A stretch of DNA of 64,000 nt from positions 186,001-250,000 of the forward strand of contig JAEKNX010000001.1 in NCBI GenBank assembly GCA_016839055.1. Direction: 5' to 3'. Under the pieces are notes generated by a model. That model was not told where the DNA came from, made no database searches, and was given only the letters and a program-made list of their open reading frames with translations. Position 1 is the first letter of the stretch. Each line of letters starts with the position of its first letter. Positions 1 through 64,000 of this stretch are shown in pieces. The translations under genes were made by a program, and so were the position numbers. The DNA is from Spirochaetales bacterium. GTDB taxonomy: Bacteria > Spirochaetota > Spirochaetia > UBA9216.

Positions 1-498
1 TGCTTTTTAGCCGCAAAACTTGCAGGCGCTGCTAAGATAATGGTCGCAGGTGTTGGAGAAGACAGAAAGGCGCTTGTTGAAAGTTACGGCGGAAGCTATA
101 TCGATGTGATGAAGACTGATCTGAAAGAAGCCGTAGCAAAATGGTCCGATGGTAAGAATGCAGGTGTTGTTTATGAATGCGTCGGCTCACAGCGAACGCT
201 GGACAGCTGCATAAGTGTTATGAAGCCCGGCGCCAAGCTGATGGTGATGGGCGTATTCGAAAAACCGCCAACCTTTCCAATGAACGACTTTCAGGAAGGC
301 GAGCGCAGGATGTATTCATCACAGGCTCACCTCGATGAAATAGGTGTCGCTCTGGATTATTTCTCAAAAGGCGATATAAATGCTGATGAGCTTATCACAC
401 GGGAAGTTACTCTGGACACGCTCGTAGTAGATGGTTTTGAGGAACTGATTAAAAACGGCCCAAAACACATTAAAATTGCAATAAAAATTAACGACTAA
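1..498 (+). CDS. Zinc-type MDR alcohol dehydrogenase, C-terminal part
   Basis: The reading frame is open from the first base, so the N-terminal half with the catalytic zinc site lies outside the window. What is visible is the end of the Rossmann domain and the closing catalytic lobe: an AKLAGAAKIMVAG segment like the NAD-binding fold, then VVYECVGSQRTLDSCI and LKPG-like VMKPGAKLMVMG, the usual pattern of sorbitol/threonine/alcohol dehydrogenases of the medium-chain family. The C-terminus (FEELIKNGPKHIKIAIKI) also fits the family. The next gene starts 13 bases downstream, so the two are probably one transcript. Substrate cannot be told from this part. Family call fairly sure, substrate unknown. 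Confidence 0.8.
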   Translation, partial: CFLAAKLAGAAKIMVAGVGEDRKALVESYGGSYIDVMKTDLKEAVAKWSDGKNAGVVYECVGSQRTLDSCISVMKPGAKLMVMGVFEKPPTFPMNDFQEGERRMYSSQAHLDEIGVALDYFSKGDINADELITREVTLDTLVVDGFEELIKNGPKHIKIAIKIND

Positions 499-511
499 AG
501 AGGTATATATT

Positions 512-1696
512 TTGAAAAATGCTAAATTTGGAACAAAGGCAGTTCATGCAGGACAGGAAGTTGATCCGTTAACCGGAGCACTTTTATCACCATTGTACAT
601 GACCAGCACCTATTGCTGGGACCAGGAAACACGGGAACGTTACCTATCTGGCGATAAAGAAGGAATTTATACCTACGGGCGTTCACGAAATCCAAATCAG
701 AACGAGCTGCAGGAAAAGATTGCTGCCCTTGAAGGTGCAGAGCGATGTCTTGTAACCGCATCAGGAATGGCTGCCATCTCTCTTGCTGTACTTAATGCTG
801 CTCACTCTGGTGATCACGTAATTGCATACAAGACCATTTACAGCGGATCATTCAAGTTGTTTACTCAGATTTTTGAAGAGTTTAAGATTGAAGTTTCCTT
901 CGTTGAAGATTTCTCTGATGAGACGATAGCCAAGGTAATGCAGCCGAACACCAAGGTTCTCTATGCAGAAACTGTGGCCAATCCTACTATGACTGTACTT
1001 GATATTGATGCCTTTGCAGCCTGTGCAAAGAAGAATAATCTGGTTTCCATAGTAGACAGTACCTTTACAACTCCCTACATGGTTCGACCCCTCGAACATG
1101 GGGTGGATGTAGTTGTACACAGCACTACAAAGTACCTCAACGGCCATGGCGACCTCATCGGTGGTGCAATTGTCGGCAAGAGTAGTTATATCGATAAAAT
1201 ACGCTCTTCCATCTATCAGGAACTCGGTCCTGTACCGAGCCCGTTCAGCTGCTGGCTGATGCTTCGCGGAATGAAAACCCTGCACCTTCGTATGCGCCAG
1301 CACTGTGAAAATGCACTTGTTGTCGCAAAGTGGCTTGAAGCAAATGACAAGATTGAAAGTGTTGAATATCCGGGACTCGAGAGTCACCCTAATTTTGAGC
1401 TTTCAAAAAGACTCTTTGGTGAAGCCGGAAGCGGTGGTATGATTTCTTTTATTGTTAAAGGCGGCCTGGATAAGGCTACGAAATTTGCGGATAATGTTGA
1501 GATTGCAAAATACTGTGTAAGTCTCGGAGACTGCGACACAATGATTCAGCAGCCCCCGCTGCAGACACATGGAATGCTGAAACCGGAAGTTCGTAGAGCA
1601 ATGGGTATTGAAGATGGACTCGTTCGTCTTTCAGTCGGTATTGAAGATGTCGAAGACATCATCAATAGTCTCGAGTCTGCTCTCAGCCTGATATAA
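512..1696 (+). CDS. Cys/Met metabolism PLP-dependent lyase/synthase
   Basis: A 394-residue fold-type I PLP enzyme of the cystathionine gamma-synthase / gamma-lyase / methionine gamma-lyase family. The Schiff-base lysine is K207 in [13 protein letters not shown]; the [13 protein letters not shown] segment and the ASGMAAI phosphate-binding turn are in place, and length is typical. The start is TTG at 512, chosen because AAAGAGG lies 9-14 bases upstream and the N-terminus FGTKAVHAG matches the family. The position equivalent to the methionine gamma-lyase active-site cysteine reads TIYSGSF, without Cys, so a classical methionine gamma-lyase is less likely than a cystathionine or O-acylhomoserine type enzyme. 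Follows the dehydrogenase closely and ends at a clear terminator. Confidence 0.88.
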
Positions 1697-1705
1697 GAAA
1701 TATTT

Positions 1706-1753
1706 GGTTATTCGCAGGAGTGGAAAACCAGGCCCCTGCGATAACCCTTTTTT
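1706..1753 (+). terminator. Rho-independent terminator
   Basis: GGTTATtCGCAGG at 1706-1718 pairs with CCTGCGaTAACC at 1735-1746, followed by CTTTTTT. It closes the dehydrogenase/PLP-enzyme transcript and implies that the following aldolase gene has its own promoter or depends on readthrough. Confidence 0.8.
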
Positions 1754-1828
1754 CTGGTTTCAATTTAACAGTTAATAACATGAAAGATAAAATTACTCTA
1801 AATAAATGATAAGGAAGGGTGAAATTCA

Positions 1829-2509
1829 ATGAAATTCGAAAGCGAAAGAAAAGAAATCATTCAAGCAGCCTTGAAACTCGACAAGTATGGACTTGTTGCG
1901 TTATCGGGCGGCAATGTAAGCGCGCGAATGGAGAACGGAGAAATCCTGGTTACACCGTCAGGTATGATTTATGAGGACATGATCGAACAAGATGTTCTGG
2001 TAGTCGATCTTGATGGAAATATTATTGAGGGAGAGCGATCCGCTTCTGTTGATACCGAAGCATTATTATACATTTTCAAGAATATGCCGCAGATCAACGC
2101 AGTTATACATACACATCAGCCCTATGCCACTGCGGTAAGCCTCGTAGCGGATGAGCTGCCTTGTATCGTTACAACCCTGCCAAATGCAACGAAGGGAGCG
2201 GTAAAGGTTCTGCCTTTTGCTTCGGCCGCAAGTATAGACATGGGCATTCAGACCGTCGAGAACGCAGGCGAACAGCTTGCGGTTATTTTGAAAAATCACG
2301 GTGTTATAGGTCTGGGCAGCAGTTTAAAAGAAGCGCTTTATTCATGCGTCTACCTTGAAGAAGCTGCTAAAACTTATATATATGCGCACAGTGTCAGCAA
2401 TGAGGTTTCCCAGTTGACGCCGGCGCAGGTTGAGCAGGCTGTCGATGTCTTCAAGTATTACGGACAAGGCAAAGCGCCAATGCCTGACGAAGTCACAAAG
2501 AAAGTTTAG
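1829..2509 (+). CDS. Class II aldolase / adducin-family aldolase (FucA-like)
   Basis: 226 residues, the usual length for L-fuculose-phosphate-type aldolases. The phosphate-binding SGGNVSAR loop is at residues 26-33, the catalytic glutamate is probably E77, and the zinc ligands H94 and H96 (VIHTHQPYA) and H157 (LKNHG) are all present, so the enzyme should be active. Such enzymes split a sugar 1-phosphate into dihydroxyacetone phosphate and an aldehyde. The ATG at 1829 follows an AAGGAAGGGTG ribosome site. Neighbours are an alcohol dehydrogenase, a Cys/Met PLP enzyme and a 2-oxoacid oxidoreductase, not fucose genes; the fucose-isomerase-like gene is 13 kb away. The aldehyde substrate is therefore open. 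Confidence 0.85.
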   Translation: MKFESERKEIIQAALKLDKYGLVALSGGNVSARMENGEILVTPSGMIYEDMIEQDVLVVDLDGNIIEGERSASVDTEALLYIFKNMPQINAVIHTHQPYATAVSLVADELPCIVTTLPNATKGAVKVLPFASAASIDMGIQTVENAGEQLAVILKNHGVIGLGSSLKEALYSCVYLEEAAKTYIYAHSVSNEVSQLTPAQVEQAVDVFKYYGQGKAPMPDEVTKKV

Positions 2510-2558
2510 AAAGATGAGCCTTTTTTAAAACTCGGTTAGTTTTGAAAAATACTCCTTC

Positions 2559-2612
2559 ATATCTAAGGTTGCAATTTCAAAAGTCACTTACTTTTGAAAT
2601 TGCCTCAGATAT
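2559..2612 (+). other. Long hairpin in the leader of the ferredoxin oxidoreductase operon
   Basis: GCAATTTCAAAAGT (2571-2584) and ACTTTTGAAATTGC (2590-2603) form a perfect 14-bp stem with a CACTT loop, extended by ATATCTAAG (2559-2567) against CTCAGATAT (2604-2612) after a short bulge. No T-run follows, so it is not a standard terminator. A second stem, GGAGGC (2653-2658) with GCCTCC (2669-2674), follows just upstream of the first gene of the operon and ties up an AAGGAGG element. Confidence 0.55.
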
Positions 2613-2721
2613 AAAGCATTTGAGATTATAAAGGAAGTTCTCTTTAGAAGAAGGAGGCAAATTAAATCGCCTCCAGTCTCTTATGTCCTTAGCATTAAAA
2701 TTTATCAGGGGGATACAGTTT

Positions 2722-3306
2722 ATGAATGAACGAATTGAAATTCGCTGGCATGGAAGAGGAGGTCAGGGTGCAAAAACTGCTTCACTTTTATTGGCAGATG
2801 TCGCATTTAGCCAGGGCCTTTACGTCCAGGGGTTTCCTGAGTACGGTCCGGAAAGAATGGGCGCGCCCATCACGGCATATACCCGGCTTAGCAGCAACCC
2901 TATACGTGTGCACTCAAATATTTATGAGCCCGATTTTGTAGCCGTTATGGATGAGACGCTGATAGGTCCGGTTGATGTAACGTCCGGCTTGAAAGAAGAC
3001 GGTGCCATTGTGGTTAACACCAGCAAAGAGCCGGCTGAGATCGCTGCGCTTCTAAAAGGATATAAAGGGAAGATATATACTGTCGATGCGGCAAGTATCT
3101 CACTGGCGACCATCGGACGAAATATTCCAAATACGCCAATGCTTGCAGCGGTAGTAAAGGTCAGCGGGGCAATGGACAAGGAAGCCTTTTTCGACAATAT
3201 GAGAAACTCTTTCAGTCATAAGTTTGCCTCAAAACCAGAGGTTGTTGACGGCAATATGAAAGCGCTGAAAATGTCTATGGACGGGGTTAATGTGTATGAA
3301 AGATAA
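2722..3306 (+). CDS. porC: 2-oxoacid (pyruvate):ferredoxin oxidoreductase, gamma subunit
   Basis: 194 residues. The N-terminal IRWHGRGGQGAKTAS and the GFPEYGPERMGAP segment are the hallmark of the gamma subunit of pyruvate/2-oxoisovalerate ferredoxin oxidoreductases. I chose the ATG at 2722 (MNERIEI), with AGGGGGA 9 bases upstream, over an in-frame ATG 13 codons earlier that lacks homologous sequence. It heads a four-gene operon in the order gamma-delta-alpha-beta, as in Thermotoga. The complex oxidises a 2-oxoacid with CoA to acyl-CoA, CO2 and reduced ferredoxin in the cytoplasm. Confidence 0.92.
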   Translation: MNERIEIRWHGRGGQGAKTASLLLADVAFSQGLYVQGFPEYGPERMGAPITAYTRLSSNPIRVHSNIYEPDFVAVMDETLIGPVDVTSGLKEDGAIVVNTSKEPAEIAALLKGYKGKIYTVDAASISLATIGRNIPNTPMLAAVVKVSGAMDKEAFFDNMRNSFSHKFASKPEVVDGNMKALKMSMDGVNVYER

Positions 3307-3604
3307 TAAGATGAAAGGTATCACACCGGAAAGCACCTATGACCAGATGACTCCGGGCGGGGCGATCTATGGGTCGGGAAATTCCGAGTTTTTTAATACC
3401 GGCGATTGGCGGGTTGCCATTCCGGCGTGGATTGAAGAAAACTGCAAGCATTGCCTGCTGTGCGTGCCGGTCTGTCCGGACAGTTCGATCCCGGTTAAAG
3501 ACGGTAAACGGCTGGATTTTGATTTTGATCATTGTAAGGGCTGCGGCATTTGTTATAAGGCCTGCCCGTTTAAAGCAATTACTTTTGAAAAAGACGGGAA
3601 ATAG
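3296..3604 (+). CDS. porD: 2-oxoacid (pyruvate):ferredoxin oxidoreductase, delta (ferredoxin) subunit
   Basis: A small protein of about 102 residues with two 4Fe-4S motifs, CKHCLLCVPVCPD and CKGCGICYKACP, preceded by the short PAWIEENC lead-in found in delta subunits. It carries electrons from the thiamine centre to free ferredoxin. The start overlaps the end of the gamma gene; ATG codons at 3290 and 3296 are both in frame, and the second is preferred because it leaves slightly more room after GGACGGGG. Overlap with the upstream gene suggests translational coupling. Confidence 0.9.
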   Translation: MKDNKMKGITPESTYDQMTPGGAIYGSGNSEFFNTGDWRVAIPAWIEENCKHCLLCVPVCPDSSIPVKDGKRLDFDFDHCKGCGICYKACPFKAITFEKDGK

Positions 3605-3612
3605 GAGGAAAC

Positions 3613-4794
3613 ATGTCTATAAGAGAACGATTTTCAGGCAATGAGGCGGTTTCAATCGCTATAAAGCAAATTAATCCTGATGTAATGGCAGCATTTCCAA
3701 TAACTCCGTCAACTGAGATTCCACAATATGTTTCGTCATATGTAGCAAACGGAGAAATAGATACAGAGTTTGTAGCTGTAGAATCAGAACACAGCTCAAT
3801 GTCTGCCTGTATCGGTGCCCAGGCCGCGGGCGCAAGAAGCATGACAGCGACATCTTCATGCGGTCTGGCTTTAATGTGGGAGATGCTATATGTCGCAGCA
3901 TCTTTAAGGCTGCCAATCACAATGCCGGTTGTCAATCGTGCGCTATCCGGGCCCATCAACATTAACAATGACCACAGTGATTCGATGGGAGCAAGGGATA
4001 CCGGCTGGATTCAGATGTATGCGGAAAACGCACAGGAAGCATATGACAACATGATACAGAGCGTTAGGATTGGCGAGCATAAAGATGTTCTTCTGCCTGT
4101 CATGACCTGTCAGGACGGCTTTATTACAAGCCATGCGGTTGAGAACATAAATATTCTTGAAACCGAAAAGGTGAAAGCCTTTGTAGGTGAATATAAGGCG
4201 GAGAAGTATCTGCTGAATCCTGAAGAGAATATCTCCATGGGGCCCTATGATATCAGCGCCTATTACATGGAGCATAAGTATCAGCAGGCTGTCTCCATGG
4301 AGAACGCAAAGAGGGTTATAGCTGAGGTTGCATCAGAGTTTGAAACTTTGTCCGGCCGCAAATATGACTTTATTGAAGAGTACAAAATGGATGACGCGGA
4401 CTTTGCAATTGTGATCATCGGTTCTTCAGCAGGAACAGCAAAAGACGCTGTAGATGAACTTCGCAATGAGGGCATTAAAGCAGGGCTTGTTAAAATACGC
4501 ATATTCAGACCTTTCCCGGCCGAGGAAATTGTTAAGGCACTCAAAAACGTAAAAGTTGTGGGTATCATGGACAAGGCCGAAGGCTATTCGAACAACGGCG
4601 GACCGCTCGGCGCAGAAGTTAAAGCGGCTCTTTACGGAAACGTAACGGGAGTCAAGGCCGTTAACTTCGTATATGGTCTTGGCGGTCGAGATGTGAAGAT
4701 TGAAAGCATTAAGACGGTATTTGAGCAGCTGTTAGAAGTTGATAAAACAGGTAAGGTGCCGGCGCACTATCAGTATCTTGGACTTAGGAAATAG
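3613..4794 (+). CDS. porA: 2-oxoacid (pyruvate):ferredoxin oxidoreductase, alpha subunit
   Basis: 393 residues, usual size for PorA. TGNEA-like SGNEAVSIAIKQINPD, AAFPITPSTEIPQY, and EFVAVESEHSSMSACIGA are close to the Thermotoga-type pyruvate synthase alpha subunit, and the ALSGPININNDHSD segment is also conserved. AGGAGG precedes the ATG by 5 bases, 8 bases after the delta gene. With the beta subunit it forms the thiamine-dependent core. Pyruvate is the most likely substrate by resemblance; 2-oxobutyrate, which a neighbouring PLP lyase could produce, is also plausible. Confidence 0.92.
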   Translation: MSIRERFSGNEAVSIAIKQINPDVMAAFPITPSTEIPQYVSSYVANGEIDTEFVAVESEHSSMSACIGAQAAGARSMTATSSCGLALMWEMLYVAASLRLPITMPVVNRALSGPININNDHSDSMGARDTGWIQMYAENAQEAYDNMIQSVRIGEHKDVLLPVMTCQDGFITSHAVENINILETEKVKAFVGEYKAEKYLLNPEENISMGPYDISAYYMEHKYQQAVSMENAKRVIAEVASEFETLSGRKYDFIEEYKMDDADFAIVIIGSSAGTAKDAVDELRNEGIKAGLVKIRIFRPFPAEEIVKALKNVKVVGIMDKAEGYSNNGGPLGAEVKAALYGNVTGVKAVNFVYGLGGRDVKIESIKTVFEQLLEVDKTGKVPAHYQYLGLRK

Positions 4795-4806
4795 GGGGGT
4801 AATCAA

Positions 4807-5742
4807 TTGGCCTATAATTTTAAAGAACAAATGAGCAAACCCGAGCGGCTCAGCGGCGGACACAGGCTCTGTGCCGGTTGTGGCGCGGGCATTGCAGTAC
4901 GTGGTGTTTTAAGAGCGCTTAAACCCGAGGATAAAGCCGTTATTTGCAGCGCAACCGGCTGCCTTGAAGTGTCGACCTGCCTCTATCCATATTCAGCATG
5001 GAATGATTCGTTTATTCATAACGCTTTCGAGAACGCGGGCGCGACAATCAGCGGCAGCGAAGCAGCGTATCGCTCATTGAAGAAGCAGGGTAAGGTAAAT
5101 GAAGACTACAAATTCATAGCCTTCGGCGGCGACGGCGGTACCTATGATATCGGATTCCAGTCACTCTCGGGTGCGATGGAGCGAGGTCATGACATGACCT
5201 ATGTCTGTTATGACAATGGCGCCTACATGAACACTGGTATTCAGCGATCATCAGGCACACCGATGTATGCAGATACTACAACCTCCACAGTCGGTAAAAA
5301 CAGTCCGGGAAAAATGCAGCAGGGGAAAAATCTAACCGAGATTATTGCTGCTCACAACGTGGCCTATGTGGCCCAAACGACGTTTATGAGCAACTTTAAA
5401 GACTTGCAGATGAAGGCTGAGAAAGCCCTCTATACACCCGGCGCCTCGTTTCTTAATATCATGGCTCCCTGCCCGCGCGGGTGGAGATATGAAACCGAAG
5501 ATATCATGGAAGTATGTAAAATGGCGGTAGAGACCTGCACATGGCCCATGTATGAAGTTGAGAATGGGAAATGGACACTCAATCACATGCCAAAAAACAA
5601 GCGTCCGGTTGAGGACTACTTGAAATTGCAGGGTCGTTTCAAACATTTATTTAAAAAAGGAAATGAGCACTTAATAAATGATATTCAAGTTGGTGTTGAT
5701 AAGAATTGGCAGGCGCTTCTTAAGAAGTGTGAGGTTGCTTAA
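4807..5742 (+). CDS. porB: 2-oxoacid (pyruvate):ferredoxin oxidoreductase, beta subunit
   Basis: 311 residues with the thiamine-diphosphate motif (GGDGGTYDIGFQSLSGAMER through DNGAYMNTG) and the cluster-binding cysteines in CAGCGAG and CSATGC expected for PorB. The start is TTG at 4807; GGGGGG lies just upstream and the protein begins AYNFKEQMSKPERLSGGHRLCAG, matching the family. It is the last gene of the operon and ends 10 bases before a strong terminator. Having separate gamma, delta, alpha and beta genes is unlike the single-chain enzyme of many fermenters. Confidence 0.92.
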   Translation: MAYNFKEQMSKPERLSGGHRLCAGCGAGIAVRGVLRALKPEDKAVICSATGCLEVSTCLYPYSAWNDSFIHNAFENAGATISGSEAAYRSLKKQGKVNEDYKFIAFGGDGGTYDIGFQSLSGAMERGHDMTYVCYDNGAYMNTGIQRSSGTPMYADTTTSTVGKNSPGKMQQGKNLTEIIAAHNVAYVAQTTFMSNFKDLQMKAEKALYTPGASFLNIMAPCPRGWRYETEDIMEVCKMAVETCTWPMYEVENGKWTLNHMPKNKRPVEDYLKLQGRFKHLFKKGNEHLINDIQVGVDKNWQALLKKCEVA

Positions 5743-5752
5743 TTAGAAATAT

Positions 5753-5789
5753 TTCTTCCCTGGTACAATTCCAGGGAAGAAAATTTTTT
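5753..5789 (+). terminator. Rho-independent terminator of the por operon
   Basis: An 11-bp perfect stem, TTCTTCCCTGG (5753-5763) with CCAGGGAAGAA (5771-5781), a 7-base loop and TTTTTT at 5784-5789. It sits right after the beta subunit stop codon. Confidence 0.9.
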
Positions 5790-5997
5790 GAAATCCTGCT
5801 CTGTTTATATTATGCGGTATCCTTAATCACCAGCAAAGATTTTTTTTAATTGAGTGTCTTCTGCTTCCCACAATTACATTATCCTTTCCCCACCAGATGC
5901 TTTTTTACTGCAAGTCGGGTAAATGTCGTCCTTCCGTCATTGTTTATATCGCTGAAACTGTCAGAATCGGTGTAAACTATTTTTTAAGGAGGCCGGA

Positions 5998-6576
5998 ATG
6001 AAACAGCCGGAAATCGGAGCGAAGGTACTGGACCTGAGAAAGAAGAAGGGCATGACCCAGGAGCAGCTTGCAGAGCTCTGCGGTCTTACTGACAGGACCA
6101 TTCAGCGGATAGAGGCAGGAAGTGCAGACCCCCGGAGCTACACACTCGAGGCTCTAAGCCTTCATCTTGATTATGATTTTTTATCTGAAAACCAGCCACG
6201 CAGTCTCTGGGCTGCAGCTCTTCACCTGAGCAGCTGCATCTGTATTGTACCGGTTCCAATTCTTATCTGGATTGTAGGTAGAAGATATCAGGAAATTGAT
6301 CATGACGCGAAAGCAGTTATCAACTTCCAGCTGACAATGACCGCAGTCTTCGCCATTTTGGCTGTTCTGGTCTTTGTTCCTGCCGGTGCTGCAGGATTTC
6401 TTGTTGAAAACGGATTGCCAGGCGGAAGAATCATAACCGGATCTGCGTTTTCACTAGTACTTCTTATTTGTTCCGGAATTCTCTGCTTTACCGAGGGGCT
6501 TATTAATACAATGAGGATTCTGTCCGGGAAGCAGGCGAAGTATATACCAAGTATAAAATTTATCAGCATGAAATGA
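5998..6576 (+). CDS. XRE-family regulator fused to a DUF4870 membrane domain
   Basis: 192 residues. Residues 8-62 form a Cro/CI-type helix-turn-helix (LRKKKGMTQEQLAELCGLTD, then RTIQRIEAGSADPRSYTLEA). The rest is a small membrane domain of the DUF4870 type: ALHLSSCICIVPVPILIWIV, then a polar DHDAKAVINFQLT stretch, then two further hydrophobic segments. That layout suggests a membrane-tethered DNA-binding protein whose signal is unknown. AAGGAGG precedes the ATG by 6 bases. It stands alone between the por terminator and the tRNA region. Domain call confident, role unknown. Confidence 0.82.
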   Translation: MKQPEIGAKVLDLRKKKGMTQEQLAELCGLTDRTIQRIEAGSADPRSYTLEALSLHLDYDFLSENQPRSLWAAALHLSSCICIVPVPILIWIVGRRYQEIDHDAKAVINFQLTMTAVFAILAVLVFVPAGAAGFLVENGLPGGRIITGSAFSLVLLICSGILCFTEGLINTMRILSGKQAKYIPSIKFISMK

Positions 6577-6613
6577 AGTGGAGGAATGTTTATCCCCTCA
6601 TGATAGTTGTTTC

Positions 6614-6690
6614 AGCCAGAATGGGGAATTGAACCAGAGCAGGATTCTCCGTCGGAGAATTATGCTCCACCTGCTCATTACAATGTGAGC
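6614..6690 (-). pseudogene. Degenerate tRNA-Thr 3' fragment (copy A)
   Basis: Read on the minus strand it carries an anticodon-arm remnant (GCTCACATTGTAATGAGC), an inserted hairpin, a damaged T-arm (GGTTCAATTCC) and the 3' acceptor strand ATTCTGGCT. The 5' half of a tRNA is missing. It is the most diverged copy and lacks the GGCGGGCTTTTTT tail found after the other copies. Confidence 0.65.
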
Positions 6691-6727
6691 GCGGACCGAT
6701 GAGATTAATATAAAAAAGCCCGCCTTC

Positions 6728-6790
6728 AGCCAGAAAAGGGATTCGAACCCAGAGCAGTCTTCTGCTCCACCTGCTCATTACGATGTGAGC
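6728..6790 (-). pseudogene. Degenerate tRNA-Thr 3' fragment (copy B)
   Basis: Minus strand: GCTCACATCGTAATGAGC anticodon arm with an 8-base loop, a GGAGCAGaagaCTGCTCT hairpin where the variable region should be, an intact T-arm (GGGTTCGAATCCC) and TTCTGGCT, then the GGCGGGCTTTTTT terminator. No D-arm or 5' acceptor strand. Confidence 0.7.
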
Positions 6791-6827
6791 GCGGACCGAT
6801 GAGATTAATATAAAAAAGCCCGCCTTC

Positions 6828-6904
6828 AGCCAGAAAAGGGAATTGAACCCAGAGCAGGATTCTCCTTCGGAGTCTTCTGCTCCACCTGCTCATTACGAGT
6901 GAGC
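6828..6904 (-). pseudogene. Degenerate tRNA-Thr 3' fragment (copy C)
   Basis: Minus strand: GCTCACTCGTAATGAGC anticodon arm identical to the intact gene, then a larger inserted hairpin (GGAGCAGaagactcc...ggagaatcCTGCTCT), a T-arm with one change (GGGTTCAATTCCC), TTCTGGCT and the GGCGGGCTTTTTT tail. Lies immediately downstream of the intact tRNA in transcription order. Confidence 0.7.
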
Positions 6905-6941
6905 GCGGACCAATGAGATTAATATAAAAAAGCCCGCCTTC

Positions 6942-7013
6942 AGCCAGAAAAGGGATTCGAACCCTTGACCTGCTCATTACGAGTGAGCTGCTCTACCCCT
7001 GAGCTATTCTGGC
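6942..7013 (-). tRNA. tRNA-Thr (anticodon CGT)
   Basis: A complete 72-base cloverleaf on the minus strand: acceptor GCCAGAA/TTCTGGC, discriminator T, D-arm GCTC AGGGGTA GAGC, anticodon arm GCTCA CTCGTAA TGAGC giving CGT (reads ACG, threonine), a short AGGTC variable region, and T-arm AAGGG TTCGAAT CCCTT. CCA is not encoded. The 5' leader AGCCCGCC (7018-7025 region) is complementary to the 3' trailer GGCGGGCT, which runs into TTTTTT, so leader and trailer can pair into a stem that brackets the tRNA and ends in a terminator-like U tract. Confidence 0.93.
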
Positions 7014-7073
7014 ACGCTGGCGGGCTGATGTTAACCCTTTATATTATTTAAAAGAACTGCAAACAGTAAACGT

Positions 7074-7106
7074 CGGTCCGTCCTCTACGCGCTGAGCTAT
7101 TCTGGC
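7074..7106 (-). pseudogene. tRNA-Thr 5' fragment (copy E)
   Basis: Minus strand: the same CAGCCCGCCAGCGT leader and GCCAGAATAGCTCAG acceptor/D-arm start as the intact tRNA, then GCGCGTAGAGGACGGACCG, after which similarity stops. Only the 5' acceptor strand and most of a D-arm remain. Spacing to the same motif in the intact gene is 93 bases. Confidence 0.65.
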
Positions 7107-7167
7107 ACGCTGGCGGGCTGAAATTAAACAATTAAATATTTAACCAGAACTTAAAAGCGGTGGCAGG

Positions 7168-7200
7168 CGGTCCGTCCTCTACACGCTGAGCTATTCTGGC
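7168..7200 (-). pseudogene. tRNA-Thr 5' fragment (copy F)
   Basis: Minus strand: GCCAGAATAGCTCAGCGTGTA followed by GAGGACGGACCG, nearly the same as copy E, 94 bases further out. The leader upstream of it (ATATTGGAGT) differs from the other copies, so this is the outer edge of the array. Confidence 0.62.
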
Positions 7201-7369
7201 ACTCCAATATCAGACGAATCATTGAAACATCCAGTATTGAATTCGAAGTATTTCCATCTGGAATGATGGGAAACTCCACATCTTAATCCCGTAAAATGGA
7301 ATAAGATTGCTTGATACTACTGAAAAACCGCCTCTGTTTCAAGCGGTATAAATAATAATTATGAATCCT
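7201..7369. other. Intergenic stretch with no recognised feature
   Basis: AT-rich spacer between the tRNA array and the UspA promoter. A short stem, ACCGCCTCTG/CAAGCGGT, is visible near 7328-7349, but no reading frame or RNA family is recognised. Confidence 0.4.
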
Positions 7370-7397
7370 TTGTTTTAGACGGGTTTCATACTATAAT
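7370..7397 (+). promoter_or_regulatory. Promoter of the UspA gene
   Basis: TTGTTT at 7370-7375, 16-base spacer, TATAAT at 7392-7397. The start codon is 31 bases beyond the -10 box and is preceded by AAAGGAG. Confidence 0.65.
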
Positions 7398-7427
7398 GGT
7401 GTAATCCAGTACGAAAGGAGTTAAACC

Positions 7428-7850
7428 ATGATAAAAAAAATTCTTATCGTAATTGATGATCTTGCACCAGATATCTATGTCGTCGATAGAGGGATAAAAC
7501 TTGCCGAGCAGCTTGGCGCTCGGATAGGATTAATTGATGTTGCCAGGTTGTCGCTCGGATACATTGAAGCCGGCATCTATCCTGAGGATTTGGAGGAAAT
7601 CAACCGCCAGAGAGCCGAAAAGACGGTTGAGAAGATAAAAGAGCAGTATCCGGATATGGAATTCGTTGATTTTGAGCCGGTAGGCGATCCTGTAGAGGAA
7701 ATAAAGGACATTGTGGCAGAATGGAGGCCGGATATGCTTGTTGTAGGTCATCACAAGCATGCATTCCTTCAGCGAATGTCAGAGAATATAAAGGAGCGCA
7801 GGCTTGTTAACAGGATTAACATCCCCGTCCTGGTCATTCCCTGTGATTAA
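7428..7850 (+). CDS. Universal stress protein, UspA family
   Basis: 140 residues with the single-domain Usp fold: IKKILIVIDDLAPD at the N-terminus, LAEQLGARIGLIDV, and the closing RINIPVLVIP strand. The nucleotide-binding loop of ATP-binding members (GxxG followed by a glycine and serine) is not intact: the region reads VVGHHKHAFLQRMSENIKER, so ATP binding is doubtful. The AAAGGAG site is 6 bases before the ATG. It has its own promoter; the sugar-binding-protein gene starts 22 bases downstream and may be cotranscribed. Confidence 0.82.
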   Translation: MIKKILIVIDDLAPDIYVVDRGIKLAEQLGARIGLIDVARLSLGYIEAGIYPEDLEEINRQRAEKTVEKIKEQYPDMEFVDFEPVGDPVEEIKDIVAEWRPDMLVVGHHKHAFLQRMSENIKERRLVNRINIPVLVIPCD

Positions 7851-7872
7851 ATAGACATTTTGTGAGTAAATA

Positions 7873-8868
7873 ATGAATACTAAGAAAATTATGTTTCTAC
7901 TTTTTTTGATAATTGTTTTAAGTTCTACTATTTTTTCTTTAGGAAATCAGGAAGGTGATGAAAATGTAATAGAAGTTGCTTTTTCATTTGGTGCAGAATG
8001 GCTTGAAGTTTATCAGGCAATGGAAGATATGGCACTTAAAGCTGCTGATGAATCAGGAAGAAATATAAACTTTCAATTCTGGTACGCGGACGGTAACCTT
8101 GATAAAGAAGCTTCAAATATCAGAAAAGCAATTGCTGCTGAACCAGATATTATGGTTCTAATGCCTATAAGCGCTTCGAGTATTCTTCATCATATCGAAG
8201 GCATACATAGAAAAAACATTCCGGTTATTGTTTATAACAGGCAGCAGGAAAGTCATCTGACTATTAAACCTGAGGCTTTTATTGGTCTAGATACTTATAA
8301 TCAGGCATTAACCACTGCAACGGGTCTTTTTAAACTAATGAGTGAGGATAATATACAAGCAAAAACCGTTGTAATATTGGGAGATCTTCATGATAGGAAT
8401 GCATTGAATAGACGCGAAGGTTTCAGAAAAGCGGCGGAAGAATTTGATGTCGAAATTATCGAAGAAATTGAATCATATTGGGATTCTGATAAGGCTGTTT
8501 TAGGACTGAGTGCCGTTTTCGATAAATATCCGGAAATAAATTCTATTCTGCTGAGTTCTGATTTTATGATTACCGATATTAAGAAATTATTAAGCAGCAG
8601 AAATAAATGGGCTCCTTATGGAGAAAAGAATCATATATATTTGGGCGGCCAAGATATTTTCAGTGAAGCAATTCCACTGATTAGAGACGGTTATATTGAT
8701 GTCGACACTGCTTTTGATATATGGCCAATGTCGACCACACTTGTGCAGATTATAAATACCCTGGCTAATAAGCAGAAACCGGCTCAGAATGTTTTTCTTA
8801 TTCCAGGTCGTATAGTAACCCGCCGAAATATTGATTCAATAAAGGATCTATGGTCTACTGAAAATTAG
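7873..8868 (+). CDS. Periplasmic sugar-binding protein, orphan (possible sensor)
   Basis: 331 residues: a signal-peptide core (IMFLLFLIIVLSSTIFSLG) followed by a type I periplasmic-binding fold of the ribose/xylose class. It is clearly a paralogue of the transport binding protein encoded at 14512-15543: both have GDLxDxNAxxR, YPExxxIxLxSDF, a GExxHI segment, GYIDxxT and LIPGR/LVPGR near the C-terminus. No lipobox cysteine is present. Its gene is separated from the permease genes by the convergent AraC gene, whose stop codon abuts its own (8868/8869). A sensory partner for that membrane regulator is my inference, by analogy with the XylFII-LytS pair of clostridia; a second transport binding protein is the alternative. 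Confidence 0.82.
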   Translation: MNTKKIMFLLFLIIVLSSTIFSLGNQEGDENVIEVAFSFGAEWLEVYQAMEDMALKAADESGRNINFQFWYADGNLDKEASNIRKAIAAEPDIMVLMPISASSILHHIEGIHRKNIPVIVYNRQQESHLTIKPEAFIGLDTYNQALTTATGLFKLMSEDNIQAKTVVILGDLHDRNALNRREGFRKAAEEFDVEIIEEIESYWDSDKAVLGLSAVFDKYPEINSILLSSDFMITDIKKLLSSRNKWAPYGEKNHIYLGGQDIFSEAIPLIRDGYIDVDTAFDIWPMSTTLVQIINTLANKQKPAQNVFLIPGRIVTRRNIDSIKDLWSTEN

Positions 8869-10800
8869 TTATTCTTTATGCATAATTTGCTGACGATAAT
8901 CTTTGGGAGTTGTTCCAAACTTCTTTTTAAAAAGTGTATAAAAATACATATGGTTCACTATTCCTACGGCATCACATATTTCTGCTATTGTACTTTTTTC
9001 CTGAAGAAGAAGTTCTTTTGCTGTATCAACTCTTTTTTGATTTATAGTTTCTTGTATAGATTCTCCAGTCTGGTTTTTAAAAACTCTTCCAATATAAGCA
9101 GTAGACAACCCAAGGTTTTCAGAAATACTGCCTGCTGAAAGATTTGGGTTCGAATAATCCCTCTGAATTATTTTATTGACTTCACTTATCTGATTATATT
9201 TATAACTGTCTTTTTTTTCAGATAATTCGAAAGCTATATTATCGATCAGATTAAAAATAGCTGTATTTATCTCATCAATAGTTTCCATGGAATGAATTTT
9301 CTGCGTAAAATCTATGGTATCTATTACATCACCTAAATTATTGAATTTCTCCAATGTGTCCAGCGCAGAGGTTATTACTATGACTAACCGGTTGATACCA
9401 TTTTTTATAACTGTGTAATTAGATGATGTAAATTTAGTCATTATCTGGGAATAAATTTTCTTTGCATTATCAATTTTCCCCTGTTTAATATATTCAGTGA
9501 GTTGGTTTTCAAGCTGAACCGGATAATTTGATCCTATTTTGTTTTGAGGTCTCATTTTTTCAACTGAAATTATTGTGTTATATCCAAATAAGATTTTATA
9601 GTAGGCAGCTTCTGACAATTCTCTAAAGCTTTCTTGTGTTTGAGATGGAAACTGATGAACAGCTCCATATGTGTATGAAAATGAAAATAAATTATTGTTT
9701 TCTATAATTTGTTTTATTGTATTAATAAGTCTTAGGGTACGGTCCTCTTCGCTTTCAGAAAGAAGATCTCCCTTTAAAATGTGATATACAACCAGGCCTT
9801 CTTCAAAGGGGATGACAATGCTATTAAGAAGAAATTCTGATAAGTGTTGTTCCAATTGTCTGGATAGTATTGCCAACTGACTGTAAATCTCAGTCGGGCC
9901 ATAACTATTGATAGTAATTCTGTAATTATTGAATTTAAGTAAAACTGGGATAACAGATTTTTCAGAGATTTTACTAATGTCAATTGTAGAGAATCTGTTC
10001 TCAATATTACTCCAGTTTTCATGTCCCTTGATAAATCTGCGCAGGGCTTTGTATTTTTCTTCTCTCTGGTAATTATCAATATTCTGATCAGAAAGGCTTA
10101 GCTTTTTAAACGAGAATGCCATAAAAACGATTGATAGGATTAGAAGAAACAAAATAACAGATGATATGAACGTAAGCCTTTGAAAATTAATTTCATGTTT
10201 ATATTGTAGTTCTGTAACAAAGCTGTTTATTAATCGTGAGAATTCCTTGGATGAAATATCAAGAAAAGCGAATTGATTAAGTAGATTCATGACAAGTATG
10301 CTTTCATGAAAATCAATTTTATCACTCATCCTGTATATATAAAAATTGTTAATAAGTTCTGGAAATAAAAGTGTATCAAGACCTGCTTTCTCTATCTGTT
10401 CGAGAATCTCATGTATTCTCAGAAGATTTTTATATGTTGAATCCCAGATAATTGAAGCGTCTTTCAGATTTGTAAGATTAGTGTCATATGAACTGACTTT
10501 AGAGGAATTGGCTAAAAAATTGTTGAATAGGATTTCAAATTCATCAATCTGACCATTCCACCTTTTAACATTTTCCTTATATTCAAATTCACCACTGACG
10601 TTTACTGTAGATCTGTTCATCAGGAAATCATTTTTCATCCGCTCAAGACCATTCCAGGTATCCATTACGGCTAAGGCTTCTATTGAAAGTCTGTTATAGG
10701 TGAAGCTTCTCATACCGCTTATAATAATAAATACAGAAAGTACGAGAATGACTGCTGTTGAGATTAGAAGAATCTGTGTTTTGACCCTATTTTTTATCAT
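8869..10800 (-). CDS. Membrane-anchored AraC-family transcriptional regulator
   Basis: 643 residues. A transmembrane helix at about residues 8-28 and another at about 209-232 enclose an extracytoplasmic, mostly helical sensor region of 180 residues. A cytoplasmic middle domain follows, and the last 100 residues are an AraC DNA-binding domain (LSAGSISENLGLSTAYIGRV, then FKNQTGESIQETINQKRVDT and the second HTH ending KKKFGTTPKDYRQQ). It is divergent from the permease operon (173-bp gap) and convergent with the orphan binding protein, so it most likely controls the import operon in response to an external sugar. The AT-rich composition matches its neighbours. Confidence 0.85.
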   Translation of the reverse strand: MIKNRVKTQILLISTAVILVLSVFIIISGMRSFTYNRLSIEALAVMDTWNGLERMKNDFLMNRSTVNVSGEFEYKENVKRWNGQIDEFEILFNNFLANSSKVSSYDTNLTNLKDASIIWDSTYKNLLRIHEILEQIEKAGLDTLLFPELINNFYIYRMSDKIDFHESILVMNLLNQFAFLDISSKEFSRLINSFVTELQYKHEINFQRLTFISSVILFLLILSIVFMAFSFKKLSLSDQNIDNYQREEKYKALRRFIKGHENWSNIENRFSTIDISKISEKSVIPVLLKFNNYRITINSYGPTEIYSQLAILSRQLEQHLSEFLLNSIVIPFEEGLVVYHILKGDLLSESEEDRTLRLINTIKQIIENNNLFSFSYTYGAVHQFPSQTQESFRELSEAAYYKILFGYNTIISVEKMRPQNKIGSNYPVQLENQLTEYIKQGKIDNAKKIYSQIMTKFTSSNYTVIKNGINRLVIVITSALDTLEKFNNLGDVIDTIDFTQKIHSMETIDEINTAIFNLIDNIAFELSEKKDSYKYNQISEVNKIIQRDYSNPNLSAGSISENLGLSTAYIGRVFKNQTGESIQETINQKRVDTAKELLLQEKSTIAEICDAVGIVNHMYFYTLFKKKFGTTPKDYRQQIMHKE

Positions 10801-10922
10801 TTAAGCTTTAGTTTACTTCGGAAATATTTCGAACACAAGCAAATATATACAATATTCAAATAAATAGCAGAAATTTAAATAAACAAAAAACATTAAAGAA
10901 AATAGATGTATGAAATTGGAAA

Positions 10923-10951
10923 TTGCACGTTCTCAATTCCGGGCATAAAGT
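10923..10951 (+). promoter_or_regulatory. Candidate promoter of the sugar import operon
   Basis: TTGCAC (10923-10928), 17-base spacer, TAAAGT (10946-10951), 28 bases before the first permease start codon. The weak -10 box fits a promoter that needs an activator such as the adjacent AraC protein. Confidence 0.42.
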
Positions 10952-10979
10952 GGCTTAAATATTTTTCAGGAAGGTGCAA

Positions 10980-11972
10980 ATGAAATTTGATTCCAATACC
11001 GTTAAATTAGCTTGTTCAAAGACGGACAGCATTATTAAAAAATACGGGGAGAAACGTAGATATAGAAAGATTGTTACAGTAGTAGTAGTTATTCTGATTA
11101 TTGCAGTTATCTATATCTTTGTTCCGAGGTTTTTTAATCCTCGTAATCTAAAAAATATATTAGTACAGTCTTCTACACTCGGACTTATGGCGATTGGAAT
11201 GACGCTGGTATATTTGACTGGAGGTATGGATTTATCCATACCATCAGTAATGGCCTTAAGTGGCATCATCGGTGCGATATTAATGCAGTCTGGGGTTAAT
11301 CCGGTTATTGCTGCAATAATTACCATATTAGCAGGCGGAGCAGTAGGAGCCATAAATGGTCTCTCGGTATCTGCGTTAAAAATGATTCCATTTGTTGTTA
11401 CTCTTGCGATGATGCAGGTAATGTCTGGAGTATCCACATGGATAACGAATTCAGTCAGTGTGGTAGTTCCTTTGAGTTATATAAACATCGTTTTGTTCAA
11501 GATAGCCGGACTGCCATTGCCTGTATATATTTTCATTGTTATCACGGCAATCTCAACCTTTTTATGTAAATCGACACTTTCTGGGCGGTGGCTTTATGCA
11601 GTCGGTATAAACATGAATTCTGCTAAGGTCTGCAAAATACCTGCAGATAGAATTGTTTTTTTTACCTACGTATTCTCCGGTTCTTTGGCGGGCGTTACAG
11701 GCATCCTATTAACAGCAAGGCTCGGTGCTGCGGGTCCTCTGATGGGTTCTTCAAATGTAATTTTAGATGTAATGAGTGCAGCAGTCGTAGGTGGAGTCAG
11801 TATTTACGGAGGTGTCGGTAGCCCTCTCGGCGCGGCATTAGGTGCAGTAATTATCACTGTTCTCAACAATGTGTTAAATCTTCTCAGGGTAGACTTTTTT
11901 CCGGCGCAGGTAATCAAAGGCGTACTAATTATTGTATTTGTTGCCCTTGATTCTTTCAGAAGAAAAAAATAG
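10980..11972 (+). CDS. Sugar ABC transporter permease (RbsC/XylH type)
   Basis: 330 residues with eight or more hydrophobic segments and the conserved GMDLSIPSVMALSG and GGVSIYGGVGSPLGAALGA motifs of carbohydrate-uptake family 2 permeases. The ATG at 10980 is preferred: AGGAAGG sits 5 bases upstream, while a GTG two codons earlier overlaps that site. A cytoplasmic tail of about 35 residues precedes the first helix. First gene of an operon continuing with the ATPase (9-base gap), a second permease and the binding protein. Confidence 0.9.
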   Translation: MKFDSNTVKLACSKTDSIIKKYGEKRRYRKIVTVVVVILIIAVIYIFVPRFFNPRNLKNILVQSSTLGLMAIGMTLVYLTGGMDLSIPSVMALSGIIGAILMQSGVNPVIAAIITILAGGAVGAINGLSVSALKMIPFVVTLAMMQVMSGVSTWITNSVSVVVPLSYINIVLFKIAGLPLPVYIFIVITAISTFLCKSTLSGRWLYAVGINMNSAKVCKIPADRIVFFTYVFSGSLAGVTGILLTARLGAAGPLMGSSNVILDVMSAAVVGGVSIYGGVGSPLGAALGAVIITVLNNVLNLLRVDFFPAQVIKGVLIIVFVALDSFRRKK

Positions 11973-11981
11973 GAGCGATAA

Positions 11982-13505
11982 ATGAGAGTACCTTTTTTAA
12001 GAATGAAAGAAATAGGAAAAAGATTTCCGGGTGTACAGGCTTTGCAGGATGTAACTTTCGATGCATTTCAAGGTGAGGCTATTGCACTTCTGGGGGCTAA
12101 TGGTGCTGGAAAGAGTACCCTTATGAATGTTTTAGGCGGTATCATCTCGCCGGACGAAGGTGTAATCCAGATAAACGGCAAAACAATTAATATAAAAACC
12201 CCGAAAGATGCCTCTGAAATAGGAATAGCCTTTGTTCATCAGGAAATGGCTTTACTTCCAACGATGACCGTTATGGATAATATGTTCATTTCGGATTATC
12301 CAGTTTCTATGAAAATAAAGATAAACAGAGCAATCATGCGGAAACAATGCTCTGAAGTTCTGGATCTATTGGGTTGCCGTATTTCACCGGAAAACTATAT
12401 AAGGGATCTTGGTACTGGGGATCGTCAGATGGTTGAAATTGGACGGGCTCTACTAGGTCAAAATAAGATTTTCATTTTTGACGAACCTACATCTTCTCTC
12501 TCCAAGCGGGAAAAACTGAATCTCGTTAGGGTAATACAGAAGCTGAAAGATGAAGGGATGACAGTAATATATATAACACATTTTCTAAATGAAGTTTATG
12601 AAATATGTGAAAGGGTCAGTGTGCTTCGGAGCGGTCAGGTCGTGGGCGGAGGAACTATTGAAGAGGTTCAGATGATTAATCTTGTCAGGCTAATGGTCGG
12701 AGAAGTTAAAATTGAAGACAGAGGTACTGAAAGAATCACCTCTGTGGATAATCCGATTATGGAAGTGTCGTCGCTTACAAGAAAGGGTGTGTATAAAGAT
12801 ATAAATTTCACTCTTCATAAGGGTGAGATTCTAGGTTTTTGGGGTCTATTGGGGTCCGGAAGAACTGAGGTAGCCAGAGGCGTAGTCGGACTGGATCCGG
12901 TTGATTCTGTAAAGATGAAAATCAGTAAGAATGGAGAGCTGCAGCCTGCAACTCCTGATACTGTACGTAGGCAGATAGGCATGGTAACTGAAGAAAGACG
13001 AGTTGATGGTCTGTTTCTCCCTATGTCTGTAAAAAGAAATATGTCGATGGCCAATCTTAATAACCTTATTAAAAAAAACAGCAGTGTAATAGATAAATCA
13101 AAGGAAAATTTATTATGTGATGAATTTGTTGATAGGCTGAATATCCAAATTTCAGATAAAGAGCAAATAGTAGAAACATTAAGCGGCGGGAATCAGCAGA
13201 AAGTAATACTCGGACGCTGGCTGGAGGTTAATCCTTCCATTTTAATCATGGATGAACCGACTCGTGGTCTTGATGTTTCTGCTAAAGCAGAGATTGCCAG
13301 AATAATTGTACGTATAGCAAAGGAAGGAACTTCAATCATTCTAATCAGTTCAGAGATTGATGAGATGATGTCGTTATGTGATCGATTCCTAGTCTTTAAT
13401 AAGGGGAAAATCATTGCGGATCTTGCTTATGGTGTTTCAGAGGACAAGTTAGTTGGTTTGGCCGCTGGTGCGGATGAAGTTATTCAGGAGGGGGATAATG
13501 AATAA
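11982..13505 (+). CDS. Sugar ABC transporter ATP-binding protein, two ABC domains (MglA/RbsA type)
   Basis: 507 residues, normal for the duplicated ATPases of this transporter class. Domain 1 has Walker A GANGAGKST and Walker B IFIFDEPTSSL but a degenerate signature (LGTGDRQMVEIGRAL). Domain 2 has a degenerate Walker A (GLLGSGRTE) and a good signature (LSGGNQQKVILGRW) with Walker B LIMDEPTRGLD. This asymmetric pattern is normal for MglA/RbsA/XylG. The stop overlaps the start of the next permease gene (ATGAATAA), implying coupled translation. Confidence 0.93.
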   Translation: MRVPFLRMKEIGKRFPGVQALQDVTFDAFQGEAIALLGANGAGKSTLMNVLGGIISPDEGVIQINGKTINIKTPKDASEIGIAFVHQEMALLPTMTVMDNMFISDYPVSMKIKINRAIMRKQCSEVLDLLGCRISPENYIRDLGTGDRQMVEIGRALLGQNKIFIFDEPTSSLSKREKLNLVRVIQKLKDEGMTVIYITHFLNEVYEICERVSVLRSGQVVGGGTIEEVQMINLVRLMVGEVKIEDRGTERITSVDNPIMEVSSLTRKGVYKDINFTLHKGEILGFWGLLGSGRTEVARGVVGLDPVDSVKMKISKNGELQPATPDTVRRQIGMVTEERRVDGLFLPMSVKRNMSMANLNNLIKKNSSVIDKSKENLLCDEFVDRLNIQISDKEQIVETLSGGNQQKVILGRWLEVNPSILIMDEPTRGLDVSAKAEIARIIVRIAKEGTSIILISSEIDEMMSLCDRFLVFNKGKIIADLAYGVSEDKLVGLAAGADEVIQEGDNE

Positions 13506-14490
13506 AGTTATAGCCGGAAAACTAGATATAAAAGGTTTTCTATTTAAATATGGGTTTCTTGTAATTATGGCAGGGGTTGTTATCTTCTTCTCGCTTTCTG
13601 CCCCACATTTTTTATCATTTACAAATTTCAACAGTCTGATCCATGCCGCAGCGCCGCTTCTGGTGATTGCGGCAGGTATGGCGTTTATTGTTTTTACAGG
13701 AAAACTGGATATCTCGCTGGGGTCAATTGCATATCTGTCTACTTGTATAGGGGCAGTGTTAATGAAGAATCACGGATTTCCTCCGTCAGTGTCTTTTGTT
13801 GTAGTTCTGCTGTTCGGAGCATTACTTGGTGCTGTAAATGGTTTTATTGTCGTTTTTCTAAAAGTAAATCCACTGATAACTACTCTTGGAACCCTGACAG
13901 CATTTCGCGGTATAGGATTAATTCTTACACAATCATATGAGATCCGAATGCCGGAAATCGTCAGAGCCTTTGGAACATCCAGGATAGGCGGTGTCTTTAT
14001 GGATGTTTGGCTCGCATTATTTCTTTTAATAGTTCTCAATTTTATTCATAGGCATACAGCATTTGGAAAGCAGGTTATGGCTCTCGGAAATGGCGAGGAT
14101 GTCTGTCGACGGTTAGGTATTCGTGTGAATCTGGTTATGTTTACAACCTTTATTCTCGCAGGTTTTCTTTCAAGTATTGGTGGAATAATGAGTATGGCTC
14201 AGATCGGCGAATCCACAACCTTTCTAGGAAAGGGTATGGAATTTACTGCTGTTGCAGCGATCGTACTTGGAGGCATTAGCCTTTTCGGTGGTGAGGGGCG
14301 CATTCTTCCTGGAGTTTTGATAGGTGTTTTAACACTTGAATTAATTAGAAACGGACTAAATCATCTCGGAGCTAATCCATATTTGTATGAGTTTGTAAAC
14401 GGGGGAATAATATTTATCGCAATGTCCGCGGATGCACTAAAAGCTCGTTTGAGAGGTCAGGTAATACTCGTCGCTGATGAGGATACTTAA
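13498..14490 (+). CDS. Sugar ABC transporter permease (second subunit)
   Basis: 330 residues, same family as the first permease: AGMAFIVFTGKLDISLGSIA corresponds to the GMDLS motif and GISLFGGEGRILPGVLIG to the C-terminal motif. The ATG at 13498 overlaps the ATPase stop and follows GGAGGGGG, so it is preferred to an in-frame GTG 15 codons earlier. Two different permeases with one dual ATPase suggests a heterodimeric channel. Confidence 0.9.
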   Translation: MNKVIAGKLDIKGFLFKYGFLVIMAGVVIFFSLSAPHFLSFTNFNSLIHAAAPLLVIAAGMAFIVFTGKLDISLGSIAYLSTCIGAVLMKNHGFPPSVSFVVVLLFGALLGAVNGFIVVFLKVNPLITTLGTLTAFRGIGLILTQSYEIRMPEIVRAFGTSRIGGVFMDVWLALFLLIVLNFIHRHTAFGKQVMALGNGEDVCRRLGIRVNLVMFTTFILAGFLSSIGGIMSMAQIGESTTFLGKGMEFTAVAAIVLGGISLFGGEGRILPGVLIGVLTLELIRNGLNHLGANPYLYEFVNGGIIFIAMSADALKARLRGQVILVADEDT

Positions 14491-14511
14491 TAAATTTTTT
14501 TGGAGGAACTA

Positions 14512-15543
14512 ATGAAAAAATTAGTTGGTGTTTTGATGCTTATTCTTATTGTATCAACAGGTGTTGTTTTCGCAGGAGGACAGCAGGAACAGAAGGATGA
14601 TGGAAAGTTCGTCGTAGGTGTTTCATGGGATGAGAAATCAATACCTTTGATTCAGGCATGGGAAGATTATATGATTGTCGAGGCAGAAGCTAACGGTCCG
14701 GGAAATGGATTGGATTTTGAATTCATCATAAATGTTGCAGATCTTGATCCGACCAGACAGGCTGCGAATATTGAAGATCTGATTCAGCAGGATGTTGATG
14801 TTATTCTCGCAAGGGCTAAAGACGGAGCTGCAATTGGATCATCGATAAGGGCAGCACATGATGCGGGTATTCCATTTATAGTTTTTGATAGAAAATCTTT
14901 AACTGAAGAACAGGGTGATGCATATGTCGGAGGTGACGGATATAGCCAGGGCAGAAGTACTGCTGAGGCTCTTGCAAGCATGTTAAAAGACAAAGGTATT
15001 ACAGGGCAGTGTATTGAAGTCATGGGAGATCTGAAAGACAACAATGCGGTTTTACGGTCTCAGGCGGTAAATGAAGTTGCGAAAGAAACAGGGGCTTTTG
15101 AAATTGTTACTCAGGTTCCGACAGAATGGGATCCTCAGAAATTTCTCTCTGGTATAACCAACGCTCTTCAGGCTTATCCTGAAGCTGATTGTATTTATCT
15201 TGCCAGTGACTTTGCATGGTCAGCAGTTCAGGCTGCACTTGAGACTCACGGACGCTATAAAAAAGTAGGTGAAGAAGGTCATATCATTATGGCTTCCTGT
15301 GACCTTTTCCCAGATGCTCTTGTAGCTATGGAGGGTGGTTATCTTGATATCTCAACAACCTGGGATGCTTACCTTCATGCAAAAGCTCTTGTTGAGGTTC
15401 TTATCGCTATAGGGACAGGTGCTGATCTGGATTATGGGGAAGATGGATATCTGGTTCCAGGACGTCTTGTTCTTCCTGAGACTCTTGGCGCTATGGATAA
15501 TATCTGGTCCAGAGATTATGCGGATTGGACAAACTCAAAGTAA
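14512..15543 (+). CDS. Sugar ABC transporter substrate-binding protein
   Basis: 343 residues. The signal peptide (LVGVLMLILIVSTGVVFA) is followed by GGQQEQKDDGKF, the charged GGQQE-type mature start typical of spirochaetal binding proteins; there is no lipobox cysteine. The fold is the ribose/xylose class, and W/D residues in the cleft segments (VSWDEKSIPL, LASDFAW) suggest a pyranose or pentose ligand. GGAGG is 5 bases before the ATG; an in-frame TTG four codons upstream overlaps the ribosome site and is rejected. Followed by a stem that probably attenuates transcription into the enzyme genes. Confidence 0.9.
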   Translation: MKKLVGVLMLILIVSTGVVFAGGQQEQKDDGKFVVGVSWDEKSIPLIQAWEDYMIVEAEANGPGNGLDFEFIINVADLDPTRQAANIEDLIQQDVDVILARAKDGAAIGSSIRAAHDAGIPFIVFDRKSLTEEQGDAYVGGDGYSQGRSTAEALASMLKDKGITGQCIEVMGDLKDNNAVLRSQAVNEVAKETGAFEIVTQVPTEWDPQKFLSGITNALQAYPEADCIYLASDFAWSAVQAALETHGRYKKVGEEGHIIMASCDLFPDALVAMEGGYLDISTTWDAYLHAKALVEVLIAIGTGADLDYGEDGYLVPGRLVLPETLGAMDNIWSRDYADWTNSK

Positions 15544-15564
15544 ATACTAATAAGTGAAATATGG

Positions 15565-15594
15565 AGACTGCCATTGGTTGGCAGTCTTCTTTTA
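15565..15594 (+). terminator. Intra-operon attenuator/terminator
   Basis: AGACTGCC (15565-15572), 7-base loop, GGCAGTCT (15580-15587), then TCTTTTATT. Placed between the binding-protein gene and the isomerase-like gene, it would let the binding protein be made in excess over the enzymes. Confidence 0.65.
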
Positions 15595-15621
15595 TTACTG
15601 CTTTAAACTACAGGAGTAACT

Positions 15622-17061
15622 ATGGAAAAGCTTAAAGTTGGAATTCTTACATTCTCCGATGGGCGTGATTATATTCACCAGGAAATGTTGGAAACCAACA
15701 GAATGTATCAGGACCAAATGGCCAAGGCTCTGGAGAAAACAGGTCTTATAGAGGTTTATACAGGGCGTGAGATAATTGGATCACCGAAATCGGCCAGAAC
15801 TGAAGGAATGTATCTGAAACAATCTGGTGTTGATCTAACTATTTGTAATTACGCAATCTGGTGTTATCCCCATCTTACCGCAATTGCGACGAACTTTGCT
15901 CCGGGACCATATCTGATGTTTTGCAATCTCCATCCATCAAAATGCGGGATGGTTGGAATGATGGCTGCGTCTGGAACACTGGATCAACTTGGAAGGACTT
16001 ATTCAAAGGTCTGGGGAGATATTAATGATAATGAAGTTCTTGAAAAGGTTTTATCATTCATAAAGGCTGCAGGAGCATTGTCGCGGTTAAAAGGCCAGAC
16101 TATGGGTGTTTTCGGCGGAAGGCCACTTGGAATGTATACCGCGGTTTCAAATCTTGACCAGTGGCAGCAAATTTTCGGGATTGATGTAGAACATTGTGAA
16201 CAATATGAGATAATGCGAAGGGCAGATACTATCGAACAGGATAAGGTGACTTTTGCCAGAGAATTCCTTGAAAAAAACTCAAATGTCTTATATGACGGGA
16301 AACAGCTTACGCCTGAGATTTTTGAGAAACAGATAAGAACTTATTATGCATTGAAAGAGATTATTAAAGAAAAAGACTTTGATTTCATAGGAATAAAGAG
16401 CATAGGTGATCTTACCGATTACTGGTGTACCGTAGATCTCGCGGAAGCTTTTTTAAATGACCCATATGATTGGGATGGACCAAAAGAGCCAATAGTTGCG
16501 GCAACTGAATCTGATATGGATGGCGCTCTCACTATGCAGATTTTCAAACATCTTACAAACGCTGAAGAAGCCGTACTTTTTGCCGATGTAAGACATTTTG
16601 ATTGGGAAAAGAAAGTTTGGTTTTTTAGTAACTCAGGAACTCACGCTACATGGTTTGCAGGAGCTTCAAAGAATCCTCTTGATAATCTTAAGAATGTTAC
16701 TTTTAAGCCGGAATGTTCAGATTTTCCTGCTGGCGGAGCTTCCGTGCATCATTTTGCGGTGCCTGGAAAAGTCACACTGGCGAGAATGTATCGAAGAAAT
16801 GGAAATTACCGCATGGCAATAGTCCCAGGTGAAATTGTCCAGTTCGAGCAGGATGAAATGGAGCGCCTGGGGGAACAAGTAACCCCCGAATGGCCGATAG
16901 CATTTACCAAAATTGACGCCACTCCGGAATTGTTTTTATCAGAGTTTCCATGTAATCACATCCACGGTGTATACGGAGATTATATTGAAGAGCTAGTACA
17001 GATTTGCAGGATCAAGGGGATTGAATACCAGATCTTTGCCAAGGAGCCTCAAAATGATTAA
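15622..17061 (+). CDS. L-fucose/L-arabinose isomerase-family protein
   Basis: 479 residues of the FucI/AraA fold: an N-terminal VGILTFSDGRDYIHQ strand, a central domain with the ESDMDGALTMQIFKHLT segment that supplies a metal-ligand glutamate/aspartate in this family, and a C-terminal barrel with GGASVHHFAVPGKVTLARMY. It probably interconverts an aldose and a ketose with Mn2+. The ATG at 15622 follows ACAGGAGTAAC. It lies between a sugar transporter and a ketose 3-epimerase-like gene, so it should act on the imported sugar in the cytoplasm. Which sugar is not readable from sequence. Confidence 0.8.
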   Translation: MEKLKVGILTFSDGRDYIHQEMLETNRMYQDQMAKALEKTGLIEVYTGREIIGSPKSARTEGMYLKQSGVDLTICNYAIWCYPHLTAIATNFAPGPYLMFCNLHPSKCGMVGMMAASGTLDQLGRTYSKVWGDINDNEVLEKVLSFIKAAGALSRLKGQTMGVFGGRPLGMYTAVSNLDQWQQIFGIDVEHCEQYEIMRRADTIEQDKVTFAREFLEKNSNVLYDGKQLTPEIFEKQIRTYYALKEIIKEKDFDFIGIKSIGDLTDYWCTVDLAEAFLNDPYDWDGPKEPIVAATESDMDGALTMQIFKHLTNAEEAVLFADVRHFDWEKKVWFFSNSGTHATWFAGASKNPLDNLKNVTFKPECSDFPAGGASVHHFAVPGKVTLARMYRRNGNYRMAIVPGEIVQFEQDEMERLGEQVTPEWPIAFTKIDATPELFLSEFPCNHIHGVYGDYIEELVQICRIKGIEYQIFAKEPQND

Positions 17062-17932
17062 AACCGGTATCTATTATGCTTACTGGACATCTGACTGGAA
17101 TGCTGATTTTATCCCATATATAAAAAAGGTGAAGAAGCTTGGTTTTGACGTTTTAGAAGTAAATGCCGGCACAATATCGTCAATGACTCCGCAGAAACAA
17201 ACAGATTTTCGGAATGCGGCCCTGGATGAAGAAATAGAACTCAGCTGCTGTATAGGTCTTCCGTCTTCTTCCGACATTGCATCCGATGATAAAAATATCA
17301 GACGAGCAGGCATAAAACATCTTGGCAGTATCGCAGAGGCTATGGACTGCTGTGGAATAAAAAAGCTTTCAGGAATTATTTATTCATCCTGGCCGGGAAA
17401 ACTTGAAGGAAGAAAAATTACCAAAGATAAGGCCAGAGACTTGAGTATTGAATCAATGAAAGAGGCCGTTAAAAAGGCAGAGGATCTAGGGCTTATTTAT
17501 AATGTAGAGGTCGTCAATCGATTTGAACAGTTTATTCTGAATACCGCAGCGGAAGCTTGTGCATACATTGACGATGTTGGAAGTCCAAATTTAAAAATAC
17601 TTCTTGATACATTCCATATGAATATAGAAGAGGAGTCAATGTCTGATGCAATATTAACTGCCGGAGAGAAACTCGGGCACTTTCACTTAGGAGAAAACAA
17701 TAGAAAACCTCCTGGATTGGGCAAATTACCGTGGAATGAAATTTTTTCTACATTAAACATGATTGACTATGATGGATGGGTTGTTATGGAGCCTTTCCTG
17801 AGGCCAGGAGGCGAGGTCGGTCGTGATATCAGTGTATACAGGGATATTATGCCGGGAGCTGATTTGGACAAAGAAGCAGAAAGATCATGTAGTTTTATAA
17901 ATAGAACTATAAAAAAAGCGTATTCTGTTTGA
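17054..17932 (+). CDS. Sugar phosphate isomerase/epimerase (ketose 3-epimerase-like)
   Basis: 292 residues, a xylose-isomerase-like TIM barrel close to the D-tagatose/D-allulose 3-epimerases: VEVVNRFEQFILNT supplies the first metal-ligand glutamate, LLDTFHMNIEE the aspartate and histidine, GHFHLGENNRKPPG the next histidine and arginine region, and VMEPF the second glutamate. The ATG at 17054 lies inside the end of the isomerase gene (8-base overlap) with AAGGAGCC upstream, so the two are translationally coupled. Together they suggest a rare-sugar route of aldose to ketose to 3-epimer ketose. A trehalulose- or inositol-type epimerase is an alternative. Confidence 0.82.
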   Translation: MIKTGIYYAYWTSDWNADFIPYIKKVKKLGFDVLEVNAGTISSMTPQKQTDFRNAALDEEIELSCCIGLPSSSDIASDDKNIRRAGIKHLGSIAEAMDCCGIKKLSGIIYSSWPGKLEGRKITKDKARDLSIESMKEAVKKAEDLGLIYNVEVVNRFEQFILNTAAEACAYIDDVGSPNLKILLDTFHMNIEEESMSDAILTAGEKLGHFHLGENNRKPPGLGKLPWNEIFSTLNMIDYDGWVVMEPFLRPGGEVGRDISVYRDIMPGADLDKEAERSCSFINRTIKKAYSV

Positions 17933-17944
17933 TCAATTAATTCT

Positions 17945-18386
17945 CTCTCTCGATTGGATTCAGGCTGTAATTTGCCCTGTAATCCCTCGGGGGGAGTCCC
18001 TTGTGCTGTTTGAAGCTCTTGCTGAAGTGAAACTCGCTGTAAAAGCAGAGCTTCTCGAGTATTCCATAGATAGGAAGTGCTGTACTTATCAGCATCGAAG
18101 AAGCTGCTTCTATCTTCAGCCTTGTAAAATACTTCATCGGGGTGGTGTTCATCTTTCGGCCGAAGAGTCTTATGAAATATGATTTATTAAGTTTAAGTCT
18201 GCCCGCAAGCTGCTCAAGGCTGAGTTTATTAAATACCTTATCCTGCATAATTTTTAGTGAGCGCTCAATATGAGAATTGCTCGCATCTGAATAATTAAAG
18301 TCTCCGGCTCCGCCTTCGAGCATATAAAGAAACGAAATAAGCTGATGGACTCCTGAGTTAATACGCGCCTTGTTGTGAGACAGAAA
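17945..18386 (-). pseudogene. Truncated AraC regulator (C-terminal DNA-binding domain only)
   Basis: The minus strand encodes the last 130-150 residues of an AraC regulator (SNSHIERSLKIMQDKVFNKL, both HTH motifs, GLPPRDYRA) and nothing of the sensing domain. It is a copy of the 3' part of the intact xylose-cluster regulator at 31605-32483: the two align without gaps at a fixed offset of 13,719 bases, with about a dozen differences in 128 residues. A short frame could still start at ATG 18323. Similarity ends abruptly near 18386, where a piece of another gene begins. A dead remnant is most likely; a small DNA-binding competitor is possible. Confidence 0.78.
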
Positions 18387-18476
18387 ATGGGTTCCATGAT
18401 AGGCAAAAATTTCTTCGACGAGTTTCTTCTGCCTTATTACCGGAGAGTGATTCCCGAGCTGGACTCAGCCGGGACT
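18387..18476 (+). pseudogene. 90-bp fragment of the URO-D-like gene
   Basis: 18387-18476 matches 28433-28522, inside the intact URO-D-like gene, with about five mismatches and no gaps; it encodes MIGKNFFDEFLLPYYRR and IPELDSAGT in the same frame as the downstream kinase. It directly abuts the AraC remnant, showing that two pieces of the same sugar locus were joined here. Confidence 0.85.
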
Positions 18477-18557
18477 GAATTATTAAATACTAGCAGGGGC
18501 GGCGGCTATTCCACAGCGGTAAGCTTACTGTTAATAGTGAGAAAATTTTTTAATCGT

Positions 18558-18587
18558 TTGACAATATCTTGCAACCGGTTGGATAAT
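18558..18587 (+). promoter_or_regulatory. Promoter with built-in palindrome ahead of the sensor kinase
   Basis: TTGACA (18558-18563), 18-base spacer, GATAAT (18582-18587). The spacer contains the perfect palindrome CAACCGGTTG (18572-18581), a shape typical of LacI/GntR-class operators. The predicted transcription start, near 18594, is only about 3 bases before the kinase ATG. Confidence 0.6.
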
Positions 18588-18596
18588 TTATTGAAT

Positions 18597-20336
18597 ATGA
18601 AAATGCAGAAAAAAATCTTCACAACATTCATGCTCGTGATAGCGATTCCGACAGTAGTCTTTTTGATCCTGATACTTGAGATAAGCACAAGAATGGTTGA
18701 AAAAAGAACAATTTTTGCCAGTGAACTTGTTGTCAAGGAATCGGTAAAGAGGATCGATACACTTCTTAATAATTACCGAAAAGCCTCAATGCAGATCTAT
18801 TATAATCAGAATATTATCGATATTCTCGAGAATCTTGCAGAAAGCGGTATACAGAACAAGGAAGATATTGAGATCATCGGCGAGGTACTTGGCGGAATGG
18901 TCAATGCCGACAAGTATCTGATGTCGGCAGTTCTCAGATCCGGTGATACTCTTGTCTTCCGGGGTTCATTGACTCTAGGAATTACGGACTATCTCGATGA
19001 GAACAGAAACAGCTGTCTTGTTTTTCCGGGCAAGCTTACATGGATTCCATCGAAAAAGATAAAAGCTGTTTTCGGCCTCGATGCATTTTATTTCGGCGCT
19101 ATGAGATTTATTCGTAAGGATGATCTCGAGATAGGAGAGCTGCTGTTTCTTATTCGAGAGGAGTTTTTCAACGACATTTATGCGGGAGCCATCCCCGAGG
19201 ACACAGGGCAGGATTTTATAATTGCTCCGGATGCGACAATAATTTCTTCACCGGACGAGAACCTAATAGGCTCGAAAATCGAGAATCGTGAAATACTTAA
19301 CCTTATCGAAGGCACCGCCAAAAAAAGCGGGAGTTTTCCGTTTGAAATGAACGGACAAAAATCCTATTTGATCTTCGCGAAATCTGATGAATCTGGATGG
19401 CTTTTCATAAGACAGATCAAGGAAAAACAGATCCTCAGCGGAATAATCAGACTGCGGCAGAGTCTGATTGGTATAATAATTCTATTCTGCTCATTCCTTA
19501 TTTTTCTTACCTATTTCTTTTCGCAGGGTCTCAGCAGGCCTGTAAACAATCTTGTAAGATATATCGACGGAATAGGAGCAGAAAATTTAGGAATACCTCC
19601 GCCGAGCGGTAAATTGGTAAGTGATGAAATATCCAAACTTCATGAACATGTATGCGCAATGTCATTTAGGATCGAAAGCCTGATCGCAGAAGTTTCGCAA
19701 AACGAGAGGTTGAAAACTCAGGCGGAACTTAAGGCGCTTAGGGCTCATATCAGCCCTCATTTCATCTATAATACTCTCGATACAATCAGATGGATGGCTG
19801 TAATCAACAAACAGGACAATATTAAAAAGATGGTATCTGCCCTGGATAATCTGATGCGGTACGCTGCAGATTATGAAAAAGCCCTGATTAGCCTCGATGA
19901 GGAGATGGATATAATCGATGAATATATTTTTATTCAAAAAATGAGGTATTCAGATATCAAGCTGATTAGAAATATCCCGCCCGAAGCCGGCGTAATGCAG
20001 GTTAATAAATTTATTCTGCAAACGATTGTGGAGAACAGCATCGTCCACGGGTTCAGGGATTATAGGGACACTGGCACAATTACTATATCAGCTGTTATTT
20101 CCGACAATGTCATTTCTCTAAAGGTTGAAGATGACGGCAGAGGTTTCGATCCGGAAGAACTGAGCGGCGGAGAAGGGCCGCATTCCGGGTTGAAATCAGT
20201 CGATCAGCGGCTGAAATTGAATTACGGACCTGATTACGGGCTGGTTATAAACAGCAGGCCAGGACAGGGAACGGTTACAGTTGTTAGTCTGCCCGCATCA
20301 GGAGGAGAATATGCCAAAAACTATTATTGTAGTTGA
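18597..20336 (+). CDS. Sensor histidine kinase, LytS/YesM type
   Basis: 579 residues from the ATG at 18597. Helix 1 at residues 8-28, an extracytoplasmic sensor of 255 residues, helix 2 near 288-308, a HAMP-like linker, then the His_kinase/HATPase pair: phospho-acceptor H388 in ISPHFIYNTLDTIRW, N-box IVENSIVHGF and G-box VEDDGRGFDPEE. The frame stays open 74 codons further upstream, but that part is a recombination scar carrying a piece of the URO-D-like gene and is unlikely to be natural protein. No ribosome site precedes 18597, so translation may be leaderless. The response regulator gene overlaps its end by 26 bases. Confidence 0.87.
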   Translation: MKMQKKIFTTFMLVIAIPTVVFLILILEISTRMVEKRTIFASELVVKESVKRIDTLLNNYRKASMQIYYNQNIIDILENLAESGIQNKEDIEIIGEVLGGMVNADKYLMSAVLRSGDTLVFRGSLTLGITDYLDENRNSCLVFPGKLTWIPSKKIKAVFGLDAFYFGAMRFIRKDDLEIGELLFLIREEFFNDIYAGAIPEDTGQDFIIAPDATIISSPDENLIGSKIENREILNLIEGTAKKSGSFPFEMNGQKSYLIFAKSDESGWLFIRQIKEKQILSGIIRLRQSLIGIIILFCSFLIFLTYFFSQGLSRPVNNLVRYIDGIGAENLGIPPPSGKLVSDEISKLHEHVCAMSFRIESLIAEVSQNERLKTQAELKALRAHISPHFIYNTLDTIRWMAVINKQDNIKKMVSALDNLMRYAADYEKALISLDEEMDIIDEYIFIQKMRYSDIKLIRNIPPEAGVMQVNKFILQTIVENSIVHGFRDYRDTGTITISAVISDNVISLKVEDDGRGFDPEELSGGEGPHSGLKSVDQRLKLNYGPDYGLVINSRPGQGTVTVVSLPASGGEYAKNYYCS

Positions 20337-21771
20337 TGATGAAAAACTTGTTATATTCGGAATCTGTTCGCTGCTCGCCGATCAAGCTTCCTCTTATGAG
20401 ATAGTAGCTACCTGCAGCAGCGGGGATGAGGCAATAAAATTCTGTATGGAAAAGACCCCGGACCTGCTTCTTACCGATATAGGAATGCCTGGCATGAACG
20501 GCTTGGAACTGATTAAGATTGTCAGGCGGACCAATCCTTCAATGAAAATAGCGGTGCTTAGTTGTCATGATGAGTATGAACTCGTCCATAAAGCATTCAT
20601 GCTCGGTGCAGAAGATTATATTCTGAAAAAGGATATAGACAAGACTCAACTATCTCAGCTGCTCGACAGACTGCTGCCTGAGACCGGCGGGGATTTTCCG
20701 TCAGACGGAGTTGTAAATAGAATCACGCCGCTTTCCGCGGCTCAGGAATTTGTTCCTGTAACCGCCGGTAGTATCGGTATAATCGGTTTCAAAAGTGAAA
20801 ATGATGAATTACTTATGTGGCAGCCTGATATCCCTATGCTCTGGCAGCTGATTGACGATGATATAAAGCCTCATGGTAATTTTTTTATTGGGTTCCATAA
20901 CGACCTTATCATATATTTTTCTGATTTCGGCACTGCCGAAGAACAACAGCTAGATCTTCTTCTGACGAAAATAAGGCTTTCGGTCTCAAAATATGTGAAC
21001 AGAAAGGTTTTTATCGCCAAATATATCATGAAAGAAGGTGAGTCTATAATTGAGTCTTACATGGAGGGCCTTGAAATACTTCATGGCCTATTCTATTACA
21101 ATAAAAGTACGATACTCTCGGTTAAGCCCATGATACCGGAGAAATTTTCTTCATTGAAATTTGAAATTAGCAGCTGTAATTATCAATCTATATGGTTCGA
21201 GGCGGCTAAAGATTTTATAGACACAGCCGCCGGGCAATTTGTCTCACCCGAGGCGGTGAAGAATGAGCTTGTTTTCGCGGTTAAACAGCTTCTTGGCAGG
21301 CTTGAAGAAATCGGCCGCTCCGATATTAGCGTTCCGGTTCTAAGGGCCAGGACATCCTATTATCAGAAGATATCTGAATTTGATGATGCCGGAAAACTCA
21401 AAAAATGGATTCTTGGTTTTCTTGGGAATATTGCATCAGAGTTAGAGGCCGGCCGGCAGACTTCCGGTGTCGTAAGCAATACGAAGAATTATATTGTAGT
21501 GCATCTCCGGGAGGATCTAAGGCTGAGTACCGTTGCGAATATTCTTGGAAGCAGTCCGAATCACCTTTCAACATTGTTCAAAAAAAACACCGGACAAACT
21601 TATATTGAATTTGTAAACAGAAAGAGAATTGAGCACGCTCGTGAGCTTCTGCAGACCACTGATCTGTCAGCGAAAGAGATTGCATTCAGGTGCGGCTATA
21701 CCAATCCAAATTATTTTTCCCGGATTTTCAAGAAAATTACCGGAGCAACGATAAGTGAATACCGAATGTGA
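20311..21771 (+). CDS. Response regulator with AraC DNA-binding domain, YesN type
   Basis: 486 residues. A receiver domain at 1-120 with acidic VVDDE, phospho-acceptor D56 (LLLTDIGMPGMNG) and K near YILKKD; a 250-residue middle region without recognised motif; and a C-terminal AraC domain (LRLSTVANILGSSPNHLSTL, FKKNTGQTYIEFVNRKRIEH, IAFRCGYTNPNYFSRIFKK). ATG 20311 follows GGAGGAGAAT inside the kinase gene. As with YesM/YesN in Bacillus, the pair most likely senses extracellular oligosaccharide and activates the transporter genes directly downstream. Confidence 0.9.
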   Translation: MPKTIIVVDDEKLVIFGICSLLADQASSYEIVATCSSGDEAIKFCMEKTPDLLLTDIGMPGMNGLELIKIVRRTNPSMKIAVLSCHDEYELVHKAFMLGAEDYILKKDIDKTQLSQLLDRLLPETGGDFPSDGVVNRITPLSAAQEFVPVTAGSIGIIGFKSENDELLMWQPDIPMLWQLIDDDIKPHGNFFIGFHNDLIIYFSDFGTAEEQQLDLLLTKIRLSVSKYVNRKVFIAKYIMKEGESIIESYMEGLEILHGLFYYNKSTILSVKPMIPEKFSSLKFEISSCNYQSIWFEAAKDFIDTAAGQFVSPEAVKNELVFAVKQLLGRLEEIGRSDISVPVLRARTSYYQKISEFDDAGKLKKWILGFLGNIASELEAGRQTSGVVSNTKNYIVVHLREDLRLSTVANILGSSPNHLSTLFKKNTGQTYIEFVNRKRIEHARELLQTTDLSAKEIAFRCGYTNPNYFSRIFKKITGATISEYRM

Positions 21772-21914
21772 AAACCAAAATTTGTGAATCAAAAAGTTAA
21801 AAAAGTGAACCTCATTTTAACGGTCAGCAATTTTTGAATACACTTCTGAATCCAGTGCATCGACAGCAGGGCTTCCTTGAAGTAGCCTGATATTTAAATT
21901 CTTAGGAGGATGTG

Positions 21915-23156
21915 ATGAAAAAGATTTTGTATTTACTGATTGCAGTTCTTGTGCTCTGCACGACATTCAGCGCCTTTGGAGGCGGAACTCAGGATACTGG
22001 CGGGATGGAGCCGGTAAGGCTTACCGTATGGGAGCACACGCCCCAGTTTGAGGCTTCGCTTAAAACTACTCTTGAAAACTTCATGGCCAAGAATCCCGAT
22101 ATCAAAGTTGAGTATGAGATAAAGACTCCGGATCAGTACTATGCGCTTCTCGCGACGACTATTCAGGCTGGTGAAGCACCTGACCTTTTCTGGACAAATG
22201 GTACCGCCACAACTGATCTCGGCAATCTCGTAAAGCAGAACGCGGTAATGGATCTTACCGGAAAAATTGATGTCGGCGGATATTCGAAAATGGCTCTAAA
22301 AATGACAACTATTAACGGAAAGCAGTATCAGACACCGGGAGCGACGATCGGCACCAGAGCTGTTTATTATAATAAGGATATTTTCAAAAAATACGGTCTT
22401 AAAGTACCTGCTAATTTTTCCGAATTCGAGAAGAACCTTGAAATCCTTAAAAGCAAGGGAGAAATCCCTCTGTCGTTTGGCGGCATGTTCTCATGGAGTA
22501 TTCTTTTCCATTTTGAACCCATCCTTGCAGCAATGGCTCCGGACTGGATTGAAGAAGCGACTGCCGGAAAAGCCCGGGTTAATGACGCAAGAGTCAAGGC
22601 GGCTTTTAAAAAGATGCTCGAATGGGGAGAAAAAGGATACTATGGCCCTGGATATCTCGGCGTCGATGAAGGCGGACAGCTTTTGGCATTTTCAAAGGGT
22701 GAAGCCGCAATGACGATAACCGGCTCATGGAATGCTAATACTTTTAATAAAAACAATCCGGATTTAAATATCGGAGCTTTTCAGATTCCGACAAAAGACG
22801 GCAGAAGACCGCTGGTCGTAACCTACGCGGCAGGTTTTTGCGTATATGATAAAACAGAGTATCCCGAAGCCGCTCTGAAACTCGCTCAGTACCTTACGAC
22901 TATAGAATCCCAGCAGATTTGGGTTGACCAGCTCAAGGACGTTCCCGGTCTGGACGGAGTTACGACAAACGATCCTCTCGTGAGCGAAATTGTGAAAAAT
23001 GATTTTCAGGTTAACAGTTTCTATACCATCCTGGGTGATTTTGCCAAGCCAGGTGCCACTCCTACCCAGTTGTGGGAACAGGATAATGTTAAACTCCTGT
23101 CTGGAATGTATACAGTTGATCAATTCGTAAACATGCTGAACGACCAGATGCGGTAA
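21915..23156 (+). CDS. Extracellular solute-binding protein, family 1 (oligosaccharide)
   Basis: 413 residues. Signal peptide ending near TTFSAFG, mature start GGGTQDTGGMEPVRLTVWEH, then the two-lobed MalE/UgpB-type fold (FMAKNPDIKVEYE, GEAPDLFWTNG, FSKGEAAMTITGSWN). No lipobox cysteine. AGGAGG lies 5 bases before ATG 21915; a GTG one codon earlier is too close to it. It follows the two-component genes and precedes two MalF/MalG-type permeases, the same order as yesO-yesP-yesQ. No ATPase gene is nearby, so a shared MsmX/UgpC-type ATPase encoded elsewhere is probably used. Confidence 0.9.
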   Translation: MKKILYLLIAVLVLCTTFSAFGGGTQDTGGMEPVRLTVWEHTPQFEASLKTTLENFMAKNPDIKVEYEIKTPDQYYALLATTIQAGEAPDLFWTNGTATTDLGNLVKQNAVMDLTGKIDVGGYSKMALKMTTINGKQYQTPGATIGTRAVYYNKDIFKKYGLKVPANFSEFEKNLEILKSKGEIPLSFGGMFSWSILFHFEPILAAMAPDWIEEATAGKARVNDARVKAAFKKMLEWGEKGYYGPGYLGVDEGGQLLAFSKGEAAMTITGSWNANTFNKNNPDLNIGAFQIPTKDGRRPLVVTYAAGFCVYDKTEYPEAALKLAQYLTTIESQQIWVDQLKDVPGLDGVTTNDPLVSEIVKNDFQVNSFYTILGDFAKPGATPTQLWEQDNVKLLSGMYTVDQFVNMLNDQMR

Positions 23157-23177
23157 AGCAGTTTTTCTACACACAAT

Positions 23178-23203
23178 AAGGTGGATGAGTTTTCATCCAC
23201 CTT
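23178..23203 (+). terminator. Stem-loop between binding protein and permease genes
   Basis: AAGGTGGATGA (23178-23188) pairs perfectly with TCATCCACCTT (23193-23203) around GTTT. There is no T-run, so it looks more like a 3' stabiliser or partial attenuator that keeps binding-protein mRNA in excess. Confidence 0.6.
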
Positions 23204-23233
23204 AATAATATTTATCTCGCAAGGAGGCAGCCC

Positions 23234-24163
23234 ATGCTGCGCTTTACCCGAAAACCATATCTTGGATTCATCTTTCCTGGTTTCGTAATATATACGGTTT
23301 TCATGATAGTACCGCTGCTAACCGCTGTTTATTATAGTTTTTTCCAGTGGTCCGGCCTCGGACCAAAAATATTCATTGGTCTGGAAAACTACCGCAGTCT
23401 GTTTTTTGATGAACGGCTTTCGGGAATTTTCTGGAACGCCCTCGGTAATAATTTTAAATTTGTCGGCATAGTGCTAGCAATCATTATGCCAATCCAGCTT
23501 TTTATAGCCTACTGGCTTGATGTTAAAATAATTGGTTATAAGTTTCATCGGACAATAATATTTTTGCCCTATGTAATCTCATCGACTATCGTAGGTTTTT
23601 TGACCATGCTTGTATTCAATCCGAATATAGGAATTATAAATACATTTTTAAAATACGTCGGCCTGGACTCACATTTGTCGGCCTGGTTTGGGGATCCCAG
23701 GCGTGCTTTTCCTCTTGTTTCGATTGTAATAGCCTGGCAGGGTATTGCCGCGGGAATGTTTATTTTCCTCGCTAACCTTAAAGGTATATCTCAGAATATT
23801 ATAGAAGCTTCGCTGATAGACGGAGCCGGCCGATGGCAGAGGTTCAGATACATAATACTTCCGTCGCTCAAACCATCGCTGATTAATAACATAATCCTCG
23901 GTACAATATGGGGGCTTACCCAGTTTGATATACCCTTCGTTGTCGGCGGAAGCCAGGGAGGGGTAAATAATTCAATAGATTTTATGAATCTCTTTTTCTA
24001 CCGCTTCGCCTTCGGTGGTTCCTATTACGGAGAAACCTCGATGGGTTTCGGTGCGACGATTAGCGTAGTCCTCTTTTTTATCATTCTTATAGTAGCGATT
24101 ATCCAGATTACTTTTCTCACTAGGAAATTCGACGGCGGAAGCGGGCAAAGGAGTATAAAATGA
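23234..24163 (+). CDS. Sugar ABC transporter permease, MalF/UgpA type
   Basis: 309 residues, six predicted helices. The ATPase-coupling EAA loop is present as EASLIDGAGRWQRFRYIILP. AAGGAGG precedes the ATG by 8 bases. The stop overlaps the next start (ATGA), so both permeases are made in step. Forms the inner-membrane channel for the oligosaccharide bound by the preceding gene product. Confidence 0.92.
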   Translation: MLRFTRKPYLGFIFPGFVIYTVFMIVPLLTAVYYSFFQWSGLGPKIFIGLENYRSLFFDERLSGIFWNALGNNFKFVGIVLAIIMPIQLFIAYWLDVKIIGYKFHRTIIFLPYVISSTIVGFLTMLVFNPNIGIINTFLKYVGLDSHLSAWFGDPRRAFPLVSIVIAWQGIAAGMFIFLANLKGISQNIIEASLIDGAGRWQRFRYIILPSLKPSLINNIILGTIWGLTQFDIPFVVGGSQGGVNNSIDFMNLFFYRFAFGGSYYGETSMGFGATISVVLFFIILIVAIIQITFLTRKFDGGSGQRSIK

Positions 24164-25014
24164 GCAGCAGATCGCATTTTGAAAAACTGCGGGGGGCAAA
24201 GAGTCCTGCCGCCGGAATTGTATCGGTTGTTTTTTTCCTATACTGCGCGATAGCACTCTATCTTATACCTATGCTGGCAATGAATTCGTTTAAAACTAAA
24301 TCCGACCTCATAAACAATACTCTCGGCATTATAAAGACATTCACACTCGACAACTACAAGACTCTTTTGTTTGAAGACCACTTCATGCGGTATTTTTTCA
24401 ACAGCGTGGTTCTGACTACGGCCTCACTTGCAAGCCTGCTTTTCATTTCTTCGCTATGTGCATACGGGCTTTCAAGATATCATTTCAAGGGAAGGAAATT
24501 TTTGCGAATATATTTCCTTCTCGGGATGATGTTCCCTATACAGCTTGGGATACTGCCCATCTTCATAATCATCCGGAACCTGCATCTCACGAATAATTTT
24601 TTAGGAATGATTTTGATCTATACGGCGAATATGTCGCTGGCAGTTTTTATCTTCTCTAATTTTTTCAGGGCTCTTCCGACGGCACTCTATGAATCAGCTG
24701 TTCTTGAGGGGGCGGGTGAGTTTACAATATTCGTGCGAATAATGGTTCCAATTTCCAAACCGGTTTTCGCGACAGTTGGAATTTTGAATTTCGTCACAAT
24801 CTGGAATGATTTCTATATGCCTCTGGTCTTTCTTACAAAAAAGGAGGTCAGAACACTGACTCTGGGAATTTATAGCTACATGAACAATTTTCTCGCGAAT
24901 TGGCATCTTGTTTTCGCGGCAGTTACACTCGCGCTGATACCGGTTTTAATCATGTTTTTCGCTTTTTCGAAATTCATGATTACCGGATTAACGGCGGGAG
25001 CACTTAAGGAATAA
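24160..25014 (+). CDS. Sugar ABC transporter permease, MalG/UgpE type
   Basis: 284 residues, six helices, with EAA loop ESAVLEGAGEFTIFVRIMVP and the closing MITGLTAGALKE that is standard in MalG-type permeases. Partner of the preceding permease. The glycosidase gene begins 2 bases after its stop codon, placing uptake and hydrolysis in one transcript. Confidence 0.92.
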   Translation: MSSRSHFEKLRGAKSPAAGIVSVVFFLYCAIALYLIPMLAMNSFKTKSDLINNTLGIIKTFTLDNYKTLLFEDHFMRYFFNSVVLTTASLASLLFISSLCAYGLSRYHFKGRKFLRIYFLLGMMFPIQLGILPIFIIIRNLHLTNNFLGMILIYTANMSLAVFIFSNFFRALPTALYESAVLEGAGEFTIFVRIMVPISKPVFATVGILNFVTIWNDFYMPLVFLTKKEVRTLTLGIYSYMNNFLANWHLVFAAVTLALIPVLIMFFAFSKFMITGLTAGALKE

Positions 25015-25016
25015 AC

Positions 25017-27872
25017 ATGAAAGATCATACAGCAGACTATATCTGGACCGGCGCGGTTCTGCCGGATAAGGATCGAAAAGTCTGCTTCAGGAAAAAATTA
25101 AGCGCGGGGGAAGGTATAGATAAACTTTCTGTTGAGATTTGGGCAGACTCGCGGTACTATCTCTGGATTGGCGGAGCCTATATCGGAACAGGACCGGCGC
25201 GATGCTGGCCGGAATATCCAGAGAAGGATGTCTGGGAAATTGAGCCCGGCGGTGCCGCTGCTGCTACCGGCGAAGTGCTGATTGCCGTACTAATCTGGCA
25301 TTTCGGAACATCAACCAGCCAGTACATCCACGGTCCGGCGGGGTTTTTCGCCTCAATTCGCGCGGAATGTCCTTCCGGCAGACAGCTTTTTGAAGTAAGT
25401 GATAAGAGCTGGCGATGCAGTATTCAAAGCGGATACCAGAGCCCTGTCCCCAGGATTAACGTAAGTCAGGGTTGGCTGGAGGTTTTTGACAGCAGACTCT
25501 TTCCCTCTGAATGGATGCAGATCGGTTTCGATGATTCACTCTGGCCGAACGCCATCCGCCTTCCATCCCCGATGACCCCGAACGGACATCCCCTGGGGTT
25601 TGAAGAAATGCCGGTTCTTTCAATACCGAACCTTGCCTCGCATAAGAGGCAGCCTCTTGAAATACTCCAGAGGCAAAGGACACTGTGCCGGGGAATCGGG
25701 GTCAGAATTGATTACAAGGAGTCTTTCTATCCTGATGACCGGACAACGGAGGACAGGCTTCAGAGCGGCTACATCTGTGCTCTTATTAGTTCCTGCGTCG
25801 ATCAGGATGTGATATTTACCCTCGCGGACAGGTGCTGGCCGGCAGTAGATGAGTACATTATCCTTAGAGGTGAGATGTTTACAATTAAACCGGGATGTGA
25901 TGAGCTAAAACTCCGGTTCAATAGAGGTGACAATCTCCTTCTCCTCGACGTATCCGGTGCAAAGCAGAGATTTTCAGCTGATTTCCACCTTCGCTCTGAA
26001 CAGGAGATTGTGTTTTCTCCGGTTCTGGAAGACAGCAGCAGCCTTTTTGCCGCGGCTGGACCTTTTAAAACCATTGTAATAGGAAATATCGTCTGTAACG
26101 ACGGCTTTGATTTCAAGATTGGTGGAGACGACTATGATAGAGTCGCCCTGTCTCCAGACGTTGAAGATCTGAGGCTTTTCTCTACTTGGCTTTCACCCGT
26201 TCCGAACGCCCTTATTGACGGCGTCAAGCTCAGAAACATCGGTGCGGATAGAAAGCTTATCAGTAACAGGCGTGAGACTTGCTGCCTTCCGCTTGTACTT
26301 GAACCAACGGAAACTGACGGAGATTATGAAGTTATTATTGATATGGGCGTCGAGGTTTCAGGCTTCATCCATTTCAGTATAGATGCAGGTGCCGAAGCTG
26401 AGATAGACATTCGTTTTTTCGAATATCTATCAGAAGGAATCCCCGAAATACCCGAAGACCTCGATACCAGCATGCGCTATATATGCAGTGAAGGACGGCT
26501 CAGCTATTACTCCCTGCTTAGGCGGGGGTTCCGCTACATGGCTATAAGGCTTCGATCATCTGCACCGCTTATCATAAACTCGCTGGAGGTTGATGAAAGG
26601 CTATACCCGCTGAAGCGGAGGGCCATGATGAATACAGGCGATCCGCTTCTGGACAAAATCTGGCGTATGTGCCGGAGAACAGTTGAGCTTTGCAGTGAGG
26701 ATACGCCTGTCGATTCGCCGGCCTTCGAACAGGCTTTCTGGACAGGTGACGCCTATGTGATGGCGCTTTATCTTCAGTACCTCTCGGGAGATACCGATTT
26801 AATCCGCCGCAGTCTTCTGCTCGCCGCGCGTTCGATGAGATATTCACCGCTTCCAGACTGCCATCTGCCGGCCGGAGTCCATCTCCTTCTCACAGCCTGG
26901 GCTCAGCTCTGGCTCCTTGCTGTTTACGATTACTGGATTCATACGGCCGACCGCGCTTTTATAGTCGAACTCCTTCCTTGGCTGGAGAAGGCAGGCGACG
27001 CATTCGTTTCGTTAATCGGAGAGAACGGTCTTTTCAAGGTTGACGCCTGGAACATGCTTGACTGGGCCGGGATGGACACTCCCTACAAGGGGATAGTCGC
27101 TCATCTTAACGCAAGACTGGTAGAATGTCTAAAAAGGCTTGCAGAGCTCGCCGTTATCGCCGGCGCAGAAGGCGGCAAGACTCTCTGGAAGAGAAAGGCT
27201 GATGAACTTGCTGTGGTAACCGATGCAGCATTTTGGAATTCAGACCGCGGGTGTTACATCGACTCGATTCATGATGACGGCGTCAGATCTGACGTGGTGA
27301 GTGTTCAGACGAATCTCATGATGCTTATCTACGGCTGCGTTCCGGAAGGGCGGCAAAAGGCTGTGAAGAATTTTGTTTTCAATCCTCCACCTGGGGCTGT
27401 TCTTCCAGGCTCACCGTTTTTGGCTCACTTTTACTACGAATTTCTCTTTCGTGAGGGAATGGGGAAGAAGGCGGTCGCCGGAATAAGGAAGCAGTGGGAG
27501 CCGATGCTCCAGCACGGCACTTGCTGGGAAACCTTCATCGGATTCTATAAGGAGCGACTGACTAGGAGTTATTGCCATGCCTGGTCATCCGCGCCGGCCT
27601 ATCTTTTTGGCGCCTACATTCTCGGAGTTCGTCCGGCTGAGCCTGGATTCAGGAAGATCTTAATATCGCCGAATACTTCCGGCTTGACCTCCGCTTCCGG
27701 CCTGGTGCCTATGCCTCACGGTGATGCCCAGATTAACTGGACAGTTGACGGCGGCAGGTTTATCTGCCGGGCGGTTCTTCCCGCGGAGACTACCTGGTCC
27801 TTCATTCCGCCTCCGGAGTTTCCCGAGAGCTCGGAAATTATAGTTGAGTTTCGGCAAAATGAGGAGTCCTGA
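25017..27872 (+). CDS. GH78-like glycosidase (alpha-L-rhamnosidase family)
   Basis: 951 residues. N-terminal beta-sandwich domains, with a jelly-roll typical of the family (RYYLWIGGAYIGTGPARCWP), then an (alpha/alpha)6 barrel from about residue 540. The family motif DCPxRDExxxWxGD is represented by EDTPVDSPAFEQAFWTGDAY, with E in the general-acid region, and NMLDWAGMDT and RSYCHAWSSAPAYLF fit the barrel and its C-terminal sugar site. The C-terminal domain (FRKILISPNTSGLTSASGLV) is also of the rhamnosidase type. No signal peptide, so it acts in the cytoplasm on imported oligosaccharides. The changed motif leaves some doubt about rhamnose as the sugar. Confidence 0.82.
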   Translation: MKDHTADYIWTGAVLPDKDRKVCFRKKLSAGEGIDKLSVEIWADSRYYLWIGGAYIGTGPARCWPEYPEKDVWEIEPGGAAAATGEVLIAVLIWHFGTSTSQYIHGPAGFFASIRAECPSGRQLFEVSDKSWRCSIQSGYQSPVPRINVSQGWLEVFDSRLFPSEWMQIGFDDSLWPNAIRLPSPMTPNGHPLGFEEMPVLSIPNLASHKRQPLEILQRQRTLCRGIGVRIDYKESFYPDDRTTEDRLQSGYICALISSCVDQDVIFTLADRCWPAVDEYIILRGEMFTIKPGCDELKLRFNRGDNLLLLDVSGAKQRFSADFHLRSEQEIVFSPVLEDSSSLFAAAGPFKTIVIGNIVCNDGFDFKIGGDDYDRVALSPDVEDLRLFSTWLSPVPNALIDGVKLRNIGADRKLISNRRETCCLPLVLEPTETDGDYEVIIDMGVEVSGFIHFSIDAGAEAEIDIRFFEYLSEGIPEIPEDLDTSMRYICSEGRLSYYSLLRRGFRYMAIRLRSSAPLIINSLEVDERLYPLKRRAMMNTGDPLLDKIWRMCRRTVELCSEDTPVDSPAFEQAFWTGDAYVMALYLQYLSGDTDLIRRSLLLAARSMRYSPLPDCHLPAGVHLLLTAWAQLWLLAVYDYWIHTADRAFIVELLPWLEKAGDAFVSLIGENGLFKVDAWNMLDWAGMDTPYKGIVAHLNARLVECLKRLAELAVIAGAEGGKTLWKRKADELAVVTDAAFWNSDRGCYIDSIHDDGVRSDVVSVQTNLMMLIYGCVPEGRQKAVKNFVFNPPPGAVLPGSPFLAHFYYEFLFREGMGKKAVAGIRKQWEPMLQHGTCWETFIGFYKERLTRSYCHAWSSAPAYLFGAYILGVRPAEPGFRKILISPNTSGLTSASGLVPMPHGDAQINWTVDGGRFICRAVLPAETTWSFIPPPEFPESSEIIVEFRQNEES

Positions 27873-28879
27873 TGAAAAACAGAGAAAGATTCAAAAAGAT
27901 AATGAACTTTGAAACCCCTGACAGGATACCAAGGATTGAGTTTGCGTCTTATTGGGATAAAACCCTTGAGCGATGGTACTCCGAAGGTCTCGAAAAAGAA
28001 AAGTCGGATGATATTGGCCTCAGAGAAGGTTTCGGCTTTGATGATTACAGGCAATTCTGGATACAGCCCTACAAAAACAGCTGTCCCGAGCCTCCGCATC
28101 ACGGTGCTCCGGTGATTGGAAGCGATGCCGGGTATTCGGGAATTCGAAAAGAGCTATATCCTATGAACGCCTACGATCCGAGAGAACTCGAAGCGGCCGC
28201 CGAGGGGCAGGCAGCCGGGGATACCGTGATATGGATAACTCTGGAAGGATTCTTCTGGTTCCCAAGATATCTGCTGGGTATCGAGAAACATCTCTACGCC
28301 TTCTACGATATGCCGGATTTAATACACCGGATTAACGATGAACTCGCTGATTATCACTGCGAAATTTTCGAGAAGATAAGAAGATGCTGCAGTCCCGATT
28401 TCATGACCTTCGCCGAGGATTTAAGCTACAACATGGGTCCCATGATTAGCAAAAATTTCTTCGACGAGTTTCTTCTGCCCTATTACCGGAGAGTGATTCC
28501 CGAGCTGGACTCAGCCGGAACTCTTGGCTTTGTTGATACGGACGGGAAGGTTGAAGAGATTATCCCCTGGTATGAAGAGGCCGGCATGAGAGGCTGTCTT
28601 CCCGTCGAATGCAATGCAGGAAATGATCCTCTCAGGATCAGAAAAAATCATCCCGGCTGGCTGATGATAGGAGGAATAGAGAAACGCGCGCTTTACTCAG
28701 GTGAAGTCAAGATGAAAGAAGAGGTTACGAGAAAATTCTCGCTTGCCCGCGGAGGCGGCTATATCCCTTCGGTCGATCACCAGACGCCGCCCGAAGTCTC
28801 GCTCGAACAGTACCGCAAATATACAGCTGAGCTCGCTCTTGCCGCTGTTATTGATGGTGGGGCAGAACAGCCGTTATAG
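27872..28879 (+). CDS. URO-D-like protein (uroporphyrinogen decarboxylase / methyltransferase superfamily)
   Basis: 335 residues with the family start NRERFKKIMNFETPDRIPR, YDMPDLIHRINDEL, FAEDLSYNMGPMISKNFF and the C-terminal GGYIPSVDHQTPPEVSLEQY. Such proteins are common in sugar loci without any haem genes; true haem synthesis is not indicated here. The start overlaps the glycosidase stop (TGATG), so it belongs to the same operon, and its function should be tied to glycoside breakdown, possibly demethylation. A 90-bp piece of this gene is duplicated at 18387. Family certain, reaction unknown. Confidence 0.82.
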   Translation: MKNRERFKKIMNFETPDRIPRIEFASYWDKTLERWYSEGLEKEKSDDIGLREGFGFDDYRQFWIQPYKNSCPEPPHHGAPVIGSDAGYSGIRKELYPMNAYDPRELEAAAEGQAAGDTVIWITLEGFFWFPRYLLGIEKHLYAFYDMPDLIHRINDELADYHCEIFEKIRRCCSPDFMTFAEDLSYNMGPMISKNFFDEFLLPYYRRVIPELDSAGTLGFVDTDGKVEEIIPWYEEAGMRGCLPVECNAGNDPLRIRKNHPGWLMIGGIEKRALYSGEVKMKEEVTRKFSLARGGGYIPSVDHQTPPEVSLEQYRKYTAELALAAVIDGGAEQPL

Positions 28880-28953
28880 CTCATCTATAACCCAGATGAT
28901 GGCTTAGATGAAAATGTAGTTGCTCCCTGATTGGTTCCCCGATTATTATTAAT

Positions 28954-30102
28954 TTATGTGGTGCTTTTTGAATCTATCCAGTTCAGCATTGTGTCAAGCG
29001 ACAGTTTTATATTTCCAATCTGGCAGTGATTTTGAGCATGAGTTTCTTTTGTGAAAACTATATCTGTCAATGAATTGGCATTTGTTAGTGCTTCTACCTG
29101 CAGCTTATGCATTTTAAACGGAACAAAGTGGTCCTCTTTTCCAGTTAGATACAGCACATCCTGTTTAATTAATTCAGAATGAAGATTCTCCTTATTTAAC
29201 TGAAGAAAAATATCAAATGCGTCTATTGGATTTTCTTTCTGTGTTATATACATCAGGTTCCCAATCATCCATGCCTGCATGCCTTTTTCTTCCCTAATGG
29301 ATTTTTCTATCATCTTATTTGTATAATCAGGAAACTTTTTTATAAAGAAAATATGCATATCGTATAATATTTTAGGCAGACTTTTCATATAATCGATGGA
29401 ATGACCGGAAGCAATTACCCTGGCTATCCTTGGTTCCCATGCCGCGGCCCTTAGGCAGTACCAGCCTCCCATCGACAATCCAAGAAGTGTGATGTTGTTG
29501 AGATTAAAAAAATCAAGTACTGCGCCCACAGGTTTTTCCCATTCAAGATCAAATGGAATCCCATAAGTTTTAAGCGCTGCGCCTTGTCCGGGACCTTCAA
29601 AACCAATAATTTCATATCCATGCTCTGATAGATATTTCATCATGAAGTACCACTCTTCAATAAATGAGTCGAATCCTCCATGCATCACGATTGTTCCCTT
29701 TTTTGGGCCGACTGGTGATAGTTTTAACGCGGGCAGAAATGATCCCTTGTATGGAATTTTATATCTCTCAAAATTTTCATTTTCTACTGCCTTGTAGAAG
29801 AATTCTGTGAATTTGGTATAAAGATTTTCTTTTTCGCTGTCCTTTTTCAAAATGTAAAATTCCGCGGATCTGTAATATATTGCCGCGTTTAGATATCTTT
29901 TTTCCTTGGCAGCTATATCGGCCAAGCGAATCATCTCATTTTTCCAGTCTTTGAAGGAATTAATATTTTTACCGGCTTCCTGCATATCATCGAATCGCGC
30001 AAATCCAAAGGAATACCAGCGGTTCAAGTGGAAATTATAAACCTGTTCTTTATGAAATTTATGATAACCGACGGGAAAGATCACTGTATTATTTTCGTTC
30101 AT
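28954..30102 (-). CDS. Alpha/beta-fold hydrolase
   Basis: 382 residues. The nucleophile elbow is GLSMGGWY; an oxyanion-side segment reads IVMHGGFDSFIEEWYFM and GFEGPGQGAAL, and the catalytic Asp and His are probably in LYLTGKEDHFVPF and KETHAQNHCQIG. The N-terminal 100 residues are a helical extension as in the 2,6-dihydroxy-pseudo-oxynicotine-hydrolase/FrsA-like group. No signal peptide. Preceded by TAGGAGAATAG. A TetR gene lies 37 bases upstream on the same strand and probably controls it. Composition is more AT-rich than the flanking sugar genes. Confidence 0.82.
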   Translation of the reverse strand: MNENNTVIFPVGYHKFHKEQVYNFHLNRWYSFGFARFDDMQEAGKNINSFKDWKNEMIRLADIAAKEKRYLNAAIYYRSAEFYILKKDSEKENLYTKFTEFFYKAVENENFERYKIPYKGSFLPALKLSPVGPKKGTIVMHGGFDSFIEEWYFMMKYLSEHGYEIIGFEGPGQGAALKTYGIPFDLEWEKPVGAVLDFFNLNNITLLGLSMGGWYCLRAAAWEPRIARVIASGHSIDYMKSLPKILYDMHIFFIKKFPDYTNKMIEKSIREEKGMQAWMIGNLMYITQKENPIDAFDIFLQLNKENLHSELIKQDVLYLTGKEDHFVPFKMHKLQVEALTNANSLTDIVFTKETHAQNHCQIGNIKLSLDTMLNWIDSKSTT

Positions 30103-30139
30103 ATTCTATTCTCCTATAATTTTTGCTTTATTTCTCCTG

Positions 30140-30727
30140 TTATTTTTCATTTGACAGCATGCCGAAAAACATGATTGTTCTAAGTTGGTCCTGGTAATCG
30201 GCATAATTATTAAATATTTTTTTCCATGATCCATCTCTTGTTATTTCATTCATTTTCTCAGTTATTAACCAGATCAAATCCGGAGACAAATCAGGTTTGA
30301 TTTCATTTGAGCTTTGGGCTGCCTCAATATTTTTAAGGAATCTTTTTTTTGATTCTTCAGCCACAAGTTCAAGTTCCAGTATCTCTCCTAAAAAATTACC
30401 GTTTAAACTGGAGAAAAACTTTATTCGCCATTCAGACATTAGATTAATTTTATCCGGATAGGGGATATTCATAGCGCTGATTTCATCAAATTTTGAAAAA
30501 CCCAAATCCATAAGCTCATCCCTGATCACATTCAGTAATTCTGATTTGTTCTTGAAGTATTTGTAAAAAGTGACTTTGCTAACCTTTGCTTCATGGCAGA
30601 TTTCTTCTACATTAACTTTTTTTGGACTGTATTTTAGGAACAAAGCTTTTGCATGGTAAATAATCTGTTCTTTTTTTCTGGAAGTGCTCAGTTTTTCCTC
30701 CTTAAAATGAACGATATTTCTTTTCAT
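30140..30727 (-). CDS. TetR/AcrR-family transcriptional regulator
   Basis: 195 residues from ATG 30727. The N-terminal HTH is clear: KKEQIIYHAKALFLKYSPKK, VNVEEICHEAKVSKVTFYKY, FKNKSELL. The effector domain is unremarkable. Two starts are possible. ATG 30727 would sit at the predicted transcription start (leaderless). A CTG at 30691 is preceded by a perfect AAGGAGGA at 5 bases spacing and would begin LSTSRKKEQ, a normal TetR N-terminus; the 12 residues before it have no family counterpart. Likely represses itself and the downstream hydrolase. Confidence 0.87.
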   Translation of the reverse strand: MKRNIVHFKEEKLSTSRKKEQIIYHAKALFLKYSPKKVNVEEICHEAKVSKVTFYKYFKNKSELLNVIRDELMDLGFSKFDEISAMNIPYPDKINLMSEWRIKFFSSLNGNFLGEILELELVAEESKKRFLKNIEAAQSSNEIKPDLSPDLIWLITEKMNEITRDGSWKKIFNNYADYQDQLRTIMFFGMLSNEK

Positions 30728-30732
30728 ATACT

Positions 30733-30762
30733 ATTATCGTACATAAAAAGCATATTCGTCAA
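30733..30762 (-). promoter_or_regulatory. Promoter of the tetR-hydrolase pair
   Basis: Minus strand: TTGACG (30757-30762), 18-base spacer, GATAAT (30733-30738). Predicted start near 30726, practically at the ATG. Confidence 0.62.
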
Positions 30763-31135
30763 CATGAAAGTCACTATTTTTCGTTCTTTTTTATTATTAT
30801 GGGACCTTGTTCAAAATTATTGTTTGTTCTGGAAGAAGTTATAATGATCCTGGGGATAGGGAAGAGCTAACTTCGTAAAACGTTATCCGGCCTGGATGAA
30901 GTTTTTAGAATACTAAGCTTTAATTAGTCAATTAGTTTGACTTTAAGGGTGGAAATTCTTTAAATTAAATTTAAACAGAAGGGTTTTCGGAATTTGAGAA
31001 TTCGACGGTTTACATTTATAGAATGTACAGATAAAGCAATAATTGTAAAAAACCTGAAGTACTTTTCTATTTTTTCTGCCTGATGTGTGAGTAATGTTCT
31101 GGAATTTGAAAACACAATAGGAAAAAGAAGAGTAA
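30763..31135. other. AT-rich intergenic region without recognised gene
   Basis: About 370 bases between the tetR promoter and the truncated kaiC-like gene. I see no convincing reading frame, RNA or repeat, only a palindromic AT run (AAATTAAATTT near 30962) just before a GGAAAAAGAAGAG stretch that may serve the kaiC-like frame. Confidence 0.4.
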
Positions 31136-31594
31136 ATGATGAAAAGATTAAAATTTGACCTTAATGAATACTCAAAACCTAAAGATAGGCCGCAGCTGCC
31201 AAAAGCACCGACCGGTATTAAGGGGCTGGACGAAATTACCGGCGGAGGATTTCCCAGAGGAAGACCGACCCTTATATGCGGCCGAACAGTCTGCGGAAAG
31301 ACCCTGCTGGCCATGGAATTTCTGGTTCGGGGCGCTACGAAGTACAATGAGCCAGGCGTATTTATGGCCTTCGAAGAGACTGCTAAAGATTTGACTGAAA
31401 ACGTAACCTCTCTCGGTTTTGATTTGAAAGATCTTGTCGCCCGCAAACAATTGGTTCTGGACTATGTCTATATCGATCGCAGTGAAATTGAAGAGAGCGG
31501 CGAGTATGATCTGGAAGGCCTGTTTATACGGTTAGGCTTTGCTATTGATTCCATCGGCGCTAAACGTGTTGTGCTCGATCCACGGTACAAATGA
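31136..31594 (+). pseudogene. Truncated KaiC/RadA-like ATPase (N-terminal third)
   Basis: 152 residues matching the start of KaiC-type RecA-fold ATPases: PTGIKGLDEITGGGFPRGRP, a Walker A reading GRTVCGKT, FLVRGATKYNEPGVFMAFEE and the Walker B approach AKRVVLD. Family members have roughly 450-570 residues with two ATPase domains, whereas this frame stops right after RVVLDPRYK. The stop lies at a small inverted repeat (GGTAC at 31584, GTACC at 31595), and 10 bases later the opposite-strand araC gene ends. The rest of the gene has been lost in a rearrangement, so it is almost certainly non-functional. Confidence 0.78.
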
Positions 31595-31604
31595 GTACCC
31601 CTTT

Positions 31605-32483
31605 CTAATTGATGTAGACGGTATTTCTGTTCTGCCTATTACATCCCTGAATCTGGATCACATCTCTCTCGATAGGGTTAAGGCTGTAAAATGCTCTGTA
31701 ATCCCTCGGAGGTAGACCCTTATGCTGCTTGAAGCTCTTACTGAAATGAAACTCGCTGTAAAAGCAGAGCTTCTCGGATATCTCGTAGATCGGAAGCGAA
31801 GTACTGAGCAGCATTGATGAGGCTGCTTCAATTTTAAGCCGAGTGAAATACTTCATCGGTGTAATGTTCATCTTTCGACTGAAGAGCCTTATGAAATATG
31901 ATTTATTAAGTTTAAGTCTGCCCGCTAGCTGCTCAAGGGTTAGTTTATTAAACACCTTGTCCTGCATAATTTTAAGCGAGCGCTCAATATGTGAATTGCT
32001 CGCGTCCGAATAATGAAAGTCCCCGGCTCCGACCTCGAGCATATAAAGAAACGAAATAAGCTGATGGACTCCTGAGTTAACACGCGCCTTGTTGTGAGAC
32101 AAAAATTTGTCTTTCAGCTCCTCGAAAAAGAACCTGTAATTTGTCCCAACCTGATAATTTTTACCCGAGCTTATTATATTCTCGAGAAGAGAATTGAACT
32201 CCTCGTCTTGTCTGTCCGCCTTGAACAGGATTGCGTAATAGGTAATCGGGTCAGTACTTGACGCCGGCATTACGGTATGAACGTCCCCTGGTGCGCATAT
32301 GAATAGTGAGCCGGGACTAAGGCTCCGTTTGACTCCGGCGTTTTTAAATGAACCTGTTCCGCCTATGAAATAGTGGAGTTCATACTCATTCGGATTGTGG
32401 GTATGCGTCCTGCTGTGCCATCTGATCTGATCCTCATCCTGGAGAAGGTAAACAAATACCGCATCGCTTATTCTCATCTGCAT
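31605..32483 (-). CDS. AraC-family regulator of the xylose genes
   Basis: 292 residues. An N-terminal cupin sensing domain (HTHNPNEYELHYFIGGTGSF, LSPGSLFICAPGDVHTV) and a C-terminal double HTH (LTLEQLAGRLKLNKSYFIRL, YEISEKLCFYSEFHFSKSFK, GLPPRDYRA). Divergent from xylB with a 121-base gap, so a xylose-responsive activator is the natural reading. Its 3' half is duplicated as a remnant at 17945-18386. A start slightly downstream is possible because no strong ribosome site was seen before the minus-strand ATG at 32483. Confidence 0.87.
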   Translation of the reverse strand: MQMRISDAVFVYLLQDEDQIRWHSRTHTHNPNEYELHYFIGGTGSFKNAGVKRSLSPGSLFICAPGDVHTVMPASSTDPITYYAILFKADRQDEEFNSLLENIISSGKNYQVGTNYRFFFEELKDKFLSHNKARVNSGVHQLISFLYMLEVGAGDFHYSDASNSHIERSLKIMQDKVFNKLTLEQLAGRLKLNKSYFIRLFSRKMNITPMKYFTRLKIEAASSMLLSTSLPIYEISEKLCFYSEFHFSKSFKQHKGLPPRDYRAFYSLNPIERDVIQIQGCNRQNRNTVYIN

Positions 32484-32604
32484 AGGAAAATGTTAGCATC
32501 AGAAGGCACTAAAGTCAATTTTATACATGAAATCTCAATCTCTTCCATATTAAAATCTTCGATTCGAACGTAATCTTGTATCAGATAGAATTGCAGGAGG
32601 TAAT

Positions 32605-34098
32605 ATGAATACTGTCCTTGGAATTGATATGGGCACGCAGAGTATCAAATTTCTGGTTTATGATTATGAAAAAAAGGAAACGGTCGCTGAAACGCAGGCT
32701 TCACTTGAAATCATAACGGCCGCCGATGGTACGAGTGAGCAGGAGGCCGGGTGGTGGCTTGAAGCCGCAGAAAAATGCGCGGCGGCGATTGCGCCCGGGA
32801 TAAGAGGGACAATCAGGGCAGTCGGTGTTTCCGGGCAGCAGCACGGTTTCGTGCCGGTCGGTGATGACGGCCGGGTGCTCTATAACGTTAAGCTCTGGAA
32901 TGACGTATCAACTGCCTCTGAGTGCGCTGAGATAACATCCCGCTGCGGCGGGGAAGAGGCTCTTATAAAGGGCGCCGGAAATAAAATCCTGCCCGGATAC
33001 ACTGCATCAAAAGTCCTCTGGCTTAAAAACAATAAGCCAGAGCTCTATGCGAAGCTTGCTCACATCCTTTTGCCGCATGATTACATGAACTACATTCTAA
33101 CCGGGGAATACACGGCCGAATACGGCGACGCATCGGGAACGGCTTTTTTCAATGTCCGAAGCAGGCGCTGGGATGAGAAAGTCCTAAAGGCAATAGATCC
33201 CAAGCGGGATCTGATGTCGCTTCTTCCGCAGCTCAAGGAGGCCGATGACCTTGCCGGCTTTGTGTCCCCTGAGGCCGCCGCAAGATTCGGTCTGCCTGAG
33301 GGCATTCTTGTCTCAACGGGCGGAGGCGATAACATGATGGGAGCCGTCGGGACCGGAGCTGTGCGCGAGGGCGTCCTTACTATGAGCCTTGGAACCTCGG
33401 GTACCATCTACGTCTACGGTGATTCCCCGCTAATCGATCCGGCGGGAAACCTTGCCTCATTCTGCAGTTCAACCGGCGGCTGGCTGCCGCTGCTATGCAC
33501 GATGAACTGCACCGTTGCGACCGAGAAGATGCGGACCCTGTTTACAGTGCCGCTTAATGAGCTTAACCGCAAGGCCGGATCGGCAGCGCCGGGCAGCGAG
33601 GGCATTATCATGCTGCCTTATTTCGGCGGTGAGCGGACTCCGAACCTCCCCGGCGGCCGAGGAGTGCTTGCCGGAATGAACATGACCAATGTGAGCGAGG
33701 CAAACATCCTCCGGGCATCGATGGAATCAGCCGTCTTCGGTCTGAAGCTCGGCTTTGAGGCACTGGCGGCCTTAGGCGTCGAGGCTAGTGAGGTGAGGCT
33801 AATCGGCGGAGGCGCGAAGAGCGCGCTGTGGCGGCAGATAACGGCCGATGTGCTGGATGCTAAGGTTGTTACCCTGGTTAACGAGGAAGCCGCGGCCTTC
33901 GGAGCGGCGCTTCAGGCGCTTTGGGCGCTCGAGACTTCAGAAGGCGGCCAGCGCGACATAGTCGAGATTACCGATCAGCATATTAAACTCAATGACGTTG
34001 AGACTGTGCTTCCGGATCAATGCGCCGTCGAAATCTACGCGTCAGCCTATGAGGAATACAAGCAGTATTTACAGCTGCTCAAACCAAAATTTCAATAA
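32605..34098 (+). CDS. xylB: Xylulokinase
   Basis: 497 residues, FGGY kinase family. LGIDMGTQSIKFLVYD binds ATP phosphate, GVSGQQHGFV is the xylulokinase-specific form of the sugar-binding strand, STGGGDNMMGAVGTG carries the catalytic aspartate, and VRLIGGGAKSALWRQITADV is the C-terminal nucleotide site. GCAGGAGG is 6 bases before the ATG. Phosphorylates D-xylulose to D-xylulose 5-phosphate. The xylose isomerase gene follows after 12 bases. GC content is visibly higher than in the preceding 3 kb. Confidence 0.95.
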   Translation: MNTVLGIDMGTQSIKFLVYDYEKKETVAETQASLEIITAADGTSEQEAGWWLEAAEKCAAAIAPGIRGTIRAVGVSGQQHGFVPVGDDGRVLYNVKLWNDVSTASECAEITSRCGGEEALIKGAGNKILPGYTASKVLWLKNNKPELYAKLAHILLPHDYMNYILTGEYTAEYGDASGTAFFNVRSRRWDEKVLKAIDPKRDLMSLLPQLKEADDLAGFVSPEAAARFGLPEGILVSTGGGDNMMGAVGTGAVREGVLTMSLGTSGTIYVYGDSPLIDPAGNLASFCSSTGGWLPLLCTMNCTVATEKMRTLFTVPLNELNRKAGSAAPGSEGIIMLPYFGGERTPNLPGGRGVLAGMNMTNVSEANILRASMESAVFGLKLGFEALAALGVEASEVRLIGGGAKSALWRQITADVLDAKVVTLVNEEAAAFGAALQALWALETSEGGQRDIVEITDQHIKLNDVETVLPDQCAVEIYASAYEEYKQYLQLLKPKFQ

Positions 34099-34110
34099 TA
34101 AGGAGAAACC

Positions 34111-35454
34111 ATGGGTAACGATTTTTTTAAAGGGAATAAAGAGTTTTTCCCGGGGATAGCAAAGATTAAATACGAGGGACCGGGGTCGGATAATCCTCTC
34201 GCGTTCAAGTTCTATAATGAGAACAAGATTGTATCAGGTAAGAGCATGAAAGCTCATCTCAAGTTCGGTATTGCCTATTGGCATTCATTCTGCGGTGACG
34301 GAACCGATCCCTTCGGCGGAACAACTCATTTTTATCCCTGGAACGAGAAGAATGATCCTATGGACGCGGCAAAAGACAAGCTTGATGCGGCCTTTGAATT
34401 TTTTACAAAGATTGGGGCTCCGTATTACTGTTTCCACGATCGCGACATAGCTCCGGAGGGAAAGACAGTTCTCGAGTCAGAGAAGAATCTTCAAACTATG
34501 GTTGAGATGGCAAAGGAGAGGCAGGACGCCACCGGGATGAAGCTGCTATGGGCTACAGCGAATATGTTCTCTCACCATAGGTATATGAACGGAGCCTTCA
34601 CAAACCCGGACTTCAAGGTTCTGGCAAAGGCCGCAGCCCAGGTTAAGGCTGCAATCGATGCGGCCATATACCTTGGAGCCGACGGCTACGTCTTCTGGGG
34701 CGGACGTGAGGGCTATATGAGCCTTTTAAACACCGACATGAAGCGTGAGAAGGATCACCTGCTAAAGATGCTCATTGCAGCCCGGGATTACGGACGAAAA
34801 GCCGGCTTTAAGGGTAATTTCATGATTGAGCCAAAGCCTATGGAACCGACAAAACATCAGTATGATTATGATACCGAGACAGCCGTCAGCTTCATACTGC
34901 AGAACGGCCTCGAGAAAGACTTCAGGGTAAATATTGAGAACAACCACGCAACTCTTGCCGGTCACACCTTCTGGCATGACCTCAAGATAGCATCAGATAA
35001 CGGACTTCTCGGCAGTATTGACGCAAACCAGGGTGATTATCAGAACGGCTGGGATACTGACCAGTTCCCGACTAATGTCTATGAGGCAACCAGGGCCATG
35101 ATAGTTGTTCTTGAGAACGGAGGAATGGAGAAGGGCGGACTTAATTTTGACGCAAAGCGGCGCCGCAATTCAACCGATTCCGCGGACCTCTTTCACGCTC
35201 ATATAGGCGGAATGGACACCTTCGCCCTCGCTCTCGAAGCCGCCGACAGGCTAGTTAATAAGGGAACAATCTCAGCCATGGTAAAAGACCGTTACGCGTC
35301 ATTTGACAAGGGCGCTGGAGCTGATTTTGAAGCCTGCAAGTTCAGCCTCGAGCAGCTGCGTGATCTCGCGGCCGGCAGCGGAGAGCCTGAGACCACGAGT
35401 GGCCGCCAGGAGCTATATGAAAATATCCTGAATAACGCTATTTACGGGAAGTAA
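34111..35454 (+). CDS. xylA: Xylose isomerase
   Basis: 447 residues, the long (class II) form. Catalytic histidine and aspartate in [13 protein letters not shown], lysine/glutamate metal sites in VFWGGREGY and [17 protein letters not shown], and [32 protein letters not shown] and [14 protein letters not shown] complete the metal ligands. Converts D-xylose to D-xylulose with two divalent metals in the cytoplasm. AAGGAG precedes the ATG. No dedicated xylose transporter sits next to it; the import operon at 11-15.5 kb is a candidate. Confidence 0.97.
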
Positions 35455-35518
35455 CAGCTAGCTGATCAAGGGGATAAAGACTGCAACATGGTTTTGAAAA
35501 AATAATAACACTTTAAAG

Positions 35519-35561
35519 CAGCGCCGCAGGCAAAGGAATGATCGGTCGATGGCGCTGTTTT
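35519..35561 (+). terminator. Possible terminator of the xyl operon
   Basis: CAGCGCC (35519-35525) pairs with GGCGCTG (35551-35557), followed by TTTTAC. The loop of 25 bases is long and the T-run short, so efficiency would be modest. Confidence 0.4.
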
Positions 35562-35658
35562 ACAAATAACGGCCTTCATAAGCAGGCGTAAAGAAATAGA
35601 CGCCCATAATAAGTAATAGGGTGTCCATTGCCGTCATTACTAACTTATCTCCTTTCTC

Positions 35659-35901
35659 TTAAGATGTTTTCATGGATTCGAGGGTCTCGGCGAATTTGGT
35701 TTTAAGTGCCGCAGGTGCCAGCTCATCCTCGGCCTGGAAAATAATCTCCTCGGTGATGATTTTAATATCTCGCGAATCAAGCCATTTCTCTATCTTTATT
35801 TTTAGAGTTATCTGAACGATAGGCGGTACTGACGATATCATGTATTCATACATCTTAAGGGAGTTGCATTCCCAGGTATAATTTTCTGTTTTCAAAGCCA
35901 T
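35659..35901 (-). CDS. Small PCP_red-like protein
   Basis: 80 residues, no cysteine cluster or helix-rich membrane part. The pattern MYEYMISSVPPIVQITLKIK then IEKWLDSRDIKIITEEIIFQ then AEDEL resembles the small PCP_red domain found at the end of light-independent protochlorophyllide reductase subunits and as free proteins near flavoprotein reductases. AAGGAGA is 5 bases before the ATG. Third gene of the redox operon, 59 bases after the geranylgeranyl-reductase-like gene. Family match is by eye only. Confidence 0.6.
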   Translation of the reverse strand: MALKTENYTWECNSLKMYEYMISSVPPIVQITLKIKIEKWLDSRDIKIITEEIIFQAEDELAPAALKTKFAETLESMKTS

Positions 35902-35960
35902 AGTCTCTCCTTTGAATTTCCGGCAGCAGGTTTTGGCCTGCCACCGGTTTTGTTTTTTTA

Positions 35961-37118
35961 TTATTGGGCTGAATCGGCGAAGTACATCAGCTTTAGCACC
36001 TCTGCCTTGAATTCTTCGTTGGTCAGGTACATATTGACTGTGTCGTTTATAGCCTCCGGTTTTCGGAAGGCATCATTCATCGCTAGCATGCTCTTGTATT
36101 TCTCATCGTAGGTGTTGTGCCAACGTTCGCCGAATTTACTCATTGTTTTCAGCGAAAAGTCACCCTTTTTCAAAGCTTCCATAGCGGTGTCTGCTGCCAT
36201 CTTTCCGGTTTCCATAGCCGGGCCGACTCCTTCCCCGGTCAAAGGCAGGATGAAGCTGCCGGCGTCGCCGATGAGCATCGCTCCTGCTGCGAAATTATCG
36301 AAGGCCTGAGGCGCCGTAGGTAAACGCCAGCCCTTCCAGGGTGATATCTGCTTTGCCTTTTTAAGTCTTTCCCCGAACGGACTGTTTTGGATGAAGACCT
36401 CAACCGATTCCTGAAGAGTTCGTCCATTGTAAATATCCATACCAAAGCCTATCCCGACGTTGACAACATTATTACCTGCTGAACCGGAGGGAAATATCCA
36501 GATGTAACCAGGCAGGACGTCCTTGTCAAAGTGGATCTCGATATAACCCTCATGTTCGCAGTTCTCATAGAAACAGCGAAGGCCCGCGCCGGTATCCGGA
36601 GGATTATCGGGAAACATGCCCAAGGCTCGCGCCACGCGGGAGTGCGCACCGTCAGCGCCTATCACAATTTTAGATCGAAATTCGACGTACTCGCCCTCAT
36701 ACTTCGCCTTGACTCCACGGACCTGACCGTCTTCCATTATTACGTCGCTGACCCAACACTCTTCCATGAACTCGGCTCCATGTCTTATGGCCGTATTTTT
36801 CATGATATTGTCAAATAGTCGCCTTGGGGTAGAAAAACGCACACCCGGAGCAGGTAGGTAAGCCTTCTGATAGTCGGGCGAGGTCAGTAGAAATCCTTTA
36901 TTGGGATAGCCTACCACGGACAGTTCCTCGAAGGCGCCAAGCTCACGTACATGTTTCATGGTAACTTCCGCCTGCGAATCGCCACAAACCTTATCCCGGG
37001 GCCAGCGTTCTTTGTCCAGAAGAAGCACATCAACTCCCTCACGAGCCATGTAGGATGCACAGGCTGAGCCTCCCGGCCCGGAGCCTACGACAATTACTTC
37101 ACGTTCTATAGTCTTCAT
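35961..37118 (-). CDS. Geranylgeranyl-reductase-family FAD oxidoreductase
   Basis: 385 residues. FAD-binding VIVVGSGPGGSACASYMARE at the N-terminus, the DKERWPRDKVCGDSQAE segment with the family cysteine, IVIGADGAHSRVARALG, and MLIGDAGSFILPLTGEGVGP. This layout is that of geranylgeranyl reductases and related enzymes that saturate isoprenoid or other conjugated double bonds. The start codon lies one base after the stop of the upstream iron-sulphur flavoprotein gene, so they are coupled, and that protein is a likely electron donor. The actual substrate (quinone side chain, lipid or other) is unknown. Confidence 0.83.
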   Translation of the reverse strand: MKTIEREVIVVGSGPGGSACASYMAREGVDVLLLDKERWPRDKVCGDSQAEVTMKHVRELGAFEELSVVGYPNKGFLLTSPDYQKAYLPAPGVRFSTPRRLFDNIMKNTAIRHGAEFMEECWVSDVIMEDGQVRGVKAKYEGEYVEFRSKIVIGADGAHSRVARALGMFPDNPPDTGAGLRCFYENCEHEGYIEIHFDKDVLPGYIWIFPSGSAGNNVVNVGIGFGMDIYNGRTLQESVEVFIQNSPFGERLKKAKQISPWKGWRLPTAPQAFDNFAAGAMLIGDAGSFILPLTGEGVGPAMETGKMAADTAMEALKKGDFSLKTMSKFGERWHNTYDEKYKSMLAMNDAFRKPEAINDTVNMYLTNEEFKAEVLKLMYFADSAQ

Positions 37119-37119
37119 A

Positions 37120-38886
37120 TTATTTAACCTCCGGCTGTATTGGAGCTATCATGGTAATGGCGTTCTGAGGACATAACCCCACACATGCGCCGCAGCCAAT
37201 GCACTGCTCCTTGTCTACCATCTCGAAACCGCATTTCATACAACGCTTGGCCTCGAGGACTGCCTGACGCTCTGAATAACCAAGTTCAATTTCTTCAAAG
37301 GTAGATCTATCAGCCCTCATCGGCATAACCTGCGGTTCGAGCTTCTCTAGCATCACCGGGAAAATTTTCTCGGAGATATCGGCCACGGTCAGGCTATGCT
37401 CAATACGCTGGGTCAGGCCGCGGCTCCGCAGGAGGTTATCCACCCCTAATGCTGCCTTACGACCAGAGGCGAGGGCATCGATAACCGAACCCTTTCCCGT
37501 CACGGTATCTCCCGCAAGGAACATGCCTTCTTTGCGGGTCATCAGATTCTCATCATCAAAGGCAAGGAGTCCTGCCTCGCTTAGTTCGAGTCCAGCACCT
37601 TCCGCGATATATCTCAGATCAGGCTTTTGTCCGGTGGCGAATACCACCGTATCGGCGTCAAGAGTAAACTCGCTGCCATCGACGGTTACCGGCTTCAACC
37701 TGCCGCAAGCATCGCATTCTATCGAGCTGACTTTCTTAAACTCTACGCCCAGAACCTTTGTCCACTCCGTCAGGATCCTCGTGGGAGTCGCGCATGTCGA
37801 GAATACCACGCCTTCCTCGGCTGCTTCAGAGATTTCGGAGGGCATGGCTGGCATTGTCTTGTCGTCCTCAATACATACGCATGTTGCTGATACTGCACCC
37901 TTACGCAAGAGAGCTCGCGCAGTGTCGAGGGCTACGGAACCGCCGCCGATAATGACTGCATTTCCGTAGGAAATACCACGGTTAGTTGCATTCGCAGTTT
38001 GTGGAATTTCTTTATTGATTCGCTTCATTAATGAAACAGCGTCGTATACCGTGTCTGCGTCAGAGCCTTCAATAGGCAAAATCATGCCCTTGCTCGCGCC
38101 CACGGCCACTACAACCGCCTTATATCCGCTTTCGAACAGTCCGTTTATACTAGGGTTTTTACCGACTGGAGTGTTATAAACTATCTCAATGCCGGCCTTG
38201 ATAAGTGCGTCTATTTCAGAGGCTAATACGTCCTTATCAAGACGGAACGAGGGGATGCCCTTGTTCATCATTCCGCCCGGTTCAGGTCCCGCCTCGAATA
38301 TTTTTACCTTATATCCTTTTTTTGATAAATCGAAGGCTGCCATGATTCCAGCAGGTCCAGCACCAATAACCGCTACGCGCTCGTCAAACTTCTGGATGAA
38401 GGGCTTGATACTTGAATGTTTCCTGTCGGCTACGAAACGTTTCAGCCCGCGTATATCAATTGGTTCATCGATTAGCAGTCCGCGTTTACAGTCGTCCATG
38501 CATGGATGGCTGCATATGCGTCCACAGATCCCTGGCAGCGGGTTTAGTTCCATGATGAGATCATAAGCCTCATCAAACTTACCATCGGCGATCTTGTTAA
38601 CGTAACCCTCAGGTATGAGCCCGAGCGGGCAGGCAATGCTGCACGCGTGCTCCGTTGCATAGGCGATAGACTGATCCGGAAAAAATTGAGGCCCGGTAGT
38701 GCAATCAGGGCATATCCTGCATATGATGCGCTGCCGTTCTGATATGGCCTCCGTCGGACAAGCCGTACGGCAGGTTCCGCAATTTATACACAGATCAGAG
38801 TTGATCTGTGCAACCGCGTGTCTCACAGCCTTGAAGGCTGCGTACTCTCCAATTTTAATGTTAATTCCCTGTGGTGTATATTTCAT
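37120..38886 (-). CDS. Ferredoxin-GltD-like iron-sulphur flavoprotein
   Basis: 588 residues. N-terminal 4Fe-4S motif CINCGTCRTACP with further cysteines in CRICPDCTTG; an adaptor with CSIACPLGLIPEG and CGRICSHPCMDDCKRG as in glutamate synthase small subunits; FAD site VIGAGPAGIMAAFDLSKKGY; NAD(P) site AVIIGGGSVALDTARALLRK; FLAGDTVTGKGSVIDALASG; and a C-terminal ferredoxin CIGCGACVGLCPQN. ATG 38886 is preferred to one six codons earlier because AGGGGGA precedes it at 9 bases. It would pass electrons from NAD(P)H or ferredoxin, most likely to the next gene product. Confidence 0.85.
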   Translation of the reverse strand: MKYTPQGINIKIGEYAAFKAVRHAVAQINSDLCINCGTCRTACPTEAISERQRIICRICPDCTTGPQFFPDQSIAYATEHACSIACPLGLIPEGYVNKIADGKFDEAYDLIMELNPLPGICGRICSHPCMDDCKRGLLIDEPIDIRGLKRFVADRKHSSIKPFIQKFDERVAVIGAGPAGIMAAFDLSKKGYKVKIFEAGPEPGGMMNKGIPSFRLDKDVLASEIDALIKAGIEIVYNTPVGKNPSINGLFESGYKAVVVAVGASKGMILPIEGSDADTVYDAVSLMKRINKEIPQTANATNRGISYGNAVIIGGGSVALDTARALLRKGAVSATCVCIEDDKTMPAMPSEISEAAEEGVVFSTCATPTRILTEWTKVLGVEFKKVSSIECDACGRLKPVTVDGSEFTLDADTVVFATGQKPDLRYIAEGAGLELSEAGLLAFDDENLMTRKEGMFLAGDTVTGKGSVIDALASGRKAALGVDNLLRSRGLTQRIEHSLTVADISEKIFPVMLEKLEPQVMPMRADRSTFEEIELGYSERQAVLEAKRCMKCGFEMVDKEQCIGCGACVGLCPQNAITMIAPIQPEVK

Positions 38887-38914
38887 ATATACTATCCCCC
38901 TCATAGAAATATGG

Positions 38915-38929
38915 ATACTAATATAGTAT
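38915..38929. promoter_or_regulatory. Candidate TetR operator
   Basis: Perfect inverted repeat ATACTA-ATA-TAGTAT, located 12 bases downstream of the predicted transcription start of the redox operon. Position and size suit repression by the TetR protein encoded just upstream. Confidence 0.55.
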
Positions 38930-38947
38930 TTACAGTATCGTTGGGAT

Positions 38948-38977
38948 ATTATCAGCCCACTTATATATTTCTGTCAA
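38948..38977 (-). promoter_or_regulatory. Promoter of the redox operon
   Basis: Minus strand: TTGACA (38972-38977), 18-base spacer, GATAAT (38948-38953). Same box and spacer pattern as the kinase promoter at 18558. The 5' leader of about 55 bases includes the palindrome and the ribosome site. Confidence 0.68.
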
Positions 38978-39047
38978 GATTTATTTTTATCGATTAGGGT
39001 TTATCGTAAAAGGCGATTTCTCTCTTAAGAATTCATGATCTCGCTAA

Positions 39048-39617
39048 TCAGTTTTCTGAGTCATTGTCGATAATGCCAAAGAAGAGAAGATTGCGAACCT
39101 GTATAAATATTTCATGTGAGGATAATTCCATTTCCACAAAAACGTCGTCAGTGTGGATTGAATCTAGTAATTTATCAAAAATATAATATATAAAGTGGAG
39201 ATCAAAGTCCTTCTTTATTTTCCCAGTCTGAACAGCGACCTTGAGCATGGAAATAAAGATTTTTTTTCGTGATTCGAAGAAATCGCAGAGTCTGCAATAT
39301 GATTCGGGAAAGTAGCGTTTTAGCTCAGCGACATTGTCAGGCTTAAGCCGGAGCCCGGTATGAATGAAAGATAGCTTCTCAATCTTTATCATGATCGCAT
39401 CATCGCTCAGATTTATAAAATTAAGTTGATCTATCTCCTTCTCGAACATGTTTTTTAGAAAGGAATCTACCAGTTCGGCTTTGCTGCTAAATTCTTTATA
39501 GATAGTACCTTTGCTTATGCAAAGTTCTATAACTATATCGTCCATCGTAAACCGTCGAAAACCGTGTTTCTGGATGAGTTCTTTCGTGCACTCTAATATT
39601 CTTTCATGTATATCCAT
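39048..39617 (-). CDS. TetR-family transcriptional regulator
   Basis: 189 residues. HTH region: ILECTKELIQKHGFRRFTMD, DIVIELCISKGTIYKEFSSK, AELVDSF. The C-terminal domain is the larger effector-binding type (AefR/YcdC-like region with FFESRKKIFISMLK). The redox operon starts 161 bases downstream on the same strand with its own promoter and palindrome, so this protein is its probable repressor. No strong ribosome site is visible before the minus-strand ATG at 39617. Confidence 0.87.
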   Translation of the reverse strand: MDIHERILECTKELIQKHGFRRFTMDDIVIELCISKGTIYKEFSSKAELVDSFLKNMFEKEIDQLNFINLSDDAIMIKIEKLSFIHTGLRLKPDNVAELKRYFPESYCRLCDFFESRKKIFISMLKVAVQTGKIKKDFDLHFIYYIFDKLLDSIHTDDVFVEMELSSHEIFIQVRNLLFFGIIDNDSEN

Positions 39618-39744
39618 GCTAACCTTCGCCGCGATCGCCTGGAACTGTTCAGAAGAAGAGGGTGCTCAATATCCGGTTCCTGTCTACGCTAAAATAGCGA
39701 CGCGAGTCGGCTCAAGGTAGCAAAAAAAGCGACTTCTGTCAAAT

Positions 39745-39772
39745 ATTCGGCAAGAGGCATTCGGCAAGAGGC
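39745..39772. repeat. 14-bp tandem duplication
   Basis: ATTCGGCAAGAGGC occurs twice in direct succession (39745-39758 and 39759-39772). Located in the gap between tetR and the flagellar genes; no function seen. Confidence 0.85.
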
Positions 39773-39788
39773 AAAGATTCTCATTCGT

Positions 39789-39835
39789 GAAGTTTTCTTT
39801 GAAAACTTCAAATTGTTTTACGATAGTAAAACAAT
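39789..39835. other. Two adjacent stem-loops upstream of flgF
   Basis: GAAGTTTTC-TTT-GAAAACTTC (39789-39809) and ATTGTTTTAC-GATA-GTAAAACAAT (39812-39835) are perfect stems of 9 and 10 bp. Neither has a T-run. They end just before the sigma-28-like promoter, so they may insulate it or bind a regulator. Confidence 0.55.
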
Positions 39836-39839
39836 CCCC

Positions 39840-39866
39840 TAAAGACATTTTTTTAGTAACCGATAT
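39840..39866 (+). promoter_or_regulatory. Sigma-28 (FliA)-like flagellar promoter
   Basis: TAAAGACA (39840-39847), 11-base spacer, ACCGATAT (39859-39866), against the known TAAAGTTT-N11-GCCGATAA consensus: 5 of 8 and 6 of 8 matches with exact spacing. It lies 30 bases upstream of the first flagellar rod gene. Confidence 0.6.
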
Positions 39867-39895
39867 TAAAAATAGAAGTTTCTCCGGAGGAAATA

Positions 39896-40741
39896 ATGCT
39901 TAGAGGTTTATATACCGGAGCCAGCGGGATGCAGGCTCAGATACACAAAATGGATGCACTCGCAAACAATCTCGCTAATGTTGATACAACTGGTTACAAG
40001 AAAGATACCTCAGTTCAAAAAGCATTTCCACAGATGCTCATCAGGCGAATGAACGATGAAGTCTATAAATTCCCCTTCGGATCGGTAGATTCCACCCCGG
40101 TTGTCGGAAAACTCGGCAGCGGAGTAGAGCTTAATGAGATATATACCCAGTTTACTCAAGGATCACTTAAGGAAACCGGTAATCCATTAGACACGGCTCT
40201 CGACGGGCTGGGTTTTTTTACGATAGACACACCAAACGGGGAACGCTATACTAGGAACGGAACATTTCTTATTGATAATAACGGTCTTCTTGTTACCAAA
40301 GAAGGTCTTCCTGTTCAGGGTGAGAATGGAAATATATATATAAAGAAGAATAATTTTGTAATAGATAAACAGGGAAGAGTTTTTCAGAACGCCGATTTCG
40401 CCAATAATCCCGAGCGTCTTGTTTCGATGAAGGAGAATGACTGGGCAAATCTTGAGCAGGTTGATACTCTGAAGATCGTCGACTTCACCAGAAGCCGTTA
40501 CTTAAAGAAACAAGGCAGCTCGCTCTGGACCGCTACCAATGAATCAGGGGCGCCAAAGGGGGTAGACCTAGGTGGTTCTACTAAGGTTATCCAGGGATTT
40601 CTTGAAAAAGCGAACGTTAATCCGGTTACCGAGATGGTTGCGATGATTACGGTAAACAGGGCATATGAAGCAAACCAGAAGGTTATATCGACGCATGATC
40701 AGATGACTGATAAGCTGATTAACCAGGCAGTAAGGGTATAG
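39896..40741 (+). CDS. flgF: Flagellar basal-body rod protein FlgF-like
   Basis: 281 residues. The N-terminal rod motif GASGMQAQIHKMDALANNLA with ANVDTTGYKKD and the C-terminal FLEKANVNPVTEMVAMITVN, RAYEANQK are diagnostic for FlgE/F/G proteins. Being the first of two adjacent paralogues and lacking the hook-length insert, it is the proximal rod FlgF (flhO in Borrelia). CGGAGGAAATA precedes the ATG. Exported by the flagellar secretion apparatus and assembled into the rod of the periplasmic flagellum. Confidence 0.9.
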   Translation: MLRGLYTGASGMQAQIHKMDALANNLANVDTTGYKKDTSVQKAFPQMLIRRMNDEVYKFPFGSVDSTPVVGKLGSGVELNEIYTQFTQGSLKETGNPLDTALDGLGFFTIDTPNGERYTRNGTFLIDNNGLLVTKEGLPVQGENGNIYIKKNNFVIDKQGRVFQNADFANNPERLVSMKENDWANLEQVDTLKIVDFTRSRYLKKQGSSLWTATNESGAPKGVDLGGSTKVIQGFLEKANVNPVTEMVAMITVNRAYEANQKVISTHDQMTDKLINQAVRV

Positions 40742-40745
40742 GGGG

Positions 40746-40779
40746 AATGATAAAAATACTTCCATGTATTTTTATCATT
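40746..40779. other. Stem-loop between flgF and flgG
   Basis: AATGATAAAAATAC (40746-40759) pairs over all 14 bases with GTATTTTTATCATT (40766-40779) around TTCCAT. No separate T-run follows. It may be an RNA-processing or attenuation signal between the two rod genes. Confidence 0.55.
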
Positions 40780-40826
40780 AATCATCTGCCATCCTTGGCA
40801 GGACTATTTTACGGAGGAATGAAGCT

Positions 40827-41621
40827 ATGATGAGATCACTTTATACAGCGGCGTCCGGGATGACCGGTCAGCAGTTTAACATCGATACAATTTCGAATAA
40901 TCTTTCGAATGTAAATACCACCGGATTCAAGCAGAACCGGGTTGATTTCGAGGATCTCCTCTATCAGACAACCAGGGTCGCCGGAACTCCGGCAACCGAG
41001 CAGACAGTTGTCCCGGTTGGTGTTCAGGTTGGTCATGGTGTCAAGGTTTCCGCCACCCAGAAGATGTATACCCAGGGCGCTCTCCAGAATACCGGTAATA
41101 TCTCAGACGTTGCAATTCAGGGTGAAGGTTTCATGAGGGTAATGCTGATTGACGGCACCTATGGTTATACCCGCGACGGTGCTCTTAAGATTGATATGAA
41201 CGGCCAGATGGTAACCTCTAACGGTTATAAACTTATGCCCGATGTTATTCTTCCCGAAGGTTTTGTCCGCGATTCTCTTTCCCTTTCACAGGACGGAAGA
41301 ATCACGGTAAAGGTCGCAGGCAGCGATGAGCCGCTTCAGGTCGGACAGATGCAGCTCTTCCGCTTCGTGAATCCCGCAGGACTCTCGGCGATCGGTGAAA
41401 ACCTTTTGAAAACAACCGGTGCATCTGGAGATGCTATCGGAGGACGGCCGGGGTTTGATGGAATGGGAACAGTTCAGCATAAGTTTCTTGAAATGTCGAA
41501 TGTTTCGGTAGTTCAGGAAATGGTTAACATGATCGTTGCGCAAAGAGCGTATGAGCTCAATTCAAAGGCAATACAGACCTCTGACTCGATGCTTCAGGTT
41601 GCGAATAACCTTAAAAGGTAG
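40827..41621 (+). CDS. flgG: Flagellar distal rod protein FlgG
   Basis: 264 residues, standard FlgG length. N-terminus MRSLYTAASGMTGQQFNIDT, ISNNLSNVNTTGFKQNR, central GDVAIQGEGFM-like SDVAIQGEGFMRV, and C-terminal FLEMSNVSVVQEMVNMIVAQ, RAYELNSKAIQTSD. ACGGAGGAATG precedes the ATG. Builds the distal rod crossing the peptidoglycan layer. Followed after 7 bases by the rod-binding flgJ-type gene. Confidence 0.95.
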   Translation: MMRSLYTAASGMTGQQFNIDTISNNLSNVNTTGFKQNRVDFEDLLYQTTRVAGTPATEQTVVPVGVQVGHGVKVSATQKMYTQGALQNTGNISDVAIQGEGFMRVMLIDGTYGYTRDGALKIDMNGQMVTSNGYKLMPDVILPEGFVRDSLSLSQDGRITVKVAGSDEPLQVGQMQLFRFVNPAGLSAIGENLLKTTGASGDAIGGRPGFDGMGTVQHKFLEMSNVSVVQEMVNMIVAQRAYELNSKAIQTSDSMLQVANNLKR

Positions 41622-41628
41622 GAAGTAA

Positions 41629-41949
41629 ATGGAAATAACTGACGCAGCAAGTCTGCAATATCGAAATACAAGCCTGAACGCATCCCTTGAAAGTGTCAAG
41701 CGAGGCGGAATTTCAGAGGCTGAAGAAGCGAAACTGAAAGAAGCTTGTCAGGATTTTGAGTCTCTCTTCATAAAGCAGATGCTCGACACAATGAGAAAGA
41801 CTGTCAATAAGGGTGAACTCCTTAACGGCGGTATGGCTGAAGATATTTTTGAGGATATGCTCTATGATGAGTATGCCTCGGCAATAGCCGGAAGCGGTGA
41901 TTTCGGAATATCGAAGATGATGTATAGTGAACTTGCGGGACGCAGATAA
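41629..41949 (+). CDS. flgJ: FlgJ-type rod-binding protein
   Basis: 106 residues corresponding to the N-terminal rod-binding domain of FlgJ only: CQDFESLFIKQMLDTMRKTV, GGMAEDIFEDMLYDEYASAI and ISKMMYSEL. The muramidase half of enterobacterial FlgJ is absent, as is common in spirochaetes. AGGAAGTAA lies before the ATG, 7 bases after flgG. Acts as a scaffold or cap for rod assembly. Confidence 0.88.
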   Translation: MEITDAASLQYRNTSLNASLESVKRGGISEAEEAKLKEACQDFESLFIKQMLDTMRKTVNKGELLNGGMAEDIFEDMLYDEYASAIAGSGDFGISKMMYSELAGRR

Positions 41950-42064
41950 AAGAAATCGGAAATTCAAAAAAAGTCTAATAATGTGTGGATAAAAAAATAT
42001 TCTGCGATACCTTATAAGAAGTACTATTATATTATTGCTTTCAGATGTATGAAAAAGTATACAA

Positions 42065-42154
42065 TTTAGAAATTATTCAAATCTCGACATTCTAAGTATT
42101 TTTTTAATTCCTTGTATAGTAGGCGTTTACCTCAATATTATTTTAGAAATATTA
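42065..42154. repeat. Two similar AT-rich boxes upstream of the sigma-54 promoter
   Basis: TTTAGAAATTATT (42065-42077) and TTTAGAAATATTA (42142-42154) share most positions. They could be activator sites for an enhancer-binding protein, but AT-rich sequence makes chance similarity quite possible. The remaining 41950-42157 interval shows no gene. Confidence 0.3.
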
Positions 42155-42157
42155 GTT

Positions 42158-42173
42158 TGGCACGATAATTGCA
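42158..42173 (+). promoter_or_regulatory. Sigma-54 (RpoN) promoter of the sigma factor gene
   Basis: TGGCACGATAATTGCA matches the -24/-12 consensus TGGCACG-N4-TTGCW at every defined position. The expected start near 42184 is directly upstream of the GAGGTGA ribosome site, an arrangement that makes sense as a real, short leader. Confidence 0.82.
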
Positions 42174-42195
42174 ATGTTATTGTGAGGTGATGAAT

Positions 42196-43035
42196 ATGAC
42201 AAAGAGAACTGAGGTACAGGATAGTGCAATTAAATCTTACTTTAGGCAAATACAGAAATACCCTCTCCTTGATTTCTCTGAGGAGATAGAATTATCAAAA
42301 CGTGTTCAATCAGGAGATGCAAAGGCGCAGACAATTCTTGTGGAATCTAATTTACGGCTTGTTGTAAAGATAGCAAAACCCTATGTCAGTAAAGATATGA
42401 GCTTCCTTGACGTTATTCAGGAAGGGAATCTGGGATTGATGAAGGCCGCTGAGAAATATGATTACCGGAAGAATGTCAGGTTTTCAACCTATGCCGCGTG
42501 GTGGATCCGCCAGGCAATAGTCAGGGCAATCTCTAATAAACGCAGACCAATAAGGCTTCCTCACAGGAAAGAAGAAATAATCAGAAAAATTAAGCAGGCA
42601 TACTATTCTCTGAGTCAGGTTTACTCCAGAGAACCTACTACAAGTGAGATTGCCGAAGACTTGAAAATAGACGAGAATGAGCTGATCACAATCATGCAGA
42701 TGAGCGGTGACCTTATATCGCTTGACGCTGAGATCAATGATGATTCCGGAACCCTTATTACAATGTTTGAGGATAAGTCGTTTGAGCCGGCAGAAACAGT
42801 CTTTAACAAGTTTATGAGGGCGGACACTCTCAGAACCATGGAAATGCTTCCTGAGAAAGAACGTAAGGTCCTTCTGTACCGATATTCTTTTTATGACGGT
42901 GAAAAGTATACCCTCAAGAAGATAGGAGATAAATTCGGTATTTCCCCTGAAACAGTAAGACAGATAGAGATGCGGGCTCTAAAAAAACTCAGCAAGGAAG
43001 CAGAAAAGCTTCGCGAATACGTTTATTCAGGTTAA
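42196..43035 (+). CDS. RNA polymerase sigma factor, sigma-70 family (RpoS/SigA-like group)
   Basis: 279 residues. Region 1.2/2 (SYFRQIQKYPLLDFSEEIEL, NLRLVVKIAKPYV, DVIQEGNLGLMKAAEKYDYR, FSTYAAWWIRQAIVRAISNK) and region 3/4 (REPTTSEIAEDLKIDENELI, LPEKERKVLLYRYSF, LKKIGDKFGISPETVRQIEM). It lacks the long region 1.1 of a housekeeping RpoD, so it is an alternative factor, similar in size to RpoS of Borrelia. ATG 42196 fits AGGTGA at 5 bases; another in-frame ATG at 42190 is too close. Its promoter is of the sigma-54 type, suggesting a two-tier sigma cascade. Confidence 0.88.
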   Translation: MTKRTEVQDSAIKSYFRQIQKYPLLDFSEEIELSKRVQSGDAKAQTILVESNLRLVVKIAKPYVSKDMSFLDVIQEGNLGLMKAAEKYDYRKNVRFSTYAAWWIRQAIVRAISNKRRPIRLPHRKEEIIRKIKQAYYSLSQVYSREPTTSEIAEDLKIDENELITIMQMSGDLISLDAEINDDSGTLITMFEDKSFEPAETVFNKFMRADTLRTMEMLPEKERKVLLYRYSFYDGEKYTLKKIGDKFGISPETVRQIEMRALKKLSKEAEKLREYVYSG

Positions 43036-43053
43036 GAATCATAAAACCTCCAT

Positions 43054-43084
43054 GGAGAAATTACAGCCAGGCTGTAATTTCTCC
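43054..43084 (+). terminator. Stem-loop after the sigma factor gene
   Basis: GGAGAAATTACAG (43054-43066) pairs over 13 bases with CTGTAATTTCTCC (43072-43084). A second imperfect stem (GAGGAAAACA near 43086 with TGTTTTCCTC near 43124-43133) follows. Both probably terminate or stabilise the sigma factor transcript. Confidence 0.6.
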
Positions 43085-43171
43085 CGAGGAAAACATAAAA
43101 ACTATGTCTATATATAGTTTTTGTGTTTTCCTCCGTTGACCAAAAGATAATTAAGTAATACTTTTCAGTTA

Positions 43172-44131
43172 GTGGCTGAAAACAGGAAAAGAAAGAGGGG
43201 TTTGAGTCTTACCGGGCTTAAACCCTATTATATTATTATCACGATTATAATCATCCTCCTTGTTATAACCCTCGTTCTTTTAAAGAACGGCAGGGATGTT
43301 TATCTTCCGGATGAAAAACCGGGAGTAGAAGAAATGCCGGCCCTGAAGCCGGTTTTTCCTGAAAAGCCGGTAGCTGAAAAGCCCGGGGGGCACAGCATTA
43401 AGCCGTCGGGTATTCCGGAGAAACCTGAAGTTGAAAAAATGGGCAGTCTTGCTTTTGTGATCGATGATGTGGGGAATAATCTCGATCAGCTGAAATATTT
43501 TCTTAAAATACCTTATCCTGTTACATTTGCGATAATGCCTGATAGAGCTTATTCTGCAGAATGCGCGGAACTGATAACAGCGGCCGGACAGAAATACATA
43601 CTTCACCAGCCGATGGAAGCAATAAACGGAGAAGATCCAGGCGCCTCGGCAATACGTACCGGAATGAGCAGACAGGAAATACGCGAGATACTCGAACATA
43701 ATTTCAATCAGCTGCCTGATGCCCTCGGCATGAATAATCATATGGGATCAAAGGCGACGACAGATCCTGAGGTAATGGATGCTGTGATGGAGTATCTGGC
43801 TGAAAAAGATCTGTTTTTCCTTGACAGTTACACAATATCCAATAGTCTTGGTGTAGAGGCTGCTTCAAAGCATCATGTACGCTACTTAAAAAGGAATAGT
43901 ATGTTTTTAGATAACGACAAAGACCATGAATCCATTATGCATGCGATAAATGAGGGAGCAAAGATAGCAGGTAAAAAAAGCCATGCTGTCATGATTGGTC
44001 ATATCATGACAGGAGAGCTCGCTGATTCAATGCTGGAACTCTATCCGAACTTTATCGAAGATGGTTTTTCCCTCAGAGAAATCTCCGAGATTTTCATCGA
44101 GATGAGCAAGCCTGACATAGTAGAGGACTAG
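43172..44131 (+). CDS. Divergent polysaccharide deacetylase family protein (YibQ type)
   Basis: 319 residues. A short basic N-terminus, one membrane anchor (about residues 18-40, YYIIITIIIILLVITLVLL), a proline-rich linker with repeated PEKP motifs (residues 45-85), then the divergent polysaccharide deacetylase domain: LAFVIDDVGNN, VTFAIMPDRAYS, ILHQPMEA, GMNNHMGSKATTD, FFLDSYTISNSLGVEA and AVMIGHIMTGEL. The start is GTG at 43172 without a strong ribosome site. Probably periplasmic and linked to cell-wall or glycan processing. tsaD follows one base after its stop. Confidence 0.85.
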   Translation: MAENRKRKRGLSLTGLKPYYIIITIIIILLVITLVLLKNGRDVYLPDEKPGVEEMPALKPVFPEKPVAEKPGGHSIKPSGIPEKPEVEKMGSLAFVIDDVGNNLDQLKYFLKIPYPVTFAIMPDRAYSAECAELITAAGQKYILHQPMEAINGEDPGASAIRTGMSRQEIREILEHNFNQLPDALGMNNHMGSKATTDPEVMDAVMEYLAEKDLFFLDSYTISNSLGVEAASKHHVRYLKRNSMFLDNDKDHESIMHAINEGAKIAGKKSHAVMIGHIMTGELADSMLELYPNFIEDGFSLREISEIFIEMSKPDIVED

Positions 44132-44132
44132 T

Positions 44133-45146
44133 ATGCTGATTCTCGGAATTGAAAGCTCATGTGATGAATGTTCTGCCGCCGTGGTCGATGACGGAAAAAC
44201 TATCCTAAGCAATGAAATAGCAACCCAGATTGATATTCATAAACCCTATGAAGGAGTAGTCCCTGAAATTGCTTCACGAACCCATACCGAATGGATCTCC
44301 GGGGTCGTTCGCAAGGCGCTTGAGGATTCAGACAAGACTATTGCAGATATTGACGGGATTGCGGTAACCAACCGTCCGGGGCTGATAGGCTCGCTGATGG
44401 TCGGACTTTCTTTCGCGAAGGGGTTGTCCCTGGCCTCAGGAAAACCCTTTATTGGAATAGACCACATAATGGCGCATCTCTATGCTGCCCAGCTTGAGAG
44501 GGATATTGAATACCCCTTTCTCGGGCTCCTGGTCTCCGGTGGACACACAATAATTTCGATTGTCAGGGACTTTGATGATATTGAGGTGCTGGGAACAACG
44601 ATTGATGACGCTTGCGGCGAGGCATATGACAAGGTGGCAAAGCATTACGGCTTCGGATATCCCGGAGGACAGCTTATAGACAGACTCGCGGCCAAGGGAG
44701 ATCCCCGTGCGTTTAATTTTCCAGACCCGTCGCTGCATAAGGGGGAGCATCGATATGACGTTTCCTATTCAGGACTGAAGACGGCTGTAATCAATCAGCT
44801 TGATCAGTTTCATGTTGAGGGTTATGAGAAGAGTCCGGAAAACATCGCGGCTTCTTTTCAGAAGGCGGCAATAAACATGCTGACCAAAAGACTCTTCAAG
44901 GCCGTTGCTGACACCGGCATTAACCGGGTTGTTGCCGGCGGCGGAGTTGCCGCGAACTCATATCTGCGTGAGAGTCTTGAGAATAAAAAAAATATTGATA
45001 TTTACTTTCCGTCGATGGAGCTTTGCACAGATAACGCGGCAATGATTGCGGGCATCGGTTATCATTATCTGAAAAGGGGTGACCGGTCCAGTCTCGATGT
45101 GACAGCGGGATCCCGAGTGGCGGGATTTAGGAAAAAATATCCATGA
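44133..45146 (+). CDS. tsaD: tRNA threonylcarbamoyladenosine transferase TsaD
   Basis: 337 residues, normal length. ILGIESSCDECSAAVVDDGK, ASRTHTEWISG, IGIDHIMAHLYAA, GLLVSGGHTIISIV, TIDDACGEAYDKVAKHYGF, GYPGG and RVVAGGGVAANSYLRE are the standard ASKHA motifs, and CTDNAAMIAGIG closes the protein. Transfers the threonylcarbamoyl group to A37 of ANN-decoding tRNAs, which would include the tRNA-Thr in this window. The GAGGA before the ATG is within the end of the preceding gene. Confidence 0.96.
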   Translation: MLILGIESSCDECSAAVVDDGKTILSNEIATQIDIHKPYEGVVPEIASRTHTEWISGVVRKALEDSDKTIADIDGIAVTNRPGLIGSLMVGLSFAKGLSLASGKPFIGIDHIMAHLYAAQLERDIEYPFLGLLVSGGHTIISIVRDFDDIEVLGTTIDDACGEAYDKVAKHYGFGYPGGQLIDRLAAKGDPRAFNFPDPSLHKGEHRYDVSYSGLKTAVINQLDQFHVEGYEKSPENIAASFQKAAINMLTKRLFKAVADTGINRVVAGGGVAANSYLRESLENKKNIDIYFPSMELCTDNAAMIAGIGYHYLKRGDRSSLDVTAGSRVAGFRKKYP

Positions 45147-45168
45147 ACTGACGCCCAGGCGTCAGTTC
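45145..45168 (+). terminator. Stem-loop after tsaD
   Basis: GAACTGACGC (45145-45154), loop CCAG, GCGTCAGTTC (45159-45168): a 10-bp perfect stem between convergent genes. No T-run, so termination strength is unclear. Confidence 0.55.
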
Positions 45169-45183
45169 ACTGAATAATAGAGA

Positions 45184-45792
45184 TTAACTTACCATGGCCT
45201 GTAAGTCCTGGTTTTTTATGGTTAGTTTGTTAACCATTCCCAGAGGCATTACTATTTTACCGTACAATTCATTTAAAATGAGTGCAACTGCGGTATAACA
45301 TGCCGATATTCCACAAAAAATTCCTTCAAAGCCTGCAATGGTTTTAACCATATGGCTTCCCGTAAAATCTCCGATTGCAAGGAGAAAAAACAGAACAGTA
45401 AGACTGGAAAAGATTATCTGATGTGCCATAGATATTCTCAGAGTTCCGACAAACATGAATAAGCTGAAAACTCCCCAGACTAAAAGGTAGAAACCGATAT
45501 CGAAACTTCCGGACGATGTCACGGCGCTTGCCGGAAGAAGATTGAGTACAGCGAATGACAGCCAGAAACATCCGTATAAGGTGAAGGCTGTTGCTCCGAA
45601 CGTATTGTTAACCTTCCATTCCTGAATACCCGCAATTAACTGCGCAATACCACCTACAAATATTCCCATACTGAGGATCATTGATGTAAGAGGGAAAAAA
45701 CCTGCATTATGAATATTCAGCAGGATTGTTGTTAAACCGAAACCAAGTAGTCCCAGAGGTGCCGGATTCCCGTAACCTTGTGATGTTGACAT
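45184..45792 (-). CDS. Acetate uptake transporter, GPR1/FUN34/SatP family
   Basis: 202 residues with six hydrophobic segments. The NPAPLGLLGFGLTTILLNIH start is the family signature, and FGATAFTLYGCFWLSFAVLN is the other conserved stretch. Members move acetate or succinate with protons across the inner membrane. The gene has TAGGAGT before its ATG and lies downstream of the aldolase terminator. In a fermenter it would more likely export than import acetate. Confidence 0.88.
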   Translation of the reverse strand: MSTSQGYGNPAPLGLLGFGLTTILLNIHNAGFFPLTSMILSMGIFVGGIAQLIAGIQEWKVNNTFGATAFTLYGCFWLSFAVLNLLPASAVTSSGSFDIGFYLLVWGVFSLFMFVGTLRISMAHQIIFSSLTVLFFLLAIGDFTGSHMVKTIAGFEGIFCGISACYTAVALILNELYGKIVMPLGMVNKLTIKNQDLQAMVS

Positions 45793-45810
45793 TAAAAAAA
45801 CTCCTATTAT

Positions 45811-45840
45811 AAAAAAAATGCCGCTGAAGAACTCAGCGGC
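45811..45840 (-). terminator. Rho-independent terminator of fba
   Basis: Minus strand: GCCGCTGA (45833-45840), 5-base loop, TCAGCGGC (45820-45827), then A and TTTTTTTT (45811-45818). Clearly ends the aldolase transcript before the satP-like gene. Confidence 0.9.
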
Positions 45841-45868
45841 TTAATATACATAATTTGGTTATTCTTGG

Positions 45869-46867
45869 CTATGCCTGCTGGGCAGAACCTAACACATTGA
45901 TGTTTTTAGCTTTATAAATCTCTTTAAGCGATTCTCTGGCAGGACTGAGGTACTGACGGGGGTCAAAGTGTGAAGGATTCTCAGCCAGGTGCTTTCTGAT
46001 AGCAGCTGTCATTGCAATTCTTCCGTCCGAGTCGATGTTGATCTTGCAGACAGCCGATTTTGCGGCTTTTCTAAGCTGTTCTTCGGGTATGCCTACTGAA
46101 TCCTTCAGAGCGCCACCGTTGGCGTTGATAATCTTTACCAGATCCTGGGGAACCGAAGATGAACCATGAAGAACAATGGGGAAGCCCGGAAGCTTCTTCT
46201 CGATTTCTTCGAGGATGTCGAATCGGAGCGGAGGTGGAATTAGAACACCGTCGGCATTTTTAGTACATTGTTCGGGTTTGAACTTATTTGCGCCGTGAGA
46301 AGTTCCGATTGAGATAGCAAGAGAGTCAACTCCGGTCTTCTTGACGAAGTCGATAACTTCTTCAGGCTGAGTATATGTAGAATGTTCAGCAACAACATCA
46401 TCCTCGATACCTGCAAGAACTCCGAGTTCTCCTTCAACAGTAACGTAATTTTTCTGTGAGTGAGCATAATCAACGACTTTCTTAGTCAGTGCAACGTTTT
46501 CTTCATATGGGAAGTGACTTCCGTCGATCATGACTGAGGAAAATCCATTGTCGATACATTCCTTGCAAATTTCGAAGTCCGCACCATGGTCAAGGTGAAG
46601 AACAACAGGGATGTCGTATCCAAGCTCGTGAGCGTATTCTACAGCTCCCTTGGCCATGTTTCTAAGCAGGGTACCGTTTGCGTACTTTCGGGCTCCTGCG
46701 GAAACCTGAAGAATTACCGGTGATTTTGTCTCGACACAGGCCATAATAATTGCCTGCATCTGTTCCATGTTATTAAAATTATATGCAGGGATAGCATATC
46801 CGCCATCTACAGCCTTTGCGAACATTTCTTTAGTATTCACAAGACCAAGTTCTTTATATGAAGTCAT
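45869..46867 (-). CDS. fba: Fructose-bisphosphate aldolase, class II
   Basis: 332 residues. The zinc ligand motif VVLHLDHGADFEICKECID, MIDGSHFPYEENVALTKKVV, the VEGELGVLAG loop, IGTSHGANKF and VLHGSSSVP are those of class II ketose-bisphosphate aldolases. The second zinc-site histidines are in GTSHG and LHGSS. AAAAGGAG precedes the ATG. Glycolytic cleavage of fructose 1,6-bisphosphate to triose phosphates in the cytoplasm. Monocistronic, with its own promoter and terminator. Confidence 0.95.
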   Translation of the reverse strand: MTSYKELGLVNTKEMFAKAVDGGYAIPAYNFNNMEQMQAIIMACVETKSPVILQVSAGARKYANGTLLRNMAKGAVEYAHELGYDIPVVLHLDHGADFEICKECIDNGFSSVMIDGSHFPYEENVALTKKVVDYAHSQKNYVTVEGELGVLAGIEDDVVAEHSTYTQPEEVIDFVKKTGVDSLAISIGTSHGANKFKPEQCTKNADGVLIPPPLRFDILEEIEKKLPGFPIVLHGSSSVPQDLVKIINANGGALKDSVGIPEEQLRKAAKSAVCKINIDSDGRIAMTAAIRKHLAENPSHFDPRQYLSPARESLKEIYKAKNINVLGSAQQA

Positions 46868-46900
46868 ACTTAAAACTCCTTTTAGTTGATTTCATTTTAA

Positions 46901-46929
46901 AGATTAATGACAGATGTTCGGGATGTCAA
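46901..46929 (-). promoter_or_regulatory. Candidate promoter of fba
   Basis: Minus strand: TTGACA (46924-46929), 17-base spacer, TAATCT (46901-46906), 34 bases before the start codon. The -35 is perfect, the -10 weak. Confidence 0.45.
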
Positions 46930-47019
46930 GATGATGAGGAGAGAATAGAACAATATGGCAGTTTTTATCCACAATAAGCGCTTGAATAAATTTTATACAG
47001 GTATTAGCATTAAAATGAA

Positions 47020-47925
47020 ATGCAAAAATTATCCGCAGCGGTTCTGCTGGCTATACTATTACTTTTCTCATCGTCGTTTCTTCATGCCGAGAGGATGAAT
47101 TTGATTACCGATCAATACTGGTTTGAAATTATTAATAGCGAGAACCTTCAGAATCCGCTGCCGGCTCTACGGCAGACTGTAGCCGATATTATTCCGGTTT
47201 TTAAGAATAATGATTTTTTTGCCGGGAAAAAAAGAATACGAGCCTATGTCATTGATGTTATGGGTAATCAGGCCGATTATAAATTGATGTCGGATGCTGC
47301 GGCTTCAATTTCGGGCGGTATAATATTTCTCAGTCCGCTTTTATCCGCTGATGCCTGTAGACTTGCCGGGGATTTTCCTGATAAGCAAATAGCAGTATTC
47401 GGCTTTCAGCCTGAGGCAGACTGCGGAGCAGAGAATTACCGCATTTTCAGTATTGACCACAGCAGTGCCTATTTCGAGGCAGGAAGCTGGGCAGCGAGGG
47501 AGGGGACTGAAGTATTCCCGCTTTTTTATACCGGAACAGAGCGGGCGGCCGAGATGATGGAAGCTTTTAAAGACGGATGGAAGAAGGTTTCTGATGAGAA
47601 GCTTCCGGAAATGAAGGAAATATTGAGGCCGGATGAAACCCAGGTGATTGATTCTTACATAAAATCGGTGGAGAACAGTCCTGGCTGTATTGCCGCTGTA
47701 TTAGCCGGTCCGCTTACCGTAACGGTACTAGACAGGCTCGATGGGCTTTCCGTACGGATTCTGACAGAAAAAGTCCGTTTATGGTCTGAATCAGGTTATT
47801 CAGTATCGGCGTCGATTGAATTGAGTCCGGTGAAAATGCTCTCGGAAGCCGTAACTTACGCTGGTACAGAGAGTTACGGGACTAAACCTGTAATAAAGGC
47901 CGAATTTATATTGTATGAAAACTGA
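47020..47925 (+). CDS. Secreted protein of unknown function, binding-protein-like
   Basis: 301 residues. A clear signal peptide (LSAAVLLAILLLFSSSFLHA, cleavage after HAE or HA) and an alternating beta/alpha pattern (IRAYVIDVMGN, GGIIFLSPLLSADACRLAGD, KQIAVFGFQ, VFPLFYTGTERAAEMMEAFK) that looks like a type I periplasmic-binding fold, distantly like the BMP/PnrA group. No family is recognised with confidence. No strong ribosome site precedes the ATG. It lies directly upstream of the flaA promoter, on the same strand, but the flaA genes have their own start. Possibly a periplasmic protein linked to the flagellar sheath; this is only a guess from position. Confidence 0.72.
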   Translation: MQKLSAAVLLAILLLFSSSFLHAERMNLITDQYWFEIINSENLQNPLPALRQTVADIIPVFKNNDFFAGKKRIRAYVIDVMGNQADYKLMSDAAASISGGIIFLSPLLSADACRLAGDFPDKQIAVFGFQPEADCGAENYRIFSIDHSSAYFEAGSWAAREGTEVFPLFYTGTERAAEMMEAFKDGWKKVSDEKLPEMKEILRPDETQVIDSYIKSVENSPGCIAAVLAGPLTVTVLDRLDGLSVRILTEKVRLWSESGYSVSASIELSPVKMLSEAVTYAGTESYGTKPVIKAEFILYEN

Positions 47926-47942
47926 CGAAAAAAGAAAAAGAT

Positions 47943-47971
47943 TTGACAAACATATTCGTAAGAAATATAAT
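47943..47971 (+). promoter_or_regulatory. Consensus promoter of the flaA operon
   Basis: TTGACA (47943-47948), 17-base spacer, TATAAT (47966-47971): a perfect sigma-70 consensus, rare in nature. The expected start at about 47978 gives a 40-base leader ending in TAAGGAGT. Suits the very high expression needed for a sheath protein. Confidence 0.85.
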
Positions 47972-48018
47972 TCAGAATGTCTTGAAATTTGTGACTTTGT
48001 ATACATTAAGGAGTAAAA

Positions 48019-48753
48019 ATGATGAAACGAGGTAGCGTCCTTTTCCTGTGTGTTTTACTCGCCATTGCTTTCGTTATACCTTCGATGGCATTTGCCGACG
48101 AATCGACTGAAAATCTGGTTTCACGGGTTGTTGAAAGTTTTGACCCTGAAGATAGAGCAACTGATTGGCTGGTGAAGGGCAGTAAATTTATAACAGAGGG
48201 TTTTCCGAAACAGGTTTTTGCGAAAACCTGGCCTGAATCACTTTGGGGATATAATACCGAGAACAAGGATTATGAGGTACTCGGTGTTCATGCGAGATTT
48301 GACCGAAAAGGTTATAACAACCTGGAAATAATTCCGGTCAAAGATGCGAGTGTAGAAAATTGGGAACATAATCCTTTACCGCTCAAGGGTAGAGTGAGGA
48401 GCTTTGACCTCTGGGTCTGGGGTTCGATGTACGATTACGACATCGAAGTACACTTCATGGATTATAATGGAATTAATTGGGTACTTCCTCTTGGGAATCT
48501 GAAGTATTCCGGTTGGAAGAACCTTCGCGTGAATATGCCAAGCTATATTCCTCAGGCAACAAGGTATATCCCTTATTATAAGCAGATGACCTTTGAGAAG
48601 CTCGTTATCTGGACTGCACCGCAGGAATCCGTGCATGAGTACTATGTTTACATAGACCAAATTAAAATTTTGACTGACGTTTTTGAGTCAAGATTCGATG
48701 GGGATACTCTTACATGGCCCGATAAAATCGAAGAATTGTGGGGTGAAGAATAA
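48019..48753 (+). CDS. flaA: Flagellar filament outer layer protein FlaA (copy 1)
   Basis: 244 residues. Signal peptide VLFLCVLLAIAFVIPSMAFA, then the FlaA domain: NLVSRVVESFDPEDRATDWL, YNNLEIIPVKD, RSFDLWVWGSMYDYDIEVHF, GNLKYSGWKNLRVNMPSYIP and VYIDQIKILTDVF. FlaA forms the sheath around the FlaB core of periplasmic flagella and is exported by the Sec route. Its stop overlaps the region of the next flaA start by one base (TAATGAG), so the two are coupled. Spirochaetes with two adjacent FlaA paralogues, such as Leptospira, are known. Confidence 0.92.
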   Translation: MMKRGSVLFLCVLLAIAFVIPSMAFADESTENLVSRVVESFDPEDRATDWLVKGSKFITEGFPKQVFAKTWPESLWGYNTENKDYEVLGVHARFDRKGYNNLEIIPVKDASVENWEHNPLPLKGRVRSFDLWVWGSMYDYDIEVHFMDYNGINWVLPLGNLKYSGWKNLRVNMPSYIPQATRYIPYYKQMTFEKLVIWTAPQESVHEYYVYIDQIKILTDVFESRFDGDTLTWPDKIEELWGEE

Positions 48754-49478
48754 TGAGAATGAGAATAAAAACAATATTGCTGATTCTGTTGATGTTCTGT
48801 GTGGCCGCCGCTGCTTTTTCTCAAGCATCAGGACGTAATGTCGGAGAAGCTGATGCTACGCAGGTTGGCGTTGATACAGCCCAGCAGGAACTGGTTGAAA
48901 TTTCAATTTCGAAGTTTGAAGATGCCGGTATGTGGAGAAGTCAGATGCCCCGTGACGCTGGTATATCTTCCATTAGAAAGATTAAAGGCGGACCTCTGGA
49001 TAAGGAAGTTATTGCCGAAGAAGAAGCGCTGGGAATTGTTGAGACTGATGAGTATGTACTCGGCGCAAAAGTAGCTTTTTACAAGAGGTCAGTAACCTCC
49101 TTTTCGGTTTTTCCTTCAAACCCGATGCCTGTTGAAGGTATCTGCAAGACTGTTTCGGTCTGGGTTATCGGAAGAAACACTAAGCATATGCTTAAGCTTC
49201 TGATTAAAGATCATTTCGGTGTTCAGGCTGAAGTAACAATGGGATCGTTAAACTTTACCGGATGGAAGAAGATGAGTGTTGCCATTCCTACTCATATTAC
49301 TCAGAGAAACTATCATTATAATAATAAAATGGGTATCGAGATTCTCGGATTCAGGATTGACTGTAATGCGGAAGAGTCATACGGTAATTATTACATTTAT
49401 TTCGATGATCTTCGTGCAACAACCGACCTTTTCTCTGAAAATAACAGAGATACGGACGACATTGCCGATGTCTGGTAG
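48753..49478 (+). CDS. Flagellar filament outer layer protein FlaA (copy 2)
   Basis: 241 residues. Signal peptide TILLILLMFCVAAAAFSQ, then FlaA pattern: ISKFEDAGMWRSQMPRD, KTVSVWVIGRNTKHMLKLLI, GSLNFTGWKKMSVAIPTHIT and YYIYFDDLRATTDLF. It is clearly paralogous to the preceding protein (GxLxxxGWKxxxVxxPxxIxQ in both) but diverged, so the two probably form different parts of the sheath. GGTGAAGAATA precedes the ATG. An OmpA-family gene follows after 5 bases. Confidence 0.92.
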   Translation: MRMRIKTILLILLMFCVAAAAFSQASGRNVGEADATQVGVDTAQQELVEISISKFEDAGMWRSQMPRDAGISSIRKIKGGPLDKEVIAEEEALGIVETDEYVLGAKVAFYKRSVTSFSVFPSNPMPVEGICKTVSVWVIGRNTKHMLKLLIKDHFGVQAEVTMGSLNFTGWKKMSVAIPTHITQRNYHYNNKMGIEILGFRIDCNAEESYGNYYIYFDDLRATTDLFSENNRDTDDIADVW

Positions 49479-49483
49479 GATTG

Positions 49484-50716
49484 ATGTCTAAGTCAAATTA
49501 CGGGTTCCTTCAGCGAAGGAACCTTTTTTTTATCCTGATTATTTTGTTGGCAAGCTTGTTTACGGTTAACGTTTCTGCTCAAAGCACATCTATTCAATTG
49601 GTGTTCGGCAGCAGTAATAAGCTGAAAATTACCGAGAGGTCCAATATCAGGGTAACAGAGAACGGGGTTTACCGGGGTCTGACCTATAATGAATCCAGGG
49701 GTGTACTCAGCTATATGTGGCATGAGGACGGCTTTTCACAGTATGCCGGAAATTATTATGTCTATGAGGCATCGGTCAATGATACAAGGCTTATAGCCAA
49801 TCCTATAAACTTAAGTGAGTATTGCGAAATTGGAATAAGTGACCAGGGCAGGTACAACATCCCGGAGGATCAGCTTCTTCCGGTTCTCAGAGATTTTCCG
49901 GTTTTTCCTGATAAAGAAATTGAACCGGGAGACAGCTGGCGGGACTTCGGAGTACGGATTGTAGATCCTGAAAACAGCGGCAGATATACAAGGGTAAAAT
50001 TCTATTGTGAATATAAATACCAGGGGCTGAAAGAAGTATCTACGGGTCTCAAGCATATAATATCTGCTCAATATGCGCTGCGGTATAAACCCGGAGACAG
50101 CAGTGTAAATGATCCTGATCTCAAGCAGATAAGCGGACGGCATCTTGTTACTATTATGATAGATGATGCGGATCGCTCATCAATTTTCATAAGAGATACC
50201 ATTGATGAGCAGTACATCTATTTCAGCGGAAAAATGCTTGAGCATAAAGGATTTATTTTGACCTGGTATAACGATATTATTGGTATGAACCGAGGCAGCG
50301 TGGCCGATGTATCGAGGAAGGAACTTGAGAAAGATGCCGTTAAGGATGTTGATATCATCGAAAAGGCTGAAGGATTGTCTCTGAGCATCAGGAACTTGCA
50401 TTTTGTTCCTGATTCAGCAGATCTTCTTTCCGAGGACGATGGCAGAATTGCGTCTATATATAAGCTTCTGAATGAAATTGGAGTGAAAAAGATACTGGCT
50501 GTGGGACATACTGCCGACATAGGCACAAAAGAAAGTCAGTATATACTCTCGGAGCAGAGGGCTAAGACCGTTATCGACAAACTTGTCAGTCTCGGAATGA
50601 ATCCTGCTATGTTTCTTTATGAGGGTAGAGGCGGTGATGAACCCGCGGCAGGTAATGATACGCCGGAAGGACGGGCGTCTAACAGAAGGGTTGAGCTGAT
50701 TTTACTTGATGATTAA
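49484..50716 (+). CDS. OmpA-family peptidoglycan-associated protein
   Basis: 410 residues. Signal peptide NLFFILIILLASLFTVNVSA, an N-terminal domain of 270 residues without recognised motif, then an OmpA C-terminal domain (residues about 300-410): IRNLHFVPDSADLLSEDDGR, ILAVGHTADIGTKESQYILS, EQRAKTVIDKLVSLG and ASNRRVELIL. The ATG at 49484 is preferred to a TTG one codon earlier, given TAGGA upstream. Third gene of the flaA operon; it could tie the periplasmic flagellum or outer membrane to peptidoglycan, which is my inference from position. Confidence 0.85.
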   Translation: MSKSNYGFLQRRNLFFILIILLASLFTVNVSAQSTSIQLVFGSSNKLKITERSNIRVTENGVYRGLTYNESRGVLSYMWHEDGFSQYAGNYYVYEASVNDTRLIANPINLSEYCEIGISDQGRYNIPEDQLLPVLRDFPVFPDKEIEPGDSWRDFGVRIVDPENSGRYTRVKFYCEYKYQGLKEVSTGLKHIISAQYALRYKPGDSSVNDPDLKQISGRHLVTIMIDDADRSSIFIRDTIDEQYIYFSGKMLEHKGFILTWYNDIIGMNRGSVADVSRKELEKDAVKDVDIIEKAEGLSLSIRNLHFVPDSADLLSEDDGRIASIYKLLNEIGVKKILAVGHTADIGTKESQYILSEQRAKTVIDKLVSLGMNPAMFLYEGRGGDEPAAGNDTPEGRASNRRVELILLDD

Positions 50717-50722
50717 GCCCGG

Positions 50723-51532
50723 TCAGCTTATTTTAAACAGGCTTTTAAAATTTGTCTGAACGGCAGGAATGAGCTGCTCAAGGGGAATATCCCTTATCCG
50801 GGACATGAATGAATACGTATAACCGATGTACCCCGGATGGTTTTTTTTATGTCTGACGCCATCAGGACTCAGGTAGGGAGCATCGGTTTCAAGAAGAAGA
50901 CGCTCCAGGGGCACCGCGGCAGCTGCCTGTTGTATCAGATCTGATTTTTTATAGGTCAGGTTTCCTGCAAAAGATATGTAATATCCCATTTCGACGAACT
51001 TCATAGCAGTCTCGGCTGAATATGAAAAGCAGTGAATTATTCCCTTTCGGGGCGGAGAGAACTCCATAAGCATCTCAAGCGTGGCGCCCTCGGCGTCCCG
51101 GCTGTGAATAACAACCGGAAGATCCAGTTTCTCCGCCAGAGATAGCTGTTTCTCAAGCAAATCTCTCTGCTGAGCCTCTGTTCCATAGTTATGGAAGAAA
51201 TCAAGTCCTATCTCTCCAAGAGCAACAGCTTTTTTATCACGGCCAAGACAGTCAGCAAGGTATTTGAGTTTTTCATCTATTTCAGGATTTACACATTCAG
51301 AAGGATAATAGCCGTGGGCGGTATAAAGTCCGGGGTATAATTCGGCAGTCCTTATTCGGGCCTCAAAGTTGTCAGAGTTTATTCCGATATCGAGGGCATA
51401 TTTAAGCCCGCTTGAAAAGCAGCGGCCGATTATATCAAAAGCCTTCATTTCACGTTTAAGCATATGATAAAGATGAAAATGAGAATCAACCATCCCATTT
51501 TCGAGATTGAGTCTTTTTATATCATCCTGCAT
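50723..51532 (-). CDS. TatD-family metal-dependent hydrolase (DNase)
   Basis: 269 residues. Metal-site motifs MVDSHFHLYH, GEIGLDFFHNYG, LPVVIHSRDAEG, GIIHCFSYSAETAMKFVEMG and LLLETDAPYLSPDG are all present. Start placed at the ATG (MQDDIKRL) at 51532 with AAGGATA upstream; an ATG five codons earlier is possible. Overlaps the end of the signalling gene by 11 bases, so coupled. The likely role is 3'-5' exonuclease activity in DNA or RNA quality control. Confidence 0.9.
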   Translation of the reverse strand: MQDDIKRLNLENGMVDSHFHLYHMLKREMKAFDIIGRCFSSGLKYALDIGINSDNFEARIRTAELYPGLYTAHGYYPSECVNPEIDEKLKYLADCLGRDKKAVALGEIGLDFFHNYGTEAQQRDLLEKQLSLAEKLDLPVVIHSRDAEGATLEMLMEFSPPRKGIIHCFSYSAETAMKFVEMGYYISFAGNLTYKKSDLIQQAAAAVPLERLLLETDAPYLSPDGVRHKKNHPGYIGYTYSFMSRIRDIPLEQLIPAVQTNFKSLFKIS

Positions 51533-53441
51533 TTTTATCCTTTTCATCTATGAGAATTGATATGAAGGTCTCGATGAGTTCAGGATCAAACTGCTTTCCT
51601 GAGTTATTCCGAAGTTCGGTCACCGCCTCATCAAATAGTATTGCCTTTTTATACGGGGAGTCATGGGTCATGGCATCGAAGCTGTCAATCAGCATGAATA
51701 TTCTGGATTCCAGCGGAATCTCTTTTTTATTCAGTCCCGAGGGATATCCGCAGCCGTCCCATCTTTCATGGTGATAAAGGATCAAATCAGCGATAAGAGA
51801 GTAATCTGGAATAGCCTTTGTTATCCTGTATCCAATTATCGAATGCTGTTTTATTAACTCTGTCTCGGCATCCGTAAGGCTCTCAGTTTTAAGTAGGATT
51901 TCTTTAGGAATCCTGATTTTTCCAACATCATGCAGTGTCGCGAGTTTTGAAATATTTTCTGAAGACGTTGAAGAAAGGTTGAGCCTTTTTGCAAATATTT
52001 CGGCAAGTTTTATACATCGTCTTATATGATCATTGCTTTCATTGCTGCGCTTATTCATTGTCTTTAAAATGTCCGAGATTAGACTGTTCAGATGTTTTTC
52101 CCTGTTGGAGAGTTTCGTCCGGTACATTTTTTCATCTGCTATTTTTATGATATCCCTAAGGCTTACAGAGTTGTCATTCTTATCCGCGCAGCCTATAGAG
52201 ACGCTCGGTCTGACAAAGAACTCATCATAGCCGCTGTCTGAGCAGGCTTTTATAATTCTATCGGCCAGCTTCTCAGCCTTGCCTAGGGGGCTGTCAGGCA
52301 GAATGATTGAAAATTCGTCGCCTCCGATCCTCGCAATAACTTCGCCCTTTCTGCTGTTTGCAGACAGTATTGTGGCTATTGTCTTAAGAAGCTTATCACC
52401 GTATTCATGCCCGAAAGCATCATTAGTGAATTTTAGACCGTTTACATCGATGATGAGGATACTGGTCGGGAGGGCTTTACGTGACTGATCGATACGATTC
52501 AGTTCCTCTTCAAAATAAGCCCTGTTGTAGAGTCCTGTAAGGCTGTCATGAAAACTTTTAAATAGAATTTCTTTCTGGCGGATTTTCTCAGAACTGACAT
52601 CACGGATTATACAGACTTTTTCATCAGCCCCCGTCTTCACTAGACGGCAGTCATAAGATTTTGAAACCGCAGAATCTGTCTCCGTGAACTCAAAATTACG
52701 TACTGCCCCTAGTGCGGTAAGAGACTTGCTGTGATTCAGAATCTCTACAGCAAGTTTTCCTGGAATTGCAGACGTCAGATGTTTTCCCTCCGGGTTCTCT
52801 CCATAGGTTAATAGATCAAAGTTGGCGGCAGGATGATAGTCTATTAAATTACCGCTGTTGTTGAAAATAAGCAGAAGATCCGGAATGGCGTCAAGTAGGG
52901 CCCTTCCTCTGCGTCTGCTTCGTTCAAGAGAATGTTCAATATCTTTCCTGAATGATATATCAAGTTGGACTTCGATTATTCCTGTCATTGTCCCGTTGTC
53001 GTCAAAAACAGGCTGTGCGGAGACCAGATAGGTCGAGCCGTCCTTCTGTTCAACTTCCTCTTTCCATGGCCAGCCCGTATGCAGGGTGGTGGTTACAGGG
53101 CAGTTCTCACAGGGCCTGTCGAGATCATGTAAAATGTTGTAACAGTGGCGGCCAAGGATGTCTTCAATTGATGAATCTGGTGAAATGGATTTCAATCCTG
53201 AGCTGTTAAGCCATTTTATGTTATAATCGAGGTCAAGGTAGCATACCCGCTCGTCCAGGCTGTTGAGTATCTGTTCTTTTTCCCGTTCAGATTCATTCAT
53301 AGACTGAAGAATAATCGAGTTAAGAATTTCCTTCTTCTTTTTTTTCTTTTCCTTCTTGTTGTCGACGCGGAGTAGCTGTGGTAATGATTGCGAATTGTCC
53401 TTATTTCCAAAGAGCCCGTTAAAAAAGTTCATAGGCTGCAT
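51522..53441 (-). CDS. PAS-PAS-GGDEF-HD-GYP cyclic-di-GMP signalling protein
   Basis: About 639 residues. Two PAS domains (LDYNIKWLNSSGLKSISPDS through CENCPVTTTLHTGWPW; then LLDAIPDLLLIFNNSG), a GGDEF domain (FHDSLTGLYNRAYFEEELNR, ILIIDVNGLKFTNDAFGHEY, ARIGGDEFSIILPD) and an HD-GYP domain (LATLHDVGKIRIP, HHERWDGCGYPSG). Both active-site motifs are intact, so it can in principle make and break cyclic di-GMP; no RxxD inhibition site precedes GGDEF. No transmembrane segment. A conserved CxxC in the first PAS suggests a cofactor. Start uncertain: ATG 53441 or 53432, neither with a good ribosome site. Confidence 0.87.
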   Translation of the reverse strand: MQPMNFFNGLFGNKDNSQSLPQLLRVDNKKEKKKKKKEILNSIILQSMNESEREKEQILNSLDERVCYLDLDYNIKWLNSSGLKSISPDSSIEDILGRHCYNILHDLDRPCENCPVTTTLHTGWPWKEEVEQKDGSTYLVSAQPVFDDNGTMTGIIEVQLDISFRKDIEHSLERSRRRGRALLDAIPDLLLIFNNSGNLIDYHPAANFDLLTYGENPEGKHLTSAIPGKLAVEILNHSKSLTALGAVRNFEFTETDSAVSKSYDCRLVKTGADEKVCIIRDVSSEKIRQKEILFKSFHDSLTGLYNRAYFEEELNRIDQSRKALPTSILIIDVNGLKFTNDAFGHEYGDKLLKTIATILSANSRKGEVIARIGGDEFSIILPDSPLGKAEKLADRIIKACSDSGYDEFFVRPSVSIGCADKNDNSVSLRDIIKIADEKMYRTKLSNREKHLNSLISDILKTMNKRSNESNDHIRRCIKLAEIFAKRLNLSSTSSENISKLATLHDVGKIRIPKEILLKTESLTDAETELIKQHSIIGYRITKAIPDYSLIADLILYHHERWDGCGYPSGLNKKEIPLESRIFMLIDSFDAMTHDSPYKKAILFDEAVTELRNNSGKQFDPELIETFISILIDEKDKNAG

Positions 53442-53523
53442 GTTGAACGAAAATATTTTTATACACAAGTCAATTTAATATAAAAGCGGGATAATATCCA
53501 TATTGTTTGAAATAATATATTGC

Positions 53524-53553
53524 TTGACAACTTTAAAAGACGGCCGCTAACAT
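53524..53553 (+). promoter_or_regulatory. Candidate promoter of the carbamoyl-amidase-like gene
   Basis: TTGACA (53524-53529), 18-base spacer, TAACAT (53548-53553), followed by ATGGAGGAAG and the start codon at 53572. The predicted leader is about 12 bases. Confidence 0.5.
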
Positions 53554-53571
53554 TAGTAATGGAGGAAGAAA

Positions 53572-54441
53572 ATGAGTAGAATTATTAAATGCGCGCATAT
53601 TCAGGCTTCGAATCCGAAACACGATGGCTCAGTGCTTGAAATTAAAGAAGCAATGATTAAAAAGCATATTCCCATGATTGAGGAGGCCGGAGAGAAGGGA
53701 GTTCAGATTCTCTGTCTTCAGGAAATCTTTTTCGGTCCGTATTTCTGTGCCGAGCAGGATATCAAATGGTATGAAACGGCCGAAACCGTTCCGGGACCAA
53801 CGACCGAACGTCTGTCGGTTTATGCTAAGAAATACAAGATGGTATTAATCCTTCCTGTTTATGAGAAGGCGATTGACGGGGTCTATTATAATACCGCGGC
53901 CGTAATTGACGCCGATGGTAAATATCTCGGCAAGTTCCAGAAAATACATATTCCTCATACCTGGCCGGGATTCTGGGAGAAGTTTTATTTTAAACCCGGC
54001 AATCAGGGGTTTCCTGTTTTTGATACAGCTTATGCTAAAATCGGCGTGTTCATCTGCTATGACAGGCATTTCCCTGAATGCGCGAGAATCCTTGCATTAA
54101 ACGGGGCTGAAATTCTATTTAATCCGTCTGCAACCGTAGCCGGAAAATCGCAGTATCTCTGGGAGCTCGAGCAGCCTGCCCAGGCTGCAGCCAATGGTGT
54201 GTTTATCGGGGCAAACAATCGGGTCGGACTCGAGAAGCCCTGGGAATTCGGTCGGTTTTACGGCTCAAGCTATTTCGTTGATCCCAGGGGACAGATAATT
54301 AAGAAGGGAAGCGATGACAAGGATGAGGTTGTTATTGCCGACCTTGACCTGGATATGATAAGGGAAGTCAGGGACGGCTGGCAGTTCTTCCGTGACCGCC
54401 GCCCCGAGATGTACTACGACATCTGCGATTTTCTTCCCTGA
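53572..54441 (+). CDS. Carbon-nitrogen hydrolase (beta-ureidopropionase / N-carbamoylputrescine amidase type)
   Basis: 289 residues, nitrilase superfamily. The Glu-Lys-Cys triad is in ILCLQEIFFGPYF (E), LGKFQKIHIPH (K) and GVFICYDRHFPECARI (C). NPSATVAGKSQYLWELEQPA and FIGANNRVGLE are close to beta-ureidopropionase and N-carbamoylputrescine amidase. It would release CO2 and NH3 from a carbamoylated amine or amino acid in the cytoplasm. GGAGGAAG precedes the ATG. Neighbours do not suggest a pathway, and no pyrimidine or polyamine genes are seen. Confidence 0.88.
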   Translation: MSRIIKCAHIQASNPKHDGSVLEIKEAMIKKHIPMIEEAGEKGVQILCLQEIFFGPYFCAEQDIKWYETAETVPGPTTERLSVYAKKYKMVLILPVYEKAIDGVYYNTAAVIDADGKYLGKFQKIHIPHTWPGFWEKFYFKPGNQGFPVFDTAYAKIGVFICYDRHFPECARILALNGAEILFNPSATVAGKSQYLWELEQPAQAAANGVFIGANNRVGLEKPWEFGRFYGSSYFVDPRGQIIKKGSDDKDEVVIADLDLDMIREVRDGWQFFRDRRPEMYYDICDFLP

Positions 54442-54443
54442 TT

Positions 54444-55697
54444 CTACTCGTACCGGAGGGCTTCATGCGGTACGAGTTTGGCCGCCCTTACCGCGGGGTA
54501 GAATCCCGACAGAAGCCCCGTAATAAGCGAGAGAAGCACCGCTATGGCGGCGGTTCCCGGATCGATGATGACGGGCCATGATGCAAGCTTGCCGATGATT
54601 ACCGAGGCAAGGGCCGCGAGGCCCAGGCCGCCGAGTCCGCCGCCGCCGCAGAGAATCAGGGTTTCAATTAGAAACTGAGTTCTGATGTCGGACTGCCGGG
54701 CGCCGAGAGCCTTTCTGATGCCTATCTCACGGGTGCGCTCCTTGACCGAGACGAGCATGATGTTCATGATTCCTATTGCGGCAACTAGTAAGGCAATTCC
54801 CGCAAGGACGGCAACCCCTATGGTGATTGTCGTGACCACTGTGTTAATCATCTCAAGCTGTTCCTTCATCGATGTCACCGAGAATTTGTCAACCCGATCG
54901 TCCCATTTGCCGTGATTGCGGGCCAGCACCCGGCTTGCTTCCGCCTGGGCAGTTTTTATGTCCCCGATGCTCACGGCCTTGGCCATTACATTCCAGTAAT
55001 CCCCGTCGCCGCCGAAGATCCGTTTAAACAGTGAGATAGGGACAACGAAGGCGTTGTTGAAGGTAGAGTCCGGGTCGGAGATGGATATTGTATCAGTTTT
55101 TTCCTTCTTTTCGAGGACTCCAATAATTTTAACAGGCAGCCCGAAGGCTGTAATGTAATTACCGACCGGATCAGTGTCGGGGAAAAACTCTTCTTTGATG
55201 GCGTAGCCCACAACCGCGACCTTTTCCTGATGGAGAATCTCATCTTCAGTCATTATCCTGCCGGACAGGAGTTTAAACTCAACATACTCGATATAGGCTT
55301 CGGTAGTCCCGGTTACGGTGAGCTGTTTTTCGGTTTCCCCGGCTTTTATCAGCGTTCTCTTCTGCGAAATAGGAGCAATTGCAGTGAGATGGGGAGCATA
55401 CTTTCCTAGATCCTCAATGTCGCGAGCCGTCATTCCTTCTAGCTTGAATGAGCGGTTCAGGCTCCATGCCTGCCAGTTGATGTTTATTGAGAGTGAGGTT
55501 GGGGTTAGCCCCTCGAATTCTTTCATGATGATAGAGCGTCCGCCCGCTCCAGCTGCTATTACTGTGATGACTGAGGATATTCCAATTACTATTCCGAGCA
55601 GAGTCAGCACTGTACGAGATTTATTTGAAATAATTGCAGAGACGGCTTCGATTAAAAGATTCGCAAAGTTTACTGTTCGGCTTTTTTTCACAAACAA
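54444..55697 (-). CDS. ABC transporter permease, MacB/FtsX family (second)
   Basis: 417 residues. One N-terminal helix (SRTVLTLLGIVIGISSVITV), a periplasmic MacB-type domain of about 220 residues, and a C-terminal FtsX domain with three helices ([55 protein letters not shown]). MacB-like mechanotransmission permease. The upstream permease gene ends 3 bases before its start, so they are made together and probably pair as a heterodimer. Last gene of the minus-strand efflux cluster. Confidence 0.9.
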   Translation of the reverse strand: MFVKKSRTVNFANLLIEAVSAIISNKSRTVLTLLGIVIGISSVITVIAAGAGGRSIIMKEFEGLTPTSLSININWQAWSLNRSFKLEGMTARDIEDLGKYAPHLTAIAPISQKRTLIKAGETEKQLTVTGTTEAYIEYVEFKLLSGRIMTEDEILHQEKVAVVGYAIKEEFFPDTDPVGNYITAFGLPVKIIGVLEKKEKTDTISISDPDSTFNNAFVVPISLFKRIFGGDGDYWNVMAKAVSIGDIKTAQAEASRVLARNHGKWDDRVDKFSVTSMKEQLEMINTVVTTITIGVAVLAGIALLVAAIGIMNIMLVSVKERTREIGIRKALGARQSDIRTQFLIETLILCGGGGLGGLGLAALASVIIGKLASWPVIIDPGTAAIAVLLSLITGLLSGFYPAVRAAKLVPHEALRYE

Positions 55698-55700
55698 CTC

Positions 55701-56915
55701 CTAATGATCCGCTCGCAGCGCTTCTACCGGCATCAGCTGTGAAGCCTTCCAGGCCGGATAAATACCAAATACTAAGCCTATGAAAGTCGATATGGCGAGT
55801 GCGCCGAGTACTATGGCAAGGCTGAGCATGAATTTCCATTTTAGAATCATGCAGGCAATTGAGGCTATCCCCGCGCCGAAGATTACTCCGGTGCCGCCGC
55901 CGATAATGCACAGGACAATTGCTTCTATAACAAACTGAATGACAATATCCGATCGGGTAGCCCCAACGGCCATCCTGATTCCTATCTCGCGTGTCCGTTC
56001 TGTAACGGCAACGAGCATGATGTTCATGATGCCCAGGCCTCCTACGACTATCGATATTGCCGCGATAACAAGGACGAGAGTGGAGATAATATTTAGAATT
56101 TTATCAACCATGCCTACATAGGAATCTAGTCTCTCAATCCTGAACCTGGTCTCACCCCGCAGAAGACCGTATTTATTATTAAGATATGCCTCCATCCGTT
56201 CCTCGGCAATATCGACATATTCCAGATTCTCAAATTTGAGGAGATAGACCCAGTATTTTATATTTCCGCCGCCCCATGCCTTTGCCGCTATGAAATCTGA
56301 CGGTATGAAGACCGTATTATTGTCTGAACCGTCTGATAAAAAGGTATTGGAGACTCTGTCGGTAAGTCCTATGACCGTAAAGTTTTTCTCGGATATCTTA
56401 ATTTCTTTGCCTATAGGATCTTCATATTTAAAGAGGCGCGAGGCAATGTCTGGTCTTAAAACACAGACCCGCTTACGGTTTATAACATCCTGCTGCAAAT
56501 ACTGGCGGCCTTCTTTTATATTAATATCGAACATGTCGAAGTGATCCGGTTCGGCACCGAAGACGGTAATCTCCGCGGTTTCTCCCTTATAGCTAACCGT
56601 ATAGGCCGCGTCGAATATCGAGCCCGAGCCGATGCGCCCAGGCAGGGACTGTTTGAAAAAGCTTATATCACGGCTGTCCATCAGCACTCGACGTTCGTCG
56701 CTCATATAATTTGAGTTGTCTACCTGTACCCAGAGCATGGTTGACCCGTAGCGGCCTATCTCGCTGCCTACCGAGTCCCTGAACGCAAGCCCGATTACAG
56801 ATATGGCGATAAGGCATCCGACTCCGAAATTTATGCCGAGAATGGTTAGGAAAGACCGGATTTTATTTCCTCTGATTACATCGAAAGACTCTCTGAGTCC
56901 CTCAGCTATCTTCAT
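55701..56915 (-). CDS. ABC transporter permease, MacB/FtsX family (first)
   Basis: 404 residues with the same layout as its neighbour: N-terminal helix ([20 protein letters not shown]), a periplasmic domain, and the FtsX region [20 protein letters not shown] through [20 protein letters not shown]. Overlaps the ATPase gene end by 14 bases. Two unequal permeases instead of one suggests a heterodimeric MacB-type exporter or lipoprotein/peptide transporter. Confidence 0.9.
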
Positions 56916-57699
56916 CAGCGGCTCCCTTTGCCGGTGTATGCCGCTGCATGGCTTCTTCCAGATCCTGCGTCGAGAGATCTGCCAGACTATTCAGTATCAG
57001 TTCGGCATCAGCCCGGCTTTTAACTTTTTCATCACCATGAATCCTGCCGTCCCTGAGGTGGATTATCCTTTTTCCATGCAGGGCAATATCCATTTCATGT
57101 GTGACCATGACGATGGTCGATCCCTGATTATGAAGCCTCTGAAACAGGGCCATGATGTTAAGTCCTGTTCTCGAGTCAAGGTTTCCGGTCGGCTCATCGG
57201 CAAAGAGAATGCTCGGATTGTTGACCAGGGCACGGGCTATTGCAACACGCTGCCTCTGGCCGCCGGAGAGCTCATTTGGTTTATGATCAGCCCTGTCAGA
57301 GAGTTCCACGCGTTCGAGCGCCTCATCGGCAAGCTTGCGCCTCTCTTTGGCCGAATAGCCAGAATATATGAGCGGCAGCTCTACGTTTCGTCGCGCGGAT
57401 ATTCTCGGCAGAAGGTTGAATGTCTGGAAGACAAAGCCTATCTGCCGGTTACGCACCTCGGCCAGCTCCTGGTCGGTCAGCTTTGAGACATCTTTTCCTC
57501 CCAGGAAGTATGAGCCTGAGGAGGGGCGGTCCAGACAGCCGATGATATTCATAAGAGTTGATTTTCCGGAGCCTGAGGCTCCCATGACGCATATGAATTC
57601 ATGGTCTGAGATTTCAAGGCTGACCCCGTCCAGTGCCCTGACTTCGATGTCTCCCATCCTGTATATCTTCGAAATATCTTTTATGTCAATAATGGCCAA
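56902..57699 (-). CDS. ABC transporter ATP-binding protein, MacB/LolD type
   Basis: About 265 residues. Walker [11 protein letters not shown]-loop [14 protein letters not shown], signature [15 protein letters not shown], Walker [17 protein letters not shown] and switch MVTHEMD. I favour TTG 57699 ([12 protein letters not shown] follows) because it lies 4 bases after the adaptor stop, with AGGTAAG upstream; longer starts run back into the adaptor gene. The C-terminal 40 residues beyond the ABC fold are an extra tail. Drives the two MacB-like permeases. Confidence 0.9.
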
Positions 57700-57703
57700 G
57701 TTC

Positions 57704-59020
57704 TTACCTGCCTGTACTATCTTCGGTATCATCTTCATCTTCATCGATGATGATCTTTACTTCTGTGCCGTCTTCAACACCCGGAATCCGTCCTTCAATA
57801 ATAAGATCATCTCCGAAGAGACCCTTTGTTACCTCGATATTTTCTATTCCGAGAATTCCGGTTTCAATCTCACGTTTTCTAGCGGTAAAGAACTCAGCAG
57901 ACCCGGCATCGTACCCCTCGGGAGGTTCAAGATAGAAGACCCATTTTTTTCCTTTTTCGACAAAATAAGCTTCTACCGGAATTGAAGGCGACTGATCTTT
58001 TTCTTCTACGATAATATAGATTGACGCACTCGCGCCGATTCTTGCCGCCTTATCAGGATTTTCAAGGAGATCAACTTCTATCTCGCAGACCCGTGAATCA
58101 TTAATTTTTTTAATCATCGGAGCTATTCTTGAAACCCGGCCTGAAAGTTCCTTACCTATGAAAGAGTCGGAGGTTATTTTCACCTCCTGCCCGACGGCTA
58201 TATAAGAGAGATCCACTTCGTCAACGAGTGCGTCAACTACCAATTGGGTCTCGTCATGGATTTCTGCGAGCATCATACCAAGCTCGACAACGGAGTTCTC
58301 ATCGACATTGAGGTCGGTGATTGTTCCACCTGATTCAGCCTTTATTTCATAGTATTTTATATTTTTCCCGGCGATATCTAAATCACTGAGAGCCTTTGCG
58401 ACCTCGGGAGAGTTTTCGACAATTTTCGAATCAGAGAGAAAGGATGAGGTCCGCTGATCATCGAGGGGCCTTCCTTCACGGAAATTCAGTTTCTGCCTGC
58501 CCGAATCCAGGTTCTCGCTTGCTATGAAGAAAGCTTCTTCCTTCATACGGAGCTCTTCATCACTAATCGAACCAATTTTGTGAAGTTCCGCTGTCCGGTT
58601 GAAATCGCGTTCGGCCTGATCTTTGGCAGTATGCGCGCTCGAGTAGGCGGTGCGCAGGTTGAGGAGTTCAGCCCTGACTGCCATCTGAGAGTTTATCACC
58701 GCGTTTTCTGCATTGATCAGCTTGTTATCGAGACTTTCCTTGTCGAGAATTATCAAAATCTGACCACGCTGCACTATCTGTCCTTCCTCGACAGGAACTT
58801 CGTTAACCGCTGCCTCAACGGCAGCGTAGATCTTTGTGTTCTTTTTTGAGGTAATCTCACCGTTCGCAGTAACTTCTCGGATGAAATCCTGAAGTTCAAC
58901 CGTAAATGGACTTACCTCAATAAGGCTGTTCTTATTTTTTGATATGATGCTGACGGTAACAAGGGCTGCTACTATTACAAGCCCCGCCGCTATCAGCATC
59001 TTTTTCTTTCCAGTTGTCAT
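57704..59020 (-). CDS. Periplasmic adaptor subunit (HlyD/MacA/RND membrane fusion family)
   Basis: 438 residues. One N-terminal anchor ([20 protein letters not shown]), a lipoyl/barrel-sandwich half ([20 protein letters not shown]), a helical hairpin (residues about 90-200), the second half ([20 protein letters not shown]) and beta-barrel domains ([20 protein letters not shown]). The acidic C-terminal tail ([10 protein letters not shown]) is unusual. Connects the inner-membrane MacB-like permeases to the TolC-like channel encoded just upstream. Confidence 0.9.
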
Positions 59021-59043
59021 ATTTTCTCCATGTCAGCCGAAGG

Positions 59044-60528
59044 TCAGCCTAGCAGCATTCCTTCAAGATCATAGCCGAGCAGTTTGTACAGCTGCAGAAC
59101 GGCCAAATTATAATTTATTTTATTTAAAAGCAGGGAAAGTCTCGTGTTTTCAAGTTCTATCTGGAGATCCAGCAGGTCTTTCTGGGTAATTCCTCCAAGC
59201 TCGAACTCTTTCAGCCCTTTATCATACTCAAATCGGCTTGTTTCTTCTTGAAGAATATAGATATCAGAAAGTTTACGGCTGAGGATTATGTTGTTTAGAA
59301 AAAGATTCATCTGAGACACGGTCCGTGCGCGTTTATCTTCAAGTTCGTTTTCCAGTCTAAGAAGCTCATTTTTTTTTACAGCAATTGCACTCTCTGCCGC
59401 GCCTCCGTCAATAATTGAAGAACTCAAGCCGAGACTCAGGCTCAGGTTGTCGGAATATGTTTCTTCGGTAAGACCGCTCGAGATTTTATAGGTCCCGCCG
59501 GCATTGAGAATCATGGCTGACTGCTGCTGCTTGAGCACTATTTCAGATTCAGTGATTGCAATCCGGTTGAGACTTATTCTTATATCAGGACTATTATCAA
59601 GCCGGGACAGCAGGTCCGCAACCTCAATACCACCGCTATTTAATTCTGTTATTACAGACTCCGCGTCGGAAGAAGCTGAGCTCTCAGAGTCCATGAGCAT
59701 AGCGGCGGTGAGTCCGTAAACCGAAGACATGAGTTCGTTCGCGGATATAAGAGCTTGTTCCGCTTTTAGAAGATCCGCGGACGACTGAAGACTTGCTGCC
59801 CTGGCTGAATTAAGCTGTCCGAGGGTCCATATACCGAGCTGATATTCTTTTTCCATGCGTCGGAGATATTCTGTGTTAGTCTTAAGTCTTACAGCAATAA
59901 GGTCTACCTGATATTTCGCCTTCAGCAGATTGTAATAATCTTCAATTGCCGATATTACAAGGATGTTGCGGTTATTCTGATAGTTGATTCTACTTATATC
60001 AAGATTCTGATCAACCTGTCTAAGTGAAGCGCCGTAGGCCTCTCCGAAATAAAGCGGTTGGGAAAGTCCTATCGAAAATGATAGATCATTATGAAATAGG
60101 GCCTCCTGCCGGGGCAAGAGGGGTGAGTTGGACTCCTCTATTCCCGAGCCTCTTATTCTGTCGGAGACACTGCCGCTGAGAGTACCGTAAGACGGAAGGA
60201 GCTGGGAAAAACTTAGTTCGGGTCCGCCTAACAACGAATAATTATTTGTAATTACAATATCGTCAGTTAAGATGTTCTTAAACGAATTTTGCCCTGAGCT
60301 GTCGAGTCCGCCGGTTAACTGTAGATAATACTGCGACATGGCAGCCTCGTGCTGCAGGCGGCCGCCCTCATTATATGCTTCATTGGCGGTATATGCCCGG
60401 CAGTCTGTTTTCAGTGCTACAAGAACCGCGGTCAGCGCCCTGTCGTTGAGGGTGAAGTCCGGCTCAGCATGAACCAGGGCCGCAGAGATGAGTAGGAATG
60501 TGATGATGATGATTGATTTTCCGGCCAT
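59044..60528 (-). CDS. TolC-family outer-membrane efflux protein
   Basis: 494 residues. Signal peptide SIIIITFLLISAALVHA, then the two-repeat TolC pattern with long helices (INYQNNRNILVISAIEDYYN, LLKAKYQVDLIAVRLKTNTE, QLNSARAASLQSSADLLKAE) and C-terminal GITQKDLLDLQIELENTRLS, LNYNLAVLQLYKLLG-like end. Forms the trimeric exit channel. The adaptor gene follows after 23 bases on the same strand; the Yip1-like gene precedes it by 7 bases. Confidence 0.88.
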   Translation of the reverse strand: MAGKSIIIITFLLISAALVHAEPDFTLNDRALTAVLVALKTDCRAYTANEAYNEGGRLQHEAAMSQYYLQLTGGLDSSGQNSFKNILTDDIVITNNYSLLGGPELSFSQLLPSYGTLSGSVSDRIRGSGIEESNSPLLPRQEALFHNDLSFSIGLSQPLYFGEAYGASLRQVDQNLDISRINYQNNRNILVISAIEDYYNLLKAKYQVDLIAVRLKTNTEYLRRMEKEYQLGIWTLGQLNSARAASLQSSADLLKAEQALISANELMSSVYGLTAAMLMDSESSASSDAESVITELNSGGIEVADLLSRLDNSPDIRISLNRIAITESEIVLKQQQSAMILNAGGTYKISSGLTEETYSDNLSLSLGLSSSIIDGGAAESAIAVKKNELLRLENELEDKRARTVSQMNLFLNNIILSRKLSDIYILQEETSRFEYDKGLKEFELGGITQKDLLDLQIELENTRLSLLLNKINYNLAVLQLYKLLGYDLEGMLLG

Positions 60529-60535
60529 TTTTAAT

Positions 60536-61297
60536 TTATTTCACCACCATCGTAAACGCTAGTCCGACAGCTATCATTACCACAGCCGCGGCAATCGTGA
60601 TTTTCAGGGCTTTACTGGTTGAAAGACCGGCGGCGCCCCTTAGAGCTGCAAAAAGATAGCCGTAATACAGCCAGTTGAAAATATCAGTTAGCGCGTCAAT
60701 AAGATAGTAAAGGGTAGAGCCGATCTTGCCCGGATCGAAGAGTACCGCAAGGCTCACCGGAGAGGTCAGGGCATACTGAAGGTCAGCTGTTTCCTGTACC
60801 CTTGAGAGGATTCTCTCATAATCGGTAATCACCGTGATGAAGGTCTTGAGAATCATCTGAACAACTGAAATAAGTGCGATGAATACCATAATTCTAAGCA
60901 GCAGTTTAAGGCTGATTTTCTCTTTTGAAATTACGGTAAATAATTTTAGAAGGAAAACAGAAACGGCAAGCATTAAAGCAAAACCGAAGACACCGCCTAC
61001 AACAGAACCTACGATTGTAAAGGTTTTCATATTTCCCGATGTTAACTGCTGCTCCATAAGCTCAATCTGCTCGGTGCTGAGTTCGGTTCCTTTTTCCTGC
61101 ATGTTGCTGATCTGAACCCGCATTATGGCGTCAGCGTAGGCGTCACTGCTTTGTATAGGAATAAGCATCATGGAAGCCGCAGCAGATAGAAGAAGTATTA
61201 TTATCAGAGGAAGCGCTATCTTTGTTGTACTGTCAACCTTTGAAAACCCCTGAATGGGTGACGGGATTATTTGTGCCCATAGTTTTACTGAATTCAT
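60536..61297 (-). CDS. Yip1-family membrane protein
   Basis: 253 residues with five hydrophobic segments and the Yip1 layout: a cytoplasmic start ending SPIQGFSKVDS, helix 1 (IALPLIIILLLSAAASMMLI), a long charged loop (residues 50-85), then VGSVVGGVFGFALMLAVSVF, LLLRIMVFIALISVVQMILK and two more helices. Function in bacteria is not established. First gene of the transcript containing TolC, adaptor and MacB-like genes, so it may assist assembly or sensing in the envelope. Confidence 0.8.
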   Translation of the reverse strand: MNSVKLWAQIIPSPIQGFSKVDSTTKIALPLIIILLLSAAASMMLIPIQSSDAYADAIMRVQISNMQEKGTELSTEQIELMEQQLTSGNMKTFTIVGSVVGGVFGFALMLAVSVFLLKLFTVISKEKISLKLLLRIMVFIALISVVQMILKTFITVITDYERILSRVQETADLQYALTSPVSLAVLFDPGKIGSTLYYLIDALTDIFNWLYYGYLFAALRGAAGLSTSKALKITIAAAVVMIAVGLAFTMVVK

Positions 61298-61430
61298 AAT
61301 TGAACCATCCTTATTTTTTATTTCTATTATTTAATACAGTTAGTATACCGCTTTATTCATTAAAACTTTACAAGTATTCAAGAATTACAATATTAGTGTG
61401 ATAGTTTAATAGTACACCAGCCGCAAACTC

Positions 61431-61459
61431 ATATTAACTCCATGCCGTCAATTTGTCAA
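61431..61459 (-). promoter_or_regulatory. Candidate promoter of the yip1-tolC-macAB-like operon
   Basis: Minus strand: TTGACA (61454-61459), 17-base spacer, TAATAT (61431-61436). It would give a leader of about 125 bases before the Yip1 start codon at 61297. The leader shows no recognised regulatory RNA. Confidence 0.5.
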
Positions 61460-61495
61460 CAGGCAACAGAGGTGCTAAATAGTAACTAATTCGGT

Positions 61496-61789
61496 TTACA
61501 GCAGTTCTTCTACCCCGGAGCTTATGAAACATTTCATCCCCATTCCTGGAAAATTTCCCTTAACTTTTAAAAAAGCCGAGCGGACTGCCGGCAGCTGCTC
61601 GGCCGGAATAATCATCATGATTTGTGAGTTTTCTTCCGGCCAGACCGAGGATCCCAGGCGGGGGCCGCTTCTTCCTACCCCGTGAACAGGGGCAGTCAGA
61701 GTATAATGTCCATCGAGTTCGAGAAGGGACAGCTCTTCGAGCATATCCTCCTCAACCGCCCTGTTTATCACCATGTCTATTCTTTTCAA
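61496..61789 (-). CDS. Small PII-like protein linked to the RND pump
   Basis: 97 residues. The pattern IDMVINRAVEEDMLEELSLL, LDGHYTLTAPVHGVGRSGPR, LGSSVWPEENSQIMMIIPAE, QLPAVRSAFLKVK has the beta-alpha-beta order of the PII/GlnK fold, with a short, glycine-rich T-loop region (GVGRSGPRLGSSVWPEEN) typical of the PII-like proteins found next to RND pumps. The tyrosine of true nitrogen PII proteins is not evident. Start and stop overlap the RND gene as ATGA, so translation is coupled. Ligand unknown; a regulator of the pump is my inference. Confidence 0.75.
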   Translation of the reverse strand: MKRIDMVINRAVEEDMLEELSLLELDGHYTLTAPVHGVGRSGPRLGSSVWPEENSQIMMIIPAEQLPAVRSAFLKVKGNFPGMGMKCFISSGVEELL

Positions 61790-64000
61790 ACTGCTGCCTC
61801 CCTTTCTCTGATTAAATTGAGTTTCTGTTCAAGCCGTCTCGTTTTTCTTCGTTCGCTGCCGGCATTGAGAATAGAATACATAACTGGTGTTATAAAGAGG
61901 GTCATCAGGGTTGAGACCGCGAGTCCTCCGACTATTGTCTGACCTATGGGCCTTATCATCTCGGTTCCCTCACCGGGAAAGAATCCCATAGGAATCATTC
62001 CCAGGATGGTCGTGAGACTCGTCATCATAATTGGTCTGAACCGGCTTACTCCGCTGTTTATGCAGGCCTCTATCAGGCCCTCTCCGCGTTCCCGGAGGAG
62101 GTTGGTGTAGTCAACAAGGACAATTCCGTTATTAACGACGACTCCTGCCAGGACAACTATCCCCACCGCTGAATAGACGCTGAATGCCTCACCGGTGATG
62201 ATGTATACCAGAACAACTCCGATTACCAGTAGAGGGATTGAGAAGAAGATTATAAACGGATCAATGAGAGATTCAAACTGGCTCGCCATGACCGCGAAAA
62301 CCATGATTATGGCCGCGATTATTATGATTATGAAGGTTGAGTTTGATTCCTTTAGTTCCTCACTTTCTCCTCCGAATCCGATGGTGACTCCTTCGGGAAG
62401 TCCTATCCTGTTTACCGCTTCTTCAATCAGAGGCTGGATCTTGGAAACAGCCGCCCCGTCCGCGAGTCCTGCGGTAACATGAACAATTCGGGTCTCATTG
62501 TCCCGGGCTATGTCCTTCGGTCCCGATGTAATTTCAAAGTGAGCAAGGTTTGACAGGATGATGCTTTTACCTGAAGGGGTGGTAAAGCCTAGTGATTCCA
62601 AATCAGGCAGCGATTTGCTGTCACTCTCTGAAAGCTCAACGTGAACATCGAGCTCTTCACCCCGATAGAAGTAGGTTGTTGCAGTTCTGCCTTTCAGCAT
62701 TGTGTAAATGGTTCCGGCTATATCTGATACCGACAGGCCCAATGCGGCTGCCCGCTCGTGATCAATTACTACCCGATATTGGGGAGCTCCGTTTTCCATA
62801 GAGGAGACGGGATCTTCGACCTTCGGGAATTGCTCAAGCAGCAGATCCCTTACTTTCAATGCGGTTTCAGAGGCAAGGTCTAGATCATCCGAGTAGATGA
62901 GAATGTCTACCGGACTGCTTGAACCCATCCTTCGGCCTGCGGAAAACGCGAAGACAGCATCCGGAAACTGGTTGAGGTAAGGTTTGAGCTTGTTTTTTAT
63001 TGCTGCCGGATTGTCTATCTGCTTAGCCGGTTGGGGCAGAAGCATTTCGATTGAGCCGGAGTAGGATGTTGAGTTCCAGTTGCTTCCCGCTTGCAGGACA
63101 AGATTCTCGATTCCGTCTACTTCCTCCTCTATTATCCTCTGCATATCGAAAAGAACTGACTGTGTTCGTTCCAGGGTTGTTCCTATAGGCATGGTCAGTC
63201 TGATTGTTACAGAGTCATCAGTACTCGTCTGCGGCTGCATGTTCATACCGAAGGTTGAGAATTTTGCTATGCTGAAGAAAAGAAGTACTACCGTTAAGCC
63301 AATTATCAGGCTTCTGTTCGACAGAGCGAAACCGAGGGATTTACGGTATCCCTTCTCAAGACCCTTGAAGAAACCTTCAACCTGATTATCGAGGAAGAGC
63401 AGAACGCGATTCTTGAGCGGCTTCTGTTTGCGGGTGTTAAGTTTCAGGAAACGGGAGCTGAGGGCCGGAACGACTGTTATAGCCGTTATCAGTGAAATAA
63501 CGAGGGATAGTACTATGGTAAAGATCAGATCTGTGAAGATCTGTCCCATCATTCCCAGATCATTCCTCCAGATTATCATAGGAACAAAGACGCAGAGCGT
63601 CGTCAGTGTGGAGGCGATGATCGCGGTCATCATCTCACGGGAGCCCAGGATGGCTGACGTTCTGAGTTTGGCGCCTTTCTCTCGGTATCTGTAGATATTC
63701 TCAAGAATAACAATCGAATTATCGACAATCATGCCGAGTCCCAGAATAAGACCTGTGAGGGTAATCAGGTTGAGAGTCAGGTTGAAAAAATACATTCCGG
63801 TGAGTGTTACAAGAATAGAGAGCGGCAATGAGAGACCTATGATCAGGGTACTCTTAATATTGCGCAGAAAGATAAAGAGAATCAGCATAGCAAGCAGCCC
63901 GCCCTGCCAGGCAGCCTTGTAAACCTGATTGAGGGTCGATTCAACCATCTTGGTATCGTCATAGAGCACCCTGACCGATATTCCGTCAGGAAGTTCTTTA
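61786..64000 (-). CDS. RND efflux transporter (HAE/AcrB-type), C-terminal part
   Basis: The frame is open to the window edge; 737 residues are visible and about 280-320 N-terminal residues lie outside. Typical RND features: GLLAMLILFIFLRNIKSTLI, the charged helix GLILGLGMIVDNSIVILENI (proton-relay D), the second periplasmic loop (residues about 240-560), SQFESLIDPFIIFFSIPLLV, GIVVLAGVVVNNGIVLVDYT and SRFRPIMMTSLTTILGMIPM. Protons drive export of drugs, lipids or metals. The PII-like gene overlaps its stop codon. An adaptor for this pump would be expected upstream, outside the window. Confidence 0.92.
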   Translation of the reverse strand, partial: KELPDGISVRVLYDDTKMVESTLNQVYKAAWQGGLLAMLILFIFLRNIKSTLIIGLSLPLSILVTLTGMYFFNLTLNLITLTGLILGLGMIVDNSIVILENIYRYREKGAKLRTSAILGSREMMTAIIASTLTTLCVFVPMIIWRNDLGMMGQIFTDLIFTIVLSLVISLITAITVVPALSSRFLKLNTRKQKPLKNRVLLFLDNQVEGFFKGLEKGYRKSLGFALSNRSLIIGLTVVLLFFSIAKFSTFGMNMQPQTSTDDSVTIRLTMPIGTTLERTQSVLFDMQRIIEEEVDGIENLVLQAGSNWNSTSYSGSIEMLLPQPAKQIDNPAAIKNKLKPYLNQFPDAVFAFSAGRRMGSSSPVDILIYSDDLDLASETALKVRDLLLEQFPKVEDPVSSMENGAPQYRVVIDHERAAALGLSVSDIAGTIYTMLKGRTATTYFYRGEELDVHVELSESDSKSLPDLESLGFTTPSGKSIILSNLAHFEITSGPKDIARDNETRIVHVTAGLADGAAVSKIQPLIEEAVNRIGLPEGVTIGFGGESEELKESNSTFIIIIIAAIIMVFAVMASQFESLIDPFIIFFSIPLLVIGVVLVYIITGEAFSVYSAVGIVVLAGVVVNNGIVLVDYTNLLRERGEGLIEACINSGVSRFRPIMMTSLTTILGMIPMGFFPGEGTEMIRPIGQTIVGGLAVSTLMTLFITPVMYSILNAGSERRKTRRLEQKLNLIREREAAV

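Follow-up and report, generated by a model that had tools for sequence, protein, structure and literature searches.

A conserved sigma-54-type promoter before a predicted orthologue of Borrelia rpoS in a Spirochaetales bacterium

In a 64-kb stretch of DNA from a Spirochaetales bacterium (the whole of which is referred to below as the window) a complete -24/-12 site of the sigma-54 (RpoN) type stands just before a gene that appears to be the orthologue of Borrelia rpoS, and the site recurs before the great majority of the orthologues that could be collected across the phylum. The explanation that best accounts for these observations as a whole is an ancestral spirochaetal RpoN-to-RpoS cascade, which we consider very probable. 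Transmission of the Lyme spirochaete has the Borrelia RpoN-RpoS pathway as its master switch; the window comes from an uncultured, probably free-living spirochaete, whose nearest named relative is a metagenome-assembled genome, Candidatus Thalassospirochaeta sargassi.

The promoter and the sigma factor gene

An initial annotation of this DNA had proposed that a full match to the RpoN consensus directly controls an RpoS-sized gene of the sigma-70 family lying beside flagellar rod genes, and all of these elements are borne out at the level of the sequence (Table 1). The 16-mer is indeed a complete -24/-12 site, with its doublets GG at 42159-42160 and GC at 42171-42172 at a spacing of N10, and, as described in the next section, it is kept in nearly all orthologues. 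While the call of a promoter at the sigma gene is strong, the use of the site by sigma-54 is a prediction from its sequence. One match to the pattern TGGCAYGN4TTGCW was found in the 64-kb window, where shuffles predict 0.01; the 5.0-Mb genome has 11 matches, and none to the reversed pattern that served as a control. With a looser -24/-12 pattern the corresponding numbers for the whole genome are 15 and 4. Besides the site of the window there are 14 genomic sites, 13 of which have the start of an ORF of at least 199 codons no more than 150 bp downstream; the remaining one is located within an ABC permease gene. A -24/-12-like match in the window, on the minus strand at 23476-23491, falls inside an ABC transporter permease ORF (23234-24163) and is probably due to chance.

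Table 1. Coordinates of the features discussed in the text (positions in the window).
Feature	Position	Strand	Basis
flgF, flagellar rod protein; 5' end of the conserved neighbourhood	39896..40741	+	NCBIfam TIGR02490 above cut-off
flgG, flagellar rod protein	40827..41621	+	NCBIfam TIGR02488 and NF009456 above cut-off
flgJ-type rod-binding protein	41629..41949	+	Pfam PF10135
24-bp imperfect palindrome TAATTCCTTGTATAGTAGGCGTTT, candidate upstream activator site	42105..42128	+	Class-wide model score 13.8
Predicted sigma-54 -24/-12 promoter TGGCACGATAATTGCA	42158..42173	+	Window match, genome enrichment, conservation upstream of orthologues
Predicted +1 (~42184), overlapping the Shine-Dalgarno sequence GAGGTG	42184..42189	+	Inferred from -12 geometry
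Group-2-like sigma-70-family factor, 279 aa, predicted orthologue of Borrelia RpoS (BB0771)	42196..43035	+	Pfam domains, tree, synteny
Divergent polysaccharide deacetylase, conserved downstream neighbour	43172..44131	+	Pfam PF04748; equal place in Borrelia
tsaD, conserved downstream neighbour	44133..45146	+	NCBIfam TIGR03723 above cut-off

The best start codon of the sigma gene is the ATG at 42196, six bases after GAGGTG. The distance from the C of the -12 element to this ATG is 24 bases, and 24 nt is also the median of the C-to-start-codon distance over 172 orthologues. If transcription begins 12 nt past the C of the GC doublet, +1 would fall at about 42184 and the leader would be about 12 nt long. 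The annotation had placed the start just before the ribosome site: the predicted position is near that site, but it coincides with the first base of the Shine-Dalgarno sequence instead of preceding it.

The product contains sigma-70 regions 1.2, 2, 3 and 4 according to Pfam, and NCBIfam assigns it to the RpoD/RpoS superfamily with scores under the cut-off of every family shown. Against the rpoS_proteo model (TIGR02394) it scores 234.7 bits, the equivalog cut-off being 378.7 bits; Borrelia RpoS, with 217.6 bits, lies under the same cut-off. On the basis of the cut-off and of the tree described below, we rejected a classification of the protein as proteobacterial RpoS. Its likeness to the gamma-proteobacterial RpoS (sigma-38) is that of a small RpoD-family sigma factor with regions 1.2-4, from which it differs not only in the equivalog score and in its separate place in the tree, but also in the P-x-R-K-E motif that it carries in the region of K173. 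The motif is readable in 170 sequences, 164 of which retain the R-K pair that has been proposed as a stand-in for K173 of E. coli RpoS (PMC6719511).

Much of the neighbourhood is also conserved. Among the non-Borrelia loci, flgJ is the gene directly upstream in 86 of the 152 whose flanks are long enough, and TsaD is encoded downstream in 93 of 124; both arrangements are also found in Borrelia, and flgF has an equal place in Borrelia and its relatives. On one spirochaete contig (L045:5000-6834) the sigma orthologue is present as two tandem copies.

Conservation of the promoter and of an upstream palindrome

Orthologues were taken from GTDB contigs, from 392 class genomes, from 36 Borrelia-family genomes and from 110 genomes spread across the phylum. 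The pattern TGGCAYRN4TTGCW was sought up to 300 bp upstream of 207 redundant loci, which include three Sphaerochaeta-type loci (L284-L286). On the sense strand 158 loci had an exact match and 39 a match with one mismatch. The antisense strand had 0 exact matches and 2 with one mismatch, and shuffled upstream sequences gave 0.05 and 0.15, respectively. After removal of duplicates and of the paralogous Sphaerochaeta-type loci, 152 of the 160 distinct non-Borrelia orthologues (the search in other Spirochaetales had been suggested in the annotation as a check of the proposal) and 22 of 23 distinct orthologues in the Borrelia family had a site with no more than one mismatch upstream. Most of the exceptions keep a degenerate near-site, such as TGGCACGGTAATTGTT; a change of GC to GT is one example of the alterations. 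No -24/-12 site could be recognized upstream of two non-Borrelia orthologues (L262 and L268), nor before rpoS in one genome of the Borrelia family (L292 in G095), where both doublets look altered. In loci with neither flgJ upstream nor tsaD downstream the site is retained in 25 of 26 cases, and thus it travels with the sigma gene rather than with its neighbours. Beyond the class, 17 loci were fetched, 9 of which were placed in the tree, and every one of the 17 has a site no further than 300 bp upstream and with no more than one mismatch. This count leaves aside three second matches (L339, L340 and L342), which were rejected as orthologues; they are paralogues that have no site, and serve in effect as negative controls.

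When 145 non-Borrelia promoters are aligned on the -24/-12 element, a symmetric peak of information appears from 52 to 29 bases upstream. We described it by a 24-bp palindrome model (WAANTYYTTN6AARRANTTW) with a threshold score of at least 8, which is reached in 65% of the non-Borrelia orthologue promoters and in 57% of a held-out half, as compared with 2-3% of shuffles; among Borrelia promoters it is reached in 0 of 30. The best positions are near -52 in the sigma promoters, while at other sigma-54 promoters of the genome (L021, L023, L024, L025 and L026) copies occur near -42, -52 and -62, a spacing that suggests helical phasing. The presence of these copies rules out that the palindrome is private to sigma genes. 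The copy at 42105-42128 may be the binding site of the activator or of a co-factor. In Borrelia Rrp2 activates rpoS without an enhancer (PMC1976401), and the absence of the palindrome from the Borrelia promoters fits this mode of action.

The genome contains a second group-2-like sigma gene on contig C33 (G000:C33:285043-285834; L005; L347:4469-5380), 57 kb downstream of the first, with its own -24/-12 site, TGGCACGCTTCCTGCT, and a palindrome just upstream. A site similar to TGGCACGCTTCCTGCT is found at five family loci and at the three Sphaerochaeta-type loci, which are relatives of the second sigma gene; these three had been considered as orthologues of the window gene and were rejected because they group with the second sigma paralogue in the tree.

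Relationship to Borrelia RpoS and its regulators

The comparison with the Rrp2-RpoN-RpoS cascade of Borrelia had been drawn in the annotation as one of shared logic, and our results support homology. In a 906-kb Borreliella-type chromosome (G186) flgF, flgG, further genes, flgJ, the sigma gene, the deacetylase gene and tsaD follow one another in the order seen in the window, and TGGCATGATTTTTGCA stands before the sigma gene. The chromosome is taken to be of Borreliella type from its size, its gene content and an RpoS of 267 aa encoded at the expected place. This gene order agrees with the published map of B. burgdorferi, flgI-flgJ-rpoS, on which the mapped start of rpoS follows a sigma-54 promoter located in the interval from flgJ to rpoS (PMC1976401).

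Trees were calculated with FastTree and, for a set of 62 rows, with IQ-TREE under PMSF. In the latter, 42 rows, comprising the spirochaete orthologues, the out-of-class orthologues and Borrelia RpoS, form a single clade (100/97), inside which Borrelia RpoS, the orthologues of the class including the window protein, and five out-of-class rows make up an inner clade (97/90). E. coli RpoS, RpoD and two groups of spirochaete paralogues are outside the clade of 42, with E. coli RpoS paired with a protein from a Nitrospira record. A tree constrained to unite Borrelia RpoS with E. coli RpoS and the row nearest to the latter is worse by 36.7 lnL (p-AU 0.049); taken alone this rejection is marginal, and it is strengthened by the gene order and the promoter. 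Overall, there is a strong case, drawn from sequence comparison, that the window gene and Borrelia rpoS are orthologous, by their place in the tree as well as by their position among the flanking genes. The identity of BB0771 has been disputed: doubts that it is RpoS were expressed by Chiang and Schellhorn in 2010 and by Hengge in 2011 (as recorded in PMC6719511), and in a neighbour-joining tree of 2019 it fell among homologues from beta-, delta- and zeta-proteobacteria (PMC6719511). Our analysis bears on this dispute, as it supports the view that Borrelia RpoS is not a proteobacterial RpoS by descent.

The remaining parts of the cascade have counterparts in the genome as well. The proposal depended on the presence of rpoN, and the gene was found at G000:C17:6631 (Sigma54_DBD match, E 1.5e-56); rpoN is present in 384 of the 392 class genomes. 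Matches to the DNA-binding domain of RpoN are absent, weak or split in five assemblies of the Borrelia family (G130, G206, G174, G023 and G059), which could reflect assembly error or damaged genes. Of about 15 strong enhancer-binding proteins encoded in the genome, 12 were compared with Borrelia Rrp2: one (G000:C15:112777-114126; L345:6251-7630) is 54.9% identical to it over 448 aa, and the next best is 40.8% identical. The gene adjacent upstream of this Rrp2 orthologue is the best match to Hk2 (36% over 340 aa), and the two belong to a series of five genes, in which they are preceded by murG-, cvpA- and DNA polymerase III delta'-like genes (names given from reading the sequences and not from a profile search), and whose order is identical in Borrelia. 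Of 89 class genomes, 85 have an Rrp2 orthologue, with few exceptions a single one. One genome of 1.1 Mb (G072) has Rrp2 and no orthologue of the window sigma gene. Two genes of the Fur family are present, the better of which is 34% identical to Borrelia BosR over 102 aa, and neither stands out as a clear counterpart of this co-activator.

Proposed mechanism, alternatives and significance

According to the mechanism that we propose, RNA polymerase with sigma-54 would wait as a closed complex at 42158-42173 until an AAA+ enhancer-binding protein of the NtrC family, most likely Rrp2 with its kinase Hk2, opens the complex; the short-leader mRNA produced from the opened promoter would encode the sigma factor, which would then redirect core polymerase to its own regulon. 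In Borrelia, transcription of the sigma gene by RpoN holoenzyme with an activator of this family has been measured. The choice of Rrp2 as the activator at this promoter is a guess from orthology among about 15 activators, and is probable at best. In Borrelia, a single sigma-54 target would have survived genome reduction, the palindrome and the other targets having been lost.

The alternatives differ in which part of this scheme they replace. That the 16-mer arose by chance, with transcription of the gene coming from the flagellar operon or a sigma-70 promoter, is the least credible of them: we found no terminator in the stretch from flgJ to the sigma gene, where a weak sigma-70-like match (9/12) also overlaps the -24/-12 site, but the site is near-universal at a fixed position while the surrounding sequence has diverged, and the motif is enriched genome-wide (11 versus 0). 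Read-through or sigma-70 transcription may add to the sigma-54 promoter and need not replace it. It is also very improbable that the promoter is sigma-54-dependent here while Borrelia rpoS is of independent origin, for example by transfer from another phylum, so that the logic is convergent. The branch of Borrelia RpoS in the tree is long, its identity to the window protein is about 40%, and the proteobacterial grouping of the neighbour-joining tree (PMC6719511) would agree with such an origin; yet the order of the genes is equal on both flanks of the sigma gene, the promoter is the same in both, the Hk2-Rrp2 gene order is shared, the inner clade (97/90) unites Borrelia RpoS with the window protein, and the AU test speaks, marginally, against a grouping with E. 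coli RpoS.

A different activator deserves more attention, even though we hold it to be rather unlikely. Here sigma-54 would drive the gene with a protein other than Rrp2 bound to the palindrome, and Rrp2 would have taken over in Borrelia after the loss of the others. The large number of enhancer-binding proteins in the genome leaves room for such a protein, and the enhancer-free action of Borrelia Rrp2 (PMC1976401) matches the contrast between non-Borrelia promoters, with a phased palindrome, and those of Borrelia, without it. Against this stand the near-constant presence of Rrp2 in the class, almost always as a single gene, and the occurrence of the palindrome at several other sigma-54 promoters, which does not look specific to one activator.

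The cascade that we favour can be set beside the systems described in other spirochaetes. With Hk2-Rrp2-RpoN-RpoS of B. burgdorferi it shares the predicted orthologous sigma factor, the flanking genes, the -24/-12 site, rpoN and the Hk2-Rrp2 gene order; it differs in that the window genome has 11-15 candidate sigma-54 sites, some 15 activators, the palindrome, and a second sigma gene with a site of its own. B. burgdorferi has rpoS as its sole known gene with such a site, and it needs BosR in addition (PMC12472547). A host-phase lipoprotein regulon is not expected for the window sigma factor. Leptospira EbpA-sigma-54 is likewise a pairing of spirochaete sigma-54 with an enhancer-binding protein; it is described as serving nitrogen and environmental control, and L. 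interrogans is reported to be without RpoS (PMC12655853). Hpk2-Rrp2 of Treponema denticola, a predicted sigma-54 activator pair (PMC12070737), carries the same name, and Rrp2 orthologues are near-universal in the class, but no link to RpoS downstream has been reported for it, and some treponeme-type genomes (such as G072) are without the sigma orthologue.

Since orthologues with the site exist in other classes of the phylum, the cascade probably predates Borrelia and would be far older than life in tick and mammal, in keeping with the suggestion of the annotation that it is older than the tick-mammal cycle. A more elaborate history, which we regard as possible but put at somewhat less than an even chance, is that the switch is ancestral to Spirochaetota and was originally two-armed, with sigma-54 turning on two group-2-like sigma factors simultaneously, aided by a shared DNA-binding co-factor that recognizes the helically phased palindrome before many sigma-54 promoters. 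In Borrelia only one of the arms would then remain, without the palindrome and without the other sigma factor, and what was left would have been put to new use in the tick-mammal cycle.

A review of 2025 still terms the sigma-54-RpoS switch unique (PMC12472547). As far as the open-access literature shows, it is new that the switch is not peculiar to Borrelia, though priority is not certain. The orthologous parts, gene order and promoter found far from Borrelia suggest that BB0771 is a sigma factor of spirochaete type, and that an ancestral circuit was taken over as the virulence switch. Inheritance of such a circuit offers a possible reason why RpoN has been retained in Borrelia, where it has a single known target. 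In harmless free-living spirochaetes it also becomes possible to test which signal and which regulon the switch had originally.
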